Positions 1 to 44,476 of a stretch of DNA of 44,476 bases are shown here, one piece after another. Source of the stretch: Thioalkalivibrio halophilus (GTDB lineage Bacteria > Pseudomonadota > Gammaproteobacteria > Ectothiorhodospirales > Ectothiorhodospiraceae); NCBI RefSeq assembly GCF_001995255.1, contig NZ_MUZR01000040.1:1-44476 (forward strand). Direction: 5' to 3'. The translations under genes were made by a program, and so were the position numbers. A model generated the notes under the pieces. The model searched no databases and had not been told where the DNA came from. It saw only the letters and a program-made list of their open reading frames with translations. Each line of letters begins with the position of its first letter. Within the stretch, counting starts at the first letter, position 1.

Positions 1-131
1 CCGCGCCCGGGGTCCGCGCGTCCGCCCCCCGCCCCCCCGGACCCGCCCCCGACACGGCCCGGCGGTGCACCGGGCCGTGTCGGGGGCGGGTCCGGGGGGG
101 CGGGTGGCGGACGCGCGGACCCCGGGCGCGG
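1..131. repeat. Near-perfect 62-bp inverted repeat, very GC-rich
   Basis: Bases 1-62 pair with 70-131 (position i with 132-i), with a single mismatch (C27 against T105) and a 7-base spacer. It lies in the mutL reading frame. Arm one codes a Pro-rich run and arm two a Gly-rich run, as expected for complementary GC-rich sequence. It could be a real linker palindrome or a fold-back artefact at a contig end, since it starts exactly at the first base given. Confidence 0.9.
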
Positions 132-852
132 TGACGGCTTTGCCGCGGCCTGGGCTGCGTTCCGGCCGCCGGAATCGTCGTCCGCTGCCGGTGTCGGTGA
201 ACGTGCCGCGCCGGGTTATGCCGCCGAGGGCGCGGGGCGCACGGACAGCACGGAAAACAACGCTGAGATGCCCCCGCTGGGGTTCGCGATCGGACAGGTC
301 GCGGATACCTTCGTGCTCGCGGAGAACGTCCGCGGGCTGGTGCTGGTGGACATGCATGCCGCGCACGAGCGAATTACCTATGAGCGGCTCAAGCGCGAAT
401 GGGAGCGTGAACGCGTGACCGCCCAGCCGCTGCTGGTGCCGGAGGAGGTGGAGGTTACCCCGGCCGAGGCCGACCGCGCCGAGGAGCAGGCGGATACGCT
501 GGCCGGGCTGGGCTTCGAAGTGGACCGCTGCGGGCCCGAACGTCTGCGGTTGCGTGCGGTGCCGGCGCTGCTGCGGGGCCGCGATGCACCGGCGCTCTTG
601 CGCGACGTGCTGGGGGATCTGGCCGAAAGCGGCCACAGCCAGCGCACCGAGGCGGCGGCCAACGAGGTGCTGAGCACCATGGCCTGCCATGGGTCGGTGC
701 GGTCGGGGCGCCGGCTGACCGTGCCCGAGATGAACCAGCTGCTGCGCGACATGGAGGCCACCGAGCGCAGCGGCCAGTGCAACCATGGCCGGCCGACCTG
801 GGTGGAGCTGGATCACGCTGCCCTCGACGGGCTGTTCATGCGCGGGCGCTGA
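1..852 (+). CDS. mutL: DNA mismatch repair protein MutL, C-terminal part (5' end outside window)
   Basis: The frame is open from base 1 and ends at TGA 850-852. The first ~85 residues are a low-complexity Pro/Gly/Ala-rich linker and the rest is the MutL C-terminal dimerisation domain. It carries [12 protein letters not shown], which fits the DQHA(x)2E(x)4E metal-binding motif of endonuclease-type MutL with Q changed to M. Further on are ACHGSVR and CNHGRP, the counterparts of the ACR and CPHGRP motifs. This suggests a nicking MutL, as in lineages without MutH, rather than the E. coli form. MutL couples MutS mismatch recognition to strand incision. The linker contains the large inverted repeat at 1-131, so its sequence may be partly artefactual. 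The stop overlaps the miaA start (TGATG), as in the common gammaproteobacterial mutL-miaA-hfq-hflX order. Confidence 0.93.
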
Positions 853-1787
853 TGGACGTCCCGCAACCGCCGGTGGTGCTGCTCGCCGGGCCCACTGCCA
901 CCGGCAAGACCGGGCTGGCGCTGGAACTCGCGCAGCGGCTGGACGCCGAGATCGTGACCGCGGATTCGGCGCAGGTGTACCGCGGCATGGACATCGGTAC
1001 CGCCAAACCGGATGCGGACGAGCGGGCGCGGGTGCCGCATCACCTGCTGGACATCCGGGATCCGGAGGAGACCTATAACGCGGCGGCCTTCGCCGCGGAT
1101 GCCCGTGCCTGCATCCGCGCGATCCATGCGCGCGGGCGCGTGGCCCTGCTGGCGGGCGGGACCCTGCTGTACCTGCGGGCGCTGCTGGAGGGGATCGACC
1201 CCATGCCGCCGGTGCCGGAAGCGGTGCGCGCCGCGGTGCGCGCCCGGCTGGAGACGGAAGGCGCCCGGGCCCTGCATGAGGCCCTGGAGGCGGTGGACCC
1301 GGCGGCCGCCGGGCGCATCCATCCCAACGATCCGCAGCGCATCCTGCGGGCGCTGGAGGTATTCGAGGCCACGGGGCGGCCGTTGTCGAGCTTCCAGCAG
1401 GGGGGCGAGGCGCGGCTGCCGGCGGGCTGGTGCGCGCTGGCATTGTGGCCGGAAGATCGGGAACGTCTGCGTGCGCGGATTGCCGAACGCTTCGATGCCA
1501 TGCTGGAGGCGGGGTTCGTGGAGGAGCTGCGGGCCCTGCGCGCGCGCCCCGGGCTGACCGCGGAACACCCTTCGCAGCGGGCGGTGGGCTATCGCCAGGG
1601 TTGGGAGTGGCTGGACGGCGAGGTCGATTTCGCCACGTTCCGCAGCCGGGCGATCGCCGCGACGCGGCAGCTGGCCAAGCGCCAGCTGACCGGTCTGCGG
1701 CGCTTCCCGCTGCACGCGCGGTTGCCGGCGGAAACCGTCGATCCGGAGCAGGCCCTGGCGGCCCTGCGCGAGACAGCATCACGCTGA
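852..1787 (+). CDS. miaA: tRNA dimethylallyltransferase MiaA
   Basis: A 311-residue protein that transfers dimethylallyl from DMAPP to N6 of A37 in tRNAs reading codons that start with U. The N-terminus has the P-loop GPTATGKT, followed by TADSAQVYRGMDIGTAKP, the tRNA- and substrate-binding segment typical of MiaA. KRQLTGLRRF near the end is the usual C-terminal signature. The start at 852 overlaps the mutL TGA and puts the P-loop about 12 residues in, as in homologues. A longer open frame from 777 is only read-through into mutL. Cytoplasmic. Gene order with hfq and hflX downstream matches many gammaproteobacteria. Confidence 0.97.
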   Translation: MDVPQPPVVLLAGPTATGKTGLALELAQRLDAEIVTADSAQVYRGMDIGTAKPDADERARVPHHLLDIRDPEETYNAAAFAADARACIRAIHARGRVALLAGGTLLYLRALLEGIDPMPPVPEAVRAAVRARLETEGARALHEALEAVDPAAAGRIHPNDPQRILRALEVFEATGRPLSSFQQGGEARLPAGWCALALWPEDRERLRARIAERFDAMLEAGFVEELRALRARPGLTAEHPSQRAVGYRQGWEWLDGEVDFATFRSRAIAATRQLAKRQLTGLRRFPLHARLPAETVDPEQALAALRETASR

Positions 1788-1859
1788 CGATATGCTACTC
1801 TTTTTACAGGTTTCGGCCCGCAGCGCGGGCCCCGACGAATGCAACCAGGGAATGTACCG

Positions 1860-2123
1860 ATGGCCAAAGGGCAAATGCTGCAGGAACCCTTTCTCAACGC
1901 GCTGCGCCGCGACCGGATTCCGGTGTCGATCTATCTCGTGAACGGCATCAAGCTGCAGGGGCAGATCGAGTCCTTCGATCAGTTCGTGGTCCTGCTGCGC
2001 TCGACGGTGTCGCAGATGGTCTACAAGCACGCGATCTCCACCATCGTGCCTGCGCGGCAGGTGCGCATGCCGCTGGATGAAGACAGCGCCGCGGCCAGCG
2101 GCGGAGAGGCCGCGGATGAGTAG
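1860..2123 (+). CDS. hfq: RNA chaperone Hfq
   Basis: An 87-residue Sm-like protein that forms a hexameric ring pairing small RNAs with mRNAs. It begins [19 protein letters not shown]. The Sm1 motif ([14 protein letters not shown]) and the Sm2 motif with YKHAIST are intact, so both the proximal face and the rim Arg patch (RRDR) are present. The tail after the Sm core is short and acidic. ATG 1860 is preferred over an in-frame upstream ATG at 1839 because the canonical MAKGQ start is there, with AGGGA about 10 bases upstream. It sits between miaA and hflX. Confidence 0.97.
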
Positions 2124-2173
2124 GGGCGTCCACCTCCGGGGTGGCCCGGGCCCGGATCGGGGGTGGTCGCGCG

Positions 2174-3547
2174 TTGTTTGAGCGTCCGCAGACCGGTGGC
2201 GACCGGGCGGTGCTGGTGGCCATGGCCATCGGCGGTGCGACCGATCTCGAGGTCCAGCTGCAGGAATTCGAGGAGCTGGTGCGTTCGGCCGGGGCCGAGG
2301 TGGTGGCCGTGGAATCCGGTTCGCGCCATCGTCCCGACTCGCGTCTGTTCGTGGGGTCCGGCAAGGCGGACGCGATTCGCGATCAGGTGGCGGCGCACGG
2401 GGCCGACCTGGTGATCTTCAACCACGAGCTGTCGCCCAGCCAGGAGCGCAACCTGGAACAGCACCTGCAGTGCCGGGTGCTGGACCGCGCCGGGCTGATC
2501 CTCGACATTTTTGCCCAGCGCGCGCGTTCTCACGAGGGCAAGCTGCAGGTGGAGCTGGCGCAGCTGCGTCACATGTCCACCCGACTGGTGCGTGGCTGGA
2601 CCCACCTGGAGCGGCAGAAGGGCGGCATCGGCCTGCGCGGTCCCGGGGAGACCCAGCTGGAGACCGACCGCCGGCTGCTGGCGGCGCGCATCAAGCATAT
2701 CGAGCGGCGACTGGAAAAGGTCGAGCGCACGCGCGAGCAGGGGCGCCAGGCGCGCCTGCGCAACGAGGTGCCGACGGTCTCGCTGGTGGGCTACACCAAT
2801 GCCGGCAAGTCGACCCTGTTCAACCGCCTCACCGATTCCGACGTTTACCAGGCCGACCAGCTGTTCGCGACCCTGGATCCGACCCTGCGCCGGCTGGATC
2901 TGGCGCCGCACCAGTCGGTGATCCTCGCGGACACTGTCGGGTTCGTGCGCGACCTGCCGCACGAACTGGTGGCGGCCTTCAAGGCGACCCTGACCGAGAC
3001 CCGCGAGGCGGCGCTGCTTTTGCACGTGATCGACGCCGCCGATCCGGAGCGCGAGCGGCACATCGCCCAGGTGGAGGACGTGCTCGCGGAGATCGGCGCC
3101 GAGGACGTGCCCTGCTGGCGGATCTACAACAAGATCGACACCCTGCCGGAGCGCGACGACGAGGCGGCGGAGCGCTTTGCCGGTGGCGAGGGCGAGGAGG
3201 CCTTCTGGCTGTCGGCGCAAACCGGCGAAGGGGTGGAGCGGCTGTACCAGCGCCTGGCCGAGTCCTTCACCGAATCCATGCGCCGTGGCTGGGTCGAGGT
3301 GCCGCCGTCCGCCGGGCGGCTGCGCGGGCGGCTGTACGACGAGAACGCCGTGGAGGCCGAGCAGACCGGTGATGAGGGTGCGATCCGCCTGCGGGTGCAG
3401 CTGCCGGAGCGGCGCTTCCAGGACCTGTTCCGCGAGGCCGGGCTGGATCCGGAAACGGCCTTCGTGGGGCCGGGCGAGGAACCCGGGGACGCCGAGGACG
3501 CGCAAGCCGCCGGTGCGCGCGCCCCGGCACCGGGCTCCGGTGCCTGA
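2174..3547 (+). CDS. hflX: Ribosome-associated GTPase HflX
   Basis: A 457-residue GTPase, if read from TTG 2174, that splits stalled or heat-damaged 70S ribosomes. The N-terminal HflX domain includes LSPSQERNLEQ and LVRGWTHLERQKGGIGLRGP. The G domain has G1 GYTNAGKST, G3 DTVGF and G4 NKID. TTG 2174 is chosen because the protein then begins LFERPQTGG, aligning with the MFDRYDAGE start of E. coli HflX, and a G-rich ribosome site lies about 8 bases upstream. A GTG at 2141 in the same frame is the alternative. The last ~30 residues are a low-complexity acidic and Ala/Pro tail beyond the usual end. Confidence 0.95.
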   Translation: MFERPQTGGDRAVLVAMAIGGATDLEVQLQEFEELVRSAGAEVVAVESGSRHRPDSRLFVGSGKADAIRDQVAAHGADLVIFNHELSPSQERNLEQHLQCRVLDRAGLILDIFAQRARSHEGKLQVELAQLRHMSTRLVRGWTHLERQKGGIGLRGPGETQLETDRRLLAARIKHIERRLEKVERTREQGRQARLRNEVPTVSLVGYTNAGKSTLFNRLTDSDVYQADQLFATLDPTLRRLDLAPHQSVILADTVGFVRDLPHELVAAFKATLTETREAALLLHVIDAADPERERHIAQVEDVLAEIGAEDVPCWRIYNKIDTLPERDDEAAERFAGGEGEEAFWLSAQTGEGVERLYQRLAESFTESMRRGWVEVPPSAGRLRGRLYDENAVEAEQTGDEGAIRLRVQLPERRFQDLFREAGLDPETAFVGPGEEPGDAEDAQAAGARAPAPGSGA

Positions 3548-3560
3548 TCGCACCCCCTGA

Positions 3561-3878
3561 CGGGGTCCCGGGCAGCCACGCGGCACGGGATACGCCGCTG
3601 GTCACGACGAGGCGGCGCTGCATCGGCCGGTCGCGGAAACCCGCGACGGTGTCCCGGGTGTGGCGCCCGAAGAACCGGTGGCCGTGGTCTGCGGCAGCGG
3701 ATACCGTTCCACGGTCGCGGCCTCCATCCTGCAGCGGCTGGGTTATGGCCACGTAAGGAACGTCGCCGGTGGCATGGCCGCATGGGAGGCCGCGGGCCCC
3801 GGTCACAACCCGACTCCCGCAGGGGTGCGCTTGCCCGCCCCCGGGTGCCCCCCTAGAATGTCCGCTCCCTGTGCCTGA
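3561..3878 (+). pseudogene. Rhodanese-domain remnant (N-terminally truncated)
   Basis: This frame, open only after a TGA at 3558-3560, codes the second half of a rhodanese domain: PVAVVCGSGYRSTVAASILQ followed by RNVAGGMAAWEAAG. The active-site loop C-G-S-G-Y-R-S and the GGMAAW motif are intact. The upstream part (about GYAAGHDEAALHRP) only faintly recalls the usual AGH-x-GA-x-HIP segment, and there is no credible start codon before GTG 3660. The stretch after about 3820 looks like non-coding leader of hflK rather than protein. It most resembles the rhodanese module often fused to metallo-beta-lactamase folds. It fills the 368-base gap between hflX and hflK. Confidence 0.5.
3831..3859 (+). 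promoter_or_regulatory. Predicted sigma70 promoter of hflKC
   Basis: TTGCCC (3831-3836), a 17-base spacer, then TAGAAT (3854-3859). The expected start of transcription is near 3866, about 50 bases before the hflK ATG. Prediction from sequence only. Confidence 0.5.
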
Positions 3879-3915
3879 TCGGCACATCCCGAGCGATCGA
3901 CGGAGTCCCTGATTC

Positions 3916-5112
3916 ATGCCCTGGAACGAACCGGGAAACAACAACCGCGACCCCTGGAGCGGGGGAGGCGGTAACCGCGGCGGTGGCGGCGGTGGTGGAG
4001 GTGGCCAGCAGCCGCCCGATCTCGAGGAGATGCTGCGCAAACTGTCGCGGCAGCTCAGCGGCATCTTTGGTGGCGGCAACCAGGGCGGAAGCGGCCTGGG
4101 CGGCGGCGGCATGGGGCGCGGTTCCCAGGCCCTGATCAGCCTCGGCCTGATCATCGCCCTGGTGGTCTGGATCGCCTCCGGCTTCCACATCGTCTCCGAA
4201 GGCGAGCGCGGCGTGGTGCTGCGCTTCGGCGCGTTCCAGGAGGTCAAGAGTCCGGGGCCGGGCTGGCACCTGCCCTATCCCATCGAGCGGATCGAGATCG
4301 AGAACGTGGACAACGTGCGGACCATCGAGAGCCGCGCGCTGATGCTCACCGGCGACGAGAACATCATCGATGTCGATATCGCGGTGCAGTACCGCATCCT
4401 CGATCTGGTCGACTTCCTGTTCAATGTCCGCAATCCGGATGCCACCGTGCATCAGGTCATGGAGTCGGCCATCCGTGAACGGGTCGGCAAGGGCAATCTC
4501 GAATTCATCCTCGGCGAGGGCCGTGGCGAGATCGCCCAGTCCACCCGCACGGTGATGCAGGAAAACCTCGATGCCTACGGCGCCGGGATCGTGGTCACCG
4601 CGGTCTCCATGCAGCAGGCGCAGCCGCCGGAAGCAGTGCAGGAGGCCTTTGCCGATGCCATCCGTGCACGCGAGGACGAGGTCCGCTTCCGCAACGAGGC
4701 CGAGGCTTATGCCAACGGCGTGATCCCGCGGGCGCGTGGTCAGGCGGCCCGCATCATCGAGGAAGCCGAGGGTTATCGCGATCAGGTGGTGGCCCGCGCC
4801 GAGGGTGATGCCTCGCGCTTCGACCAGCTGCTGACCGAATACCGGCAGGCCCCCGAAGTCACGCGTGACCGTCTCTACCTCGAGGCGGTGGAAGCCGTGC
4901 TCCAGGATTCGCGCAAGCTGATGCTGGACGTGGGCGCCAGCGGCAATCTGATGATGCTGCCGCTGGGCGAGATGTTCTCCGGCCAGTCGGGCACCCGCAA
5001 TTCGGGTGGCGCGCCGACGCCGCGTCCACTGGACACTGACCGGCGTGCGATTGAGAGGGACACCGGGATGACCCGTGATACCGAGAGCCTGCGCTCGCGG
5101 GAGGTTCGCTGA
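3916..5112 (+). CDS. hflK: FtsH protease modulator HflK
   Basis: A 398-residue SPFH/prohibitin-family inner-membrane protein that forms a cage with HflC around FtsH and limits its access to membrane substrates. Residues 1-70 are Gly/Asn-rich with a run of nine glycines, as is typical for HflK. One transmembrane segment spans about 72-90, so most of the protein is periplasmic. The SPFH domain follows (SEGERGVVLRFGAF onward), then a long charged helical region (ARGQAARIIEEAEGYR). The C-terminal ~50 residues are disordered. TGA overlaps the hflC ATG, so the pair is translationally coupled. Confidence 0.96.
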   Translation: MPWNEPGNNNRDPWSGGGGNRGGGGGGGGGQQPPDLEEMLRKLSRQLSGIFGGGNQGGSGLGGGGMGRGSQALISLGLIIALVVWIASGFHIVSEGERGVVLRFGAFQEVKSPGPGWHLPYPIERIEIENVDNVRTIESRALMLTGDENIIDVDIAVQYRILDLVDFLFNVRNPDATVHQVMESAIRERVGKGNLEFILGEGRGEIAQSTRTVMQENLDAYGAGIVVTAVSMQQAQPPEAVQEAFADAIRAREDEVRFRNEAEAYANGVIPRARGQAARIIEEAEGYRDQVVARAEGDASRFDQLLTEYRQAPEVTRDRLYLEAVEAVLQDSRKLMLDVGASGNLMMLPLGEMFSGQSGTRNSGGAPTPRPLDTDRRAIERDTGMTRDTESLRSREVR

Positions 5113-6011
5113 TGCTGCGTATTGCCGGAATTGCCGTGGTGGTCATCGGGATCGTCGTGGCCCTGTCGACCTACACCGTTGACGAGCGCGAGCGCGTGAT
5201 CAAGTTCGCCCTGGGGGAACTGCGCGAGGTGGACCAGGAGCCGGGGCTGCATTTCAAGTTCCCGCTGATCCAGAACGTCGAGAAGTTCGATGCCCGGATC
5301 ATGACCCTGAACATCCCGCCGGACCGGTTCCTGACCAGCGAGGCGAAGAACATCATCGTGGATTTCTACGCCAAGTGGCGGATCAACGATGTCGGTCAGT
5401 TCTACCGCGCCACCCGCGGTGACGAACGACTGGCCGAGGAGCGCCTGTCGCAGATCCTGCGGGACGGCATGCGTAACGAATTCGCCCGCTACGAGCTGCA
5501 GGACGTGGTCGCCGGCGAGCGCCTGACCATCATGGGCGCGGTGCGCCAGGCCGCCCTGGAGACGGCGCTGGAGCTGGGGGTCGATCTGGTGGATGTGCGC
5601 ATCCGTCGCATGGATCTGCCGGACGAGGTCTCCGAGTCGGTGTTCGACCGGATGCGGGCCGAGCGCGAGCGTGTGGCGCAGGACTTCCGCGCCCGGGGGC
5701 AGGAGGAGGCCGAGCGGATTCGTTCGCGTGCCGACCGCGATCGCACGGTGATCCTGGCGAACGCGTACCGTGACTCCGAGGTGATCCGCGGGGAGGGTGA
5801 TGCCCGGGCTACCGAGATCCTGGGTACCTCCTTCGGCGAAGATGAAGAGTTCTTCCGCTTCTATCGCAGCCTGATCGCCTACCGCAACAGCCTGCAGGGC
5901 GAGAACAGCACGTTCGTGCTGGAACCGAACTCGGAGTTCTTCCAGTTCTTCAACGCTCCGGGCGGCGAGCGTCCGTCCCGGACTCCGCAGCTGCCGCAGC
6001 CCGCCGAGTGA
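5112..6011 (+). CDS. hflC: FtsH protease modulator HflC
   Basis: A 299-residue partner of HflK in the SPFH family. An N-terminal transmembrane helix (residues 1-20) is followed by VDERERVIKFALGE and the SPFH core with Y-A-K-W-R-I-N-D. The helical region carries ARGQEEAERIRSRADRDRTVILANAYRDSEVIRGEGDA, the HflC signature, and the end (SEFFQFFN) is typical. Length is somewhat shorter than E. coli HflC (334). Two hairpins follow, the second with a short T-rich tail, so the hflKC unit probably ends before hisZ. Confidence 0.96.
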   Translation: MLRIAGIAVVVIGIVVALSTYTVDERERVIKFALGELREVDQEPGLHFKFPLIQNVEKFDARIMTLNIPPDRFLTSEAKNIIVDFYAKWRINDVGQFYRATRGDERLAEERLSQILRDGMRNEFARYELQDVVAGERLTIMGAVRQAALETALELGVDLVDVRIRRMDLPDEVSESVFDRMRAERERVAQDFRARGQEEAERIRSRADRDRTVILANAYRDSEVIRGEGDARATEILGTSFGEDEEFFRFYRSLIAYRNSLQGENSTFVLEPNSEFFQFFNAPGGERPSRTPQLPQPAE

Positions 6012-6068
6012 TCGTGCGGCCGGCCCCGCTTCGGGGCCGGTGCGGGCAGGTTCTGCCAATCACAAGCC

Positions 6069-6094
6069 GGGCCCGCACCGCGGGCCCTTCTTCT
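6069..6094 (+). terminator. Probable terminator after hflC
   Basis: A 7-bp GC stem (6069-6075 with 6081-6087, loop CACCG) is followed by TTCTTCT. A second, stronger stem of 9 bp lies just upstream (6020-6028 with 6032-6040, loop CTT) but has no T-run. Confidence 0.5.
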
Positions 6095-6140
6095 GGCCAG
6101 CCCGCCTGTGGACGGGTCAGGCCGTGCAGGCAAGGATGAC

Positions 6141-8626
<2,486 letters not shown>

Positions 8627-8633
8627 CGGATAT

Positions 8634-8663
8634 CCCTTCCGGTCCGGATGCGGGCCGGAAGGG
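8634..8663 (+). terminator. Strong hairpin after purA, possible terminator
   Basis: Bases 8634-8646 pair with 8651-8663 (13 bp, one G-T wobble, loop GATG). It follows the purA stop directly. No T-run follows, so intrinsic termination is uncertain and it may instead protect the 3' end. Confidence 0.4.
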
Positions 8664-8800
8664 GGGTTCCCGCTCACGGATCCGTCGGCCGACGGACGAC
8701 CGCGCGCGCGAAAATTCCCCGCAGGCCGTTGCCATGCGAGCGATTGCGGACGTGGGGGCTGCGGATTGCTTCGGGAAGGAAGCGGGAAGCGAATAAAGAA

Positions 8801-8887
8801 TGGTGCCGAGGAGAGGACTTGAACCTCCACGGGGTTACCCCCACTAGCACCTGAAGCTAGCGCGTCTACCATTTCCGCCACCTCGGC
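8801..8887 (-). tRNA. leuT: tRNA-Leu (CAG)
   Basis: On the minus strand the sequence begins GCCGAGGTGGCGGAAATGG, has the anticodon stem CTAGC with loop TTCAGGT (anticodon CAG), a long class II variable arm, a TTCAAGTC T-loop and an encoded CCA (8801-8803). The acceptor stem GCCGAGG pairs with CCTCGGC. Total 87 bases. The gene symbol is only by analogy. Confidence 0.96.
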
Positions 8888-8932
8888 ACTTGAGGTCGGC
8901 CCTGTAAGGGGGCCTGCGCTTCAGGAACGCGT

Positions 8933-8961
8933 AAGGTAATCCGCGCTGGCGGATCTGTCAA
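8933..8961 (-). promoter_or_regulatory. Predicted promoter of tRNA-Leu
   Basis: Read on the minus strand: consensus TTGACA (8961-8956), 17-base spacer, TACCTT (8938-8933). The start of transcription would be near 8926, about 39 bases upstream of the mature tRNA 5' end. Confidence 0.6.
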
Positions 8962-9098
8962 ACCCTGCGGCATCCGCAGGTGAAAGAAATGCGCCCGCGC
9001 CGCATCGGGGCCATAATGGGCACCGGGCCGGCTCCGGCCTGTCACTGCCGCAGGCACCTCGGGTGCGCGGCACAACACCAGAAGAAAGAGTTCACTGA

Positions 9099-11855
9099 AT
9101 GCCAGGAAAACGCAGCAAGCCGCAGATCGACCCCAACCTCGAACGCGAGGCGCAGAAGTACGACAACCCCATCCCCAGCCGCGAGTACATCCTCGACCTG
9201 CTGCAGCTCGAGGGGAATCCGCTGTCCTTTGAGGAAATCGCCGGGCGTCTCGGTATCGAGGACGAGGAACGTCTGGAGGCCCTGCGCCGGCGGCTCAAGG
9301 CAATGGAGCGTGACGGTCAGGCTCTGTGCAACCGTCGGGGTGCCTACCTCCCGGTCAATCAGGAAGACCTGATCCGCGGGCGCGTGATCGGCCATCCCGA
9401 CGGCTTTGGTTTCCTGGTGCCGGACGAGCAGGATGACGACCTGTTCCTGTCGCCGAAGCAGATGCGGGGGGTGTTCCACGGGGACCGCGCGGTGGCGCGC
9501 GTCATGGGCGTGGACCGGCGCGGGCGTCGTGAGGGCGGCATCGTCGAGGTGCTGGAGCGTAACACCACCCAGGTGGTCGGGCGTCTGCGCATCGAGGACG
9601 GCGTGGGCCTGCTGACCCCGGACAACAAGCGCATCACCCACGAGATCCTGGTACCGCCGGACGGTCTGGGCGAGGCGCAGGACGACCAGATCGTGGTCGT
9701 GCGCATCCGCGAGATGGCGTCGCGCAAGTCGCGTCTGCGCGGTGATGTGGTGGAGGTCCTGGGCGAGCACATGGCACCGGGGATGGAGATCGACATCGCG
9801 ATCCGTGCCCAGGGGCTGCCGTTCGAATGGCCGGAGGAGGTCACCGAAGCGGCGGACAAGCTGGGTGATTCGGTGCCGGAAAAGGCGAAGAAGGGTCGGC
9901 TGGATCTGCGCGACAAGCCGTTCGTGACCATCGACGGCAGCGATGCGCGGGACTTTGACGATGCCCTGTATTGCGAGCCCGAAGGCAAGGGCTGGCGGCT
10001 GTGGGTCGCGATCGCCGATGTGTCGCACTACGTCGAGCCGGACTCGGCGCTGGACCGCGAGGCGGTCAATCGCGCGACCTCGGCGTATTTCCCCGAGCAG
10101 GTGATCCCGATGCTGCCCGAGGCGCTGTCCAACGGGCTGTGCTCGCTGAATCCGGACGTCGACCGCCTGAGCATGGTCTGCGAGATGGAGATCGGTGCCC
10201 GCGGGGCGCTGAAGAGCTACCGTTTCCACGAGGGCGTGATTCGCTCGCATGCCCGCCTGATCTACGACGATGTGGCCGCAATGCTCGCGGGCGATGAGGG
10301 CCTGCGCGAGCAGAACGCGCAGGTGCTGCCGCACGTGGAGGAACTGCACCGGGTGTTCAAGGCGCTGCACGCGGCGCGCAACCGCCGTGGTGCGATCGAT
10401 TTCGATTCCACCGAGACGCAGATCGTGTTCGGCGAGGACCGCAAGATCGAACGCATCGTCCCGGTGGAGCGTACCGATGCCCACCGCCTGGTCGAGGAAT
10501 GCATGATCATGGCCAACGTGGCCGCGGCGCGCTTCCTCAAGAAGCACAAGGTCCCGGCGCTCTACCGCAACCACGATCAGCCGCCCGCAGAGAAGGTCGA
10601 GGAGCTGCGTGAATTCCTCAATGGCGCGGGTCTGTCCCTGGGCGGAGGCGACGAGCCGACCCCGCGGGACTACACCGAGGTCCTCAAGGCGGCGAAGCAG
10701 CGCACGGACCAGAAGCTGATCCAGACCGTGCTTCTGCGTTCGCTGTCGCAGGCGGTGTATTCGCCGGAGCTCGGCGGCCACTTTGGTCTGGCGCTGGATG
10801 ACTACGCGCACTTCACCTCGCCGATCCGGCGTTATCCGGACCTGCTGGTCCATCGGGGCATCCGGCACGTACTGCGCAATGGCAGCAACAAGGGCTTCCC
10901 CTATACCCACCAGCGCATGGAGGGCCTCGGCGAGCACTGCTCGATGGCCGAGCGCCGTGCCGAGGACGCCACGCGCGATGTGGAGGCCTGGCTGAAGGCC
11001 GAGTACATGCAGGACAAGGTCGGGGATGTGTTTACCGGCATCGTCTCGGGCGTGACCGGCTTCGGCCTGTTCGTGGAGATTCAGGGGGTGTACATCGAAG
11101 GCCTGGTGCATGTCTCCAGCCTCGATAACGATTTCTACCACTTCGATCCCAAGCGCCATACCCTCACGGGCGAGCGCGCCGGTCGCGTGTTCCGCATCGG
11201 TGACGAGCTCCAGGTCCAGCTGGTGCGGGTGAGTCTGGATGACCGCAAGATCGACCTGGCGCTGGCCGGCGAGTCGAAGCCGGCGGAGAAGGCTGCACCC
11301 GCCGCGCGCCCGGCCGGTCGCAAGGGCCCGGGCGGAGGTCCCGGTGCCGGCGGGAAGAAGCGTGGCAGCGCCCGCGACAACGCCCGTCGCAAGCGTCGCG
11401 CCAGAGGAGGCGATGCGGAGGCGGGCGGGGGGGCGGCTGCTGGCCCGGATGCGGGCCCGGCGTCCGACGATTCGGCACCCGCCGACAGCGAAGGCGAACA
11501 CGCAGCCGCGGAATCGGCCCCTGAATCGGTCCCTGAATTGGCGCCGGAGCCCGCCGGTGACGACGCACCGAAGAAGAAGGGCCGGCGGCGCGGCCGTCGG
11601 CGCAGCAAGCCTTCCGCGGAGGAAGGTGACGCCGCCGCGCAGGGTGCCGGCGGGGGTGCCTCCGACGAGGACTCCGCAGATGCCCCGGAGCCGGGCAACG
11701 AGCGGCTTCCGGAGGCCGAGGCCGTTCCGGACAAGGATGGCAACACCATCCCTGACGAGGATGCCACCGGCCAGGGCGGCTCCGGAGACGGCGAAACCGG
11801 GGGCAAGCCGGGGCGGCGCCGGAGCCGTCGCCGTCGCCCGGCCTCCTCCTCCTGA
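9099..11855 (+). CDS. rnr: Ribonuclease R
   Basis: A 918-residue 3'-5' exoribonuclease able to degrade structured RNA. A winged-helix domain lies at about residues 25-85, with cold-shock domains after it (GRVIGHPDGFGFLVPDE and the next ~130 residues). The RNB catalytic domain carries the acidic cluster D279, D282, D285, D287, D288 (DGSDARDFDDAL). An S1 domain lies at about 640-722 (GIVSGVTGFGLFVEI). After it comes a ~190-residue low-complexity tail rich in Ala, Gly, Arg, Lys, Asp and Glu, ending in RRSRRRR, much longer than the basic tail of E. coli RNase R. rlmB follows after 82 bases, as in many gammaproteobacteria. Confidence 0.97.
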   Translation: MPGKRSKPQIDPNLEREAQKYDNPIPSREYILDLLQLEGNPLSFEEIAGRLGIEDEERLEALRRRLKAMERDGQALCNRRGAYLPVNQEDLIRGRVIGHPDGFGFLVPDEQDDDLFLSPKQMRGVFHGDRAVARVMGVDRRGRREGGIVEVLERNTTQVVGRLRIEDGVGLLTPDNKRITHEILVPPDGLGEAQDDQIVVVRIREMASRKSRLRGDVVEVLGEHMAPGMEIDIAIRAQGLPFEWPEEVTEAADKLGDSVPEKAKKGRLDLRDKPFVTIDGSDARDFDDALYCEPEGKGWRLWVAIADVSHYVEPDSALDREAVNRATSAYFPEQVIPMLPEALSNGLCSLNPDVDRLSMVCEMEIGARGALKSYRFHEGVIRSHARLIYDDVAAMLAGDEGLREQNAQVLPHVEELHRVFKALHAARNRRGAIDFDSTETQIVFGEDRKIERIVPVERTDAHRLVEECMIMANVAAARFLKKHKVPALYRNHDQPPAEKVEELREFLNGAGLSLGGGDEPTPRDYTEVLKAAKQRTDQKLIQTVLLRSLSQAVYSPELGGHFGLALDDYAHFTSPIRRYPDLLVHRGIRHVLRNGSNKGFPYTHQRMEGLGEHCSMAERRAEDATRDVEAWLKAEYMQDKVGDVFTGIVSGVTGFGLFVEIQGVYIEGLVHVSSLDNDFYHFDPKRHTLTGERAGRVFRIGDELQVQLVRVSLDDRKIDLALAGESKPAEKAAPAARPAGRKGPGGGPGAGGKKRGSARDNARRKRRARGGDAEAGGGAAAGPDAGPASDDSAPADSEGEHAAAESAPESVPELAPEPAGDDAPKKKGRRRGRRRSKPSAEEGDAAAQGAGGGASDEDSADAPEPGNERLPEAEAVPDKDGNTIPDEDATGQGGSGDGETGGKPGRRRSRRRRPASSS

Positions 11856-11937
11856 GTGATGCACGGATGCCTGGCGTTACCGGCGCCGTTGCGGGCGCCA
11901 TGTCCGTACCGCCACCGAAAGTGCGGGGACGTGCGGG

Positions 11938-12720
11938 ATGAGCCGTAGCGGCGGAAAGGGGCGCTCCCGGGGCGAGGCCTTCGGCGGGATCCATGCGGTG
12001 GCATCGCTGCTCGAGCGTGCTCCGGAGCGGATCAAGAGCCTGCAGCTCGCGCGCGGCGAGGTGGATGCATCCCTGCAGCGCATCCTGGAGCGCGCCGGTA
12101 CGCGGGGAGTGGCGGTGGAGCGGGTGGCCCGCGAGCGCCTGGACCAGCAGCACCCCGGATTTCAGCACCAGGGCGTGATCGTGCACTGTACGCCCCGCCC
12201 GGTGGTGGACGAGCGCGAGCTGCGCCAACGCGTGGAGGCCGGCCTGGATCTGGTGCTGGTGCTGGATGGCGTCACCGATCCGCACAACCTCGGCGCCTGC
12301 CTGCGCACGGCGGACGCCGCAGGCGCCGGGGCCCTGGTCGTCCCGCGCCACCACAGTGCTCCATTGACACCGGCGGCGATCAAGGTCGCCTCCGGCGCGG
12401 CGGAGACCGTGCCGGTGGTGAGCGTGGGCAATCTCGCCCGCACCCTCGCCGCGCTGAAGGAAGCCGGCATGTGGGCCACAGGGCTGGACGGCGAGGCGCA
12501 GCAGGCGTTGTACGACGTCGATCTGCGCATCCCTGCCGCGATCGTCATGGGCGCCGAGGGCGAGGGCCTGCGGCGCCTGACCCGCGAGGCCTGCGATCAT
12601 CTGGCGCACATTCCCATGGTCGGCACCGTGGAGAGCCTGAACGTTTCGGTTGCCACCGGCGTGTCGCTGTTCGAAGTCCGGCGCCAGCGCCGTGTTGTGA
12701 CCGCGGGCAACATCGGTTAA
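11938..12720 (+). CDS. rlmB: 23S rRNA (guanosine-2'-O)-methyltransferase RlmB
   Basis: A 260-residue SPOUT methyltransferase that methylates the 2'-O of G2251 in the 23S rRNA P-loop. The N-terminal substrate-binding domain begins at GGIHAVASLLE. The knotted SPOUT domain has DPHNLGACLRTADAAGA (motif 1), IVMGAEGEGLRRL (motif 2) and IPMVGTVESLNVSVATGVSLFE (motif 3), all intact. There is a short basic N-terminal extension. It follows rnr in the usual rnr-rlmB order, with rpsF downstream. Confidence 0.95.
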   Translation: MSRSGGKGRSRGEAFGGIHAVASLLERAPERIKSLQLARGEVDASLQRILERAGTRGVAVERVARERLDQQHPGFQHQGVIVHCTPRPVVDERELRQRVEAGLDLVLVLDGVTDPHNLGACLRTADAAGAGALVVPRHHSAPLTPAAIKVASGAAETVPVVSVGNLARTLAALKEAGMWATGLDGEAQQALYDVDLRIPAAIVMGAEGEGLRRLTREACDHLAHIPMVGTVESLNVSVATGVSLFEVRRQRRVVTAGNIG

Positions 12721-12723
12721 CGT
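12695..12723 (+). promoter_or_regulatory. Possible promoter of the rpsF operon
   Basis: TTGTGA (12695-12700), 17-base spacer, TAACGT (12718-12723), overlapping the end of rlmB. The -10 match is only partial, so this is a weak prediction. Confidence 0.3.
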
Positions 12724-12759
12724 ATTGCGCCTTTCCGCCCGTCGTTAGGGCGGTTCCTT

Positions 12760-12782
12760 GCCTCACCGGCGCACCGGGAGGC
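12760..12782 (+). promoter_or_regulatory. rpsF leader hairpin, possible S6:S18 autoregulatory site
   Basis: GCCTC (12760-12764) pairs with GAGGC (12778-12782). A bulged A (12765) precedes CCGG pairing with CCGG around a CGCA loop. It sits directly upstream of the AAGGAG ribosome site of rpsF. Many bacteria control rpsF with an mRNA hairpin bound by S6:S18 that carries a CCG element. The position and the CACCGG sequence are compatible, but I cannot confirm the consensus. Confidence 0.35.
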
Positions 12783-12804
12783 TGTTACCCGCAAGGAGTT
12801 GGAT

Positions 12805-13203
12805 ATGCGTCACTATGAAGTCGTGTTTCTGGTCCATCCCGACCAGAGCGAGCAGGTCCCGGCGATGATCGAGCGCTACAAGGGTCTGGTGGAAGGCCAC
12901 AGCGGCACGGTCCACCGTCTGGAGGACTGGGGCCGCCGGCAGCTCGCCTACCCCATCCAGAAGCTGGTCAAGGCCCACTACGTGCTGATGAACATCGAGG
13001 CCGACGAGGCCGCGATGGAAGAGCTCGACAGCGCCTTCCGCTTCAACGATGCGGTGCTGCGTCACCTGTCCATCCGCATGGATCGTGCGATCACCGAAGC
13101 GTCCCCGCTGGCCAAGGGCCGCGAGGAAGAAGAAGGCAAGGGCAGCCGTCGCCGCGAGGACGCCTCCGCGGACGAGTCGGCCGAAGCCCCCGCCGACGAG
13201 TGA
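12805..13203 (+). CDS. rpsF: 30S ribosomal protein S6
   Basis: A 132-residue protein of the 30S platform, binding 16S rRNA together with S18. [25 protein letters not shown] is the classic start, and [29 protein letters not shown] is the conserved core. The C-terminal ~35 residues are a charged Lys/Glu/Ala-rich tail like the glutamylated tail region of E. coli S6. ATG 12805 follows AAGGAG by about 7 bases. An in-frame start two codons upstream is not needed. First gene of the rpsF-rpsR-DUF2232-rplI-dnaB block. Confidence 0.97.
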
Positions 13204-13241
13204 TCCCGAACCCCACCCCCGTTTACTGAAGGAGATCGGAC

Positions 13242-13466
13242 ATGGCCCGTTTCCCGCGTCGTCGCAAGTTCTGCCGGTTCACCGCCGAAGGTATCGAGTA
13301 CATCGATTACAAGGACCTGAACCTGCTGAAGAATTACATCACCGAGACCGGCAAGATCGTGCCCAGCCGCGTCACCGGCACCAGCGCCAAGTACCAGCGT
13401 CAGCTGTCCACGGCGGTCAAGCGCGCGCGTTTTCTCGCGCTGCTTCCGTACAGCGATACGCATTGA
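13242..13466 (+). CDS. rpsR: 30S ribosomal protein S18
   Basis: A 74-residue small-subunit protein. [42 protein letters not shown] is diagnostic, and the end YSDTH matches gammaproteobacterial S18. It forms a heterodimer with S6. AAGGAG lies just before the ATG, with 38 bases between rpsF and this gene. Confidence 0.98.
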
Positions 13467-13518
13467 TCGGCGCCTGAACGCTGCCTGATCGCCGCCCGCC
13501 GGGCGGAGTGCAACGGTC

Positions 13519-14457
13519 ATGCAGATCCTCGCCGAATTCGCGATGAAGAGCCGGGGCCGCGCCGTGGGTGCGGTCGCCGGCTTTGGTATTGCCGGGCTGT
13601 TCCTGCCGCCGGTGTCCATCGTTAGCAGTGCCCTGGTGGCCTTGGTCGGGCTGCGGCTGGGGCTGACTCAGGCCCTGATCGTCCTCGCGATCGCCTCCGG
13701 CCTGCTGGGCGCCGCCCTGTGGGGTGCGAGCCCCGGAACACCGGGACCGGCGGTGCTGCTGGCCGGTGTCATCCAGTGGTTGCCGGTGGCCCTGCTGGCG
13801 GAACTGTTGCGGCGCACGGTGTCCTGGCGCATCACCCTCAAGGCCGGGGCGCTGGTGGCCGGCGCCGGAGTGTTGCTGATGCACGCCCTGGTGCCGGATG
13901 CCGAGGCCTTCTGGGTGCGGGCCGGCATGGAGTTGCTGGCGCCGCTGGTGGAGACCGGCGAGGCGGCCGCGCGCGAAGAGCTCGAGGCGGTGCTGGCCGA
14001 CCTCGCGCCCTACCTGGCCGGGCTGCTGGCGGGCATCGTGCTGCTGAGCGTGACCCTGGCGATGCTGATCGCCCGCTACTGGCAGGCGGCGCTGTACAAC
14101 CCGGGGGCCTTCGGCGCGGAATTCCGCGCCCTGCAGCTGGGTCCGGGCGTCAGCGCCGCCGCGGTCGTGCTGCTCGCGGTGGGGCAGCTGGTGCCGTCGC
14201 CGCTGGCGATGGAGCTGGCGTTCATCCTGGGGGTGCTGTTCTTCCTCCAGGGGATCGCCCTGATGCATGCGCTGACGCATGGCCAGGGCATGAGCGTGTT
14301 CTGGCTGGTGGGCATGTACGTTTTGATGGCCCTGGCGTTGCCGCAGATGTTCCTGCTGCTGGCCAGCATCGGGGTCATCGACGCGTGGGCGGATATCCGC
14401 CGGCGCATGGGGATCGGTCGCGAGCGCGATGCCGGCGACGATCCCCCGGAATCCTGA
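13519..14457 (+). CDS. DUF2232-type integral membrane protein of the rpsR-rplI interval
   Basis: A 312-residue polytopic membrane protein with about eight hydrophobic segments and few charges between them. The start is ATG 13519 after a small hairpin (13492-13497 with 13501-13506). Proteins at this position between rpsR and rplI in gammaproteobacteria are usually assigned to DUF2232 (YybS-like), a family without a proven function. I assign it from position and topology. No catalytic motif is visible. Being inside a ribosomal protein block suggests growth-linked expression, possibly damped by the hairpin ahead of it. Confidence 0.75.
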   Translation: MQILAEFAMKSRGRAVGAVAGFGIAGLFLPPVSIVSSALVALVGLRLGLTQALIVLAIASGLLGAALWGASPGTPGPAVLLAGVIQWLPVALLAELLRRTVSWRITLKAGALVAGAGVLLMHALVPDAEAFWVRAGMELLAPLVETGEAAAREELEAVLADLAPYLAGLLAGIVLLSVTLAMLIARYWQAALYNPGAFGAEFRALQLGPGVSAAAVVLLAVGQLVPSPLAMELAFILGVLFFLQGIALMHALTHGQGMSVFWLVGMYVLMALALPQMFLLLASIGVIDAWADIRRRMGIGRERDAGDDPPES

Positions 14458-14551
14458 GCGTGTGACGCGCGCGGTTCGGCCGGCGCGGCACACGGTGTAG
14501 AATACGGCCCGACCTCGGGTCGCTGGTTCAATCGTTGACGGGAAGACCAAG

Positions 14552-15001
14552 ATGGAAGTCATTCTGCTGGAAAAGATCGACAACCTGGGCGGGCTGGGCG
14601 ATCGCGTCCGCGTGCGCCCCGGTTTTGCGCGCAACTACCTCCTGCCGCAGGGCAAGGCGGCCTTCGCCACCGCGGAGAACATCGCCGAATTCGAGGCGCG
14701 CCGTGCCGAGCTGGAAAAGGCCGCGGCCGAGGCCGTGGCGGCCGCCGAAGCCCGTCGCGAAAAGCTCGACGGCATGGATCTGGAGATCCGGGCCAAGGTC
14801 GGTGCCGAAGGCAAGCTGTTCGGCTCGGTGAGCCCGGCCGACATCGCCGATGCGCTGACCGCGAAGGGCGTGGAAGTGGAGAAAAAGGAAGTGCGCATGC
14901 CCGAGGGCCCGCTGCGGGCGACCGGCGAGTTCGAGGTGGGTGTTCACCTGTACTCGGGCGTCGACGCGGAAATCCGCGTCATCGTCACCCCCGAGGAGTG
15001 A
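14552..15001 (+). CDS. rplI: 50S ribosomal protein L9
   Basis: A 149-residue two-domain protein bound near the L1 stalk base. The N-domain has [36 protein letters not shown], a long connecting helix follows, and the C-domain has [14 protein letters not shown] and [23 protein letters not shown]. Length and ends match the family. A TAGAAT -10-like box at 14498-14503, without a clear -35, may give extra transcription of rplI-dnaB. Confidence 0.98.
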
Positions 15002-15080
15002 GGCTCCCGATGGCGGACGGGCGGACCGCCGGGCGGGCCGCTGCCGCCGCGGGCCCGCATGATGGCGGCGGGGACACGGC

Positions 15081-16451
15081 ATGGCGATGACCGACATGCC
15101 GCGCGTCCCGCCGCATTCCCAGGAGGCGGAGCAGTCCGTCCTCGGCGGTCTGATGCTCGACAACGGGGCATGGGACCGGGTCGCCGACCGCATAACGGCG
15201 GACGACTTTTATCGCCACGACCACCGCGTGCTGTTCCGGGCGATCGGACAGCTGGCGGAGCGCAATGCTCCGTTCGACGTGGTGACGGTTTCCGAACAGC
15301 TGGAACGCACTGCCGAACTGGAAGCCGCCGGCGGCATGGCCTATCTTGGCCAGCTCGCCAGTGACACCCCTTCGGCCGCGAACATCGTGGCCTATGCGGA
15401 CATCGTCCGCGAACGCTCCATACTGCGCTCTCTGATCACGGTCGGCACCGAGATCGCCGATTCGGCGTTCGTGCCCGAGGGCCGCGATTCCAAGCAGTTG
15501 CTGGACGAGGCGGAACAGAAGGTGTTCCGGATCGCCGAGCTGGGCGCCCGCGGGGCCCAGGGCTTTCGCGGCATGAAGCCGCTGCTGGCGTCCGCCGTCG
15601 AGCAGATCGAGTTCCTCTACGAGAGCACCAGCCCGATCACCGGCATCGCGACCGGTTACCAGGATCTGGACGAGCTCACCTCCGGGCTCAACCCCTCGGA
15701 CCTGGTGATCGTGGCCGGGCGCCCGTCGATGGGCAAGACCAGTTTCGCGATGAACATCGCCGAATACGTGGCGATGAAGAATCAGGAACCGGTGGCGATC
15801 TTCTCCATGGAGATGCCGGGCGAGCAGATCGCGATGCGCCTGTTGTCCTCCATGGGCCGGATCAACCAGCAGAAGCTGCGTTCCGGGCGCCTGGACGACG
15901 GCGACTGGCCGCGCCTCACCAGTGCGGTGCAGATGCTCTCCGGGGCGCCGTTGTTCGTCGACGACACCCCGGCCCTGACGCCCACCGAGCTGCGTGCCCG
16001 TGCGCGGCGCCTGATGCGCGAGCACCAGGGCCTCAAGCTGATCGTGGTCGACTACCTGCAGCTGATGCAGCACCCCGGCTCCGGCGAGAATCGCGCGCAC
16101 GAGATCTCCGAGATCTCGCGCTCGCTGAAGGGTCTGGCCAAGGAGCTGGAGGTGCCGGTGATCGCCCTGTCCCAGCTCAACCGTTCGCTGGAGCAGCGCC
16201 CCAACAAACGCCCGGTGATGTCCGACCTGCGCGAATCGGGAGCGATTGAACAGGACGCAGACATCATCGCGTTCGTTTATCGCGACGAGGTCTATAACGA
16301 GGAATCGCCGGACAAGGGGACCGCCGAGATCATCATCGGCAAGCAGCGTAACGGGCCGATCGGCACCGTGCGGTTGACCTTCCGCGGCCAGTTTACCCGT
16401 TTCGAGAACTACGCCCCGGACGTGTACGGCGAGGTGGGCCCGGAGGGCTAG
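15081..16451 (+). CDS. dnaB: Replicative DNA helicase DnaB
   Basis: A 456-residue hexameric 5'-3' helicase of the replication fork. The N-terminal primase-binding domain begins PPHSQEAEQSVLGGLMLDN. The RecA-like domain has Walker A GRPSMGKT (K219), Walker B LIVVDYLQLM, and SQLNRSLEQRPNKRPVMSDLRESGAIEQDAD with the DnaB-specific sensor and arginine-finger region. There is no intein at the P-loop or motif H3/H4, where DnaB inteins often sit. The start has two nearby Met codons (15081 and 15090). It follows rplI in the usual order. Confidence 0.98.
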   Translation: MAMTDMPRVPPHSQEAEQSVLGGLMLDNGAWDRVADRITADDFYRHDHRVLFRAIGQLAERNAPFDVVTVSEQLERTAELEAAGGMAYLGQLASDTPSAANIVAYADIVRERSILRSLITVGTEIADSAFVPEGRDSKQLLDEAEQKVFRIAELGARGAQGFRGMKPLLASAVEQIEFLYESTSPITGIATGYQDLDELTSGLNPSDLVIVAGRPSMGKTSFAMNIAEYVAMKNQEPVAIFSMEMPGEQIAMRLLSSMGRINQQKLRSGRLDDGDWPRLTSAVQMLSGAPLFVDDTPALTPTELRARARRLMREHQGLKLIVVDYLQLMQHPGSGENRAHEISEISRSLKGLAKELEVPVIALSQLNRSLEQRPNKRPVMSDLRESGAIEQDADIIAFVYRDEVYNEESPDKGTAEIIIGKQRNGPIGTVRLTFRGQFTRFENYAPDVYGEVGPEG

Positions 16452-16458
16452 TCACGAC

Positions 16459-17565
16459 ATGCAACGGGCGGCCAGCATCCAGCTCGATTCCGGAGCCCTG
16501 CGCCACAACCTGGAGGTGGCCCGCGGGCTCGCCCCGGAGGTCGCGATGTGGCCCGTGATCAAGGCCGAGGGCTATGGCCATGGTCTCGATTGGGCGGCGC
16601 AGTCACTGGGCGAAGTGGCCGACGGGCTGGCCGTGTCCGCGGTGGAGGAAGCCGAGGTCCTGCGGCGGAGCGGATTCGATGGCCCGCTGCTGGTGCTGCA
16701 GGGCGGGCGGGACTCCGCCGGGCTTCGCCGTTGTGCGGAGCTCGCGCTGCAGCCGGCGGTGCATGCTCCGGCGCAGCTGGAAGCGCTGGACGCCGCCAGC
16801 GTCGTCCTGCCCGAGGTCTGGATCAAGCTCAACACCGGGATGAATCGACTGGGATTCGCCCCGGCCCAAGCCGATGCCGTGGAACGTGCCCTGCGGGCGG
16901 CCGGTCACGGCGGGCGCGGCCTGCACTGGATGACCCACATGGCCTGTGCCGACGACCCGGCGGATGACCACAACGCGGCGCAACTGTCGGCCTTCGCCAC
17001 GGCCGTGGCGGGACGCTCCGGCGCGCGCTCCCTGGCCAATTCGGCGTCGCTGTTCGCCGGCTGGGGGCGCGGGGTCGGCCACGGCGCGGACGAGGCCTTC
17101 CGCGCCCGTCCCGGCATCATGCTCTACGGCTGTCACCCGGCCTCGGTACCGGCCGAGACGCCGCCGGAGGGTCCGGACGCCGACCTGCGCCCGGTGATGA
17201 CCGTGCAGGCCCCGATCATCGGGATCCAGCATCCGGCCCCCGGCGACGGGGTCGGCTACGGCGCCACCTGGACCGCGCATGGCGGCGAGCGCATCGGCAT
17301 CGTGGCCATGGGCTATGCGGACGGTTACCCGCGCCACGCCCCCACCGGCACGCCGGTGCGGGTACGCGGTCAGCTCTGCCCGCTGGTCGGGCGGGTCTCG
17401 ATGGACATGCTCGCGGTGGATCTCTCCGACGTGCCCGAGGCCGCGGTGGGGGATCTCGCGACACTGTGGGGCGAGGGCCTGCCGGTGGAGCGCGTGGCGC
17501 GTGCTGCCGGCACGATCGGCTACGAGCTGCTCACGCGGGTGGCCGGGCGTCTGCGGCCAGCGTAG
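16459..17565 (+). CDS. alr: Alanine racemase
   Basis: A 368-residue PLP enzyme that interconverts L- and D-alanine for peptidoglycan. The PLP lysine is K35 in VIKAEGYGHG (usually KANAYGHG), and the catalytic Tyr of the other subunit is Y267 in GVGYGATW. The beta-barrel end has GRVSMDMLAVDLSD. ATG 16459 lies 7 bases after the dnaB stop, and dnaB-alr is a frequent order in gammaproteobacteria. Cytoplasmic homodimer. Confidence 0.96.
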   Translation: MQRAASIQLDSGALRHNLEVARGLAPEVAMWPVIKAEGYGHGLDWAAQSLGEVADGLAVSAVEEAEVLRRSGFDGPLLVLQGGRDSAGLRRCAELALQPAVHAPAQLEALDAASVVLPEVWIKLNTGMNRLGFAPAQADAVERALRAAGHGGRGLHWMTHMACADDPADDHNAAQLSAFATAVAGRSGARSLANSASLFAGWGRGVGHGADEAFRARPGIMLYGCHPASVPAETPPEGPDADLRPVMTVQAPIIGIQHPAPGDGVGYGATWTAHGGERIGIVAMGYADGYPRHAPTGTPVRVRGQLCPLVGRVSMDMLAVDLSDVPEAAVGDLATLWGEGLPVERVARAAGTIGYELLTRVAGRLRPA

Positions 17566-17620
17566 CGAGTGCCGGCGGGCATCCGTAAACTGGCCCGTTC
17601 ACGCGAGCCAGGAAGCCCCG

Positions 17621-18814
17621 ATGCACGAAGAATTCGATCCCGCCGACTACGCCCCCGATACCGTCGCCATCCGCCATGGCTACCGTCGGACCCCGGAACA
17701 GGAACACTCCGAGGCGATCTTCCCGACCTCCAGCTTCGTGTTCGACAGCGCGGCGGAGGCCGCCGCGCGGTTCTCGGGCGAGGTCCCCGGCAACATCTAT
17801 TCGCGCTTCACCAACCCCACCGTGAGGACCTTCCAGGAGCGGCTCGCGGCGCTGGAAGGCGGAGAGGCCTGTGTGGCCACCGCCTCCGGCATGTCCGCGA
17901 TCCTCGCGACCATGATGGGGCTGCTGAAGGCCGGCGATCACGTGGTCTGCTCGCGTTCGGTGTTCGGCACCACCACGGTGCTGTTCAACAACTACCTCGG
18001 GCGCTTCGGCGTGGAGGTGACCTACGTCGAGCTCTCGAACCTCGAGGCCTGGGAGGCCGCGACCCAACCGAACACCCGGCTGTACTTCTGCGAGACGCCC
18101 TCCAACCCGCTGGGCGAGGTGGTGGACATCGCCGCGCTGGCGGAGATCGCGCATCGTCATGACGCGCTGCTGGCGGTGGACAACTGCTTCTGCACCCCCA
18201 TTCTGCAGCGCCCGCTGGATCTGGGTGCCGACATTATCATCCACTCGGCGACCAAGTTCCTCGACGGCCAGGGCCGCTGTCTGGGCGGCGCGGTGGTGGG
18301 CGACGCCGAGCGTGTGGGCAAGGATGTCTACGGGTTCCTGCGCACGGCCGGTCCGACGCTGTCGCCATTCAACGCCTGGGTGTTCCTGAAGGGGCTGGAA
18401 ACCCTGTCCCTGCGCATGCGTGCCCACAGCGATAATGCGCTGGCCCTGGCGCAGTGGCTGCAGGCCCACCCGAAGGTCACGGCGGTGCATTACCCGGGCC
18501 TCGAGGATCACCCGCAGCACGCGATCGCGAAGCAGCAGCAAAGCGGTTTCGGTGGCGTGCTGAGTTTCGAGGTCGCCGGAGGACGTGAGGCTGCCTGGTC
18601 GGTGATCGACGCCACCCGGTTCCTGTCGATCACCGCCAACCTGGGCGATGCCAAGACTACGATCACCCACCCGGCGACTACCACCCACGGCCGCGTGGAC
18701 CCGGACAAGCGCGAGGCCCAGGGCATCACCGAAGCCCTGGTGCGCGTGGCCGTCGGGCTGGAGGCGGTCGCCGACATCCAGCGTGATCTGGCCCGCGGCC
18801 TCGACGCGCTCTGA
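17621..18814 (+). CDS. metZ: O-succinylhomoserine sulfhydrylase MetZ
   Basis: A 397-residue Cys/Met-metabolism PLP enzyme that makes homocysteine directly from O-succinylhomoserine and sulfide. The PLP lysine is K212 in [12 protein letters not shown], and SRFTNPTV and FCETPSNPL are family motifs. [22 protein letters not shown] at the N-terminus is the MetZ form rather than MetB or MetC. The ATG at 17621 follows AGGAAG. The same frame is open far upstream (to 17279), but that part is an out-of-frame reading of alr. Direct sulfhydrylation fits a sulfur-rich lifestyle. Confidence 0.93.
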
Positions 18815-18841
18815 ACCGCTGGCCTGACGGGTCCCGCGGGC

Positions 18842-20314
18842 ATGTCGAGCGACTCGGACAACCGGTGCGTCAAGTCTGCGCGCCGCCGGCCGCGCTGGCG
18901 CATTCTGCTGACGGTCGTCATCGGGTTCCACCTGCTGGGGTTCCTTTCGTCGCTGGATGCGCTGATGTCCACCCGGACGCCGCAAGGGGCGGTTGCCTGG
19001 ATCGTCTCGCTCAACACCGTGCCCTATGTGGCGGTGCCGACCTACTGGGTCTTCGGCGCCAGCGAGTTTCGCGGCTATGTCGTGGCGCGGCGCGACGAGG
19101 ACTCGAGTCTCGCCCGCGCGCTGCAGCCGAAGACCGAGGAGCTGTGGTCACACCAGTACGTCGCGCAGGAACCGAGCAAGCACCTGGACGGCGTACAGCA
19201 GCTCGCCCGCTGGCCGTTTCTCCACGGTAACGAGGTCGAGCTGCTGGTGGACGGCGAGGCGACCTTCGACAGCATCTTCCGGGGGATCGAGCAGGCCGAG
19301 CGCTACCTGCTGGTGCAGTTCTATATCGTGCGTGACGACGATCTCGGGCGCGAACTCCAGCGGCGGCTGGTGGAGCGTGCCGAGGCCGGCGTCGACGTCT
19401 ATTTCCTGTATGACGAGATCGGGAGCTACCGCCTGCCCGGGAGCTACCTGGACACCCTGCGGGAGGCGGGCGTCCATGTGCAGCACTTTCACTCCACCCG
19501 CGGACGCGGCAATCGCTTCCAGCTGAACTTCCGCAATCATCGCAAGATCGTGGTCGCCGATGGCGAGCAGGCCTGGGTCGGCGGGCTGAACGTGGGCGAA
19601 GAGTACCTGGGCGGCGATCCGGAAATCGGTGCCTGGCGCGACACCCACCTGCGGATTGCGGGGCCGTCCGCCCTCGCGTTGCAGTCGGTGTTCCTGGAGG
19701 ACTGGCACTGGGCCACCGAGGCGGTCCCGGAGCTGGAATGGAAGCCGGCGACCATGGCGGAGGACGGGGTCCCGGTGTTGATCCTGCCCTCAGGACCGGC
19801 CGACGAATTCGAGACCGCCAGCCTGATGATGCAGCAGGCGATCCATTCCGCCGAGCGGCGCATCTGGATCGCCAGCCCGTATTTTGTGCCCGACGAGGGC
19901 GTGCAGGGCATGCTCAAGCTGGCCGCACTCAGCGGCGTCGACGTGCGCGTGCTGATCCCCGAGGTCACCGACAACCCGCTGACCACGCATGCGGCCTATG
20001 CCTTCCTGGGACCACTGCTGGATGCCGGTGTGCGCGTCTACCGTTACCAGGAAGGCTTCCTGCACGGCAAGGCGTTCGTGGTGGACGACATGGGCGCGGC
20101 GGTGGGGACCGTGAACCTGGACAACCGCTCGTTCCGGCTCAATTTCGAGGTCACGGCACTGGTGCTGGACCCGGCCTTTGCCAGCGAGACCGCCCGCATG
20201 TTCGAGGCCGATTTTGCGCGTTCGCGCGAGATGACCCGGCAGGACGTGGACGACCTTCCGTTATGGCGCCGGGTGGCCGCGCGCGCCGCCTATCTGCTGG
20301 CGCCGGTGCTGTAG
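18842..20314 (+). CDS. cls: Cardiolipin synthase (PLD family)
   Basis: A 490-residue inner-membrane phosphatidyltransferase that joins two phosphatidylglycerol molecules into cardiolipin. Two N-terminal transmembrane helices (about 18-40 and 50-72) are followed by two PLD domains. The HKD motifs are H233-R-K-I-V-V-A-D with GGLNVGEEYLG, and H408-G-K-A-F-V-V-D with GTVNLDNRSF. Length is close to E. coli ClsA (486), so ClsA-type is the best call. It may serve osmotic or alkaline adaptation, which is inference only. Confidence 0.93.
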   Translation: MSSDSDNRCVKSARRRPRWRILLTVVIGFHLLGFLSSLDALMSTRTPQGAVAWIVSLNTVPYVAVPTYWVFGASEFRGYVVARRDEDSSLARALQPKTEELWSHQYVAQEPSKHLDGVQQLARWPFLHGNEVELLVDGEATFDSIFRGIEQAERYLLVQFYIVRDDDLGRELQRRLVERAEAGVDVYFLYDEIGSYRLPGSYLDTLREAGVHVQHFHSTRGRGNRFQLNFRNHRKIVVADGEQAWVGGLNVGEEYLGGDPEIGAWRDTHLRIAGPSALALQSVFLEDWHWATEAVPELEWKPATMAEDGVPVLILPSGPADEFETASLMMQQAIHSAERRIWIASPYFVPDEGVQGMLKLAALSGVDVRVLIPEVTDNPLTTHAAYAFLGPLLDAGVRVYRYQEGFLHGKAFVVDDMGAAVGTVNLDNRSFRLNFEVTALVLDPAFASETARMFEADFARSREMTRQDVDDLPLWRRVAARAAYLLAPVL

Positions 20315-20358
20315 TTCGTGGGCGTCCTGCCCGCGCCGGTGCTATACTTTCATTTGGA

Positions 20359-20724
20359 ATGCTTCTTTCAGGCCCGCCCGTGTTCCGAGCCCTGAACTAT
20401 TTGCTGACTCTGTTGATTGCCGCCGCGCTGTTCGCGACGTCGGTGGCCAGTGGAGAGATGCTGCACGGCGAACCTGGAGCGGCAATGACCGCGCAAGCCC
20501 ACTGTGCCGACCCGGGCGCCGTTTTACATACGGATGCCTCTCTGATCCCGATCGAAGGCCCGACCTGCGAGGTGCCGTGCGCGGTCTGTGGCATCTGCGG
20601 GGTTTCGGCCCTGCCTTCCAGCGTTACTCTGTCGGTCACTGCCGATCTCTCCGGCCCCGTTCCGGGTGTCGTGGCCATGGCCCTCGATGCCCGCGCGGGT
20701 CCGGACCTGCGCCCCCCTCTCTGA
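20359..20724 (+). CDS. Small Cys-rich exported protein, likely copper-associated
   Basis: A 121-residue protein with an N-terminal hydrophobic segment (LNYLLTLLIAAALFATSVASG) that reads as a signal peptide, then a short mature part with a Cys cluster C-E-V-P-C-A-V-C-G-I-C near residue 72. I do not recognise a named family. Small Cys/His-rich periplasmic proteins of this build (DUF2946-like or CopL-like) are common at the head of copper-resistance operons, and here a Cu ATPase and a multicopper oxidase follow. The start could be ATG 20359 or the in-frame GTG 20380. A TATACT box at 20343-20348 would place the transcript start almost on the ATG, which favours the GTG or an upstream promoter. Confidence 0.55.
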   Translation: MLLSGPPVFRALNYLLTLLIAAALFATSVASGEMLHGEPGAAMTAQAHCADPGAVLHTDASLIPIEGPTCEVPCAVCGICGVSALPSSVTLSVTADLSGPVPGVVAMALDARAGPDLRPPL

Positions 20725-20832
20725 GTCCTCCCCGGCCGGGCCCCGGCCTGGCATTCGGTGATCGCTGATCGCCGCCGCGGTGCGCCGTTTCGCGCATCGT
20801 CGTTTGTATCTATGCCCCGGGAGGACTACACC

Positions 20833-20985
20833 ATGATGAATGACCAATACACGATGATGCATGACCAGGGTTTTGTCTGGACGACAGCCCTCGGCTTCGG
20901 CCACGGCTGGATCGGACCCCTGATCCTGATGCTGCTGATCCTCGGGGGCGCGGCCTTGATCAAGTACCTGATCAGCAGTCGCTAA
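20833..20985 (+). CDS. Small membrane protein of the copper cluster
   Basis: A 50-residue protein with a Met- and His-containing N-terminus (MMNDQYTMMHDQGF) and one transmembrane helix (GPLILMLLILGGAALIKYLI). GGGAGGA lies about 7 bases before ATG 20833, a strong ribosome site. The open frame reaches back to 20758, but the extra residues have no ribosome site. copA begins 12 bases downstream with its own AAAGGAG, so the two are surely cotranscribed. The family is not named to my knowledge. Met/His-rich short membrane proteins often accompany Cu ATPases. Confidence 0.65.
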   Translation: MMNDQYTMMHDQGFVWTTALGFGHGWIGPLILMLLILGGAALIKYLISSR

Positions 20986-20997
20986 AGGAGTTTCGCG

Positions 20998-23514
20998 ATG
21001 AAAACGGAAACGAAGCAGGCGGACGCCCGCGAGGCGGTGGTCATCGTCCCCGGCATGGGGTCGGACCACTGCGGGGGCATCGTGCGCTCGGCGCTGGAAA
21101 AGACCCCGGGGGTGACCTCGGTGGGGACCAATATCGCCCGGCACCGGGTGACGGTGGGGTATGACCCCGACCAGGTCGACCCGCAGGGGCTGCGCGCCGC
21201 GGTGGAGGGCGCCGGTTACGACGTCGCGCAGGTCGAGGGCGAGGCCGGGGGCTCCGGTTCGGTGCGGCTGGTGGTGCCGGGCATGGGCTCGGATCACTGC
21301 GCGGGCATCGTGCGCGCGGCGATCGAGAAGCTCGACGGGATCGAATCCATACGCACCAACATCTCGGATCACCGGGTGACGGTGGAGGTGACGCCGGCCG
21401 GGCCCGATGGCGAGGCTTTGCGCGCGGCTGTGGAGGGGGCCGGCTACGATGTGGCGGCGGTGGAGACCGACGATGCCGCCAGCGAGGCGGACGACGCGGC
21501 GATCGACGCCGCTTACGTGAAGCAGGCCTGGAACCGTCTGTGGTTCGCGATGGTGCCGACCATCGCGATCATGGTCCTGATGATGCCGCACATGTTCTGG
21601 CAGCCGATCCCCGGCTATCTGCTGATCATTGCGTTGCTGGCCTTCCCGGTGGTGTTCCTCGCGGGAGGCGCGGCCACCCATCGTTCCGCCTGGCGTTCGC
21701 TGAAAAGTGGCAATCTGAACATGGACGTGCTGATCTCCATGGGCAGCCTGCCGCCCTACCTGATTGGACTGGTCGGTTTCGTCTATCCGATGACCTCGTT
21801 CATCGAGATGGCCGCGACCATCATGGCCTTCCACATGCTCGGTCGCTATCTGGAGTACCGCGCGAAGGGCGAGGCGTCTTCGGCGATCCGCAAGCTGCTG
21901 GATCTGGGTGCGAAGACCGCCCGGGTCGAGCGTGATGGCGAGGAGGTCGAGGTGTCGGTCAAGTCGCTCCAGGTGGGCGACGTGATGATCGTGCGCCCGG
22001 GCGAGAAAGTGCCGACCGATGGCGAGGTGGTGGCGGGCGAAAGCACCGTGGACGAGTCCATTGCCACCGGCGAGTCGGTCCCGGTAGACAAGGGCGAGGG
22101 CGACACCGTGCTCGGTGCGACCCTGAATCAGCAGGGGCGGTTGAAGGTGCGTGCGACCCGCGTCGGGGCTGACACCTTCCTGTCGCAGGTGATCCGCCTG
22201 GTGAATGAGGCGCAGGGTTCGCGCGTGCCGGTGCAGGAACTGGCGGACCGCATCACCGCACGCTTTGTGCCGGCCGTACTGGTGATCGCGCTGGCCGCGT
22301 TCGCGGCCTGGCTGGCGTTCTCCGGGGCGCTGCAGCCGATCCTGATCTGGGGCGAGGGTTTCCTGCCCTGGGTGGATTCCGAGCGTCCCCCGCTGGTGCT
22401 GGCGATCCTCGCGGCGATCGCCGTGCTGGTCATTGCCTGCCCCTGTGCGCTGGGGCTGGCCACGCCCACCGCGCTGATGGTCGGCTCCGGCATGGGCGCC
22501 GAGCGCGGCGTGCTGATCCGCTCGGGATCCGCGATTCAGACCCTGAAGGACATTGCGGTGATCGTGCTCGACAAGACCGGCACCATCACCCGGGGGAAGC
22601 CCGCGCTGACCGACGTCATCCCGGCCGAGGGCTTCGACGAGTCCCGCGTGCTGCGGGCTGCGGCGGCCGTGGAGGCCGGTTCCGCGCACCCGCTGGCCGA
22701 CGCCATTGTGCAGGGCGCGCGCGACCGGGAGCTGGAGGTCGCCGAGGTCGAGCAGTTCCAGTCGCACACCGCGCGCGGTGTGGAGGCCCGCCTGGACGGC
22801 GAACGGGTGCTGGTGGGCAGCCAACGGCTGCTGGAGGAGCAGGGCCTGGATCCGTCGGCCCTGCTGGATTCCCTGCGGGAACTGGAGGATGCCGGCAAGA
22901 CCGCGATGCTGGTGGCCATCGGCGACCGGCCGGCCGGCATTGTCGCGGTCGCCGACACGCTCAAGGAAGAGTCGCAGGCCGCGATCGAACAACTGCATGG
23001 TCTCGGCATCCGCTGCGTGATGGTCACCGGCGACAACGAGCGCACCGCCAAGGCCGTGGCTGCCCAGGTGGGGATCGACGAGGTGCGCGCCGGGGTGCTG
23101 CCGGAGGGCAAGGTCGAGGCCATCCGCGAGTTGCAGAAGGAGTACGGCGAGCACGTGGCGATGGTCGGCGACGGCATCAACGACGCCCCGGCCCTGCAGC
23201 AGGCGAATGTCGGGATCGCGATCGGGGCCGGCGCCGACGTCGCGATCGAGGCGGCGGATGTGACCCTGGTGCGCGGCGAGCTGACCAAGGTCGTCGAGGC
23301 CGTCCAGCTGTCGCGGCTGACCTTCCGCAAGATCGTGCAGAACCTGTTCTGGGCCTGGGCCTACAACAGCGCCGCGATCCCGATCGCCGCGGCCGGCCTG
23401 CTGCACCCGATGATCGGTGTGGTCGCGATGACCGCCAGCTCGCTGTCGGTCATCGGCAATTCCATTCTGCTGCGCCGGAGCATGCCGGCAGCCGGTACTG
23501 GAGACAAGCAATGA
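20998..23514 (+). CDS. copA: Cu(I)-exporting P-type ATPase CopA with atypical metal-binding domains
   Basis: An 838-residue P1B-1 ATPase that moves Cu(I) from cytoplasm to periplasm. Two N-terminal HMA-like domains have GMGSDHC (19-25 and 95-101), where the first Cys of the usual GMxCxxC is Ser. The catalytic core is complete: TGES actuator loop, CPC at 481-483, DKTGT with D525, HP at 564-565, GDN and GDGIND. YNSAAIP and [12 protein letters not shown] near the end are the Cu(I)-type TM7 and TM8 signatures. A third oddity is the acidic linker ([15 protein letters not shown]) before the first transmembrane helix. The stop overlaps the oxidase start (ATGATG). Confidence 0.94.
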
Positions 23515-25067
23515 TGAGACGACGTCAGTTTCTGGGGCTGGCCGCGGCGCTGCCCGTGATCACCACATTCGGCGGCTGGAGCCTGTTCAACCACGCGGTG
23601 TCCGCCCCCCGGTTCGACAACGCCCTGTTTCTGCCCGGCGCCGACGGCCCGTTTGCGGTCCTCGCACCCAACGCGCCGTTCACCCTGGTCGCGGAGCAGG
23701 GGTGGCTGCCGGCGCCGGGGCGCGAGGAAACCCCGTTCCTCTGGTACCGGACGCAGATGAACGGCCATGAATACCAGAATCCGATCCTCTTGTTGCGCAC
23801 CGGCGATGAACTGGACGTGACCCTGGACAACCAGCTCGACGAGGGCACGATCATCCACTGGCATGGCCTGCACGTTCCGGGCCGGGTGGACGGGCATCCG
23901 ATGCAGACGGTCGACCCCGGTGAGCAGTACGAATACCGCTTTAAAGTGACCAATCGTGGCGGTACTTACTGGTATCACACCCATGCCCATCACCGGACTG
24001 CGCGCCAGGCCCACCAGGGGCTGGCGAGCTTCCTGCTGGTGAGCGACGACGACAACGAGGCGCTGAACGAGGCGCTGGGGCTGGAACTCGGCAAGACCGA
24101 CCTGCCGCTGGTGCTGCAGGACAAGCGCTTCGACCGGCTCGGTCATCTGGTGTACCAGCCGAACCCGATGCAGCGGATGATGGGCTATCTCGGCGACGCG
24201 GTGCTGGTGAATATGACACCGGCCGCGACGCACGAGGTGGAGCGGCGCATCCATCGCCTGCGCCTGCTGAATGGCTCCACCGCCCGGATCTACCGGCTGG
24301 CCCTGCGCGCGGAGGGGCAGGCCATTCCGTTTCGGGTCATCGGTACGGACGCGGGGCTGCTGGACTCGCCTCGGGAGGCCCACGAGGCCTTCCTGTCGCC
24401 GGGAGAGCGTCTGGAGGTCCTGGTCGACTTCGCCGCGTTTGCCGGAGGCGACCGGGTCGAGCTGCACAGCCTGGAATTCGACCCGATGGCCGGTGGCGGC
24501 ATGGGCGGCGGCATGGGTCGCATGATGGGTGGCGGCATGCACGACGGCGATCCGCTCGCATTGCTCGAGTTCGTGGTCCAGGAGGGCGAGGCGGTCACCG
24601 CCGAGGTGCCCGAGCGCTTGTCGCGGATCGAGCCCATCGACGTGACGGATGCCGGCCAGCGGGATATCCGTCTGGACATGGCGCCGATGCAGTGGCGCAT
24701 CAACGGAGAGACGTACGATCCTGACCGGGTGCCGATCGAGGTGGATGCCAACACGCGGGAGGTCTGGACCATCCGCAATGCGGACCGCAGCATGCCGCAT
24801 CCGATGCATATCCATGGCTTCTCGTTCCAGGTGCTGTCGCGCTCGGGCGGTCCGGACTTCGTGCGCCAGCAGGCCGTGAACGATGAAGGCCTGGCCGTCA
24901 CGGACCTGGGCTGGAAGGACACGGTCCTGCTGTGGCCGGGCGAGACGGTGCGTATCGCGCTCGACTTCACCCATCACTACGCTGGCGATCAGCTCTACGT
25001 GTTCCACTGTCATAATCTGGAGCACGAGGACAACGACATGATGGTGAATGTGCGCGTCCGGGCCTGA
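23511..25067 (+). CDS. Multicopper oxidase, CueO-like
   Basis: A 518-residue exported enzyme, probably oxidising Cu(I) in the periplasm with oxygen as acceptor. The N-terminus [15 protein letters not shown] is Tat-like. Copper ligands are all visible: HWHG (116-119), HTHAH (156-160), HPMHIHG, and H499-C500-H501-N-L-E-H-E-D-N-D-M with the type 1 Cys and axial Met. A Met/Gly-rich loop ([16 protein letters not shown], about 327-342) stands where CueO has its Met-rich substrate region. The start overlaps the copA stop. CueO is E. coli naming, so the symbol is left blank. Confidence 0.92.
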
Positions 25068-25092
25068 CCGTGCGTAGCGACAGAGGGATGCC

Positions 25093-25917
25093 ATGAGCGA
25101 AAGACCGCGGCCGCACCCGGCCGTCTACCGCGCGGCCGAGGCCGCGCTGCGCGAGCGCGACCCGGAGGCCAAGTGCGAGCGTGTGCTGGAGCTGGCGCGC
25201 GCCTGGTGGGCGGATGAGCTGGAGGGAACGGATGCCCCCGCGCCGCAACGCATGGAGGTGCCGGGGCGGCCGGGGCGGCCGGTGCTGGTGCATCCGAAGG
25301 AGCTGCCGCGGCGCGGGCTGCACACGACGGCCGGGCGGGTGGCGCTGGTGCACGCGGTCGCGCATATCGAGTTCAACGCGATCAACCTGGCGCTGGATGC
25401 CGTGTATCGCTTTCGCGACATGCCGGCGCCGTTCGTCAGCGACTGGCTGCAGGTCGCGGCGGAGGAGGCGCGCCATTTCCGGCTGCTGCGGGCGCGCCTG
25501 CACGAGCTGGGTGCGGACTACGGCGACCTGCCGGCCCATAACGGCCTGTGGGAGGCGGCGCTGGCGACCGATCACGACGTGATGGTGCGCATGGCGCTGG
25601 TTCCGCGCGTGCTGGAGGCGCGCGGGCTGGATGTGACGCCCGGCATGATCGAGCGCCTGACGGCGGCGGGCGATCACGCGACCGTGGCGCTGCTGGAGAT
25701 CATCCAGCGCGAAGAGGTCGCGCACGTGGCGATCGGCACCCGCTGGTTCCGCGAGCTGGCGCATGCGCGAGGGTTCGATCCCGAGCCGCTGTTCCTGGCG
25801 CTGCTGGCCGAACATATGCCGGGGCGGGTCCGGCCGCCGTTCGCGCACGAGGCCCGCCTGGCGGCGGGGTTCACCGAGTCGGAGATGGGGGCGCTGGAGC
25901 AGCAGGGTCGGCGCTGA
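25093..25917 (+). CDS. DUF455 family ferritin-like protein
   Basis: A 274-residue helical protein of the DUF455 family. The predicted diiron ligands are in HIE (91-93), EEARH (124-128), E175 and EEVAH (207-211), the usual pattern of the ferritin-like fold. It is related to MiaE-like hydroxylases but its substrate is unknown. It starts 25 bases after the multicopper oxidase and may be in the same unit. Only 29 bases, holding a small hairpin (25926-25930 with 25934-25938), separate it from the converging lpxH. Confidence 0.88.
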   Translation: MSERPRPHPAVYRAAEAALRERDPEAKCERVLELARAWWADELEGTDAPAPQRMEVPGRPGRPVLVHPKELPRRGLHTTAGRVALVHAVAHIEFNAINLALDAVYRFRDMPAPFVSDWLQVAAEEARHFRLLRARLHELGADYGDLPAHNGLWEAALATDHDVMVRMALVPRVLEARGLDVTPGMIERLTAAGDHATVALLEIIQREEVAHVAIGTRWFRELAHARGFDPEPLFLALLAEHMPGRVRPPFAHEARLAAGFTESEMGALEQQGRR

Positions 25918-25946
25918 AGCAGCCCCGGGGTAACCCCGCGACAGTC

Positions 25947-26702
25947 TCAGGCGTGGAGCAGGTGTGCGGGGTAGGGCGTTTCGTCCAGCTGGCGCAGGAC
26001 CGGGCCTTCCGGGCCGAGCTCCAGGAAGCCGGGGTGCTCGTCCCAGGCCGGCAGCACGCAGCGCTGACGCGGCTGGCCGGCGACCTCCAGATCGTGGATC
26101 GCGGGGCGGTGGGTGTGTCCGTGGATCAGCAGGGGGACGTCGCCCTCGCGAAAGGTTGCGGCCACGGCCTCGCGATTCACGTCGGTGATCGCGGCGGCCT
26201 TCATCTGCCCGTTGTGACGGCTGGCCTCGCGCATGGTTTCGGCCCGCGCGATGCGCTGTTCCAGTGGCTGGCCGAGGAAATCCCGTTGCCAGGCCTCGCT
26301 GCGCACCATCTGGCGAAAGGCCATGTGTTCGCTGTCGTCGGTGCACAGGGAGTCGCCGTGCATCAGGAGGGCCGGGCCGCAGGGCAGCGTGGCGTGCAGC
26401 GGCTCGGGGGCGAGTGTCATGCCGGCGCGGGCGGCGTAGTCCGGGCCCACGAGGAAGTCGCGGTTGCCATGGATGAACATGACCGGCGCCTCCAGCGCGG
26501 AGAGCGCCGCCGCCAGTTGCTCTGCCGCCGGATGCGAGGCGTCGTCGCCGACCCAGTACTCGAACAGGTCGCCCAGGATGTACAGGGCCGAGGCGGCCCG
26601 CGCCGGGCCGTCGAGGAACGCCAGCGCGGCGTTCAGCGTCGGGCCGGGTTCGCGCTCCAGGTGCAGGTCGGAGATGACCAGGGCGGGCGCGGTCTCGCTC
26701 AC
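25947..26702 (-). CDS. lpxH: UDP-2,3-diacylglucosamine diphosphatase LpxH
   Basis: A 251-residue calcineurin-like phosphoesterase that cleaves UDP-2,3-diacylglucosamine to lipid X and UMP in lipid A synthesis, acting at the inner membrane face. Metal-binding motifs are SDLHL (D12, H14), GDLFEYWVGDD, GNRDF, LLMHGDSLCTDD and HGHTHRP. The WQRDFLGQPLEQR segment is typical for LpxH. It lies 4 bases after the upstream peptidyl-prolyl isomerase on the minus strand, an arrangement found in many gammaproteobacteria (ppiB-lpxH). Confidence 0.95.
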   Translation of the reverse strand: MSETAPALVISDLHLEREPGPTLNAALAFLDGPARAASALYILGDLFEYWVGDDASHPAAEQLAAALSALEAPVMFIHGNRDFLVGPDYAARAGMTLAPEPLHATLPCGPALLMHGDSLCTDDSEHMAFRQMVRSEAWQRDFLGQPLEQRIARAETMREASRHNGQMKAAAITDVNREAVAATFREGDVPLLIHGHTHRPAIHDLEVAGQPRQRCVLPAWDEHPGFLELGPEGPVLRQLDETPYPAHLLHA

Positions 26703-26706
26703 GGGA

Positions 26707-27294
26707 TCACTCGGCGCGGCGGGCGCTTTCCAGGACCACGGGTTCCTGCGGCACGTCCTGATGCATGCCGGAACGGCCGGTGGGCACGCCCTCGATGGTG
26801 CGCACGACGTCCATGCCCTCGACCACTTCGCCGAACACCGTGTAGCCCCAGCCCTGCGGGTTGGGTGCGGTGTGGTTGAGGAAGTCGTTGTCGTTGACGT
26901 TGACGAAGAACTGGGCGGTGGCCGAATGCGGGTCCTGGGTGCGGGCCATGGAGACCGCGCCGACCTTGTTCTTCAGGCCGTTGTCCGCTTCGTTGCGGAT
27001 CGGGTCGCGCGTGGGCTTCTGGCGCATGTCCTTGTCCATGCCGCCGCCCTGGACCATGAAGCCGGGGATCACGCGATGGAACAGCGTGCCGTCGTAAAAG
27101 CCGTCGTCGACGTACTGCAGGAAGTTGGCGACGGTCTCCGGCGCGGCTTCGGCGTCGAGTTGCAGGACGATGCGGCCGTGCGTGGTTTCAAGCGCGACCT
27201 TGGGGCTGGATTCGGCCATGAGGGCTCCCGGAAAGCTGAGGACGAGGATCAGGAGGGCCGCGGCGATGCCGGCCGGCGGAACAGGACGGGGCAT
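26707..27294 (-). CDS. Exported cyclophilin-type peptidyl-prolyl cis-trans isomerase
   Basis: A 195-residue cyclophilin with a hydrophobic signal sequence (about residues 8-27, cleavage near ALMAES), so the enzyme is periplasmic like PpiA. Conserved elements are [13 protein letters not shown] (catalytic Arg), [16 protein letters not shown] and [17 protein letters not shown]. It precedes lpxH by 4 bases on the minus strand and diverges from gltX. The gene could be named ppiA by location of the product, but PpiB homologues share this context, so no symbol is given. Confidence 0.93.
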
Positions 27295-27381
27295 GACGAC
27301 ACTCCGGAATCAGGAGCCGGCATGGTAACCGCGGGCCCCCGCCGGTTCCAGTCACCCGGATGCTCGGCTACCATGCGCGCC

Positions 27382-28815
27382 ATGACGACAACCGTGACCC
27401 GCACCCGTTTCGCGCCCAGTCCCACCGGGCTGCTGCACCTTGGCAATCTGCGCACCGCGCTGTTCAGCGCCCTGCTGGCGCGGGCGCGCGGCGGGCATTT
27501 CCTGCTGCGTATCGAGGACACCGATGCGGAACGCTCGCGTGCGGAGTTCGTCGAGGCGCTGCAGCAGGATCTGCAGTGGCTGGGGCTGAACTGGGACGAA
27601 GGATACGGCGCGGCCGCCGGCGACGCCGGCCCCTATGCCCAGTCACAGCGTACGGGGCTCTACCAGGCCTACTACGACCGGCTGATCGCGGCCGGCCTGG
27701 CGTATCCCTGTTTCTGCACGCCGGAAGAACTCGAGCGCGGGCGCAAGCGCATGCGTGCCCAGGGCAAGCCGCCGCGCTACCCCGGCACCTGTGCCGGACT
27801 GGACCCGGAGGAGGCGCGACGCCGCGAGGCCGAAGGGCAGCGCCCGACCCTGCGTTTTCGGGTGCCGCTGGGGCGTACGGTGCGCTTCGAGGACGGAGTG
27901 CGCGGCGCGGTGAAGTTCCGCACCGACGAGATCGGCGACTTCGTGATCCGGCGTTCGGACGGCACGCCGGCGTTCTTCTTCTCCAACGCGGTGGACGATG
28001 CCCTGATGGGGGTCACCGACGTGGTGCGCGGCGAGGATCACATCGCCAACACCCCGCGCCAGCTGCTGTTGCTGGAGGCGCTGGAACTGCCGGCGCCCGG
28101 GTATCACCACCTGCCGCTGGTCAACGGCGATGACGGGGCCCCGCTGTCCAAGCGCAACGGTTCGGCCAGCATCCGCGAGCTGCGCGAAGCCGGGGTGCTG
28201 CCGCTGGCGATCCTCAACCACCTCGCGCGGCTGGGTCATCGCTACGAGGAGGAGGGGCTGCTGTCGCTGGAGGGGCTGGCGCAGGGGTTTGACCAGGGGC
28301 GCATCGGCCATTCCGCCGCGCGCCACGACCCGCGCCAGCTGGAACACTGGCAGGCCGAGGCCCTGCGCGCGCTGTCGGACACGGATCTGCAGGCGCATCT
28401 CGCGGGGCTGGGCGTGCTGGACCCGCTGCCGGAAGCGACGCGTGCGGCCTGGATCGCGCTGGCGCGCGACAACATCGCATCGGTGGAAGATGCGCGGTGC
28501 TGGGTAGCGGCCTTTGCGGAGGATCCGGCGCCGCTGAGCGACGCGGCCCGCGACGAGATCGCGGGCGCCGGGCCGGCCCTGTTCGAGGCCGCCCTGGAGG
28601 CGCTGGATACCAGTACGGACTTCCCCGAGGTGGCGAAGGCGGCAGGGGCGGCCACGGGTCGCAAGGGGCGCGGCCTGTTCATGCCGCTGCGCGCGGCGCT
28701 GTCCGGGCAGACCTTCGGGCCGGAGCTGCCGCGCATCCGCGAATATCTGGGCCCGGAGCGCACCCGCGTTCGACTGCAGGCCGCACGCGACGTGGCGGCC
28801 GCGGCCGCCGACTGA
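27382..28815 (+). CDS. gltX: Glutamyl-tRNA synthetase
   Basis: A 477-residue class I synthetase that charges glutamate on tRNA-Glu. The HIGH-type motif is HLGN in TGLLHLGNLRTALF, and the KMSKS-type motif is LSKRN in GAPLSKRNGSAS. A zinc-site pattern CFC followed by RYPGTC is present. The C-terminal helical cage is complete, so this is not the shortened GluQ-type enzyme. The start may be 27373 or 27382, both ATG. The long open frame to 26464 is antisense to the isomerase gene. Some sulfur-oxidising gammaproteobacteria carry two GluRS types, and whether this one discriminates against tRNA-Gln cannot be told here. Confidence 0.95.
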   Translation: MTTTVTRTRFAPSPTGLLHLGNLRTALFSALLARARGGHFLLRIEDTDAERSRAEFVEALQQDLQWLGLNWDEGYGAAAGDAGPYAQSQRTGLYQAYYDRLIAAGLAYPCFCTPEELERGRKRMRAQGKPPRYPGTCAGLDPEEARRREAEGQRPTLRFRVPLGRTVRFEDGVRGAVKFRTDEIGDFVIRRSDGTPAFFFSNAVDDALMGVTDVVRGEDHIANTPRQLLLLEALELPAPGYHHLPLVNGDDGAPLSKRNGSASIRELREAGVLPLAILNHLARLGHRYEEEGLLSLEGLAQGFDQGRIGHSAARHDPRQLEHWQAEALRALSDTDLQAHLAGLGVLDPLPEATRAAWIALARDNIASVEDARCWVAAFAEDPAPLSDAARDEIAGAGPALFEAALEALDTSTDFPEVAKAAGAATGRKGRGLFMPLRAALSGQTFGPELPRIREYLGPERTRVRLQAARDVAAAAAD

Positions 28816-28840
28816 TCCGCCGGGTCAGCGGGGTGGCCGT

Positions 28841-29704
28841 TCAGGCCGCCTCGTGGGTGCCGAACGCGCGCGCCCGCAGGGTGTTGTCCAGCAGCATGGC
28901 GACCGTCATCGGGCCCACGCCGCCGGGGACCGGGGTGATCCAGTCCGCGCGCTCCGCCGCGCCGTCGAATTCCACGTCGCCGCACAGCGTGCCGTCATCG
29001 CGCCGGTTGATGCCGATGTCGATGACCGTGGCCCCCGGTTTGACCCAGTCGGCCTTGACCAGCCCGGGCTTGCCAACCGCCGCCACCAGGATGTCGGACT
29101 GGCGGGCGATGGCCGCGGTATCCGGGGTGAACCGGTGACAGATGGTCGGCGTGGCGCCGGCCAGCAGCAGTTCCAGCGCCATTGGCCGGCCAACGATGTT
29201 GGAGGCGCCGATGATGCAGGCCGTGCGCCCCTTGAACGGCTCCTCGATATGGCGCAGCAGCTGGATGACGCCCCAGGGCGTGCAGGGCCGCAGGCGCGGG
29301 ATGCGCGCCACCAGCCGCCCGACGTTGTAGGGATGGAAGCCGTCCACGTCCTTGGCCGGGGAGATGCGCTCGATGATGGTTTCCGGGTCGATGTGCTCCG
29401 GCAGCGGCAGCTGGACCAGGATCCCGTCGATGGTGCGGTCGGCGTTGAGCTGGTCGATCAGCGCCAGCAGATCGGTCTGCGGCGTGCCCGACGGCAGGTC
29501 ATAGGAGTGCGAGACCACGCCCACCTGTTCACAGGCCTTGCGCTTGTTGCGCACGTACACCTGCGAAGCCGGATCGGCCCCCACCAGGACCACAGCGAGA
29601 CCCGGCGGGCGCAGATCGCGCGAGGTCATGGATTCGATCTCGGTGGCGATGCGGGCGCGGTGGGTCTGCGCGATGGCGCGTCCGTCGATGGTCTGGGCTG
29701 TCAT
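28841..29704 (-). CDS. folD: Methylenetetrahydrofolate dehydrogenase / cyclohydrolase FolD
   Basis: A 287-residue bifunctional enzyme that oxidises 5,10-methylene-THF to methenyl-THF and hydrolyses it to 10-formyl-THF. The catalytic Tyr/Lys region is [13 protein letters not shown], with [22 protein letters not shown] (NADP binding) and [14 protein letters not shown], all canonical. ATG 29704 gives the usual [12 protein letters not shown] start. The upstream 27 codons are not part of the protein. It converges with gltX (25 bases between stops) and has its own promoter. Confidence 0.96.
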
Positions 29705-29735
29705 TCGGTCTCGTCCGGCAGGAGGGCTGAACGCG

Positions 29736-29764
29736 ATGATCCCATGGCACAGCCGGGTCCTCAA
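29736..29764 (-). promoter_or_regulatory. Predicted promoter of folD
   Basis: On the minus strand TTGAGG (29764-29759), 17-base spacer, GATCAT (29741-29736). It lies about 30 bases before the folD start codon. Confidence 0.45.
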
Positions 29765-29808
29765 GGAAGGTCGGAGACGATTCACGGGGCTGCGACGCGG
29801 GCCATGGC

Positions 29809-29837
29809 TTGACCCGGGGGCCTCCCGGCGCTACGAT
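29809..29837 (+). promoter_or_regulatory. Predicted promoter of the Pro-Arg-His-Lys tRNA operon
   Basis: TTGACC (29809-29814), 17-base spacer, TACGAT (29832-29837). The transcript would start near 29844, about 35 bases before tRNA-Pro. Confidence 0.6.
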
Positions 29838-29878
29838 TTCGCACTCGCTGTGCAGGACCCATTGCGGGAACGGCTCGA

Positions 29879-29955
29879 CGGGGTATAGCGCAGTCTGGTA
29901 GCGCGCCTGCTTTGGGAGCAGGATGTCGGGGGTTCAAATCCCTCTACCCCGACCA
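29879..29955 (+). tRNA. tRNA-Pro (TGG)
   Basis: Cloverleaf with acceptor CGGGGTA/TACCCCG, anticodon stem CCTGC/GCAGG and loop TTTGGGA (anticodon TGG), T-arm GGTTCAAATC and encoded CCA. 77 bases. First gene of the cluster. Confidence 0.96.
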
Positions 29956-30001
29956 TGGCGGACGCAACCGGCTGGAACAACCCGGATGCCCGGCGGCAAA
30001 C

Positions 30002-30078
30002 GCGCTCGTAGCTCAACCGGATAGAGCACCGGCCTTCTAAGCCGGCGGTTGCAGGTTCGAGTCCTGCCGGGCGCGCCA
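30002..30078 (+). tRNA. tRNA-Arg (TCT)
   Basis: Acceptor GCGCTCG pairs with CGGGCGC (one G-T wobble). Anticodon stem CCGGC/GCCGG has loop CTTCTAA (anticodon TCT). T-arm GGTTCGAGTCC and encoded CCA are present. 77 bases. Confidence 0.96.
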
Positions 30079-30121
30079 GAGCCCGGATCGGCAATGGCCG
30101 AAGCAGTGAAACAATACGGTG

Positions 30122-30197
30122 GTGACCGTAGCTCAGTTGGTAGAGTCCCGGATTGTGACTCCGGTTGTCGTGGGTTCGAGTCCCATCGGTCACCCCA
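30122..30197 (+). tRNA. tRNA-His (GTG)
   Basis: Acceptor GTGACCG pairs with CGGTCAC, with C at position 73 and G encoded at position -1 (30121), the identity pair for HisRS. Anticodon loop TTGTGAC gives GTG. CCA is encoded. Confidence 0.96.
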
Positions 30198-30224
30198 TCC
30201 CTCGCTTGTGCTCGTCCGTACCGG

Positions 30225-30300
30225 GGGCCGTTAGCTCAATTGGTAGAGCAGTGGACTCTTAATCCATTGGTTGAAGGTTCGATTCCTTCACGGCCCACCA
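30225..30300 (+). tRNA. tRNA-Lys (CTT)
   Basis: Acceptor GGGCCGT pairs with ACGGCCC. Anticodon stem GTGGA/TCCAT encloses loop CTCTTAA (anticodon CTT). CCA is encoded. Last tRNA of the cluster. No clear terminator follows before the toxin-antitoxin pair. Confidence 0.95.
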
Positions 30301-30474
30301 TCTTTACGTGTCTTTCCGCATGGCGACCCGAGCGGTCCGGCGGCCACCGGCCTCGCAGCCGCGCCATGAGTTCCCTCTCCCTCCCGCATGCTTCCCCCAC
30401 CGGCGGTTCTGCCCGAAGCCGGATTGCGCCATGCTACATTGATGGCCTCTGCGGCGCGGTGCGGAGCACGATCA

Positions 30475-30894
30475 ATGACGGATGCCCTGACAATCGAGAC
30501 GATCACCGAGCGGGTCCAGAGGGTGTTCGCGCGTTACCGCGAAGTGGATGCGGTCTTTCTGTTCGGCTCTCGCGCGGAGGGTCGGGCGCGGGAGGGCAGT
30601 GACATCGATCTCGCGCTGGTCGGCCCCGCCGGGGCGATCGAGCCGCGCCGCCTGGACATCCTGACGGATCTGGCGCGGGAAGGGCTGGATGCGGTGGATC
30701 TGGTGCTGCTCGATGGCGCGGATCCGGCATTGCGTTTCGAGGCCGTACGGCCGAACTGCCTGCTGCATGCCGGGCCCGACTTCGATCGGGGCAGTTACTA
30801 CTCGCTTGCGCTGCGGGAATACTTCGATTTCGAACCCTACCTCCGTGTCCAGCGCGAGGCCCTGAAGGAAAGGCTGCTCGATGGTCAGGCCTGA
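30475..30894 (+). CDS. MNT-domain nucleotidyltransferase antitoxin (MntA-like)
   Basis: A 139-residue minimal nucleotidyltransferase. G31-S32 and D43-x-D45 form the GSx10DxD motif (LFGSRAEGRAREGSDIDLAL), and a later Asp in AVDLVLLD could be the third metal ligand. In known MntA/HepT pairs the MNT protein transfers AMP groups to the HEPN toxin and so silences it. The gene overlaps the HEPN gene by 14 bases. ATG 30475 gives a typical short N-terminus. The 174 bases between the last tRNA and this gene show no gene. Confidence 0.85.
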   Translation: MTDALTIETITERVQRVFARYREVDAVFLFGSRAEGRAREGSDIDLALVGPAGAIEPRRLDILTDLAREGLDAVDLVLLDGADPALRFEAVRPNCLLHAGPDFDRGSYYSLALREYFDFEPYLRVQREALKERLLDGQA

Positions 30895-31294
30895 AGTCAT
30901 CCGCAGACGCATCGAGGCCGTCTCTGAGAACCTCGAGGTCCTCGAACGGCTTGCGCGGTACGACGAGGACGAGTTCCTCGCTGACCCGGAGCATTACGGT
31001 AGCGCCGAACGCTTCCTCCAGCTTGCGCTGGAAGCGCTGCTGGACATGGGCAGCCACGTGATCGCGGACAATGGTCTGGGCTCGGTGAACCAGGGGCGGG
31101 ACATCCCCCGTCTGTTCCGCGAACACGGGTACATTGACAGCGCGCTGGAAGAAAAATGGCTGCGGATGATCGGTTTCCGAAACATCCTGGTCCATGCCTA
31201 CCTGCAGCTGGATCGCAGGCAGGTGTACCAGGTCCTGTGCAATGACCTCGCTGACATTCGTGCCCTGCAGCGGACATTCGCGAGTTTCCTCTGA
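30881..31294 (+). CDS. HEPN-domain toxin, HepT-like RNase
   Basis: A 137-residue helical HEPN protein of the DUF86 (HepT/YutE-like) type. The RNase motif Rx4HxY is intact: R100, H105 and Y107 in RNILVHAY. In characterised pairs the Tyr of this motif is AMPylated by MntA. It overlaps its partner at the start, so both are coupled. The pair sits directly downstream of four tRNA genes and upstream of a converging housekeeping gene, which is consistent with insertion of a small mobile module. Confidence 0.87.
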   Translation: MVRPEVIRRRIEAVSENLEVLERLARYDEDEFLADPEHYGSAERFLQLALEALLDMGSHVIADNGLGSVNQGRDIPRLFREHGYIDSALEEKWLRMIGFRNILVHAYLQLDRRQVYQVLCNDLADIRALQRTFASFL

Positions 31295-31330
31295 CCGAGT
31301 GGGTGTCGTCTGCGTGCGCGCGCAGGGCTG

Positions 31331-32758
31331 TTACCGCTCCTCGCGGAATTCGCGCGCCGTGCGGCTGGCCGTCTCGCGTTTGTCCTCGATGCGCTGGCGG
31401 TCGCGCTCGCTGGCGTCCCCGGCCTCCAGGGCCACCTCGAACTGCCGCACCGCTTCTTCGTACTGGCCGCGATGGAAGAAATACTCGGCCATGGTCTCGT
31501 GGCGCAGGGCCTCGCGGCCGGCCTCGCTGGCGATGTTCGCCTGCAGGCGCAGCAGGGCCGGTTCCGGTGCTTCGGTCTCGCGGATCATGCGCGAGGTGAT
31601 CCGCAGCGCCCGGTCGTAGTTTCCGATATCGCGCTGGACGCGGGCCATGCGCTCGCGCACCACCGGGTGGCCGGGGTAGACGGCGTCCAGGTCCTCGAGG
31701 CTGTTGAGGGCTGCTTCGTGTTCCCCGGTTGCGCGTTCCACGGCGATCCGCGCCAGTTCCAGGGTGAGTGTGGGGGCGTCGGGCGCGTCGATACGGTCCA
31801 GGAGCTGGCGGGCCTCGCGCGGATTGTCGCGTTCAAGCTGTGCGATCGCGCCCCCGTACAGCTCCGCGGCGGAGGCATCCTCGCCGATTCGGTCCAGTGC
31901 GCGCCGTGGATCGCTCAGCGCCCGGGCGCGGGCCTGCATCCAGGCGAATTCGGGGCCCTGGTTGCGCACGCCTTCGGGCTTGTCGCGTGCGCGGTTGCGC
32001 GTGTCGGTGATGCGGTCGAGCGTGACCGGGTGGGTGCGCAGATATTCGGGTACCGCGTCGCCCGCCCCCCGGGAAAGCTCCTGCATGCGCTCGAAGAAAT
32101 CGGCCATCGCATCAGCGTCGAAATCGCTGGCGGCCAGAATGCGCATGCCGACCCGGTCGGCTTCCGCCTCGTTGGCGCGCGTGAAGTTGATCCGGGACTG
32201 CATGCCGCCGGCGACGCCGCCGGTGATCACCGCCTGACCGAGCTGCGGGTCGATCCCCGCTGCCAGGACCCCGGCGAGGATCGCCAGGCCGGTGCGGAAG
32301 TTGATCTCGCGGCCGCGGGCGAACATGCGTGCGAGATGGCGCTGGGTCACGTGGGCGATCTCGTGCGCCATGACCGCGGCGAGTTCCGCCTCGTCCCGCG
32401 TTTCCAGCATCAGCCCGGTGTGCACCCCGATGATGCCGCCCGGCATCGCGAAGGCGTTGACCTGATCGTTGTCGATCGGGATGAAGTGGAACGTGATGCG
32501 TTCGCCGTCACTGTGGCTGGCAAGCTGGCGGCCCAGCGATTCCACGTAGAAGCGGATTTCCGCATCGTCCACGACCGGCAGGGAGCGACGTACTTCGCGC
32601 AGCAGGGAGCGGCCGAGCTCGCTTTCTTCGGCGGGTGTCAGGACGCCGCCCGAGGCTTCGCCGAGGCGCGGGAGGGAGGTATCCGCAGAGGTGCTCGCCG
32701 GTGCCAGAAAGAGCACCAGAAGAAGCGGGATCAGGAACGTGAGGAGGGTCTTTTTCAT
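31331..32758 (-). CDS. BepA-like M48 family metalloprotease with C-terminal TPRs
   Basis: A 475-residue periplasmic zinc protease and chaperone for outer-membrane protein assembly. A signal peptide covers about residues 1-25 (KKTLLTFLIPLLLVLFLAPAS). The zinc motif H132-E-I-A-H136 and the distal Glu in NEAEADRVG (about 197-199) are present, with NAFAMPGG and the substrate-gating region between. The second half holds TPR-like helices (EYFFHRGQYEEAVRQFEVAL). ATG 32758 is chosen for the signal peptide. The longer frame to 32941 is antisense to the neighbouring gene. Family architecture and length (E. coli BepA 487) agree. Confidence 0.92.
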   Translation of the reverse strand: MKKTLLTFLIPLLLVLFLAPASTSADTSLPRLGEASGGVLTPAEESELGRSLLREVRRSLPVVDDAEIRFYVESLGRQLASHSDGERITFHFIPIDNDQVNAFAMPGGIIGVHTGLMLETRDEAELAAVMAHEIAHVTQRHLARMFARGREINFRTGLAILAGVLAAGIDPQLGQAVITGGVAGGMQSRINFTRANEAEADRVGMRILAASDFDADAMADFFERMQELSRGAGDAVPEYLRTHPVTLDRITDTRNRARDKPEGVRNQGPEFAWMQARARALSDPRRALDRIGEDASAAELYGGAIAQLERDNPREARQLLDRIDAPDAPTLTLELARIAVERATGEHEAALNSLEDLDAVYPGHPVVRERMARVQRDIGNYDRALRITSRMIRETEAPEPALLRLQANIASEAGREALRHETMAEYFFHRGQYEEAVRQFEVALEAGDASERDRQRIEDKRETASRTAREFREER

Positions 32759-32763
32759 GATAC

Positions 32764-32791
32764 GGGGGCCGGTGGTGGGCCGACCCCCGCA
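32764..32791 (-). other. Intergenic hairpin upstream of the bepA-like gene
   Basis: On the minus-strand RNA a 10-bp stem (one U-G wobble, about 32791-32782 with 32773-32764) can form. On the plus strand the same position is a C-A mismatch, so it is better suited to minus-strand RNA. It lies between the small unknown gene and the protease gene, with no T-run. Confidence 0.35.
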
Positions 32792-32813
32792 GCGTGATGC
32801 TGCCGCTTGCGTA

Positions 32814-33125
32814 TTACTTGCCCAGCCCGGGGGCCGAGGAGTAGGCCCGCATGCTGTCGCGGTCCTTCCACAGCTTCGGTTGCAGCACCGACTCCGGGAC
32901 CATGAATTTCTTGCGGTCCAGGACCTTGTGGGTGCGAGCAATCTTCACCACGTTGTCGTACTTGAGCTTGAACAGCAGGCCCACGTCGCCGCCGGAGGTG
33001 TAGCGAACGATCATGTGATCGTCCTCCATGCGATGGACGTAGATGTTCGCCGGGCGCAGCTTGCCCTGGCCATCCTTCATCGTCACGGCGTAGTGGCCGT
33101 CTACCTGGAAATCACTCTTTTCCAC
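32814..33125 (-). CDS. Conserved-looking small protein of unknown function
   Basis: A 103-residue protein I do not recognise. It starts at GTG 33125, preceded by GGAGGA about 8 bases upstream. The sequence alternates short beta-like stretches (HYAVTMKDG, ANIYVHRMED, HMIVRYTSGG, LLFKLKYDNVVKIART) and has no Cys, signal peptide or membrane helix, so a small cytoplasmic beta-barrel is likely. It is transcribed away from the rhodanese-tusA-hdr unit, and the dyad at 33211 lies between the two. The protease gene follows 55 bases downstream. Function in sulfur metabolism is only suggested by position. Confidence 0.7.
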   Translation of the reverse strand: MEKSDFQVDGHYAVTMKDGQGKLRPANIYVHRMEDDHMIVRYTSGGDVGLLFKLKYDNVVKIARTHKVLDRKKFMVPESVLQPKLWKDRDSMRAYSSAPGLGK

Positions 33126-33210
33126 CGGAAAATCCTCCGCAGGACTGTTTAGGCGGGCGTGACCTTACCACGTCTGACCGCCGCGGGCGAGACCGGTTCC
33201 CTCGGCCGGT

Positions 33211-33226
33211 GTTGCCGAATGGTAAC
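33211..33226. promoter_or_regulatory. Dyad GTTGCC-N4-GGTAAC, candidate operator (copy 1)
   Basis: Imperfect palindrome in the divergent gap, about 55 bases upstream of the predicted rhodanese transcript start and about 90 bases from the minus-strand gene start. It matches the copy at 34091 at 11 of the 12 half-site bases. A regulator-binding role is inference. Confidence 0.45.
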
Positions 33227-33245
33227 GTCAGTCGCCCGCAACCAT

Positions 33246-33273
33246 TTGCAATTGTGCGCGGTTTCGATATGCT
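33246..33273 (+). promoter_or_regulatory. Predicted promoter of the rhodanese gene
   Basis: TTGCAA (33246-33251), 16-base spacer, TATGCT (33268-33273). It fits transcription of the rhodanese gene from about 33280. Confidence 0.5.
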
Positions 33274-33360
33274 CCGCGCCCACCGTGTGCGTGGCCTTTA
33301 TGCATGGGTAGCGCGCACCTGCTACACCGCCCGGAAATCAACCGGAAACTGGAGCTGGCC

Positions 33361-33690
33361 GTGTACGGATTCTCGGAAATCACCCCGGATGAACTGGAGC
33401 AGTGGCGCACTGAGGGTCGGGATTTCCGGCTGGTGGATGTGCGTCAGCCGGCCGAGACCGGCCGCGGGGTGATCCCGGACGCCGAACTCGTGCCCCTGGC
33501 GGCCGTGCCGCCGCGCAAGGACGAGTTCAGCGGAGATGAGACCCCCGTGGTGTTCTATTGCCAGAGCGGGGCGCGTTCGGCCCAGGCCTGCGCCTTCATG
33601 TCCCAGCAGGGCGTGGAGGGCGTGTATAACCTGCGGGGCGGCATCATGGGCTGGGCGCAGTCCGGCCGCTCGATTGTTACGCCCGATTAG
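33361..33690 (+). CDS. Single-domain rhodanese (sulfurtransferase)
   Basis: A 109-residue rhodanese with active-site loop C67-Q-S-G-A-R in VVFYCQSGARSAQACAF, plus RLVDVRQPAE and NLRGGIMGWAQ. The GTG at 33361 is chosen because GGAG lies 6 bases upstream and the protein then starts just before the domain. ATG 33304 in the same frame lacks a ribosome site. It precedes tusA by 104 bases. In sulfur oxidisers rhodanese, TusA and DsrE-type proteins form a relay that hands sulfane sulfur on to Dsr or sHdr. Here it would feed TusA. Confidence 0.88.
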   Translation: MYGFSEITPDELEQWRTEGRDFRLVDVRQPAETGRGVIPDAELVPLAAVPPRKDEFSGDETPVVFYCQSGARSAQACAFMSQQGVEGVYNLRGGIMGWAQSGRSIVTPD

Positions 33691-33697
33691 CATCTGG

Positions 33698-33726
33698 TTG
33701 TATTCCGATTCCGTTTCCCCTATAAG
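33698..33726 (+). promoter_or_regulatory. Predicted promoter of tusA
   Basis: TTGTAT (33698-33703), 17-base spacer, TATAAG (33721-33726). It gives tusA its own start about 60 bases before the ATG. A short dyad GACCG-GTAA-CGGTC (33747-33760) follows in the leader. Confidence 0.55.
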
Positions 33727-33794
33727 GGGGAGTTCGGCGGATCCACGACCGGTAACGGTCAACCATTACGAAGACTCACAAAGGAGAGAAAGCC

Positions 33795-34025
33795 ATGGCC
33801 AACTTCGATCAAGAGCTCGACGCCTCCGGCCTGAACTGCCCGCTGCCCATCCTGCGTGCCAAGAAGGCGCTGGCCTCCATGGATGCCGGTCAGGTGCTGC
33901 ACATCATCGCCACTGACCCGGGCGCGGTGAAGGACTTCCAGGCGTTCGCCAAGCAGACCGGCAACGAACTGATGGAGCACAAGGAAGAGGGCGGCAAGTT
34001 CTACTTCCTGGTCAAGAAGGCCTGA
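33795..34025 (+). CDS. tusA: Sulfur carrier protein TusA
   Basis: A 76-residue sulfur carrier. The persulfide cysteine is C15 in LNCPLPILRAKKAL, the CPxP signature. The rest (GQVLHIIATDPGAVKDFQAFAKQTGNEL) is classical TusA. AAAGGAG lies about 9 bases before the ATG. It should take sulfur from the rhodanese next door and pass it to DsrE and the sHdr/LbpA proteins. A 12-bp hairpin after the stop separates it from hdrC1, which agrees with a higher level of tusA transcript. Confidence 0.97.
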   Translation: MANFDQELDASGLNCPLPILRAKKALASMDAGQVLHIIATDPGAVKDFQAFAKQTGNELMEHKEEGGKFYFLVKKA

Positions 34026-34043
34026 GGTCTCCTGACGCATCGA

Positions 34044-34077
34044 AGCCCGGGGCCGGTCTCGCGAACGGCCCCGGGCT
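34044..34077 (+). terminator. Strong hairpin between tusA and hdrC1
   Basis: A perfect 12-bp GC stem (34044-34055 with 34066-34077, 10-base loop) just after tusA. No T-run follows, so it may be a partial terminator or an RNA-stability element. Confidence 0.45.
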
Positions 34078-34090
34078 GCCGGTAGACGCG

Positions 34091-34106
34091 GTTACCGTGA
34101 GGTAAC
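34091..34106. promoter_or_regulatory. Dyad GTTACC-N4-GGTAAC, candidate operator (copy 2)
   Basis: Perfect 6-bp half-sites around a 4-base centre, about 84 bases before the hdrC1 start. It shares pattern and spacing with the copy at 33211. I see no strong -35/-10 pair right beside it. Confidence 0.45.
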
Positions 34107-34189
34107 TGGATTGATGCCTGGACCCGATCTAGGCTGGCTGCAAGGTCCGTACAAAAGAGGCCTGCTCGCCCACAGCGAAGAGGTGACAT

Positions 34190-34882
34190 ATGGCGACATA
34201 TGCTGAGATGCAGCAAATCTTCGACGACATCCGCGGAGATTTTCGCTACGACCATGATCTCAACGGCTGCCTGAACTGCGGGATCTGCACGGCGACGTGC
34301 CCTTCCGCCCAGTTCTACGACTACTCCCCGCGCGAGATCGTCCAGCTGCTCTGGACGGAGAACGTCGAGCAGATCTACGACGCGATGCAGGAAAAGATCT
34401 GGGCCTGCGCCCAGTGCATGACCTGCGCCGCCCGCTGCCCGTTCAAGAACTCCCCCGGCGGTCTCGTCGCGATCATGCGCGAGGTGGCCATCAAGCACGA
34501 GATGCAGTCGGCCAAGGACGTTCTTCGTCCGTTCGGGCGCGTGATGCTCAAGCTGATCACGACGGGTAACCAGCTTTCGCCCGACATGATCCAGCCCGAT
34601 CACTTCCCGGACTGGGGTCCCAATATCCAGAAGGTGGAAGGCGATCTCCAGGTGCTGCGCAAGGCCATCCCGGTGAAGACCCTGCAGACCGTGGAAACGG
34701 CCTGGGAGGTCTCGCTCAAGACTTCGGTCGAGATGTACACCATCTGGGAAATGACCGGCGTTCTGAAGTCCCTCGAACTGATGGATGAAAACCTCTTTGA
34801 CGTGATCGAGGACTTCATCGACGAGAAGCGCGAGGATTACGAAGACTGGCTCGAGGAGCAGGAAGAGGAAGACGACGAGTAA
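34190..34882 (+). CDS. hdrC1: sHdr iron-sulfur subunit HdrC1
   Basis: A 230-residue protein with two [4Fe-4S] motifs, C27-x2-C30-x2-C33-x3-C37 and C73-x2-C76-x2-C79-x3-C83, each followed by Pro. It has the HdrC-like helical body and a very acidic C-terminal tail (EDWLEEQEEEDDE). In sulfur-oxidising bacteria HdrC1B1A-hyp-C2B2 form a cytoplasmic complex that oxidises LbpA-bound sulfur to sulfite. It carries electrons between the HdrB and HdrA centres. The start follows a GAGGTG ribosome site. First gene of the core operon. Confidence 0.93.
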   Translation: MATYAEMQQIFDDIRGDFRYDHDLNGCLNCGICTATCPSAQFYDYSPREIVQLLWTENVEQIYDAMQEKIWACAQCMTCAARCPFKNSPGGLVAIMREVAIKHEMQSAKDVLRPFGRVMLKLITTGNQLSPDMIQPDHFPDWGPNIQKVEGDLQVLRKAIPVKTLQTVETAWEVSLKTSVEMYTIWEMTGVLKSLELMDENLFDVIEDFIDEKREDYEDWLEEQEEEDDE

Positions 34883-34924
34883 TCGTCGGCGTCCCTCCGG
34901 TTCCGCGACATCAGGAGAAGCGTT

Positions 34925-36331
34925 ATGAGTGAACAGACCCCAGGCAATCACAACCAGAACGGTGAGGGTGCCGGCGCCGGCGCCATGAAGCCGGGCTATC
35001 ACAACACCGACGGCCAGGGTGTTGCCGGTCACGGCTCCTTCTTCCAGGCGACCGATCTGTCGCAGGAAGAGGCGGTCAAGGCCACCGACTGGGTGCGCAA
35101 GCATGTCGACCGCCGCACCATCGACCTCGGCGACCGCATGGATGACGTCCGCGAGCACATGTACGAGCTCGAGAAGGACGGCCAGATTATCATCCACCGG
35201 ATCAAGGACGAGCATGATCCCAAGACCGTGCAAACCCTGTTCGGCTGGGACAAGCAGATCCCGACCAAGCAGCTCTGGCACCACAAGTCCTGCGGCCAGT
35301 GCGGCAACATCCCGGGCTATCCGACCTCGCTGCTGTGGTTCATGAACCAGTTCGGTTTCGAGCCCGGCAAGGACTACCTCGACGAGACCGACCAGACGTC
35401 CTGCACCGCGTGGAACTACCACGGTTCCGGTATCGGCAACGTCGAGTCGCTGGCCGCGGTATTCCTGCGCAACTTCCATCAGGCCTATGTCTCCGGCAAG
35501 CAGCACGGCCACGAGCTCGGCCACTTCTACCCGCTGGTCCACTGCGGCACCTCCTTCGGCAACTACAAGGAGATCCGCAAGTTCCTGGTGGAGTCGGCGG
35601 AACTGCGCGAAAAGGTCACCAAGATCCTCGGCAAGCTGGGTCGCCTGGTCGACGGCAAGCTCGTGATTCCGGAAGAGATCATCCACTATTCCGAGTGGGT
35701 GCACGTGATGCGCAACCGTATCGCCTCCGAGCTGCAGACGATCGACGTGTCCAACATCCGGACCACCGCCCACGTGGCCTGCCATTACTACAAGATGGTC
35801 CACGAGGACGCGGTCTATGATCAGTCCGTGCTCGGTGGTAACCGTACCGCCATCATCACCTCCACCGCCCAGGCGCTGGGTGCCCAGGTGATCGACTACT
35901 CCACCTGGTACGACTGCTGCGGCTTCGGCTTCCGGCACATCATCTCCGAGCGCGAATTCACCCGCTCGTTCACGATGGACCGCAAGATCCGGGTGGCGCG
36001 CGAAGAGGCCAATGCCGACGTGATGCTGGCCAACGACACCGGGTGCGTCACGACCATGGACAAGAACCAGTGGATCGGCAAGGCGCATAACCAGAACTTC
36101 CAGATCCCGATCATGGCGGAAGTCCAGTTCGCGGCCCTGGCCTGCGGCGCGGATCCGTTCAAGATCGTCCAGCTGCAGTGGCACGCGTCGCCCTGCGAAG
36201 ATCTGGTCGAGAAGATGGGCATGTCCTGGTCCGAAGCCAAGAAGACCTTCCAGGAGTACCTCAAGGAGGTCGAGGCCGGGAACATCGAATACCTCTACAA
36301 TCCTGAACTCGCATACGGGGGCAAGGTGTGA
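34925..36331 (+). CDS. hdrB1: sHdr subunit HdrB1 with degenerate CCG domain
   Basis: A 468-residue HdrB-type protein, longer than HdrB2 because of a ~115-residue N-terminal extension that starts Asn/Gly-rich. HdrB proteins hold non-cubane clusters in CCG domains (Cx31-39CCGx35-36CxxC). Here only the second set is partly kept: C286, C331-C332-G333 and C374, while the last Cys is replaced by Thr (CVTT). The first set has scattered Cys (C123, C126, C160, C207) but no CCG triplet. The stop overlaps the hdrA ATG. Family placement rests on order and on the YDCCGFGFRH region. Confidence 0.9.
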   Translation: MSEQTPGNHNQNGEGAGAGAMKPGYHNTDGQGVAGHGSFFQATDLSQEEAVKATDWVRKHVDRRTIDLGDRMDDVREHMYELEKDGQIIIHRIKDEHDPKTVQTLFGWDKQIPTKQLWHHKSCGQCGNIPGYPTSLLWFMNQFGFEPGKDYLDETDQTSCTAWNYHGSGIGNVESLAAVFLRNFHQAYVSGKQHGHELGHFYPLVHCGTSFGNYKEIRKFLVESAELREKVTKILGKLGRLVDGKLVIPEEIIHYSEWVHVMRNRIASELQTIDVSNIRTTAHVACHYYKMVHEDAVYDQSVLGGNRTAIITSTAQALGAQVIDYSTWYDCCGFGFRHIISEREFTRSFTMDRKIRVAREEANADVMLANDTGCVTTMDKNQWIGKAHNQNFQIPIMAEVQFAALACGADPFKIVQLQWHASPCEDLVEKMGMSWSEAKKTFQEYLKEVEAGNIEYLYNPELAYGGKV

Positions 36332-37380
36332 TGCAAGATACTGTACTGGTTGTTGGCGGAGGTCCGGCGGGCCTGTCCGCCGCCGCGAACGTGACCTCGG
36401 CCGGCTACAAGGCCGTCATGGTCGAAAAGGAAGACGTCCTGGGCGGTGCCCCGATCCTGTCGGGCTATGCCAAGCTGGTCCCCTCCGGCGAGTGGGCTTC
36501 CGAGGCGATTGGCCGCATGGTCAAACGCGTCGAGGATGACTCCAGCGTGGCCGTGCACAAGAGTGCCAAGGTCGAGAAGCTGGATGGCGAGGCGGGCAAC
36601 TTCACCGCCACGCTGACCAACGGCGAGACCGTGCAGGCCGGCTCGGTCGTGCTGGCCACCGGCTTCACCCATTTCGACTCGATCAACAAGCCGGAGTGGG
36701 GCTTCGGCACCTACGAGGACGTGCTGACCACCACCCAGGTGGAACAGATGGTTGCCTCGGGCAACATCGCCTGCCCCTCCGACGGCCGTGTGCCCGAACG
36801 GGTCTGCATCCTGCTGTGCGTGGGTTCGCGTGACCGCCAGATCGGTCGCGAGTGGTGCTCCAAGATCTGCTGCACCGTGTCCGCGAACATGGCCATGGAG
36901 ATCAAGGAACTGTCCCCCGAGACCGACGTGTTCATCTACTACATGGACATCCGTACCTTCGGTCTGTACGAGGACAAGTACTACTGGAAGTCCCAGGAAG
37001 AGTTCAAGACCAAGTTCGTCAAGGCGCGTATCGCCGAAGTGACGTCCTCCGGTGATGGCCGCCTGCTGGTCAAGGGCGAGGACACCCTGGTCAAGCGCCC
37101 GATCGTGATCCCGTTCGACATGGTGGTCCACGCGATCGGCATGGACCCCAACGCCGACAACCCGGAGATCTCCCAGGTGTTCGGCGTTGGTCTCGAGAAG
37201 CACGGCTTCCTCGAGAAGGCCGAGCAGTACACCAACACCTGCGGTACCACGCGCAAGGGCATCTATGCCTGCGGCGCGGCATACGGCCCCGAGACGATCG
37301 ACGACTCGATCGCGCAGGGTGCGGCCGCGGGTGGCCGGGCCGTGGCGGACCTGCATGCGCTGGTTCAGAAAGCCGGCTGA
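36331..37380 (+). CDS. hdrA: sHdr flavoprotein subunit HdrA
   Basis: A 349-residue FAD subunit, short like other sHdrA and lacking the extra ferredoxin domains of methanogen HdrA. The FAD-binding GGGPAG is at residues 9-14, and the second nucleotide segment near the end reads GIYACGAAYGPETIDDSIAQGAAAGGRA. A Cys-rich stretch C159-x3-C163-x12-C176-x3-C180-C181 (CVGSRDRQIGREWCSKICC) is the HdrA [4Fe-4S] site. The ATG at 36331 overlaps the hdrB1 TGA. FAD is expected to collect electrons from sulfur oxidation and hand them to NAD or another carrier. Confidence 0.94.
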   Translation: MQDTVLVVGGGPAGLSAAANVTSAGYKAVMVEKEDVLGGAPILSGYAKLVPSGEWASEAIGRMVKRVEDDSSVAVHKSAKVEKLDGEAGNFTATLTNGETVQAGSVVLATGFTHFDSINKPEWGFGTYEDVLTTTQVEQMVASGNIACPSDGRVPERVCILLCVGSRDRQIGREWCSKICCTVSANMAMEIKELSPETDVFIYYMDIRTFGLYEDKYYWKSQEEFKTKFVKARIAEVTSSGDGRLLVKGEDTLVKRPIVIPFDMVVHAIGMDPNADNPEISQVFGVGLEKHGFLEKAEQYTNTCGTTRKGIYACGAAYGPETIDDSIAQGAAAGGRAVADLHALVQKAG

Positions 37381-37381
37381 G

Positions 37382-38191
37382 GTGGTCAAGGACGAGGCGG
37401 TGCCGGATCTGACGCCGGTACCGCCTCGTGTCACCTTTGACAGGGACATCCTTGCAACGAAGCTGAACACGCTGCAGGAGAACATCGCCGACGCCGGCGG
37501 GGTTCAGGGATTGCAGACCTTCATTGAGGCGCTGCAGTCCAAACACGAGGTGTTCGCCGGGGTCGTCGCCAGAGGTGACGAGATCGACGACACCGACGTG
37601 CGGACCCTGGGCGGGCTGGTGTTCTCGGTGCGGCGCAAGCTGGGGCCGCTGCTGGCGGAGCGTCAGGGCGCGGTGGTCGAAGGCGTACGCAGCCTGGTAC
37701 GGCCGGATTTCCATCCGGATGAACGGCTGCAGTCCTTCGCCGATCTCGCCGGCGATGACCGCAAGCTGCGCCGCGGACTGTGGGACTTCGGTTCGGAGAT
37801 CCTGCACTTCGCGGATCCGGAAGCGCTGCCACTGGCCAATCGCTGGGTCTGGGACTCCGGTACCACGGCCGGCGCGATGCGGGAATTCATCCGCGGGAAC
37901 GACACCCTGCGGGAGATTCCGATCGACGATGGCTATGCAGCGTTGCTGGGCATGCGGCAATGGTTCTACGAGGCCCTGCACGATATGGGGTTCTACCGTG
38001 ATCTCCATTTCGTCACGGATCTGCTCTGGGTGCAGGCGTATTCCGACTACGCCAAGTCGCTGTCGATGAGCCTGGGACTGATCGATGCCCAGTTCGGGGC
38101 CCGCGAGGATCCGCTGGAGCTTGTGGTGAAACTGCTGGGGATCGATTCTCCCGAGGGGCGCCTGAAGGGCGAGCAGGCTTCGTTGCACTGA
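37382..38191 (+). CDS. sHdr operon protein Hyp (function unknown)
   Basis: A 269-residue soluble protein found between hdrA and hdrC2, as in other sHdr operons, where it is simply called Hyp. It has no Cys, signal peptide, membrane helix or catalytic motif that I can see. It is mostly helical, with a conserved-looking centre (GLWDFGSEILHFADPEALPLANRWVWDSGT). GTG 37382, 1 base after hdrA, is the first possible start. GTG 37400 with AAGGA in front is the alternative. Its invariable position suggests a structural or assembly role in the complex, which is inference. Confidence 0.85.
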   Translation: MVKDEAVPDLTPVPPRVTFDRDILATKLNTLQENIADAGGVQGLQTFIEALQSKHEVFAGVVARGDEIDDTDVRTLGGLVFSVRRKLGPLLAERQGAVVEGVRSLVRPDFHPDERLQSFADLAGDDRKLRRGLWDFGSEILHFADPEALPLANRWVWDSGTTAGAMREFIRGNDTLREIPIDDGYAALLGMRQWFYEALHDMGFYRDLHFVTDLLWVQAYSDYAKSLSMSLGLIDAQFGAREDPLELVVKLLGIDSPEGRLKGEQASLH

Positions 38192-38244
38192 ATAATAACT
38201 GAATCGAGTTTGAGCCTGGTTGGACAGGTTTTCGGAGAGACGTC

Positions 38245-38961
38245 ATGGCAATACACGAGAAGGCACTGATCGAGGACGAGCGGCTCCAGCAGCACGACGA
38301 GCTGGTGGTCGACGGCGTGGACGTGTCCGGGCACTGGAACACCATGATTGCCCCGCGCACGGTCCGCGACTACGACGACGATTTCGAGACGAAGATCCAG
38401 AGCTACACCGGCGGCGAGTACGTGCACCGCTGCTGGCAGTGCGGGTCCTGCACCAACTCCTGCACCATGTATGCGCAGAACGTACAGTTCAATCCGCGCT
38501 ACTGGATCTACCTGACCCGGCTGGGCATGAAGGAAGAGCTGGTCAAGGACAAGGACATCATCTGGCAGTGCGTGTCCTGCAACAAGTGCACCAATATCTG
38601 CCCGAAGGACGTGAAGCCCGAGGGCGTGATGAAGGCGCTGGCGCACTGGATGGAGGAAGAGGGGATCACCGAGAAGGCCCCGTCCACCATCTTTGACGAA
38701 GAGTTCGCGGACCAGATCTACAAGACCGGGCGCATCGAGGACGGCAAGGTCATGCAGAACTTCTTCAAGAAGACCGGCCAGCCATTGTTGCAGGAATGGC
38801 TGAAAGTGTTCGTCTTCCGCATGATGAAGCACCTGCCGGTGAAGCACCTCATGACGATGGGCTTCAATACCGTTCATACGCCGCGCACCAAGTCCTGGGG
38901 CAAGACCGGGGATGTGCTGAAGAACTACGTGCGCGAACAGAAGGAGGCCGCTCATGGCTAA
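38245..38961 (+). CDS. hdrC2: sHdr iron-sulfur subunit HdrC2
   Basis: A 238-residue protein with two [4Fe-4S] motifs, C63-x2-C66-x2-C69-x3-C73 (followed by TMY, not Pro) and C109-x2-C112-x2-C115-x3-C119-P. It has an N-terminal acidic segment and a C-terminal helical part that probably docks HdrB2. It begins 53 bases after hyp with GGAGA as ribosome site, and its 3' end overlaps the hdrB2 start by 8 bases. Together with HdrB2 it forms the second heterodisulfide-reductase-like module of the complex. Confidence 0.93.
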   Translation: MAIHEKALIEDERLQQHDELVVDGVDVSGHWNTMIAPRTVRDYDDDFETKIQSYTGGEYVHRCWQCGSCTNSCTMYAQNVQFNPRYWIYLTRLGMKEELVKDKDIIWQCVSCNKCTNICPKDVKPEGVMKALAHWMEEEGITEKAPSTIFDEEFADQIYKTGRIEDGKVMQNFFKKTGQPLLQEWLKVFVFRMMKHLPVKHLMTMGFNTVHTPRTKSWGKTGDVLKNYVREQKEAAHG

Positions 38962-39865
38962 GGTTGCTTACTATCCCGGGTGCGCACTCGAGGGTTCCGG
39001 AGGTCCGTATGACCGGTCGACCCGCGTGCTGGTCAAGGCGCTGGGCCTGGAGATGGAAAACCTGCGTGACTGGAACTGCTGTGGCGCGATGGAGGTGAAG
39101 AACGTTCACCCCATGCTGCAGACCTACCTCTCGGCCCGGAACATGGCCATCGCCTCCGAGCAGATGGGCATGGATACGGTGATGGCGCCGTGTAACGGTT
39201 GCTATCACAACCTGAAGAAGGCCGAGTACGAGACCGCGACCTCCGACGACGCCATGAATACCGTTCAGGATCTGGCTCGCAAGTCGGATGACCCGGTGTA
39301 TTCCGGCGACGTGCGCACCCTTCACCTGCTGGAATGGCTGATGGAGGAACTGGGTCCCGAGGGCATCAAACAGAAGATGACCAAGAGCCTGAACGGCCTG
39401 AAGATCGCCAACTACTACGGGTGCATGTACACCCGTCCCCGGCAGATCTTCCCGGAGAAGGACAACGGCCCGGGTTCGGAGTCCAGTTATCAGCCGCACT
39501 TCATGGACGATCTGCTGGGCGCTGCGGGCGGCGTGAACGTGGACTTCCCGCTGAAGACCTCCTGCTGCGGCGGTGCCCATACGCTGTCCGACTCGGATAC
39601 CTCGACCCAGCTGGTGCTGAACCTGCTGCAGTCGGCCGAGGACTCCGGCGCCGAGGTGATCGCGACTGAATGCCCGACGTGCCACTCCGGTCTGGAGATG
39701 CACCAGGTGCGTGCCGAAACCGAGTTCGGCATCAAGACCGACGTGAAGGTGCTTTACTTCACGCAGCTGCTGGGCCTGGCCATGGGGCTGTCGCCGCGCA
39801 AGCTGGGCATTCACGAGAACGTGAGTGACTCGATCGGCCTGCTGAAGGAGAAGGGGGTCCTCTGA
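38954..39865 (+). CDS. hdrB2: sHdr subunit HdrB2 with two complete CCG domains
   Basis: A 303-residue catalytic subunit. Both CCG motifs are full: C10-x31-C42-C43-G44-x35-C80-x2-C83, and C157-x46-C204-C205-G206-x34-C240-x2-C243. These sites hold the non-cubane [4Fe-4S] clusters at which HdrB enzymes cleave or form disulfides, so this is the likely site of chemistry on LbpA-bound persulfide. Overlap with hdrC2 couples their translation. An intrinsic terminator follows, so this gene ends the core operon. Confidence 0.95.
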   Translation: MAKVAYYPGCALEGSGGPYDRSTRVLVKALGLEMENLRDWNCCGAMEVKNVHPMLQTYLSARNMAIASEQMGMDTVMAPCNGCYHNLKKAEYETATSDDAMNTVQDLARKSDDPVYSGDVRTLHLLEWLMEELGPEGIKQKMTKSLNGLKIANYYGCMYTRPRQIFPEKDNGPGSESSYQPHFMDDLLGAAGGVNVDFPLKTSCCGGAHTLSDSDTSTQLVLNLLQSAEDSGAEVIATECPTCHSGLEMHQVRAETEFGIKTDVKVLYFTQLLGLAMGLSPRKLGIHENVSDSIGLLKEKGVL

Positions 39866-39898
39866 TCCCCTTCTTTCGGCATTCAGGCTTGATACGAC

Positions 39899-39927
39899 AA
39901 AACGGGCGCGCTGCGCCCGTTTTTTTG
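39899..39927 (+). terminator. Intrinsic terminator after hdrB2
   Basis: A 9-bp GC-rich stem (39901-39909 with 39913-39921, loop GCT) runs into a T8 tract. It is flanked by A-rich sequence, so it could also work on the other strand. One of the clearest terminators in the window. Confidence 0.88.
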
Positions 39928-39967
39928 TGGAGCACGGGCGCGCGGGCGTCCGGGAACGAGGCGAATC

Positions 39968-40414
39968 ATGGATTGCAACGGCTGCGAGTTCCATCCTGAA
40001 CTGTTCTACGACGACGAATACCAGATCTGGCTTCGGCGCGAGGACGACGACACCCTCACAGTGGGGATGACTGACCTGTCACAGACGATCGCCGGCAAGA
40101 TCATCCATGTGCGGGTGCGCCGGCCGGGGACGCGGCGGCCGCCGGGCAAGCCGGTGGCCACCATCGAAAGCGGCAAGTGGGCCGGTCCGATCCCCAACTT
40201 CATCGACTGCAAGATCGTCGAGGGGAACGAGGAGGTGCTGGAGAATCCGGTGCTGCTGAACTCGGACCCCTACAGTGCGTGGATCGCGCGGGTCGAGGCG
40301 ACCAACGGCGCTGATGCGGCACTGGCGGAATTCGTCACCGGCGACAAGGCGCACGAAGGTTACTGCCGGCGGGCGCGTGAAGATGATATCGAGTGCCAGC
40401 GCAAGCTGCGCTGA
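39968..40414 (+). CDS. lbpA1: Lipoate-binding protein LbpA1 (GcvH-like, sulfur oxidation)
   Basis: A 148-residue GcvH-like protein. The lipoyl lysine is K70 in IESGKWAGP, with the flanking ESGK of sulfur-oxidising LbpA rather than ESVK of glycine-cleavage GcvH. The N-terminus MDCNGCEF has a CxxC pair not needed in GcvH. The lipoyl group is thought to carry sulfur between TusA/DsrE and the sHdr complex while it is oxidised to sulfite. There are only 40 bases after the terminator and no clear promoter, so readthrough may be its source. No GcvP or GcvT gene is nearby. Confidence 0.94.
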   Translation: MDCNGCEFHPELFYDDEYQIWLRREDDDTLTVGMTDLSQTIAGKIIHVRVRRPGTRRPPGKPVATIESGKWAGPIPNFIDCKIVEGNEEVLENPVLLNSDPYSAWIARVEATNGADAALAEFVTGDKAHEGYCRRAREDDIECQRKLR

Positions 40415-40423
40415 GGGGTAAAG

Positions 40424-40831
40424 ATGGCCGATCTCGACGACGACTACTATCTGGACAACGACGAGCAGACCGTCGTGTTCGTGATGACCTCGGGGCCGTC
40501 CACCCCTGGCCGCTGCGCCACGCCGTTCTATCTCGGCGCGGTGATGGCGTCGATGGACGTGGACGTGTACATCTTTTTCACCATGGAAGGGGTGAAGCTG
40601 ATGGAGCAGGGTGTCGCAGAGAATCTGCGGGCAATGGAAGGCGGCAAGCTCATCAGCGAATTCATTCAGGACGCCAAGCGTGCGGGCGTGCGTCTGCACG
40701 TTTGCCAGCCCGCTTTGCCGGGGTATAAAATCGACGCGTCTTCCGATCTCGTCGCCGAGGTCGATGAAGTCAATCGGGCCAGCGAGCTCGCTGACCTGAT
40801 ACTGCGTAGTGACAAAACGATAACTTTCTAG
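40424..40831 (+). CDS. dsrE3: DsrE-family sulfurtransferase (DsrE3-type)
   Basis: A 135-residue DsrE-fold protein between the two lbpA genes. Cysteines are C31 in GRCATPFYLG, in the position of the usual active Cys of the DsrE3 group, and C94 in VCQPALPGY. The fold signature VVFVMTSGPS and YIFFTMEGVKLM is clear. It follows lbpA1 after 9 bases with a GGGGTAA ribosome site. TusA is its expected donor and LbpA or HdrB its acceptor. The subgroup (DsrE3B or 3C) cannot be fixed by eye. Confidence 0.88.
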   Translation: MADLDDDYYLDNDEQTVVFVMTSGPSTPGRCATPFYLGAVMASMDVDVYIFFTMEGVKLMEQGVAENLRAMEGGKLISEFIQDAKRAGVRLHVCQPALPGYKIDASSDLVAEVDEVNRASELADLILRSDKTITF

Positions 40832-40863
40832 TCTTTCCCGCTTTATTTATCCAGGAGGCATTT

Positions 40864-41301
40864 ATGGGCGCTGTTCGGGGTTGTGATATTCCGGAAGATC
40901 TGATGTACAACGTTGAAAACAACGTCTGGGTGCGCAAGGAGAGCGACGGGACCGCGACGGTCGGCCTGACCTCCTACGCCTGCTCGCTGGCCGGTACGAT
41001 TGTGTCGTACACCCCCAAGAAAGTCGGCAAATCGGTCAAGAAGGACAAGTCCTGCACTACCGTGGAATCCGGCAAGTGGGTCGGCCCGGCCAAGACCCCG
41101 GTCACCGGTGAAGTGACCGAGACCAACGACAAGGTCGCCGCGAACCCGGGCCTGATCAACGAAGATCCCTACGGTGAAGGCTGGCTGATCAAGCTGAAGC
41201 CGGAAGACTGGGACGGCGAAAGCGCCGAACTCAAGACCGGTTCCGACGCTTTGGCGGCGTTCGAAGCCAAGATGGAAGCGGACGGCTTCGGCGGCTGCTG
41301 A
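40864..41301 (+). CDS. lbpA2: Lipoate-binding protein LbpA2 (GcvH-like, sulfur oxidation)
   Basis: A 145-residue paralogue of LbpA1. The lipoyl lysine is K71 in VESGKWVGP. It keeps the Lbp core (LTSYACSLAGTIVSYTPKKVGKSV, NPGLINEDPYGEGWLIKLKP) and has its own Cys at 7, 40 and 64 and at the very end. An AT-rich patch (CTTTATTTAT) and a strong CAGGAGG ribosome site precede it, pointing to high expression. A terminator follows. LbpA2 is generally the form tightly linked with sHdr, and it is the better candidate for the main sulfur carrier. Confidence 0.95.
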   Translation: MGAVRGCDIPEDLMYNVENNVWVRKESDGTATVGLTSYACSLAGTIVSYTPKKVGKSVKKDKSCTTVESGKWVGPAKTPVTGEVTETNDKVAANPGLINEDPYGEGWLIKLKPEDWDGESAELKTGSDALAAFEAKMEADGFGGC

Positions 41302-41317
41302 AGGTCTTTCGCGAAGG

Positions 41318-41353
41318 GGCCGTCGTTCCCGAGGGATCGGCGGCCTCTTTTTT
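41318..41353 (+). terminator. Intrinsic terminator after lbpA2
   Basis: An 8-bp stem with one G-U pair (41318-41325 with 41338-41345) is followed by TCTTTTTT. It ends the lbpA1-dsrE-lbpA2 segment. Confidence 0.8.
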
Positions 41354-41408
41354 GTCACTAATACCGCAGTAAAACGTTCAACAAATTGCGCGCACCCGGA
41401 GAGAGCCG

Positions 41409-42593
41409 ATGACGAGCTGGAACGATGTGATCCGGCGGGTTGAACCCCTGGAAGACGTCCCCGTGGATCCGTTGCTGGTGGAGGATCTTCAGGCCCGGGG
41501 AGGCGGCGCGACTGCGGGCAGTGACTCGGTCCATTTCTACACCCCGACGTTCAAGTCCTACCAGACCAGCGAGATCGCCGACTGCGGCAAGAGTGCCTGG
41601 CCGGCCATGTCGATCACCGGCGGGGACTGCAAGCTGGCCTGCGACCACTGCAAGGCCAAGATCCTGGAACCCATGATCCCGGTGCGCAGCCCCGAAGACC
41701 TGTGGCGGGAGGTCAATCAGGTGATCGAATCGGGCGCCCAGGGCATGCTGCTGACCGGCGGCTCGAACCACCGCAACGAGGTGGAATACGACCTCTATTA
41801 CTCGACCATCCGCCGGATCAAGGACGAGTTCCCGGATTTCCGTATCGCGATGCACACCGCCCTGGTCGACGACGACATCGCGCTGTCCATGGAGCAGGCC
41901 GGGATCGACGCGGCGATGATGGACGTGATCGGTGCGCAGGACACCATCACGCAGGTCTACCATCTGCGCCGCAGCGTCGACGATTTCGAGCAGACCCTGG
42001 AAAGCCTGGTGAAGACCAACATGAAGGTGGTGCCGCACATCGTGGTGGGCCTGCATTACGGCAAGTTGCTGGGCGAGTGGAACGCGCTCGAGATGCTGGC
42101 CCGGCATCTGCCCGATGCGGTGGTACTGGTGGTGGTCATGCCGTTCTATGCCCCGGCCAGTCGGCCGTTCGAAACCCCGGACGTGCACGCGGTGGGCCGG
42201 TTCTTCCATGACGCCCGCGAACGCCTGGGCGACACCTCGCTGCTGCTCGGGTGCGCCCGGCCGCCGGGCGAGGCCAAGAGCCAGATCGACAGCTATGCCG
42301 TGATGGCCGGGCTGTCGGGGATCGCGCATCCGGCCGAGGGTGTGGTGGAGCTGGCTGCGCGCCTGGGCAAGAACGTCCGCGTCACGCCCGCATGCTGTTC
42401 CATCGCGGTGGGCGACGAGGTGATGGCCGAGGCCGCGGACAACGCCAGCGGGGTTGAACTGGATCTGGACACCATCGTTGCCGAAGAGGCCCGCCGGCGC
42501 GAACAGGAGCGCAAGGCGCGCGAGGGCCTGGGTGGCATTCGCATCGTGACCGAAGGCGGGGCCGTGGCCTCGGGGGGTGGCTGTCATGCCTGA
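41409..42593 (+). CDS. lipS1: Radical SAM protein LipS1-type, lipoate synthase component
   Basis: A 394-residue radical SAM protein. The cluster motif is C74-K-L-A-C78-D-H-C81 (Cx3Cx2C) just after MSITGGDC. Further Cys occur in LLLGCARPPGEAKSQID, TPACCSI and at the end (GGGCHA), which could bind a second cluster as sulfur source. Proteins of this kind in sHdr loci act as LipS1 or LipS2, inserting sulfur into the octanoyl chain on LbpA. I choose LipS1 by position before the ligase, and the second radical SAM protein would lie beyond the window. ATG 41409 has GGAGAGAG upstream. It overlaps the ligase start by 8 bases. Confidence 0.85.
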   Translation: MTSWNDVIRRVEPLEDVPVDPLLVEDLQARGGGATAGSDSVHFYTPTFKSYQTSEIADCGKSAWPAMSITGGDCKLACDHCKAKILEPMIPVRSPEDLWREVNQVIESGAQGMLLTGGSNHRNEVEYDLYYSTIRRIKDEFPDFRIAMHTALVDDDIALSMEQAGIDAAMMDVIGAQDTITQVYHLRRSVDDFEQTLESLVKTNMKVVPHIVVGLHYGKLLGEWNALEMLARHLPDAVVLVVVMPFYAPASRPFETPDVHAVGRFFHDARERLGDTSLLLGCARPPGEAKSQIDSYAVMAGLSGIAHPAEGVVELAARLGKNVRVTPACCSIAVGDEVMAEAADNASGVELDLDTIVAEEARRREQERKAREGLGGIRIVTEGGAVASGGGCHA

Positions 42594-43677
42594 ACGTGAT
42601 CAGAAGACGCTGCGCATCCTGGATACCGGACTGCGCCCGGCCGCAGAGAACATGGCGTTCAACCGCGCCCTGCTGGAGTGCCACCAGGAGGGCCATTCGC
42701 CGCATACCCTGCGCTTTCTTCAGTTCGAGCCCTGCGCGCTGGTGGGCTTCCACCAGAACGTGGATCAGGAGATCCACGCCGATTACTGCCGCGAGCAAGG
42801 GATCGCGATCCAGCGCCGGATCACCGGCGGTGGCGCGATCTACTTCGACAGCACCCAGCTGGGCTGGGAGCTTTACCTCGACAAGCAGTTCCTCGGCACC
42901 GCCGACATGGGCCGGATCGCCGAACGGATCTGCACTGCAGCGGCCGAGGGCATGCAGAAGCTGGGCGTGGATGCCCGCTTCCGCCCGCGCAACGACATCG
43001 AGGTGGACGGGCGCAAGATCTCCGGTACCGGCGGCGCCTTCGACGGCGAGTCCATCCTCTATCAGGGCACGCTGCTGATCGAGTTCGACGTCGAGGACAT
43101 GCTGCGCATCCTGCGCATCCCGGCGGAGAAGCTCTCCGACAAGGCGATCGAGTCGGCGCGTGATCGCGTGGCCAATATGGCGACCCTGCTGGGCGAGACC
43201 CCGGATCTGGACCACGTGAAACGCACCATCGCCGAGGCGATCGCGCGCGAGTTTGCGGTGGAGGCGGCACCGGCCGACCTGCTGGCGGAAGAAGACGCCG
43301 CGTTCCGCGAGGCGCTGGCCGAAATCGACAATGACGAATGGGTCTACCAGCGCAACCGTCCCGCGACCGATGCCCCGCTGCACGAAGCGGTGTATCGCTG
43401 CGACGGCGGCCTGATGCGCGTGGGCGCGGCGGTGGACCCCGAGCGCAGCCATCTCAAGCAGGTCTGGATCACCGGCGATGTCTTCGTCAAGCCGACCCGC
43501 ACCATCGCGGATCTGGAGGCCAGCCTGAAGGATACTCCCGTCACCGAGATGGAGGACCGCGTGCGCGCCTTCTTCGCCGAGCGCGAGGTGGAGATGCTGC
43601 AGCTGACGCCGGAAGACTTCATCGCCGCCCTGCGCGAGGCCCTGGCGCAGGCGGAAACCGACGAGGCCGCCGAATAA
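42586..43677 (+). CDS. sLpl-type lipoate/octanoate protein ligase for LbpA
   Basis: A 363-residue biotin/lipoate ligase-fold enzyme. R77-R-I-T-G-G-G-A-I-Y-F-D88 is the RRxxGGG acyl-adenylate motif, and K144-I-S-G is the second motif with the catalytic Lys. After the catalytic part, residues from about 235 on form an accessory domain (YQRNRPATDAPLHEAVYRCDGGLMRVGAAVD) like LplB, so it is the fused sLpl(AB) form. It should attach octanoate or lipoate to K70/K71 of LbpA1 and LbpA2. ATG 42586 overlaps the LipS1 stop. The enzyme was first annotated as LplA in such loci. Confidence 0.92.
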   Translation: MPERDQKTLRILDTGLRPAAENMAFNRALLECHQEGHSPHTLRFLQFEPCALVGFHQNVDQEIHADYCREQGIAIQRRITGGGAIYFDSTQLGWELYLDKQFLGTADMGRIAERICTAAAEGMQKLGVDARFRPRNDIEVDGRKISGTGGAFDGESILYQGTLLIEFDVEDMLRILRIPAEKLSDKAIESARDRVANMATLLGETPDLDHVKRTIAEAIAREFAVEAAPADLLAEEDAAFREALAEIDNDEWVYQRNRPATDAPLHEAVYRCDGGLMRVGAAVDPERSHLKQVWITGDVFVKPTRTIADLEASLKDTPVTEMEDRVRAFFAEREVEMLQLTPEDFIAALREALAQAETDEAAE

Positions 43678-43712
43678 TGAACGGTATCCCCAACCCGGCG
43701 GGGTGCGCCTGA
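43677..43712 (+). other. Possible 11-codon coupling ORF between the ligase and LipT genes
   Basis: ATG 43677 overlaps the ligase stop (TAATG), runs MNGIPNPAGCA, and its stop overlaps the lipT ATG (TGATG). Ribosomes could pass from one gene to the next through it. It may equally be chance in a 35-base spacer. Confidence 0.3.
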
Positions 43713-44476
43713 TGCTGCCCGCTTCGGTCGACGTACTGGTGGTCGGGCTGGGGCCCGGCGGGGCCTCCGCGGCGCGCGTGGCGGCCGAGGCGGGGCTGTC
43801 GGTGCTGGCGGTGGAACGCAACCGTGCACGCGGCGAGCCGGTGCAATGCGCCGAGTTCATCCCCAACCCCATGGGCGCCTATGCGAAGCCGGACGGCGTG
43901 CTGCATCAGCGCATCGATTCCATGCAGAGTTTTCTCCCCTCCGGCGCGGTGGAGCATTCCGATTTCCCCGGCCTGATGGTCGACCGCGGCGAGTTCGACC
44001 GCGCGATCATCCGCGCCGCGGAGGCTGCCGGGGCCCAGGTGGCGATGTCCACCCCGCTGATCGGTGTGGATCCGGAACGGCGCGTCGCCCGGGTGAAGCA
44101 CGCGGGTGAAGAGCAGGAGATCGGTTTCCGCTTCCTGGTGGCCGGCGACGGCCCGCATTCCCCCGTGGCCGCGGCCCTGGGCCTGGATCCGCTGCCGGTG
44201 GTGCAGACCCGCCAGTACACCGTGCCGCTGCTGCGGCCCTACACCGCGACCGACGTCTGGCTGTCGGATGATTTCCCCGGCGGGTACGCCTGGCTGTTCC
44301 CCAAGGGTGAATGGGCCAACCTGGGGCTGGGCGCCGACAAGCGTCTGGAGCGCGACATGAAGACCCCGCTGGAAGCATTGCATGCCCAGCTGGTGGAGCA
44401 GGGGCTGCTGGGCACCGAGATCGTGCATCGCACCGGCGGCGCGATCCCGGTGGGCGGCCTGCGCGACCAGCTGGTC
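43712..44476 (+). CDS. lipT: FAD-dependent oxidoreductase LipT-type (3' end outside window)
   Basis: 255 codons are present, with the frame open at the end of the window. The N-terminus DVLVVGLGPGGASAARVAAEAGLSVLAVER is an FAD-binding Rossmann motif (GLGPGG at 12-17 and Glu at the end of strand 2). The later GDGPHSPVA and GGYAWLFPKGEWANLGLG are typical of the geranylgeranyl-reductase-like flavoproteins. In sHdr loci this gene is called lipT and is thought to supply electrons to the LipS radical SAM pair. It begins at ATG 43712, with GGCGGGG about 9 bases upstream. Confidence 0.85.
   Translation, partial: MLPASVDVLVVGLGPGGASAARVAAEAGLSVLAVERNRARGEPVQCAEFIPNPMGAYAKPDGVLHQRIDSMQSFLPSGAVEHSDFPGLMVDRGEFDRAIIRAAEAAGAQVAMSTPLIGVDPERRVARVKHAGEEQEIGFRFLVAGDGPHSPVAAALGLDPLPVVQTRQYTVPLLRPYTATDVWLSDDFPGGYAWLFPKGEWANLGLGADKRLERDMKTPLEALHAQLVEQGLLGTEIVHRTGGAIPVGGLRDQLV

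Follow-up and report, generated by a model that had tools for sequence, protein, structure and literature searches.

The sHdr locus of Thioalkalivibrio halophilus carries at its head two copies of the same 16-bp inverted repeat, one in the divergent gap before a rhodanese gene and one in the leader of hdrC1. This raises the question of whether these dyads are operators and, if so, of what kind of regulator. An earlier note on the 44,476-nucleotide window (the whole stretch of DNA analysed, contig NZ_MUZR01000040.1) had read them as a shared operator pair in front of two transcription units, to be bound by an ArsR-type repressor of the sHdrR kind or by another factor. In the reading favoured here, to which we assign a probability of roughly 0.6, the hdrC1 copy would be an operator, at which a dimeric, sequence-specific transcription factor binds the sHdr operon promoter. 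The gene order of that operon is given as hdrC1B1A-hyp-hdrC2B2-lbpA1-dsrE-lbpA2 in the available text of PMC6382920. The features discussed below are listed in Table 1.

Table 1. Coordinates of the dyads, promoter-like elements and genes at the head of the sHdr locus (window positions), and of tandem dyads at arx-type or linked loci (locus positions)
Feature	Position	Strand	Remarks
Dyad GTTGCC-N4-GGTAAC, divergent gap before rhodanese gene	33211-33226		Exact; lineage-specific
Promoter-like TTGCAA-N16-TATGCT, rhodanese gene	33246-33273	+	Similar boxes in 16/23 genomes (by eye); predicted position
Rhodanese gene	33304-33690	+	Pfam PF00581
Promoter-like TTGTAT-N17-TATAAG, tusA	33698-33726	+	TATAAG in 22/23 genomes (by eye)
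tusA	33795-34025	+	Pfam PF01206
GC-rich stem 3' of tusA, terminator-like position	34045-34076	+	Without U-run here; U-run in relative L118
Dyad GTTACC-N4-GGTAAC, proposed operator, hdrC1 leader	34091-34106		Core of conserved block GGTTRCC-N4-GGTAACTGGA (34090-34110)
-35-like hexamer TGGATT, abuts dyad	34107-34112	+	TGG unchanged in 23 leaders; -35 assigned from 17-bp spacing
Second inverted repeat CCTGGAC-N3-RTCTAGG, overlaps -10-like element	34117-34133		Imperfect in this strain
-10-like hexamer TAGGCT	34130-34135	+	T1, A2 and T6 invariant across 23 leaders, middle bases variable
hdrC1, first gene of sHdr operon	34190-34882	+	4Fe-4S dicluster matches (Pfam)
Tandem dyads, L061	4226-4284		Both copies exact
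Tandem dyads, L062	4298-4355		Both copies exact
Tandem dyads, L063	7443-7500		Both copies exact
Tandem dyads, L064	4401-4461		One exact, one with 1 mismatch
Tandem dyads, L065	4147-4205		One exact, one with 1 mismatch
Tandem dyads, L100 (T. halophilus), first pair	6540-6598		1-2 mismatches each
Tandem dyads, L100 (T. halophilus), second pair	7812-7871		1-2 mismatches each

Two exact dyads of unequal standing

Both dyads are exact where the earlier note had placed them (with spacers GAAT at 33211 and GTGA at 34091), and its statement that the window holds no other full dyad agrees with the scan, in which the next best matches, at 19216 and 25919, have two mismatches each. A first-order Markov model of the window's composition predicts 0.0016 exact sites per window and 0.10 per 2.87-Mb genome, and the probability of at least two in the window is about 1.2e-6. 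When one half-site is relaxed on either side, the T. halophilus genome contains three exact sites, namely the two in the window and a third on contig 17, which falls within a coding frame; no exact site matches the reversed control pattern. Two of the three lie in the 444 intergenic bases that head the sHdr locus. For these bases 1.6e-5 exact dyads are expected, a generous figure since the window was picked for its sites, and the rhodanese-side dyad is unlikely to have arisen by chance. Loose versions are not in excess. Up to two mismatches, there are seven matches in the window against 2.6 expected, and 6 of 100 shuffles reach seven. Up to one mismatch, and among the matches listed, the reversed control outnumbers the motif in 24 of the 30 genomes of the genus, equals it in two and falls below it in four, T. 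halophilus being one of these four. The motif is therefore special by its exactness and its place and not by its overall frequency.

By alignment with relatives, the two dyads are not equivalent: the hdrC1 dyad is a conserved cis-element, and the rhodanese-side dyad is lineage-specific. The latter occurs in one of 23 genomes. The best match in each of the other 22 has three to five mismatches, as in shuffled sequence, and this includes G012, whose HdrC1 is 100% identical. As a conserved partner of the hdrC1 site it was accordingly rejected, and with it the idea of a shared operator pair serving both units. The two-unit description needs a correction: tusA has a conserved promoter-like box of its own, so it is the rhodanese gene, more than tusA, that the 33211 site directly precedes. 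From the predicted start of the rhodanese transcript the centre of the dyad is at about -61.5. Probably the hdrC1 factor has here a second site, gained in the lineage of this strain. Dyad-like sites are also present in the tusA leaders of the sister genomes G002 (L043; one mismatch) and G008 (L039; two mismatches), where GTAACCGTTCGGTAAC and ATTACCGTTCGGTAAT, respectively, lie directly past the tusA promoter-like box. Together with the 33211 dyad, these are candidate, unproven, lineage-specific extra sites. On the other side of the divergent gap, 32814-33125 encodes a small protein that lacks a Pfam match, and similar proteins occupy the same place in G040 and G009.

Conservation of the hdrC1 dyad

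A search with HdrC1 matched 29 of 30 genomes of the genus, 23 of them at nearly full length, and these 23 were used first; G007, G013 and G043, with hdrC1 genes at contig edges, were added later to give 26 leaders, and G006, G011, G023 and G044 were excluded because they offered no usable hdrC1 start. The dyad is exact in 20 of the 26 leaders, where it lies 92-101 bases upstream of the hdrC1 start codon. Four leaders have one mismatch, all reading GTTACC-CTGT-GGTAAA; G017 has two, and in G009 the site has decayed to four. All 12 named Thioalkalivibrio strain records in a separate collection, drawn from 80 fetched loci, have the exact dyad as well, though these records overlap with the same genomes.

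The pattern of change within the site was followed by parsimony on the HdrC1 tree of the 23 leaders. Half-site columns required 0.83 steps per column, compared with 2.0 for the spacer and 2.39 for the 105 other columns, so that change is about three times rarer in the half-sites than in the other leader columns, and most of the half-site change is A/G at position 4. Among the 17 leaders from genomes that lack a close ArxX homologue, the corresponding values are 0.33, 1.75 and 1.66. A set of 11 close relatives that lack arx shows no change in either half-sites or spacer and does not discriminate between them. When 97 leader windows of the same 6-4-6 shape were ranked by conservation, the dyad tied for second with four others; the other equally conserved blocks are the promoter-like boxes and the stretch before the start codon. 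At hdrC1, then, the half-sites are conserved, the spacer is freer and the position at the promoter is fixed. Judged in this way the hdrC1 dyad is a conserved cis-element of most of this soda-lake genus, and the expectation of the earlier note that the motif should be kept in close relatives is borne out for this copy, in both position and sequence.

In 28 loci of other genera (including Ectothiorhodospira and Acidithiobacillus), inspected with five from Thioalkalivibrio out of the 80 fetched, no full dyad was found in the 1.5 kb upstream of hdrC1, and five of the 28 have a two-mismatch match there. The T. sulfidiphilus locus (L124) has no dyad upstream of hdrC1, and that of T. denitrificans (L128) has a degenerate one (by eye). 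The extended motif appeared in two of 369 genomes sampled across the class, at hdrC1 in both, and these two are the sole Thioalkalivibrio members of the sample. Since the dyad is decayed in G009 and absent or degenerate elsewhere, sHdr in general does not need it.

The T. halophilus genome also carries dsrA (contig 6, 48315-49520), beside its sHdr locus, which makes the presence of both routes, rDsr and sHdr, probable. A link between dyad loss and rDsr was considered and set aside: the dyad is exact in four of seven dsrA-positive genomes compared with all 16 dsrA-negative ones (Fisher 0.02), or in 4/8 compared with 16/18 once the three later leaders are included (Fisher 0.05), and phylogeny confounds the association, since the decayed dyads of the tree all lie in one major clade.

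Promoter context and possible mode of action

The dyad abuts a -35-like hexamer that is followed, after 17 or 18 bases across the leaders, by a -10-like element of the form T-A-N3-T. From these boxes, transcription of hdrC1 is predicted to start near 34142, which would place the centre of the dyad at about -43.5. The promoter is weak by consensus, and a generic promoter scan reported none in 33130-34240. From its place at about -51 to -36, the bound factor may contact RNA polymerase at the weak -35 element and so activate transcription of hdrC1. Sites of activators that abut the -35 box are described as class II-like, and repressor sites more often overlap the core promoter or lie downstream of it. 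Because the dyad abuts a conserved -35/-10-like promoter with its centre at about -43.5, an activator appears somewhat more likely than a repressor. Clearly less likely than the favoured reading is a repressor that uses the same operator and, placed at the upstream edge of the -35 element, obstructs RNA polymerase; it would suit the contact between dyad and -35-like box and the presence of a second inverted repeat over the -10 element, but the -35 element seems too weak to require repression and the site lies upstream of the usual place for repressors.

The second repeat also bears on a different reading, in which the dyad acts not as a DNA operator but as a hairpin in the RNA, within a transcript that runs from tusA into hdrC1. 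Both repeats can fold as neighbouring hairpins, one pair of the second runs C-G, U-G and U-A across the genus, and the purine at position 4 of the dyad pairs with U as either G-U or A-U. The stem that follows tusA, moreover, has no U-run in this strain. In an alignment of 21 leaders (the set of 23 without the near-copies G001 and G040), 96.3% of cells are paired, a value reached by 1 of 500 shuffles, and three pairs have changed on both sides (6 of 500), although relatedness alone can raise both measures; further pair types show no excess, as 86 of 500 shuffles do as well. G015 and G017 have lost the outer G-C pair of the dyad, and no Rfam family reaches threshold (one sub-threshold match on the GC-rich stem was taken as chance). 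In L118 the tusA stop (5816) is followed first by a U-run terminator (5841-5862) and then by the dyad (5909), which puts the dyad there at a fresh promoter. This terminator, and the fact that the letters of the half-sites are conserved rather than their pairing alone, favour DNA over RNA, and the hairpin appears unlikely.

For an operator at the hdrC1 promoter the binding factor is not recognisably encoded nearby, and regulons with a single site and no linked regulator are unusual. The absence of a regulator gene from the window, as the earlier note had it, agrees with a Pfam scan of 60 of the 190 listed ORFs (a chosen subset, some of them spurious and many without a match), in which no transcription-factor domain was found and the sole HTH is that of RNase R. 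Among the other window genes, a nucleotidyltransferase (PF18765) and a HepT-like protein (PF01934) at 30388-31294 form a pair that resembles an MNT/HepT toxin-antitoxin module.

Candidate regulators and known systems

The ArsR-type repressor was the named candidate of the earlier note. A site for a repressor of the sHdrR/SqrR type that senses sulfane sulfur would agree with the action of the H. denitrificans sHdrR on shdr genes (PMC12423496, in the text available). HTH_5 has six matches in the T. halophilus genome, one of which, P0010 on contig 35, has a two-cysteine pattern of the SqrR/YgaV type (by eye) and is present in all 30 genomes of the genus. It is not linked to the locus, and no ArsR-type gene with two conserved cysteines was found near the shdr cluster among the 60 window ORFs. 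Linkage is a weak defining feature, however: the accessible part of PMC12423496 describes two-cysteine regulators as rarely encoded near shdr genes, which fits their absence from the window. What counts against P0010 is that its own leader, scanned in 24 genomes, has a best match with four or five mismatches in 23 and with two in G001, and that the protein is kept at 90% identity in G009, where the dyad has decayed, and at 91% in G011, which has no hdrC1. We therefore regard P0010 as a doubtful reader of the site; of the two readers first offered, it is the other factor that stands. No operator consensus for comparison appears in the available text on sHdrR (PMC12423496) or SoxR (PMC10451225). 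Genes near P0010 (G000 contig 35, L202/L204) are EnvC-like and CtpA-like (by eye), with no obvious link to sulfur genes. Regulators of the CRP/FNR type give seven matches in the genome, three of them strong, and nothing ties them to the site.

A second candidate comes from six loci, arx-type or linked to arx-type genes, at which the dyad, with zero to two mismatches per copy, stands in tandem at a distance of 42-45 bp. Downstream of the pair, a sigma-54 box (at least 9 of 11 positions) is present at five of these loci, L064 being the one where none was found. In L061-L064 and L100 the pairs are near or before genes for a 4Fe-4S protein and a molybdoenzyme, the molybdoenzymes of L061-L063 and L100 being 67-70% identical to that of L064. 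The pair of L065 lies ahead of a methyltransferase gene, and the binding-protein gene there has a single dyad in front of it; stretches around the binding-protein gene in G044, G018, G002 and G010 (L070, L072-L074) showed no dyad. Each of the six genomes has a PhnD-like binding-protein gene on the contig concerned. A kinase was likewise seen in all six, and an NtrC-type regulator in L064, L065 and L100. This arrangement matches the arxB2AB/arxXSR genes as described in the available part of PMC6549141. The arx naming follows gene content and the literature, since in NCBIfam the molybdoenzyme is nearest to ArrA, far below the cut-off. ArxR probably reads these tandem dyads, which would make them candidate ArxR enhancers. 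Such an enhancer role was called not demonstrated in the text available from two papers of 2019 (PMC6549141, PMC6683785), and the tandem dyads offer a testable prediction of it.

It could be that the hdrC1 site, too, is read by a response regulator of the AioR/ArxR type, namely ArxR in genomes that have it and a paralogue in the others, and that sulfur oxidation is thereby coupled to the sensing of arsenite or to a related signal. Besides the tandem dyads, with a sigma-54 box at five of the six loci, this would agree with the consensus GTT-N10-AAC and the 16-bp footprint reported for AioR, the homologue in aerobic arsenite oxidisers (PMC5335332, in the part available; further AioR papers are PMC6011840 and PMC7533571, and PMC5744179 is also cited), to which the hdrC1 dyad conforms. 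In the arx-less G040, one of 11 AAA-type activator C-termini, that of the conserved response regulator P0011, shares ISRKxLWER with the ArxR of G009 and G019, so that its recognition helix is ArxR-like. Against this, just seven of 30 genomes have an ArxX homologue of nearly full length (44-100% identity), and the hdrC1 dyad is exact in five of six arx-positive and 15 of 17 arx-negative genomes (15 of 20 with the three added leaders); conversely, G009 has arx and a decayed dyad. ArxR is thus not present wherever the hdrC1 site is kept, and since dyad quality is unrelated to the presence of ArxX, the hdrC1 factor is not necessarily ArxR, whose candidacy was lowered on this account. The best matches to ArxR are 45-47% identical in G040, G005 and G012 compared with 56-75% in G000 and G009. 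As a paralogue, P0011 is uninformative because 29 of 30 genomes carry it whatever the state of the dyad, and in the three genomes scanned its neighbourhood has no dyad within one mismatch. No sigma-54 box was found in any of the 23 hdrC1 leaders. A regulator of this type at hdrC1 is consequently improbable, though slightly less so than P0010. The fuller proposal, that sHdr sulfur oxidation is wired to an AioR/ArxR-class regulator reading an arsenite-oxidase operator at a sigma-70 promoter, is speculative and we consider it as doubtful as P0010; if it were true, arsenic and sulfur chemolithotrophy would use one common DNA code. Among the literature matches listed, mostly at listing level, no report was found of an ArxR/AioR site tied to sulfur genes or of the hdrC1 dyad itself.

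Whatever the factor, the proposed operator provides a 16-bp bait, complete with natural decayed variants, for finding the sHdr regulator in gammaproteobacteria; the shdr regulators of the cited literature, sHdrR and SoxR, are from an alphaproteobacterium. Compared with the operators of sHdrR, SoxR and SqrR, the site would likewise front shdr genes in a genus that has a two-cysteine ArsR protein, but the gene for that protein is not linked and its leader lacks the motif. With the sigma-54 sites of AioR and ArxR the hdrC1 site shares a 16-bp dyad with GTT...AAC ends and the half-site and spacing of the arx loci. Unlike them, it is single, stands at a sigma-70-like promoter with no sigma-54 box and persists in genomes that have no ArxX homologue, and by eye its spacer departs from the detailed AioR motif given in the available text of PMC5335332. 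In position, with its centre near -43.5 from a start site that is itself predicted, the hdrC1 dyad is like the class II-like sites of activators.
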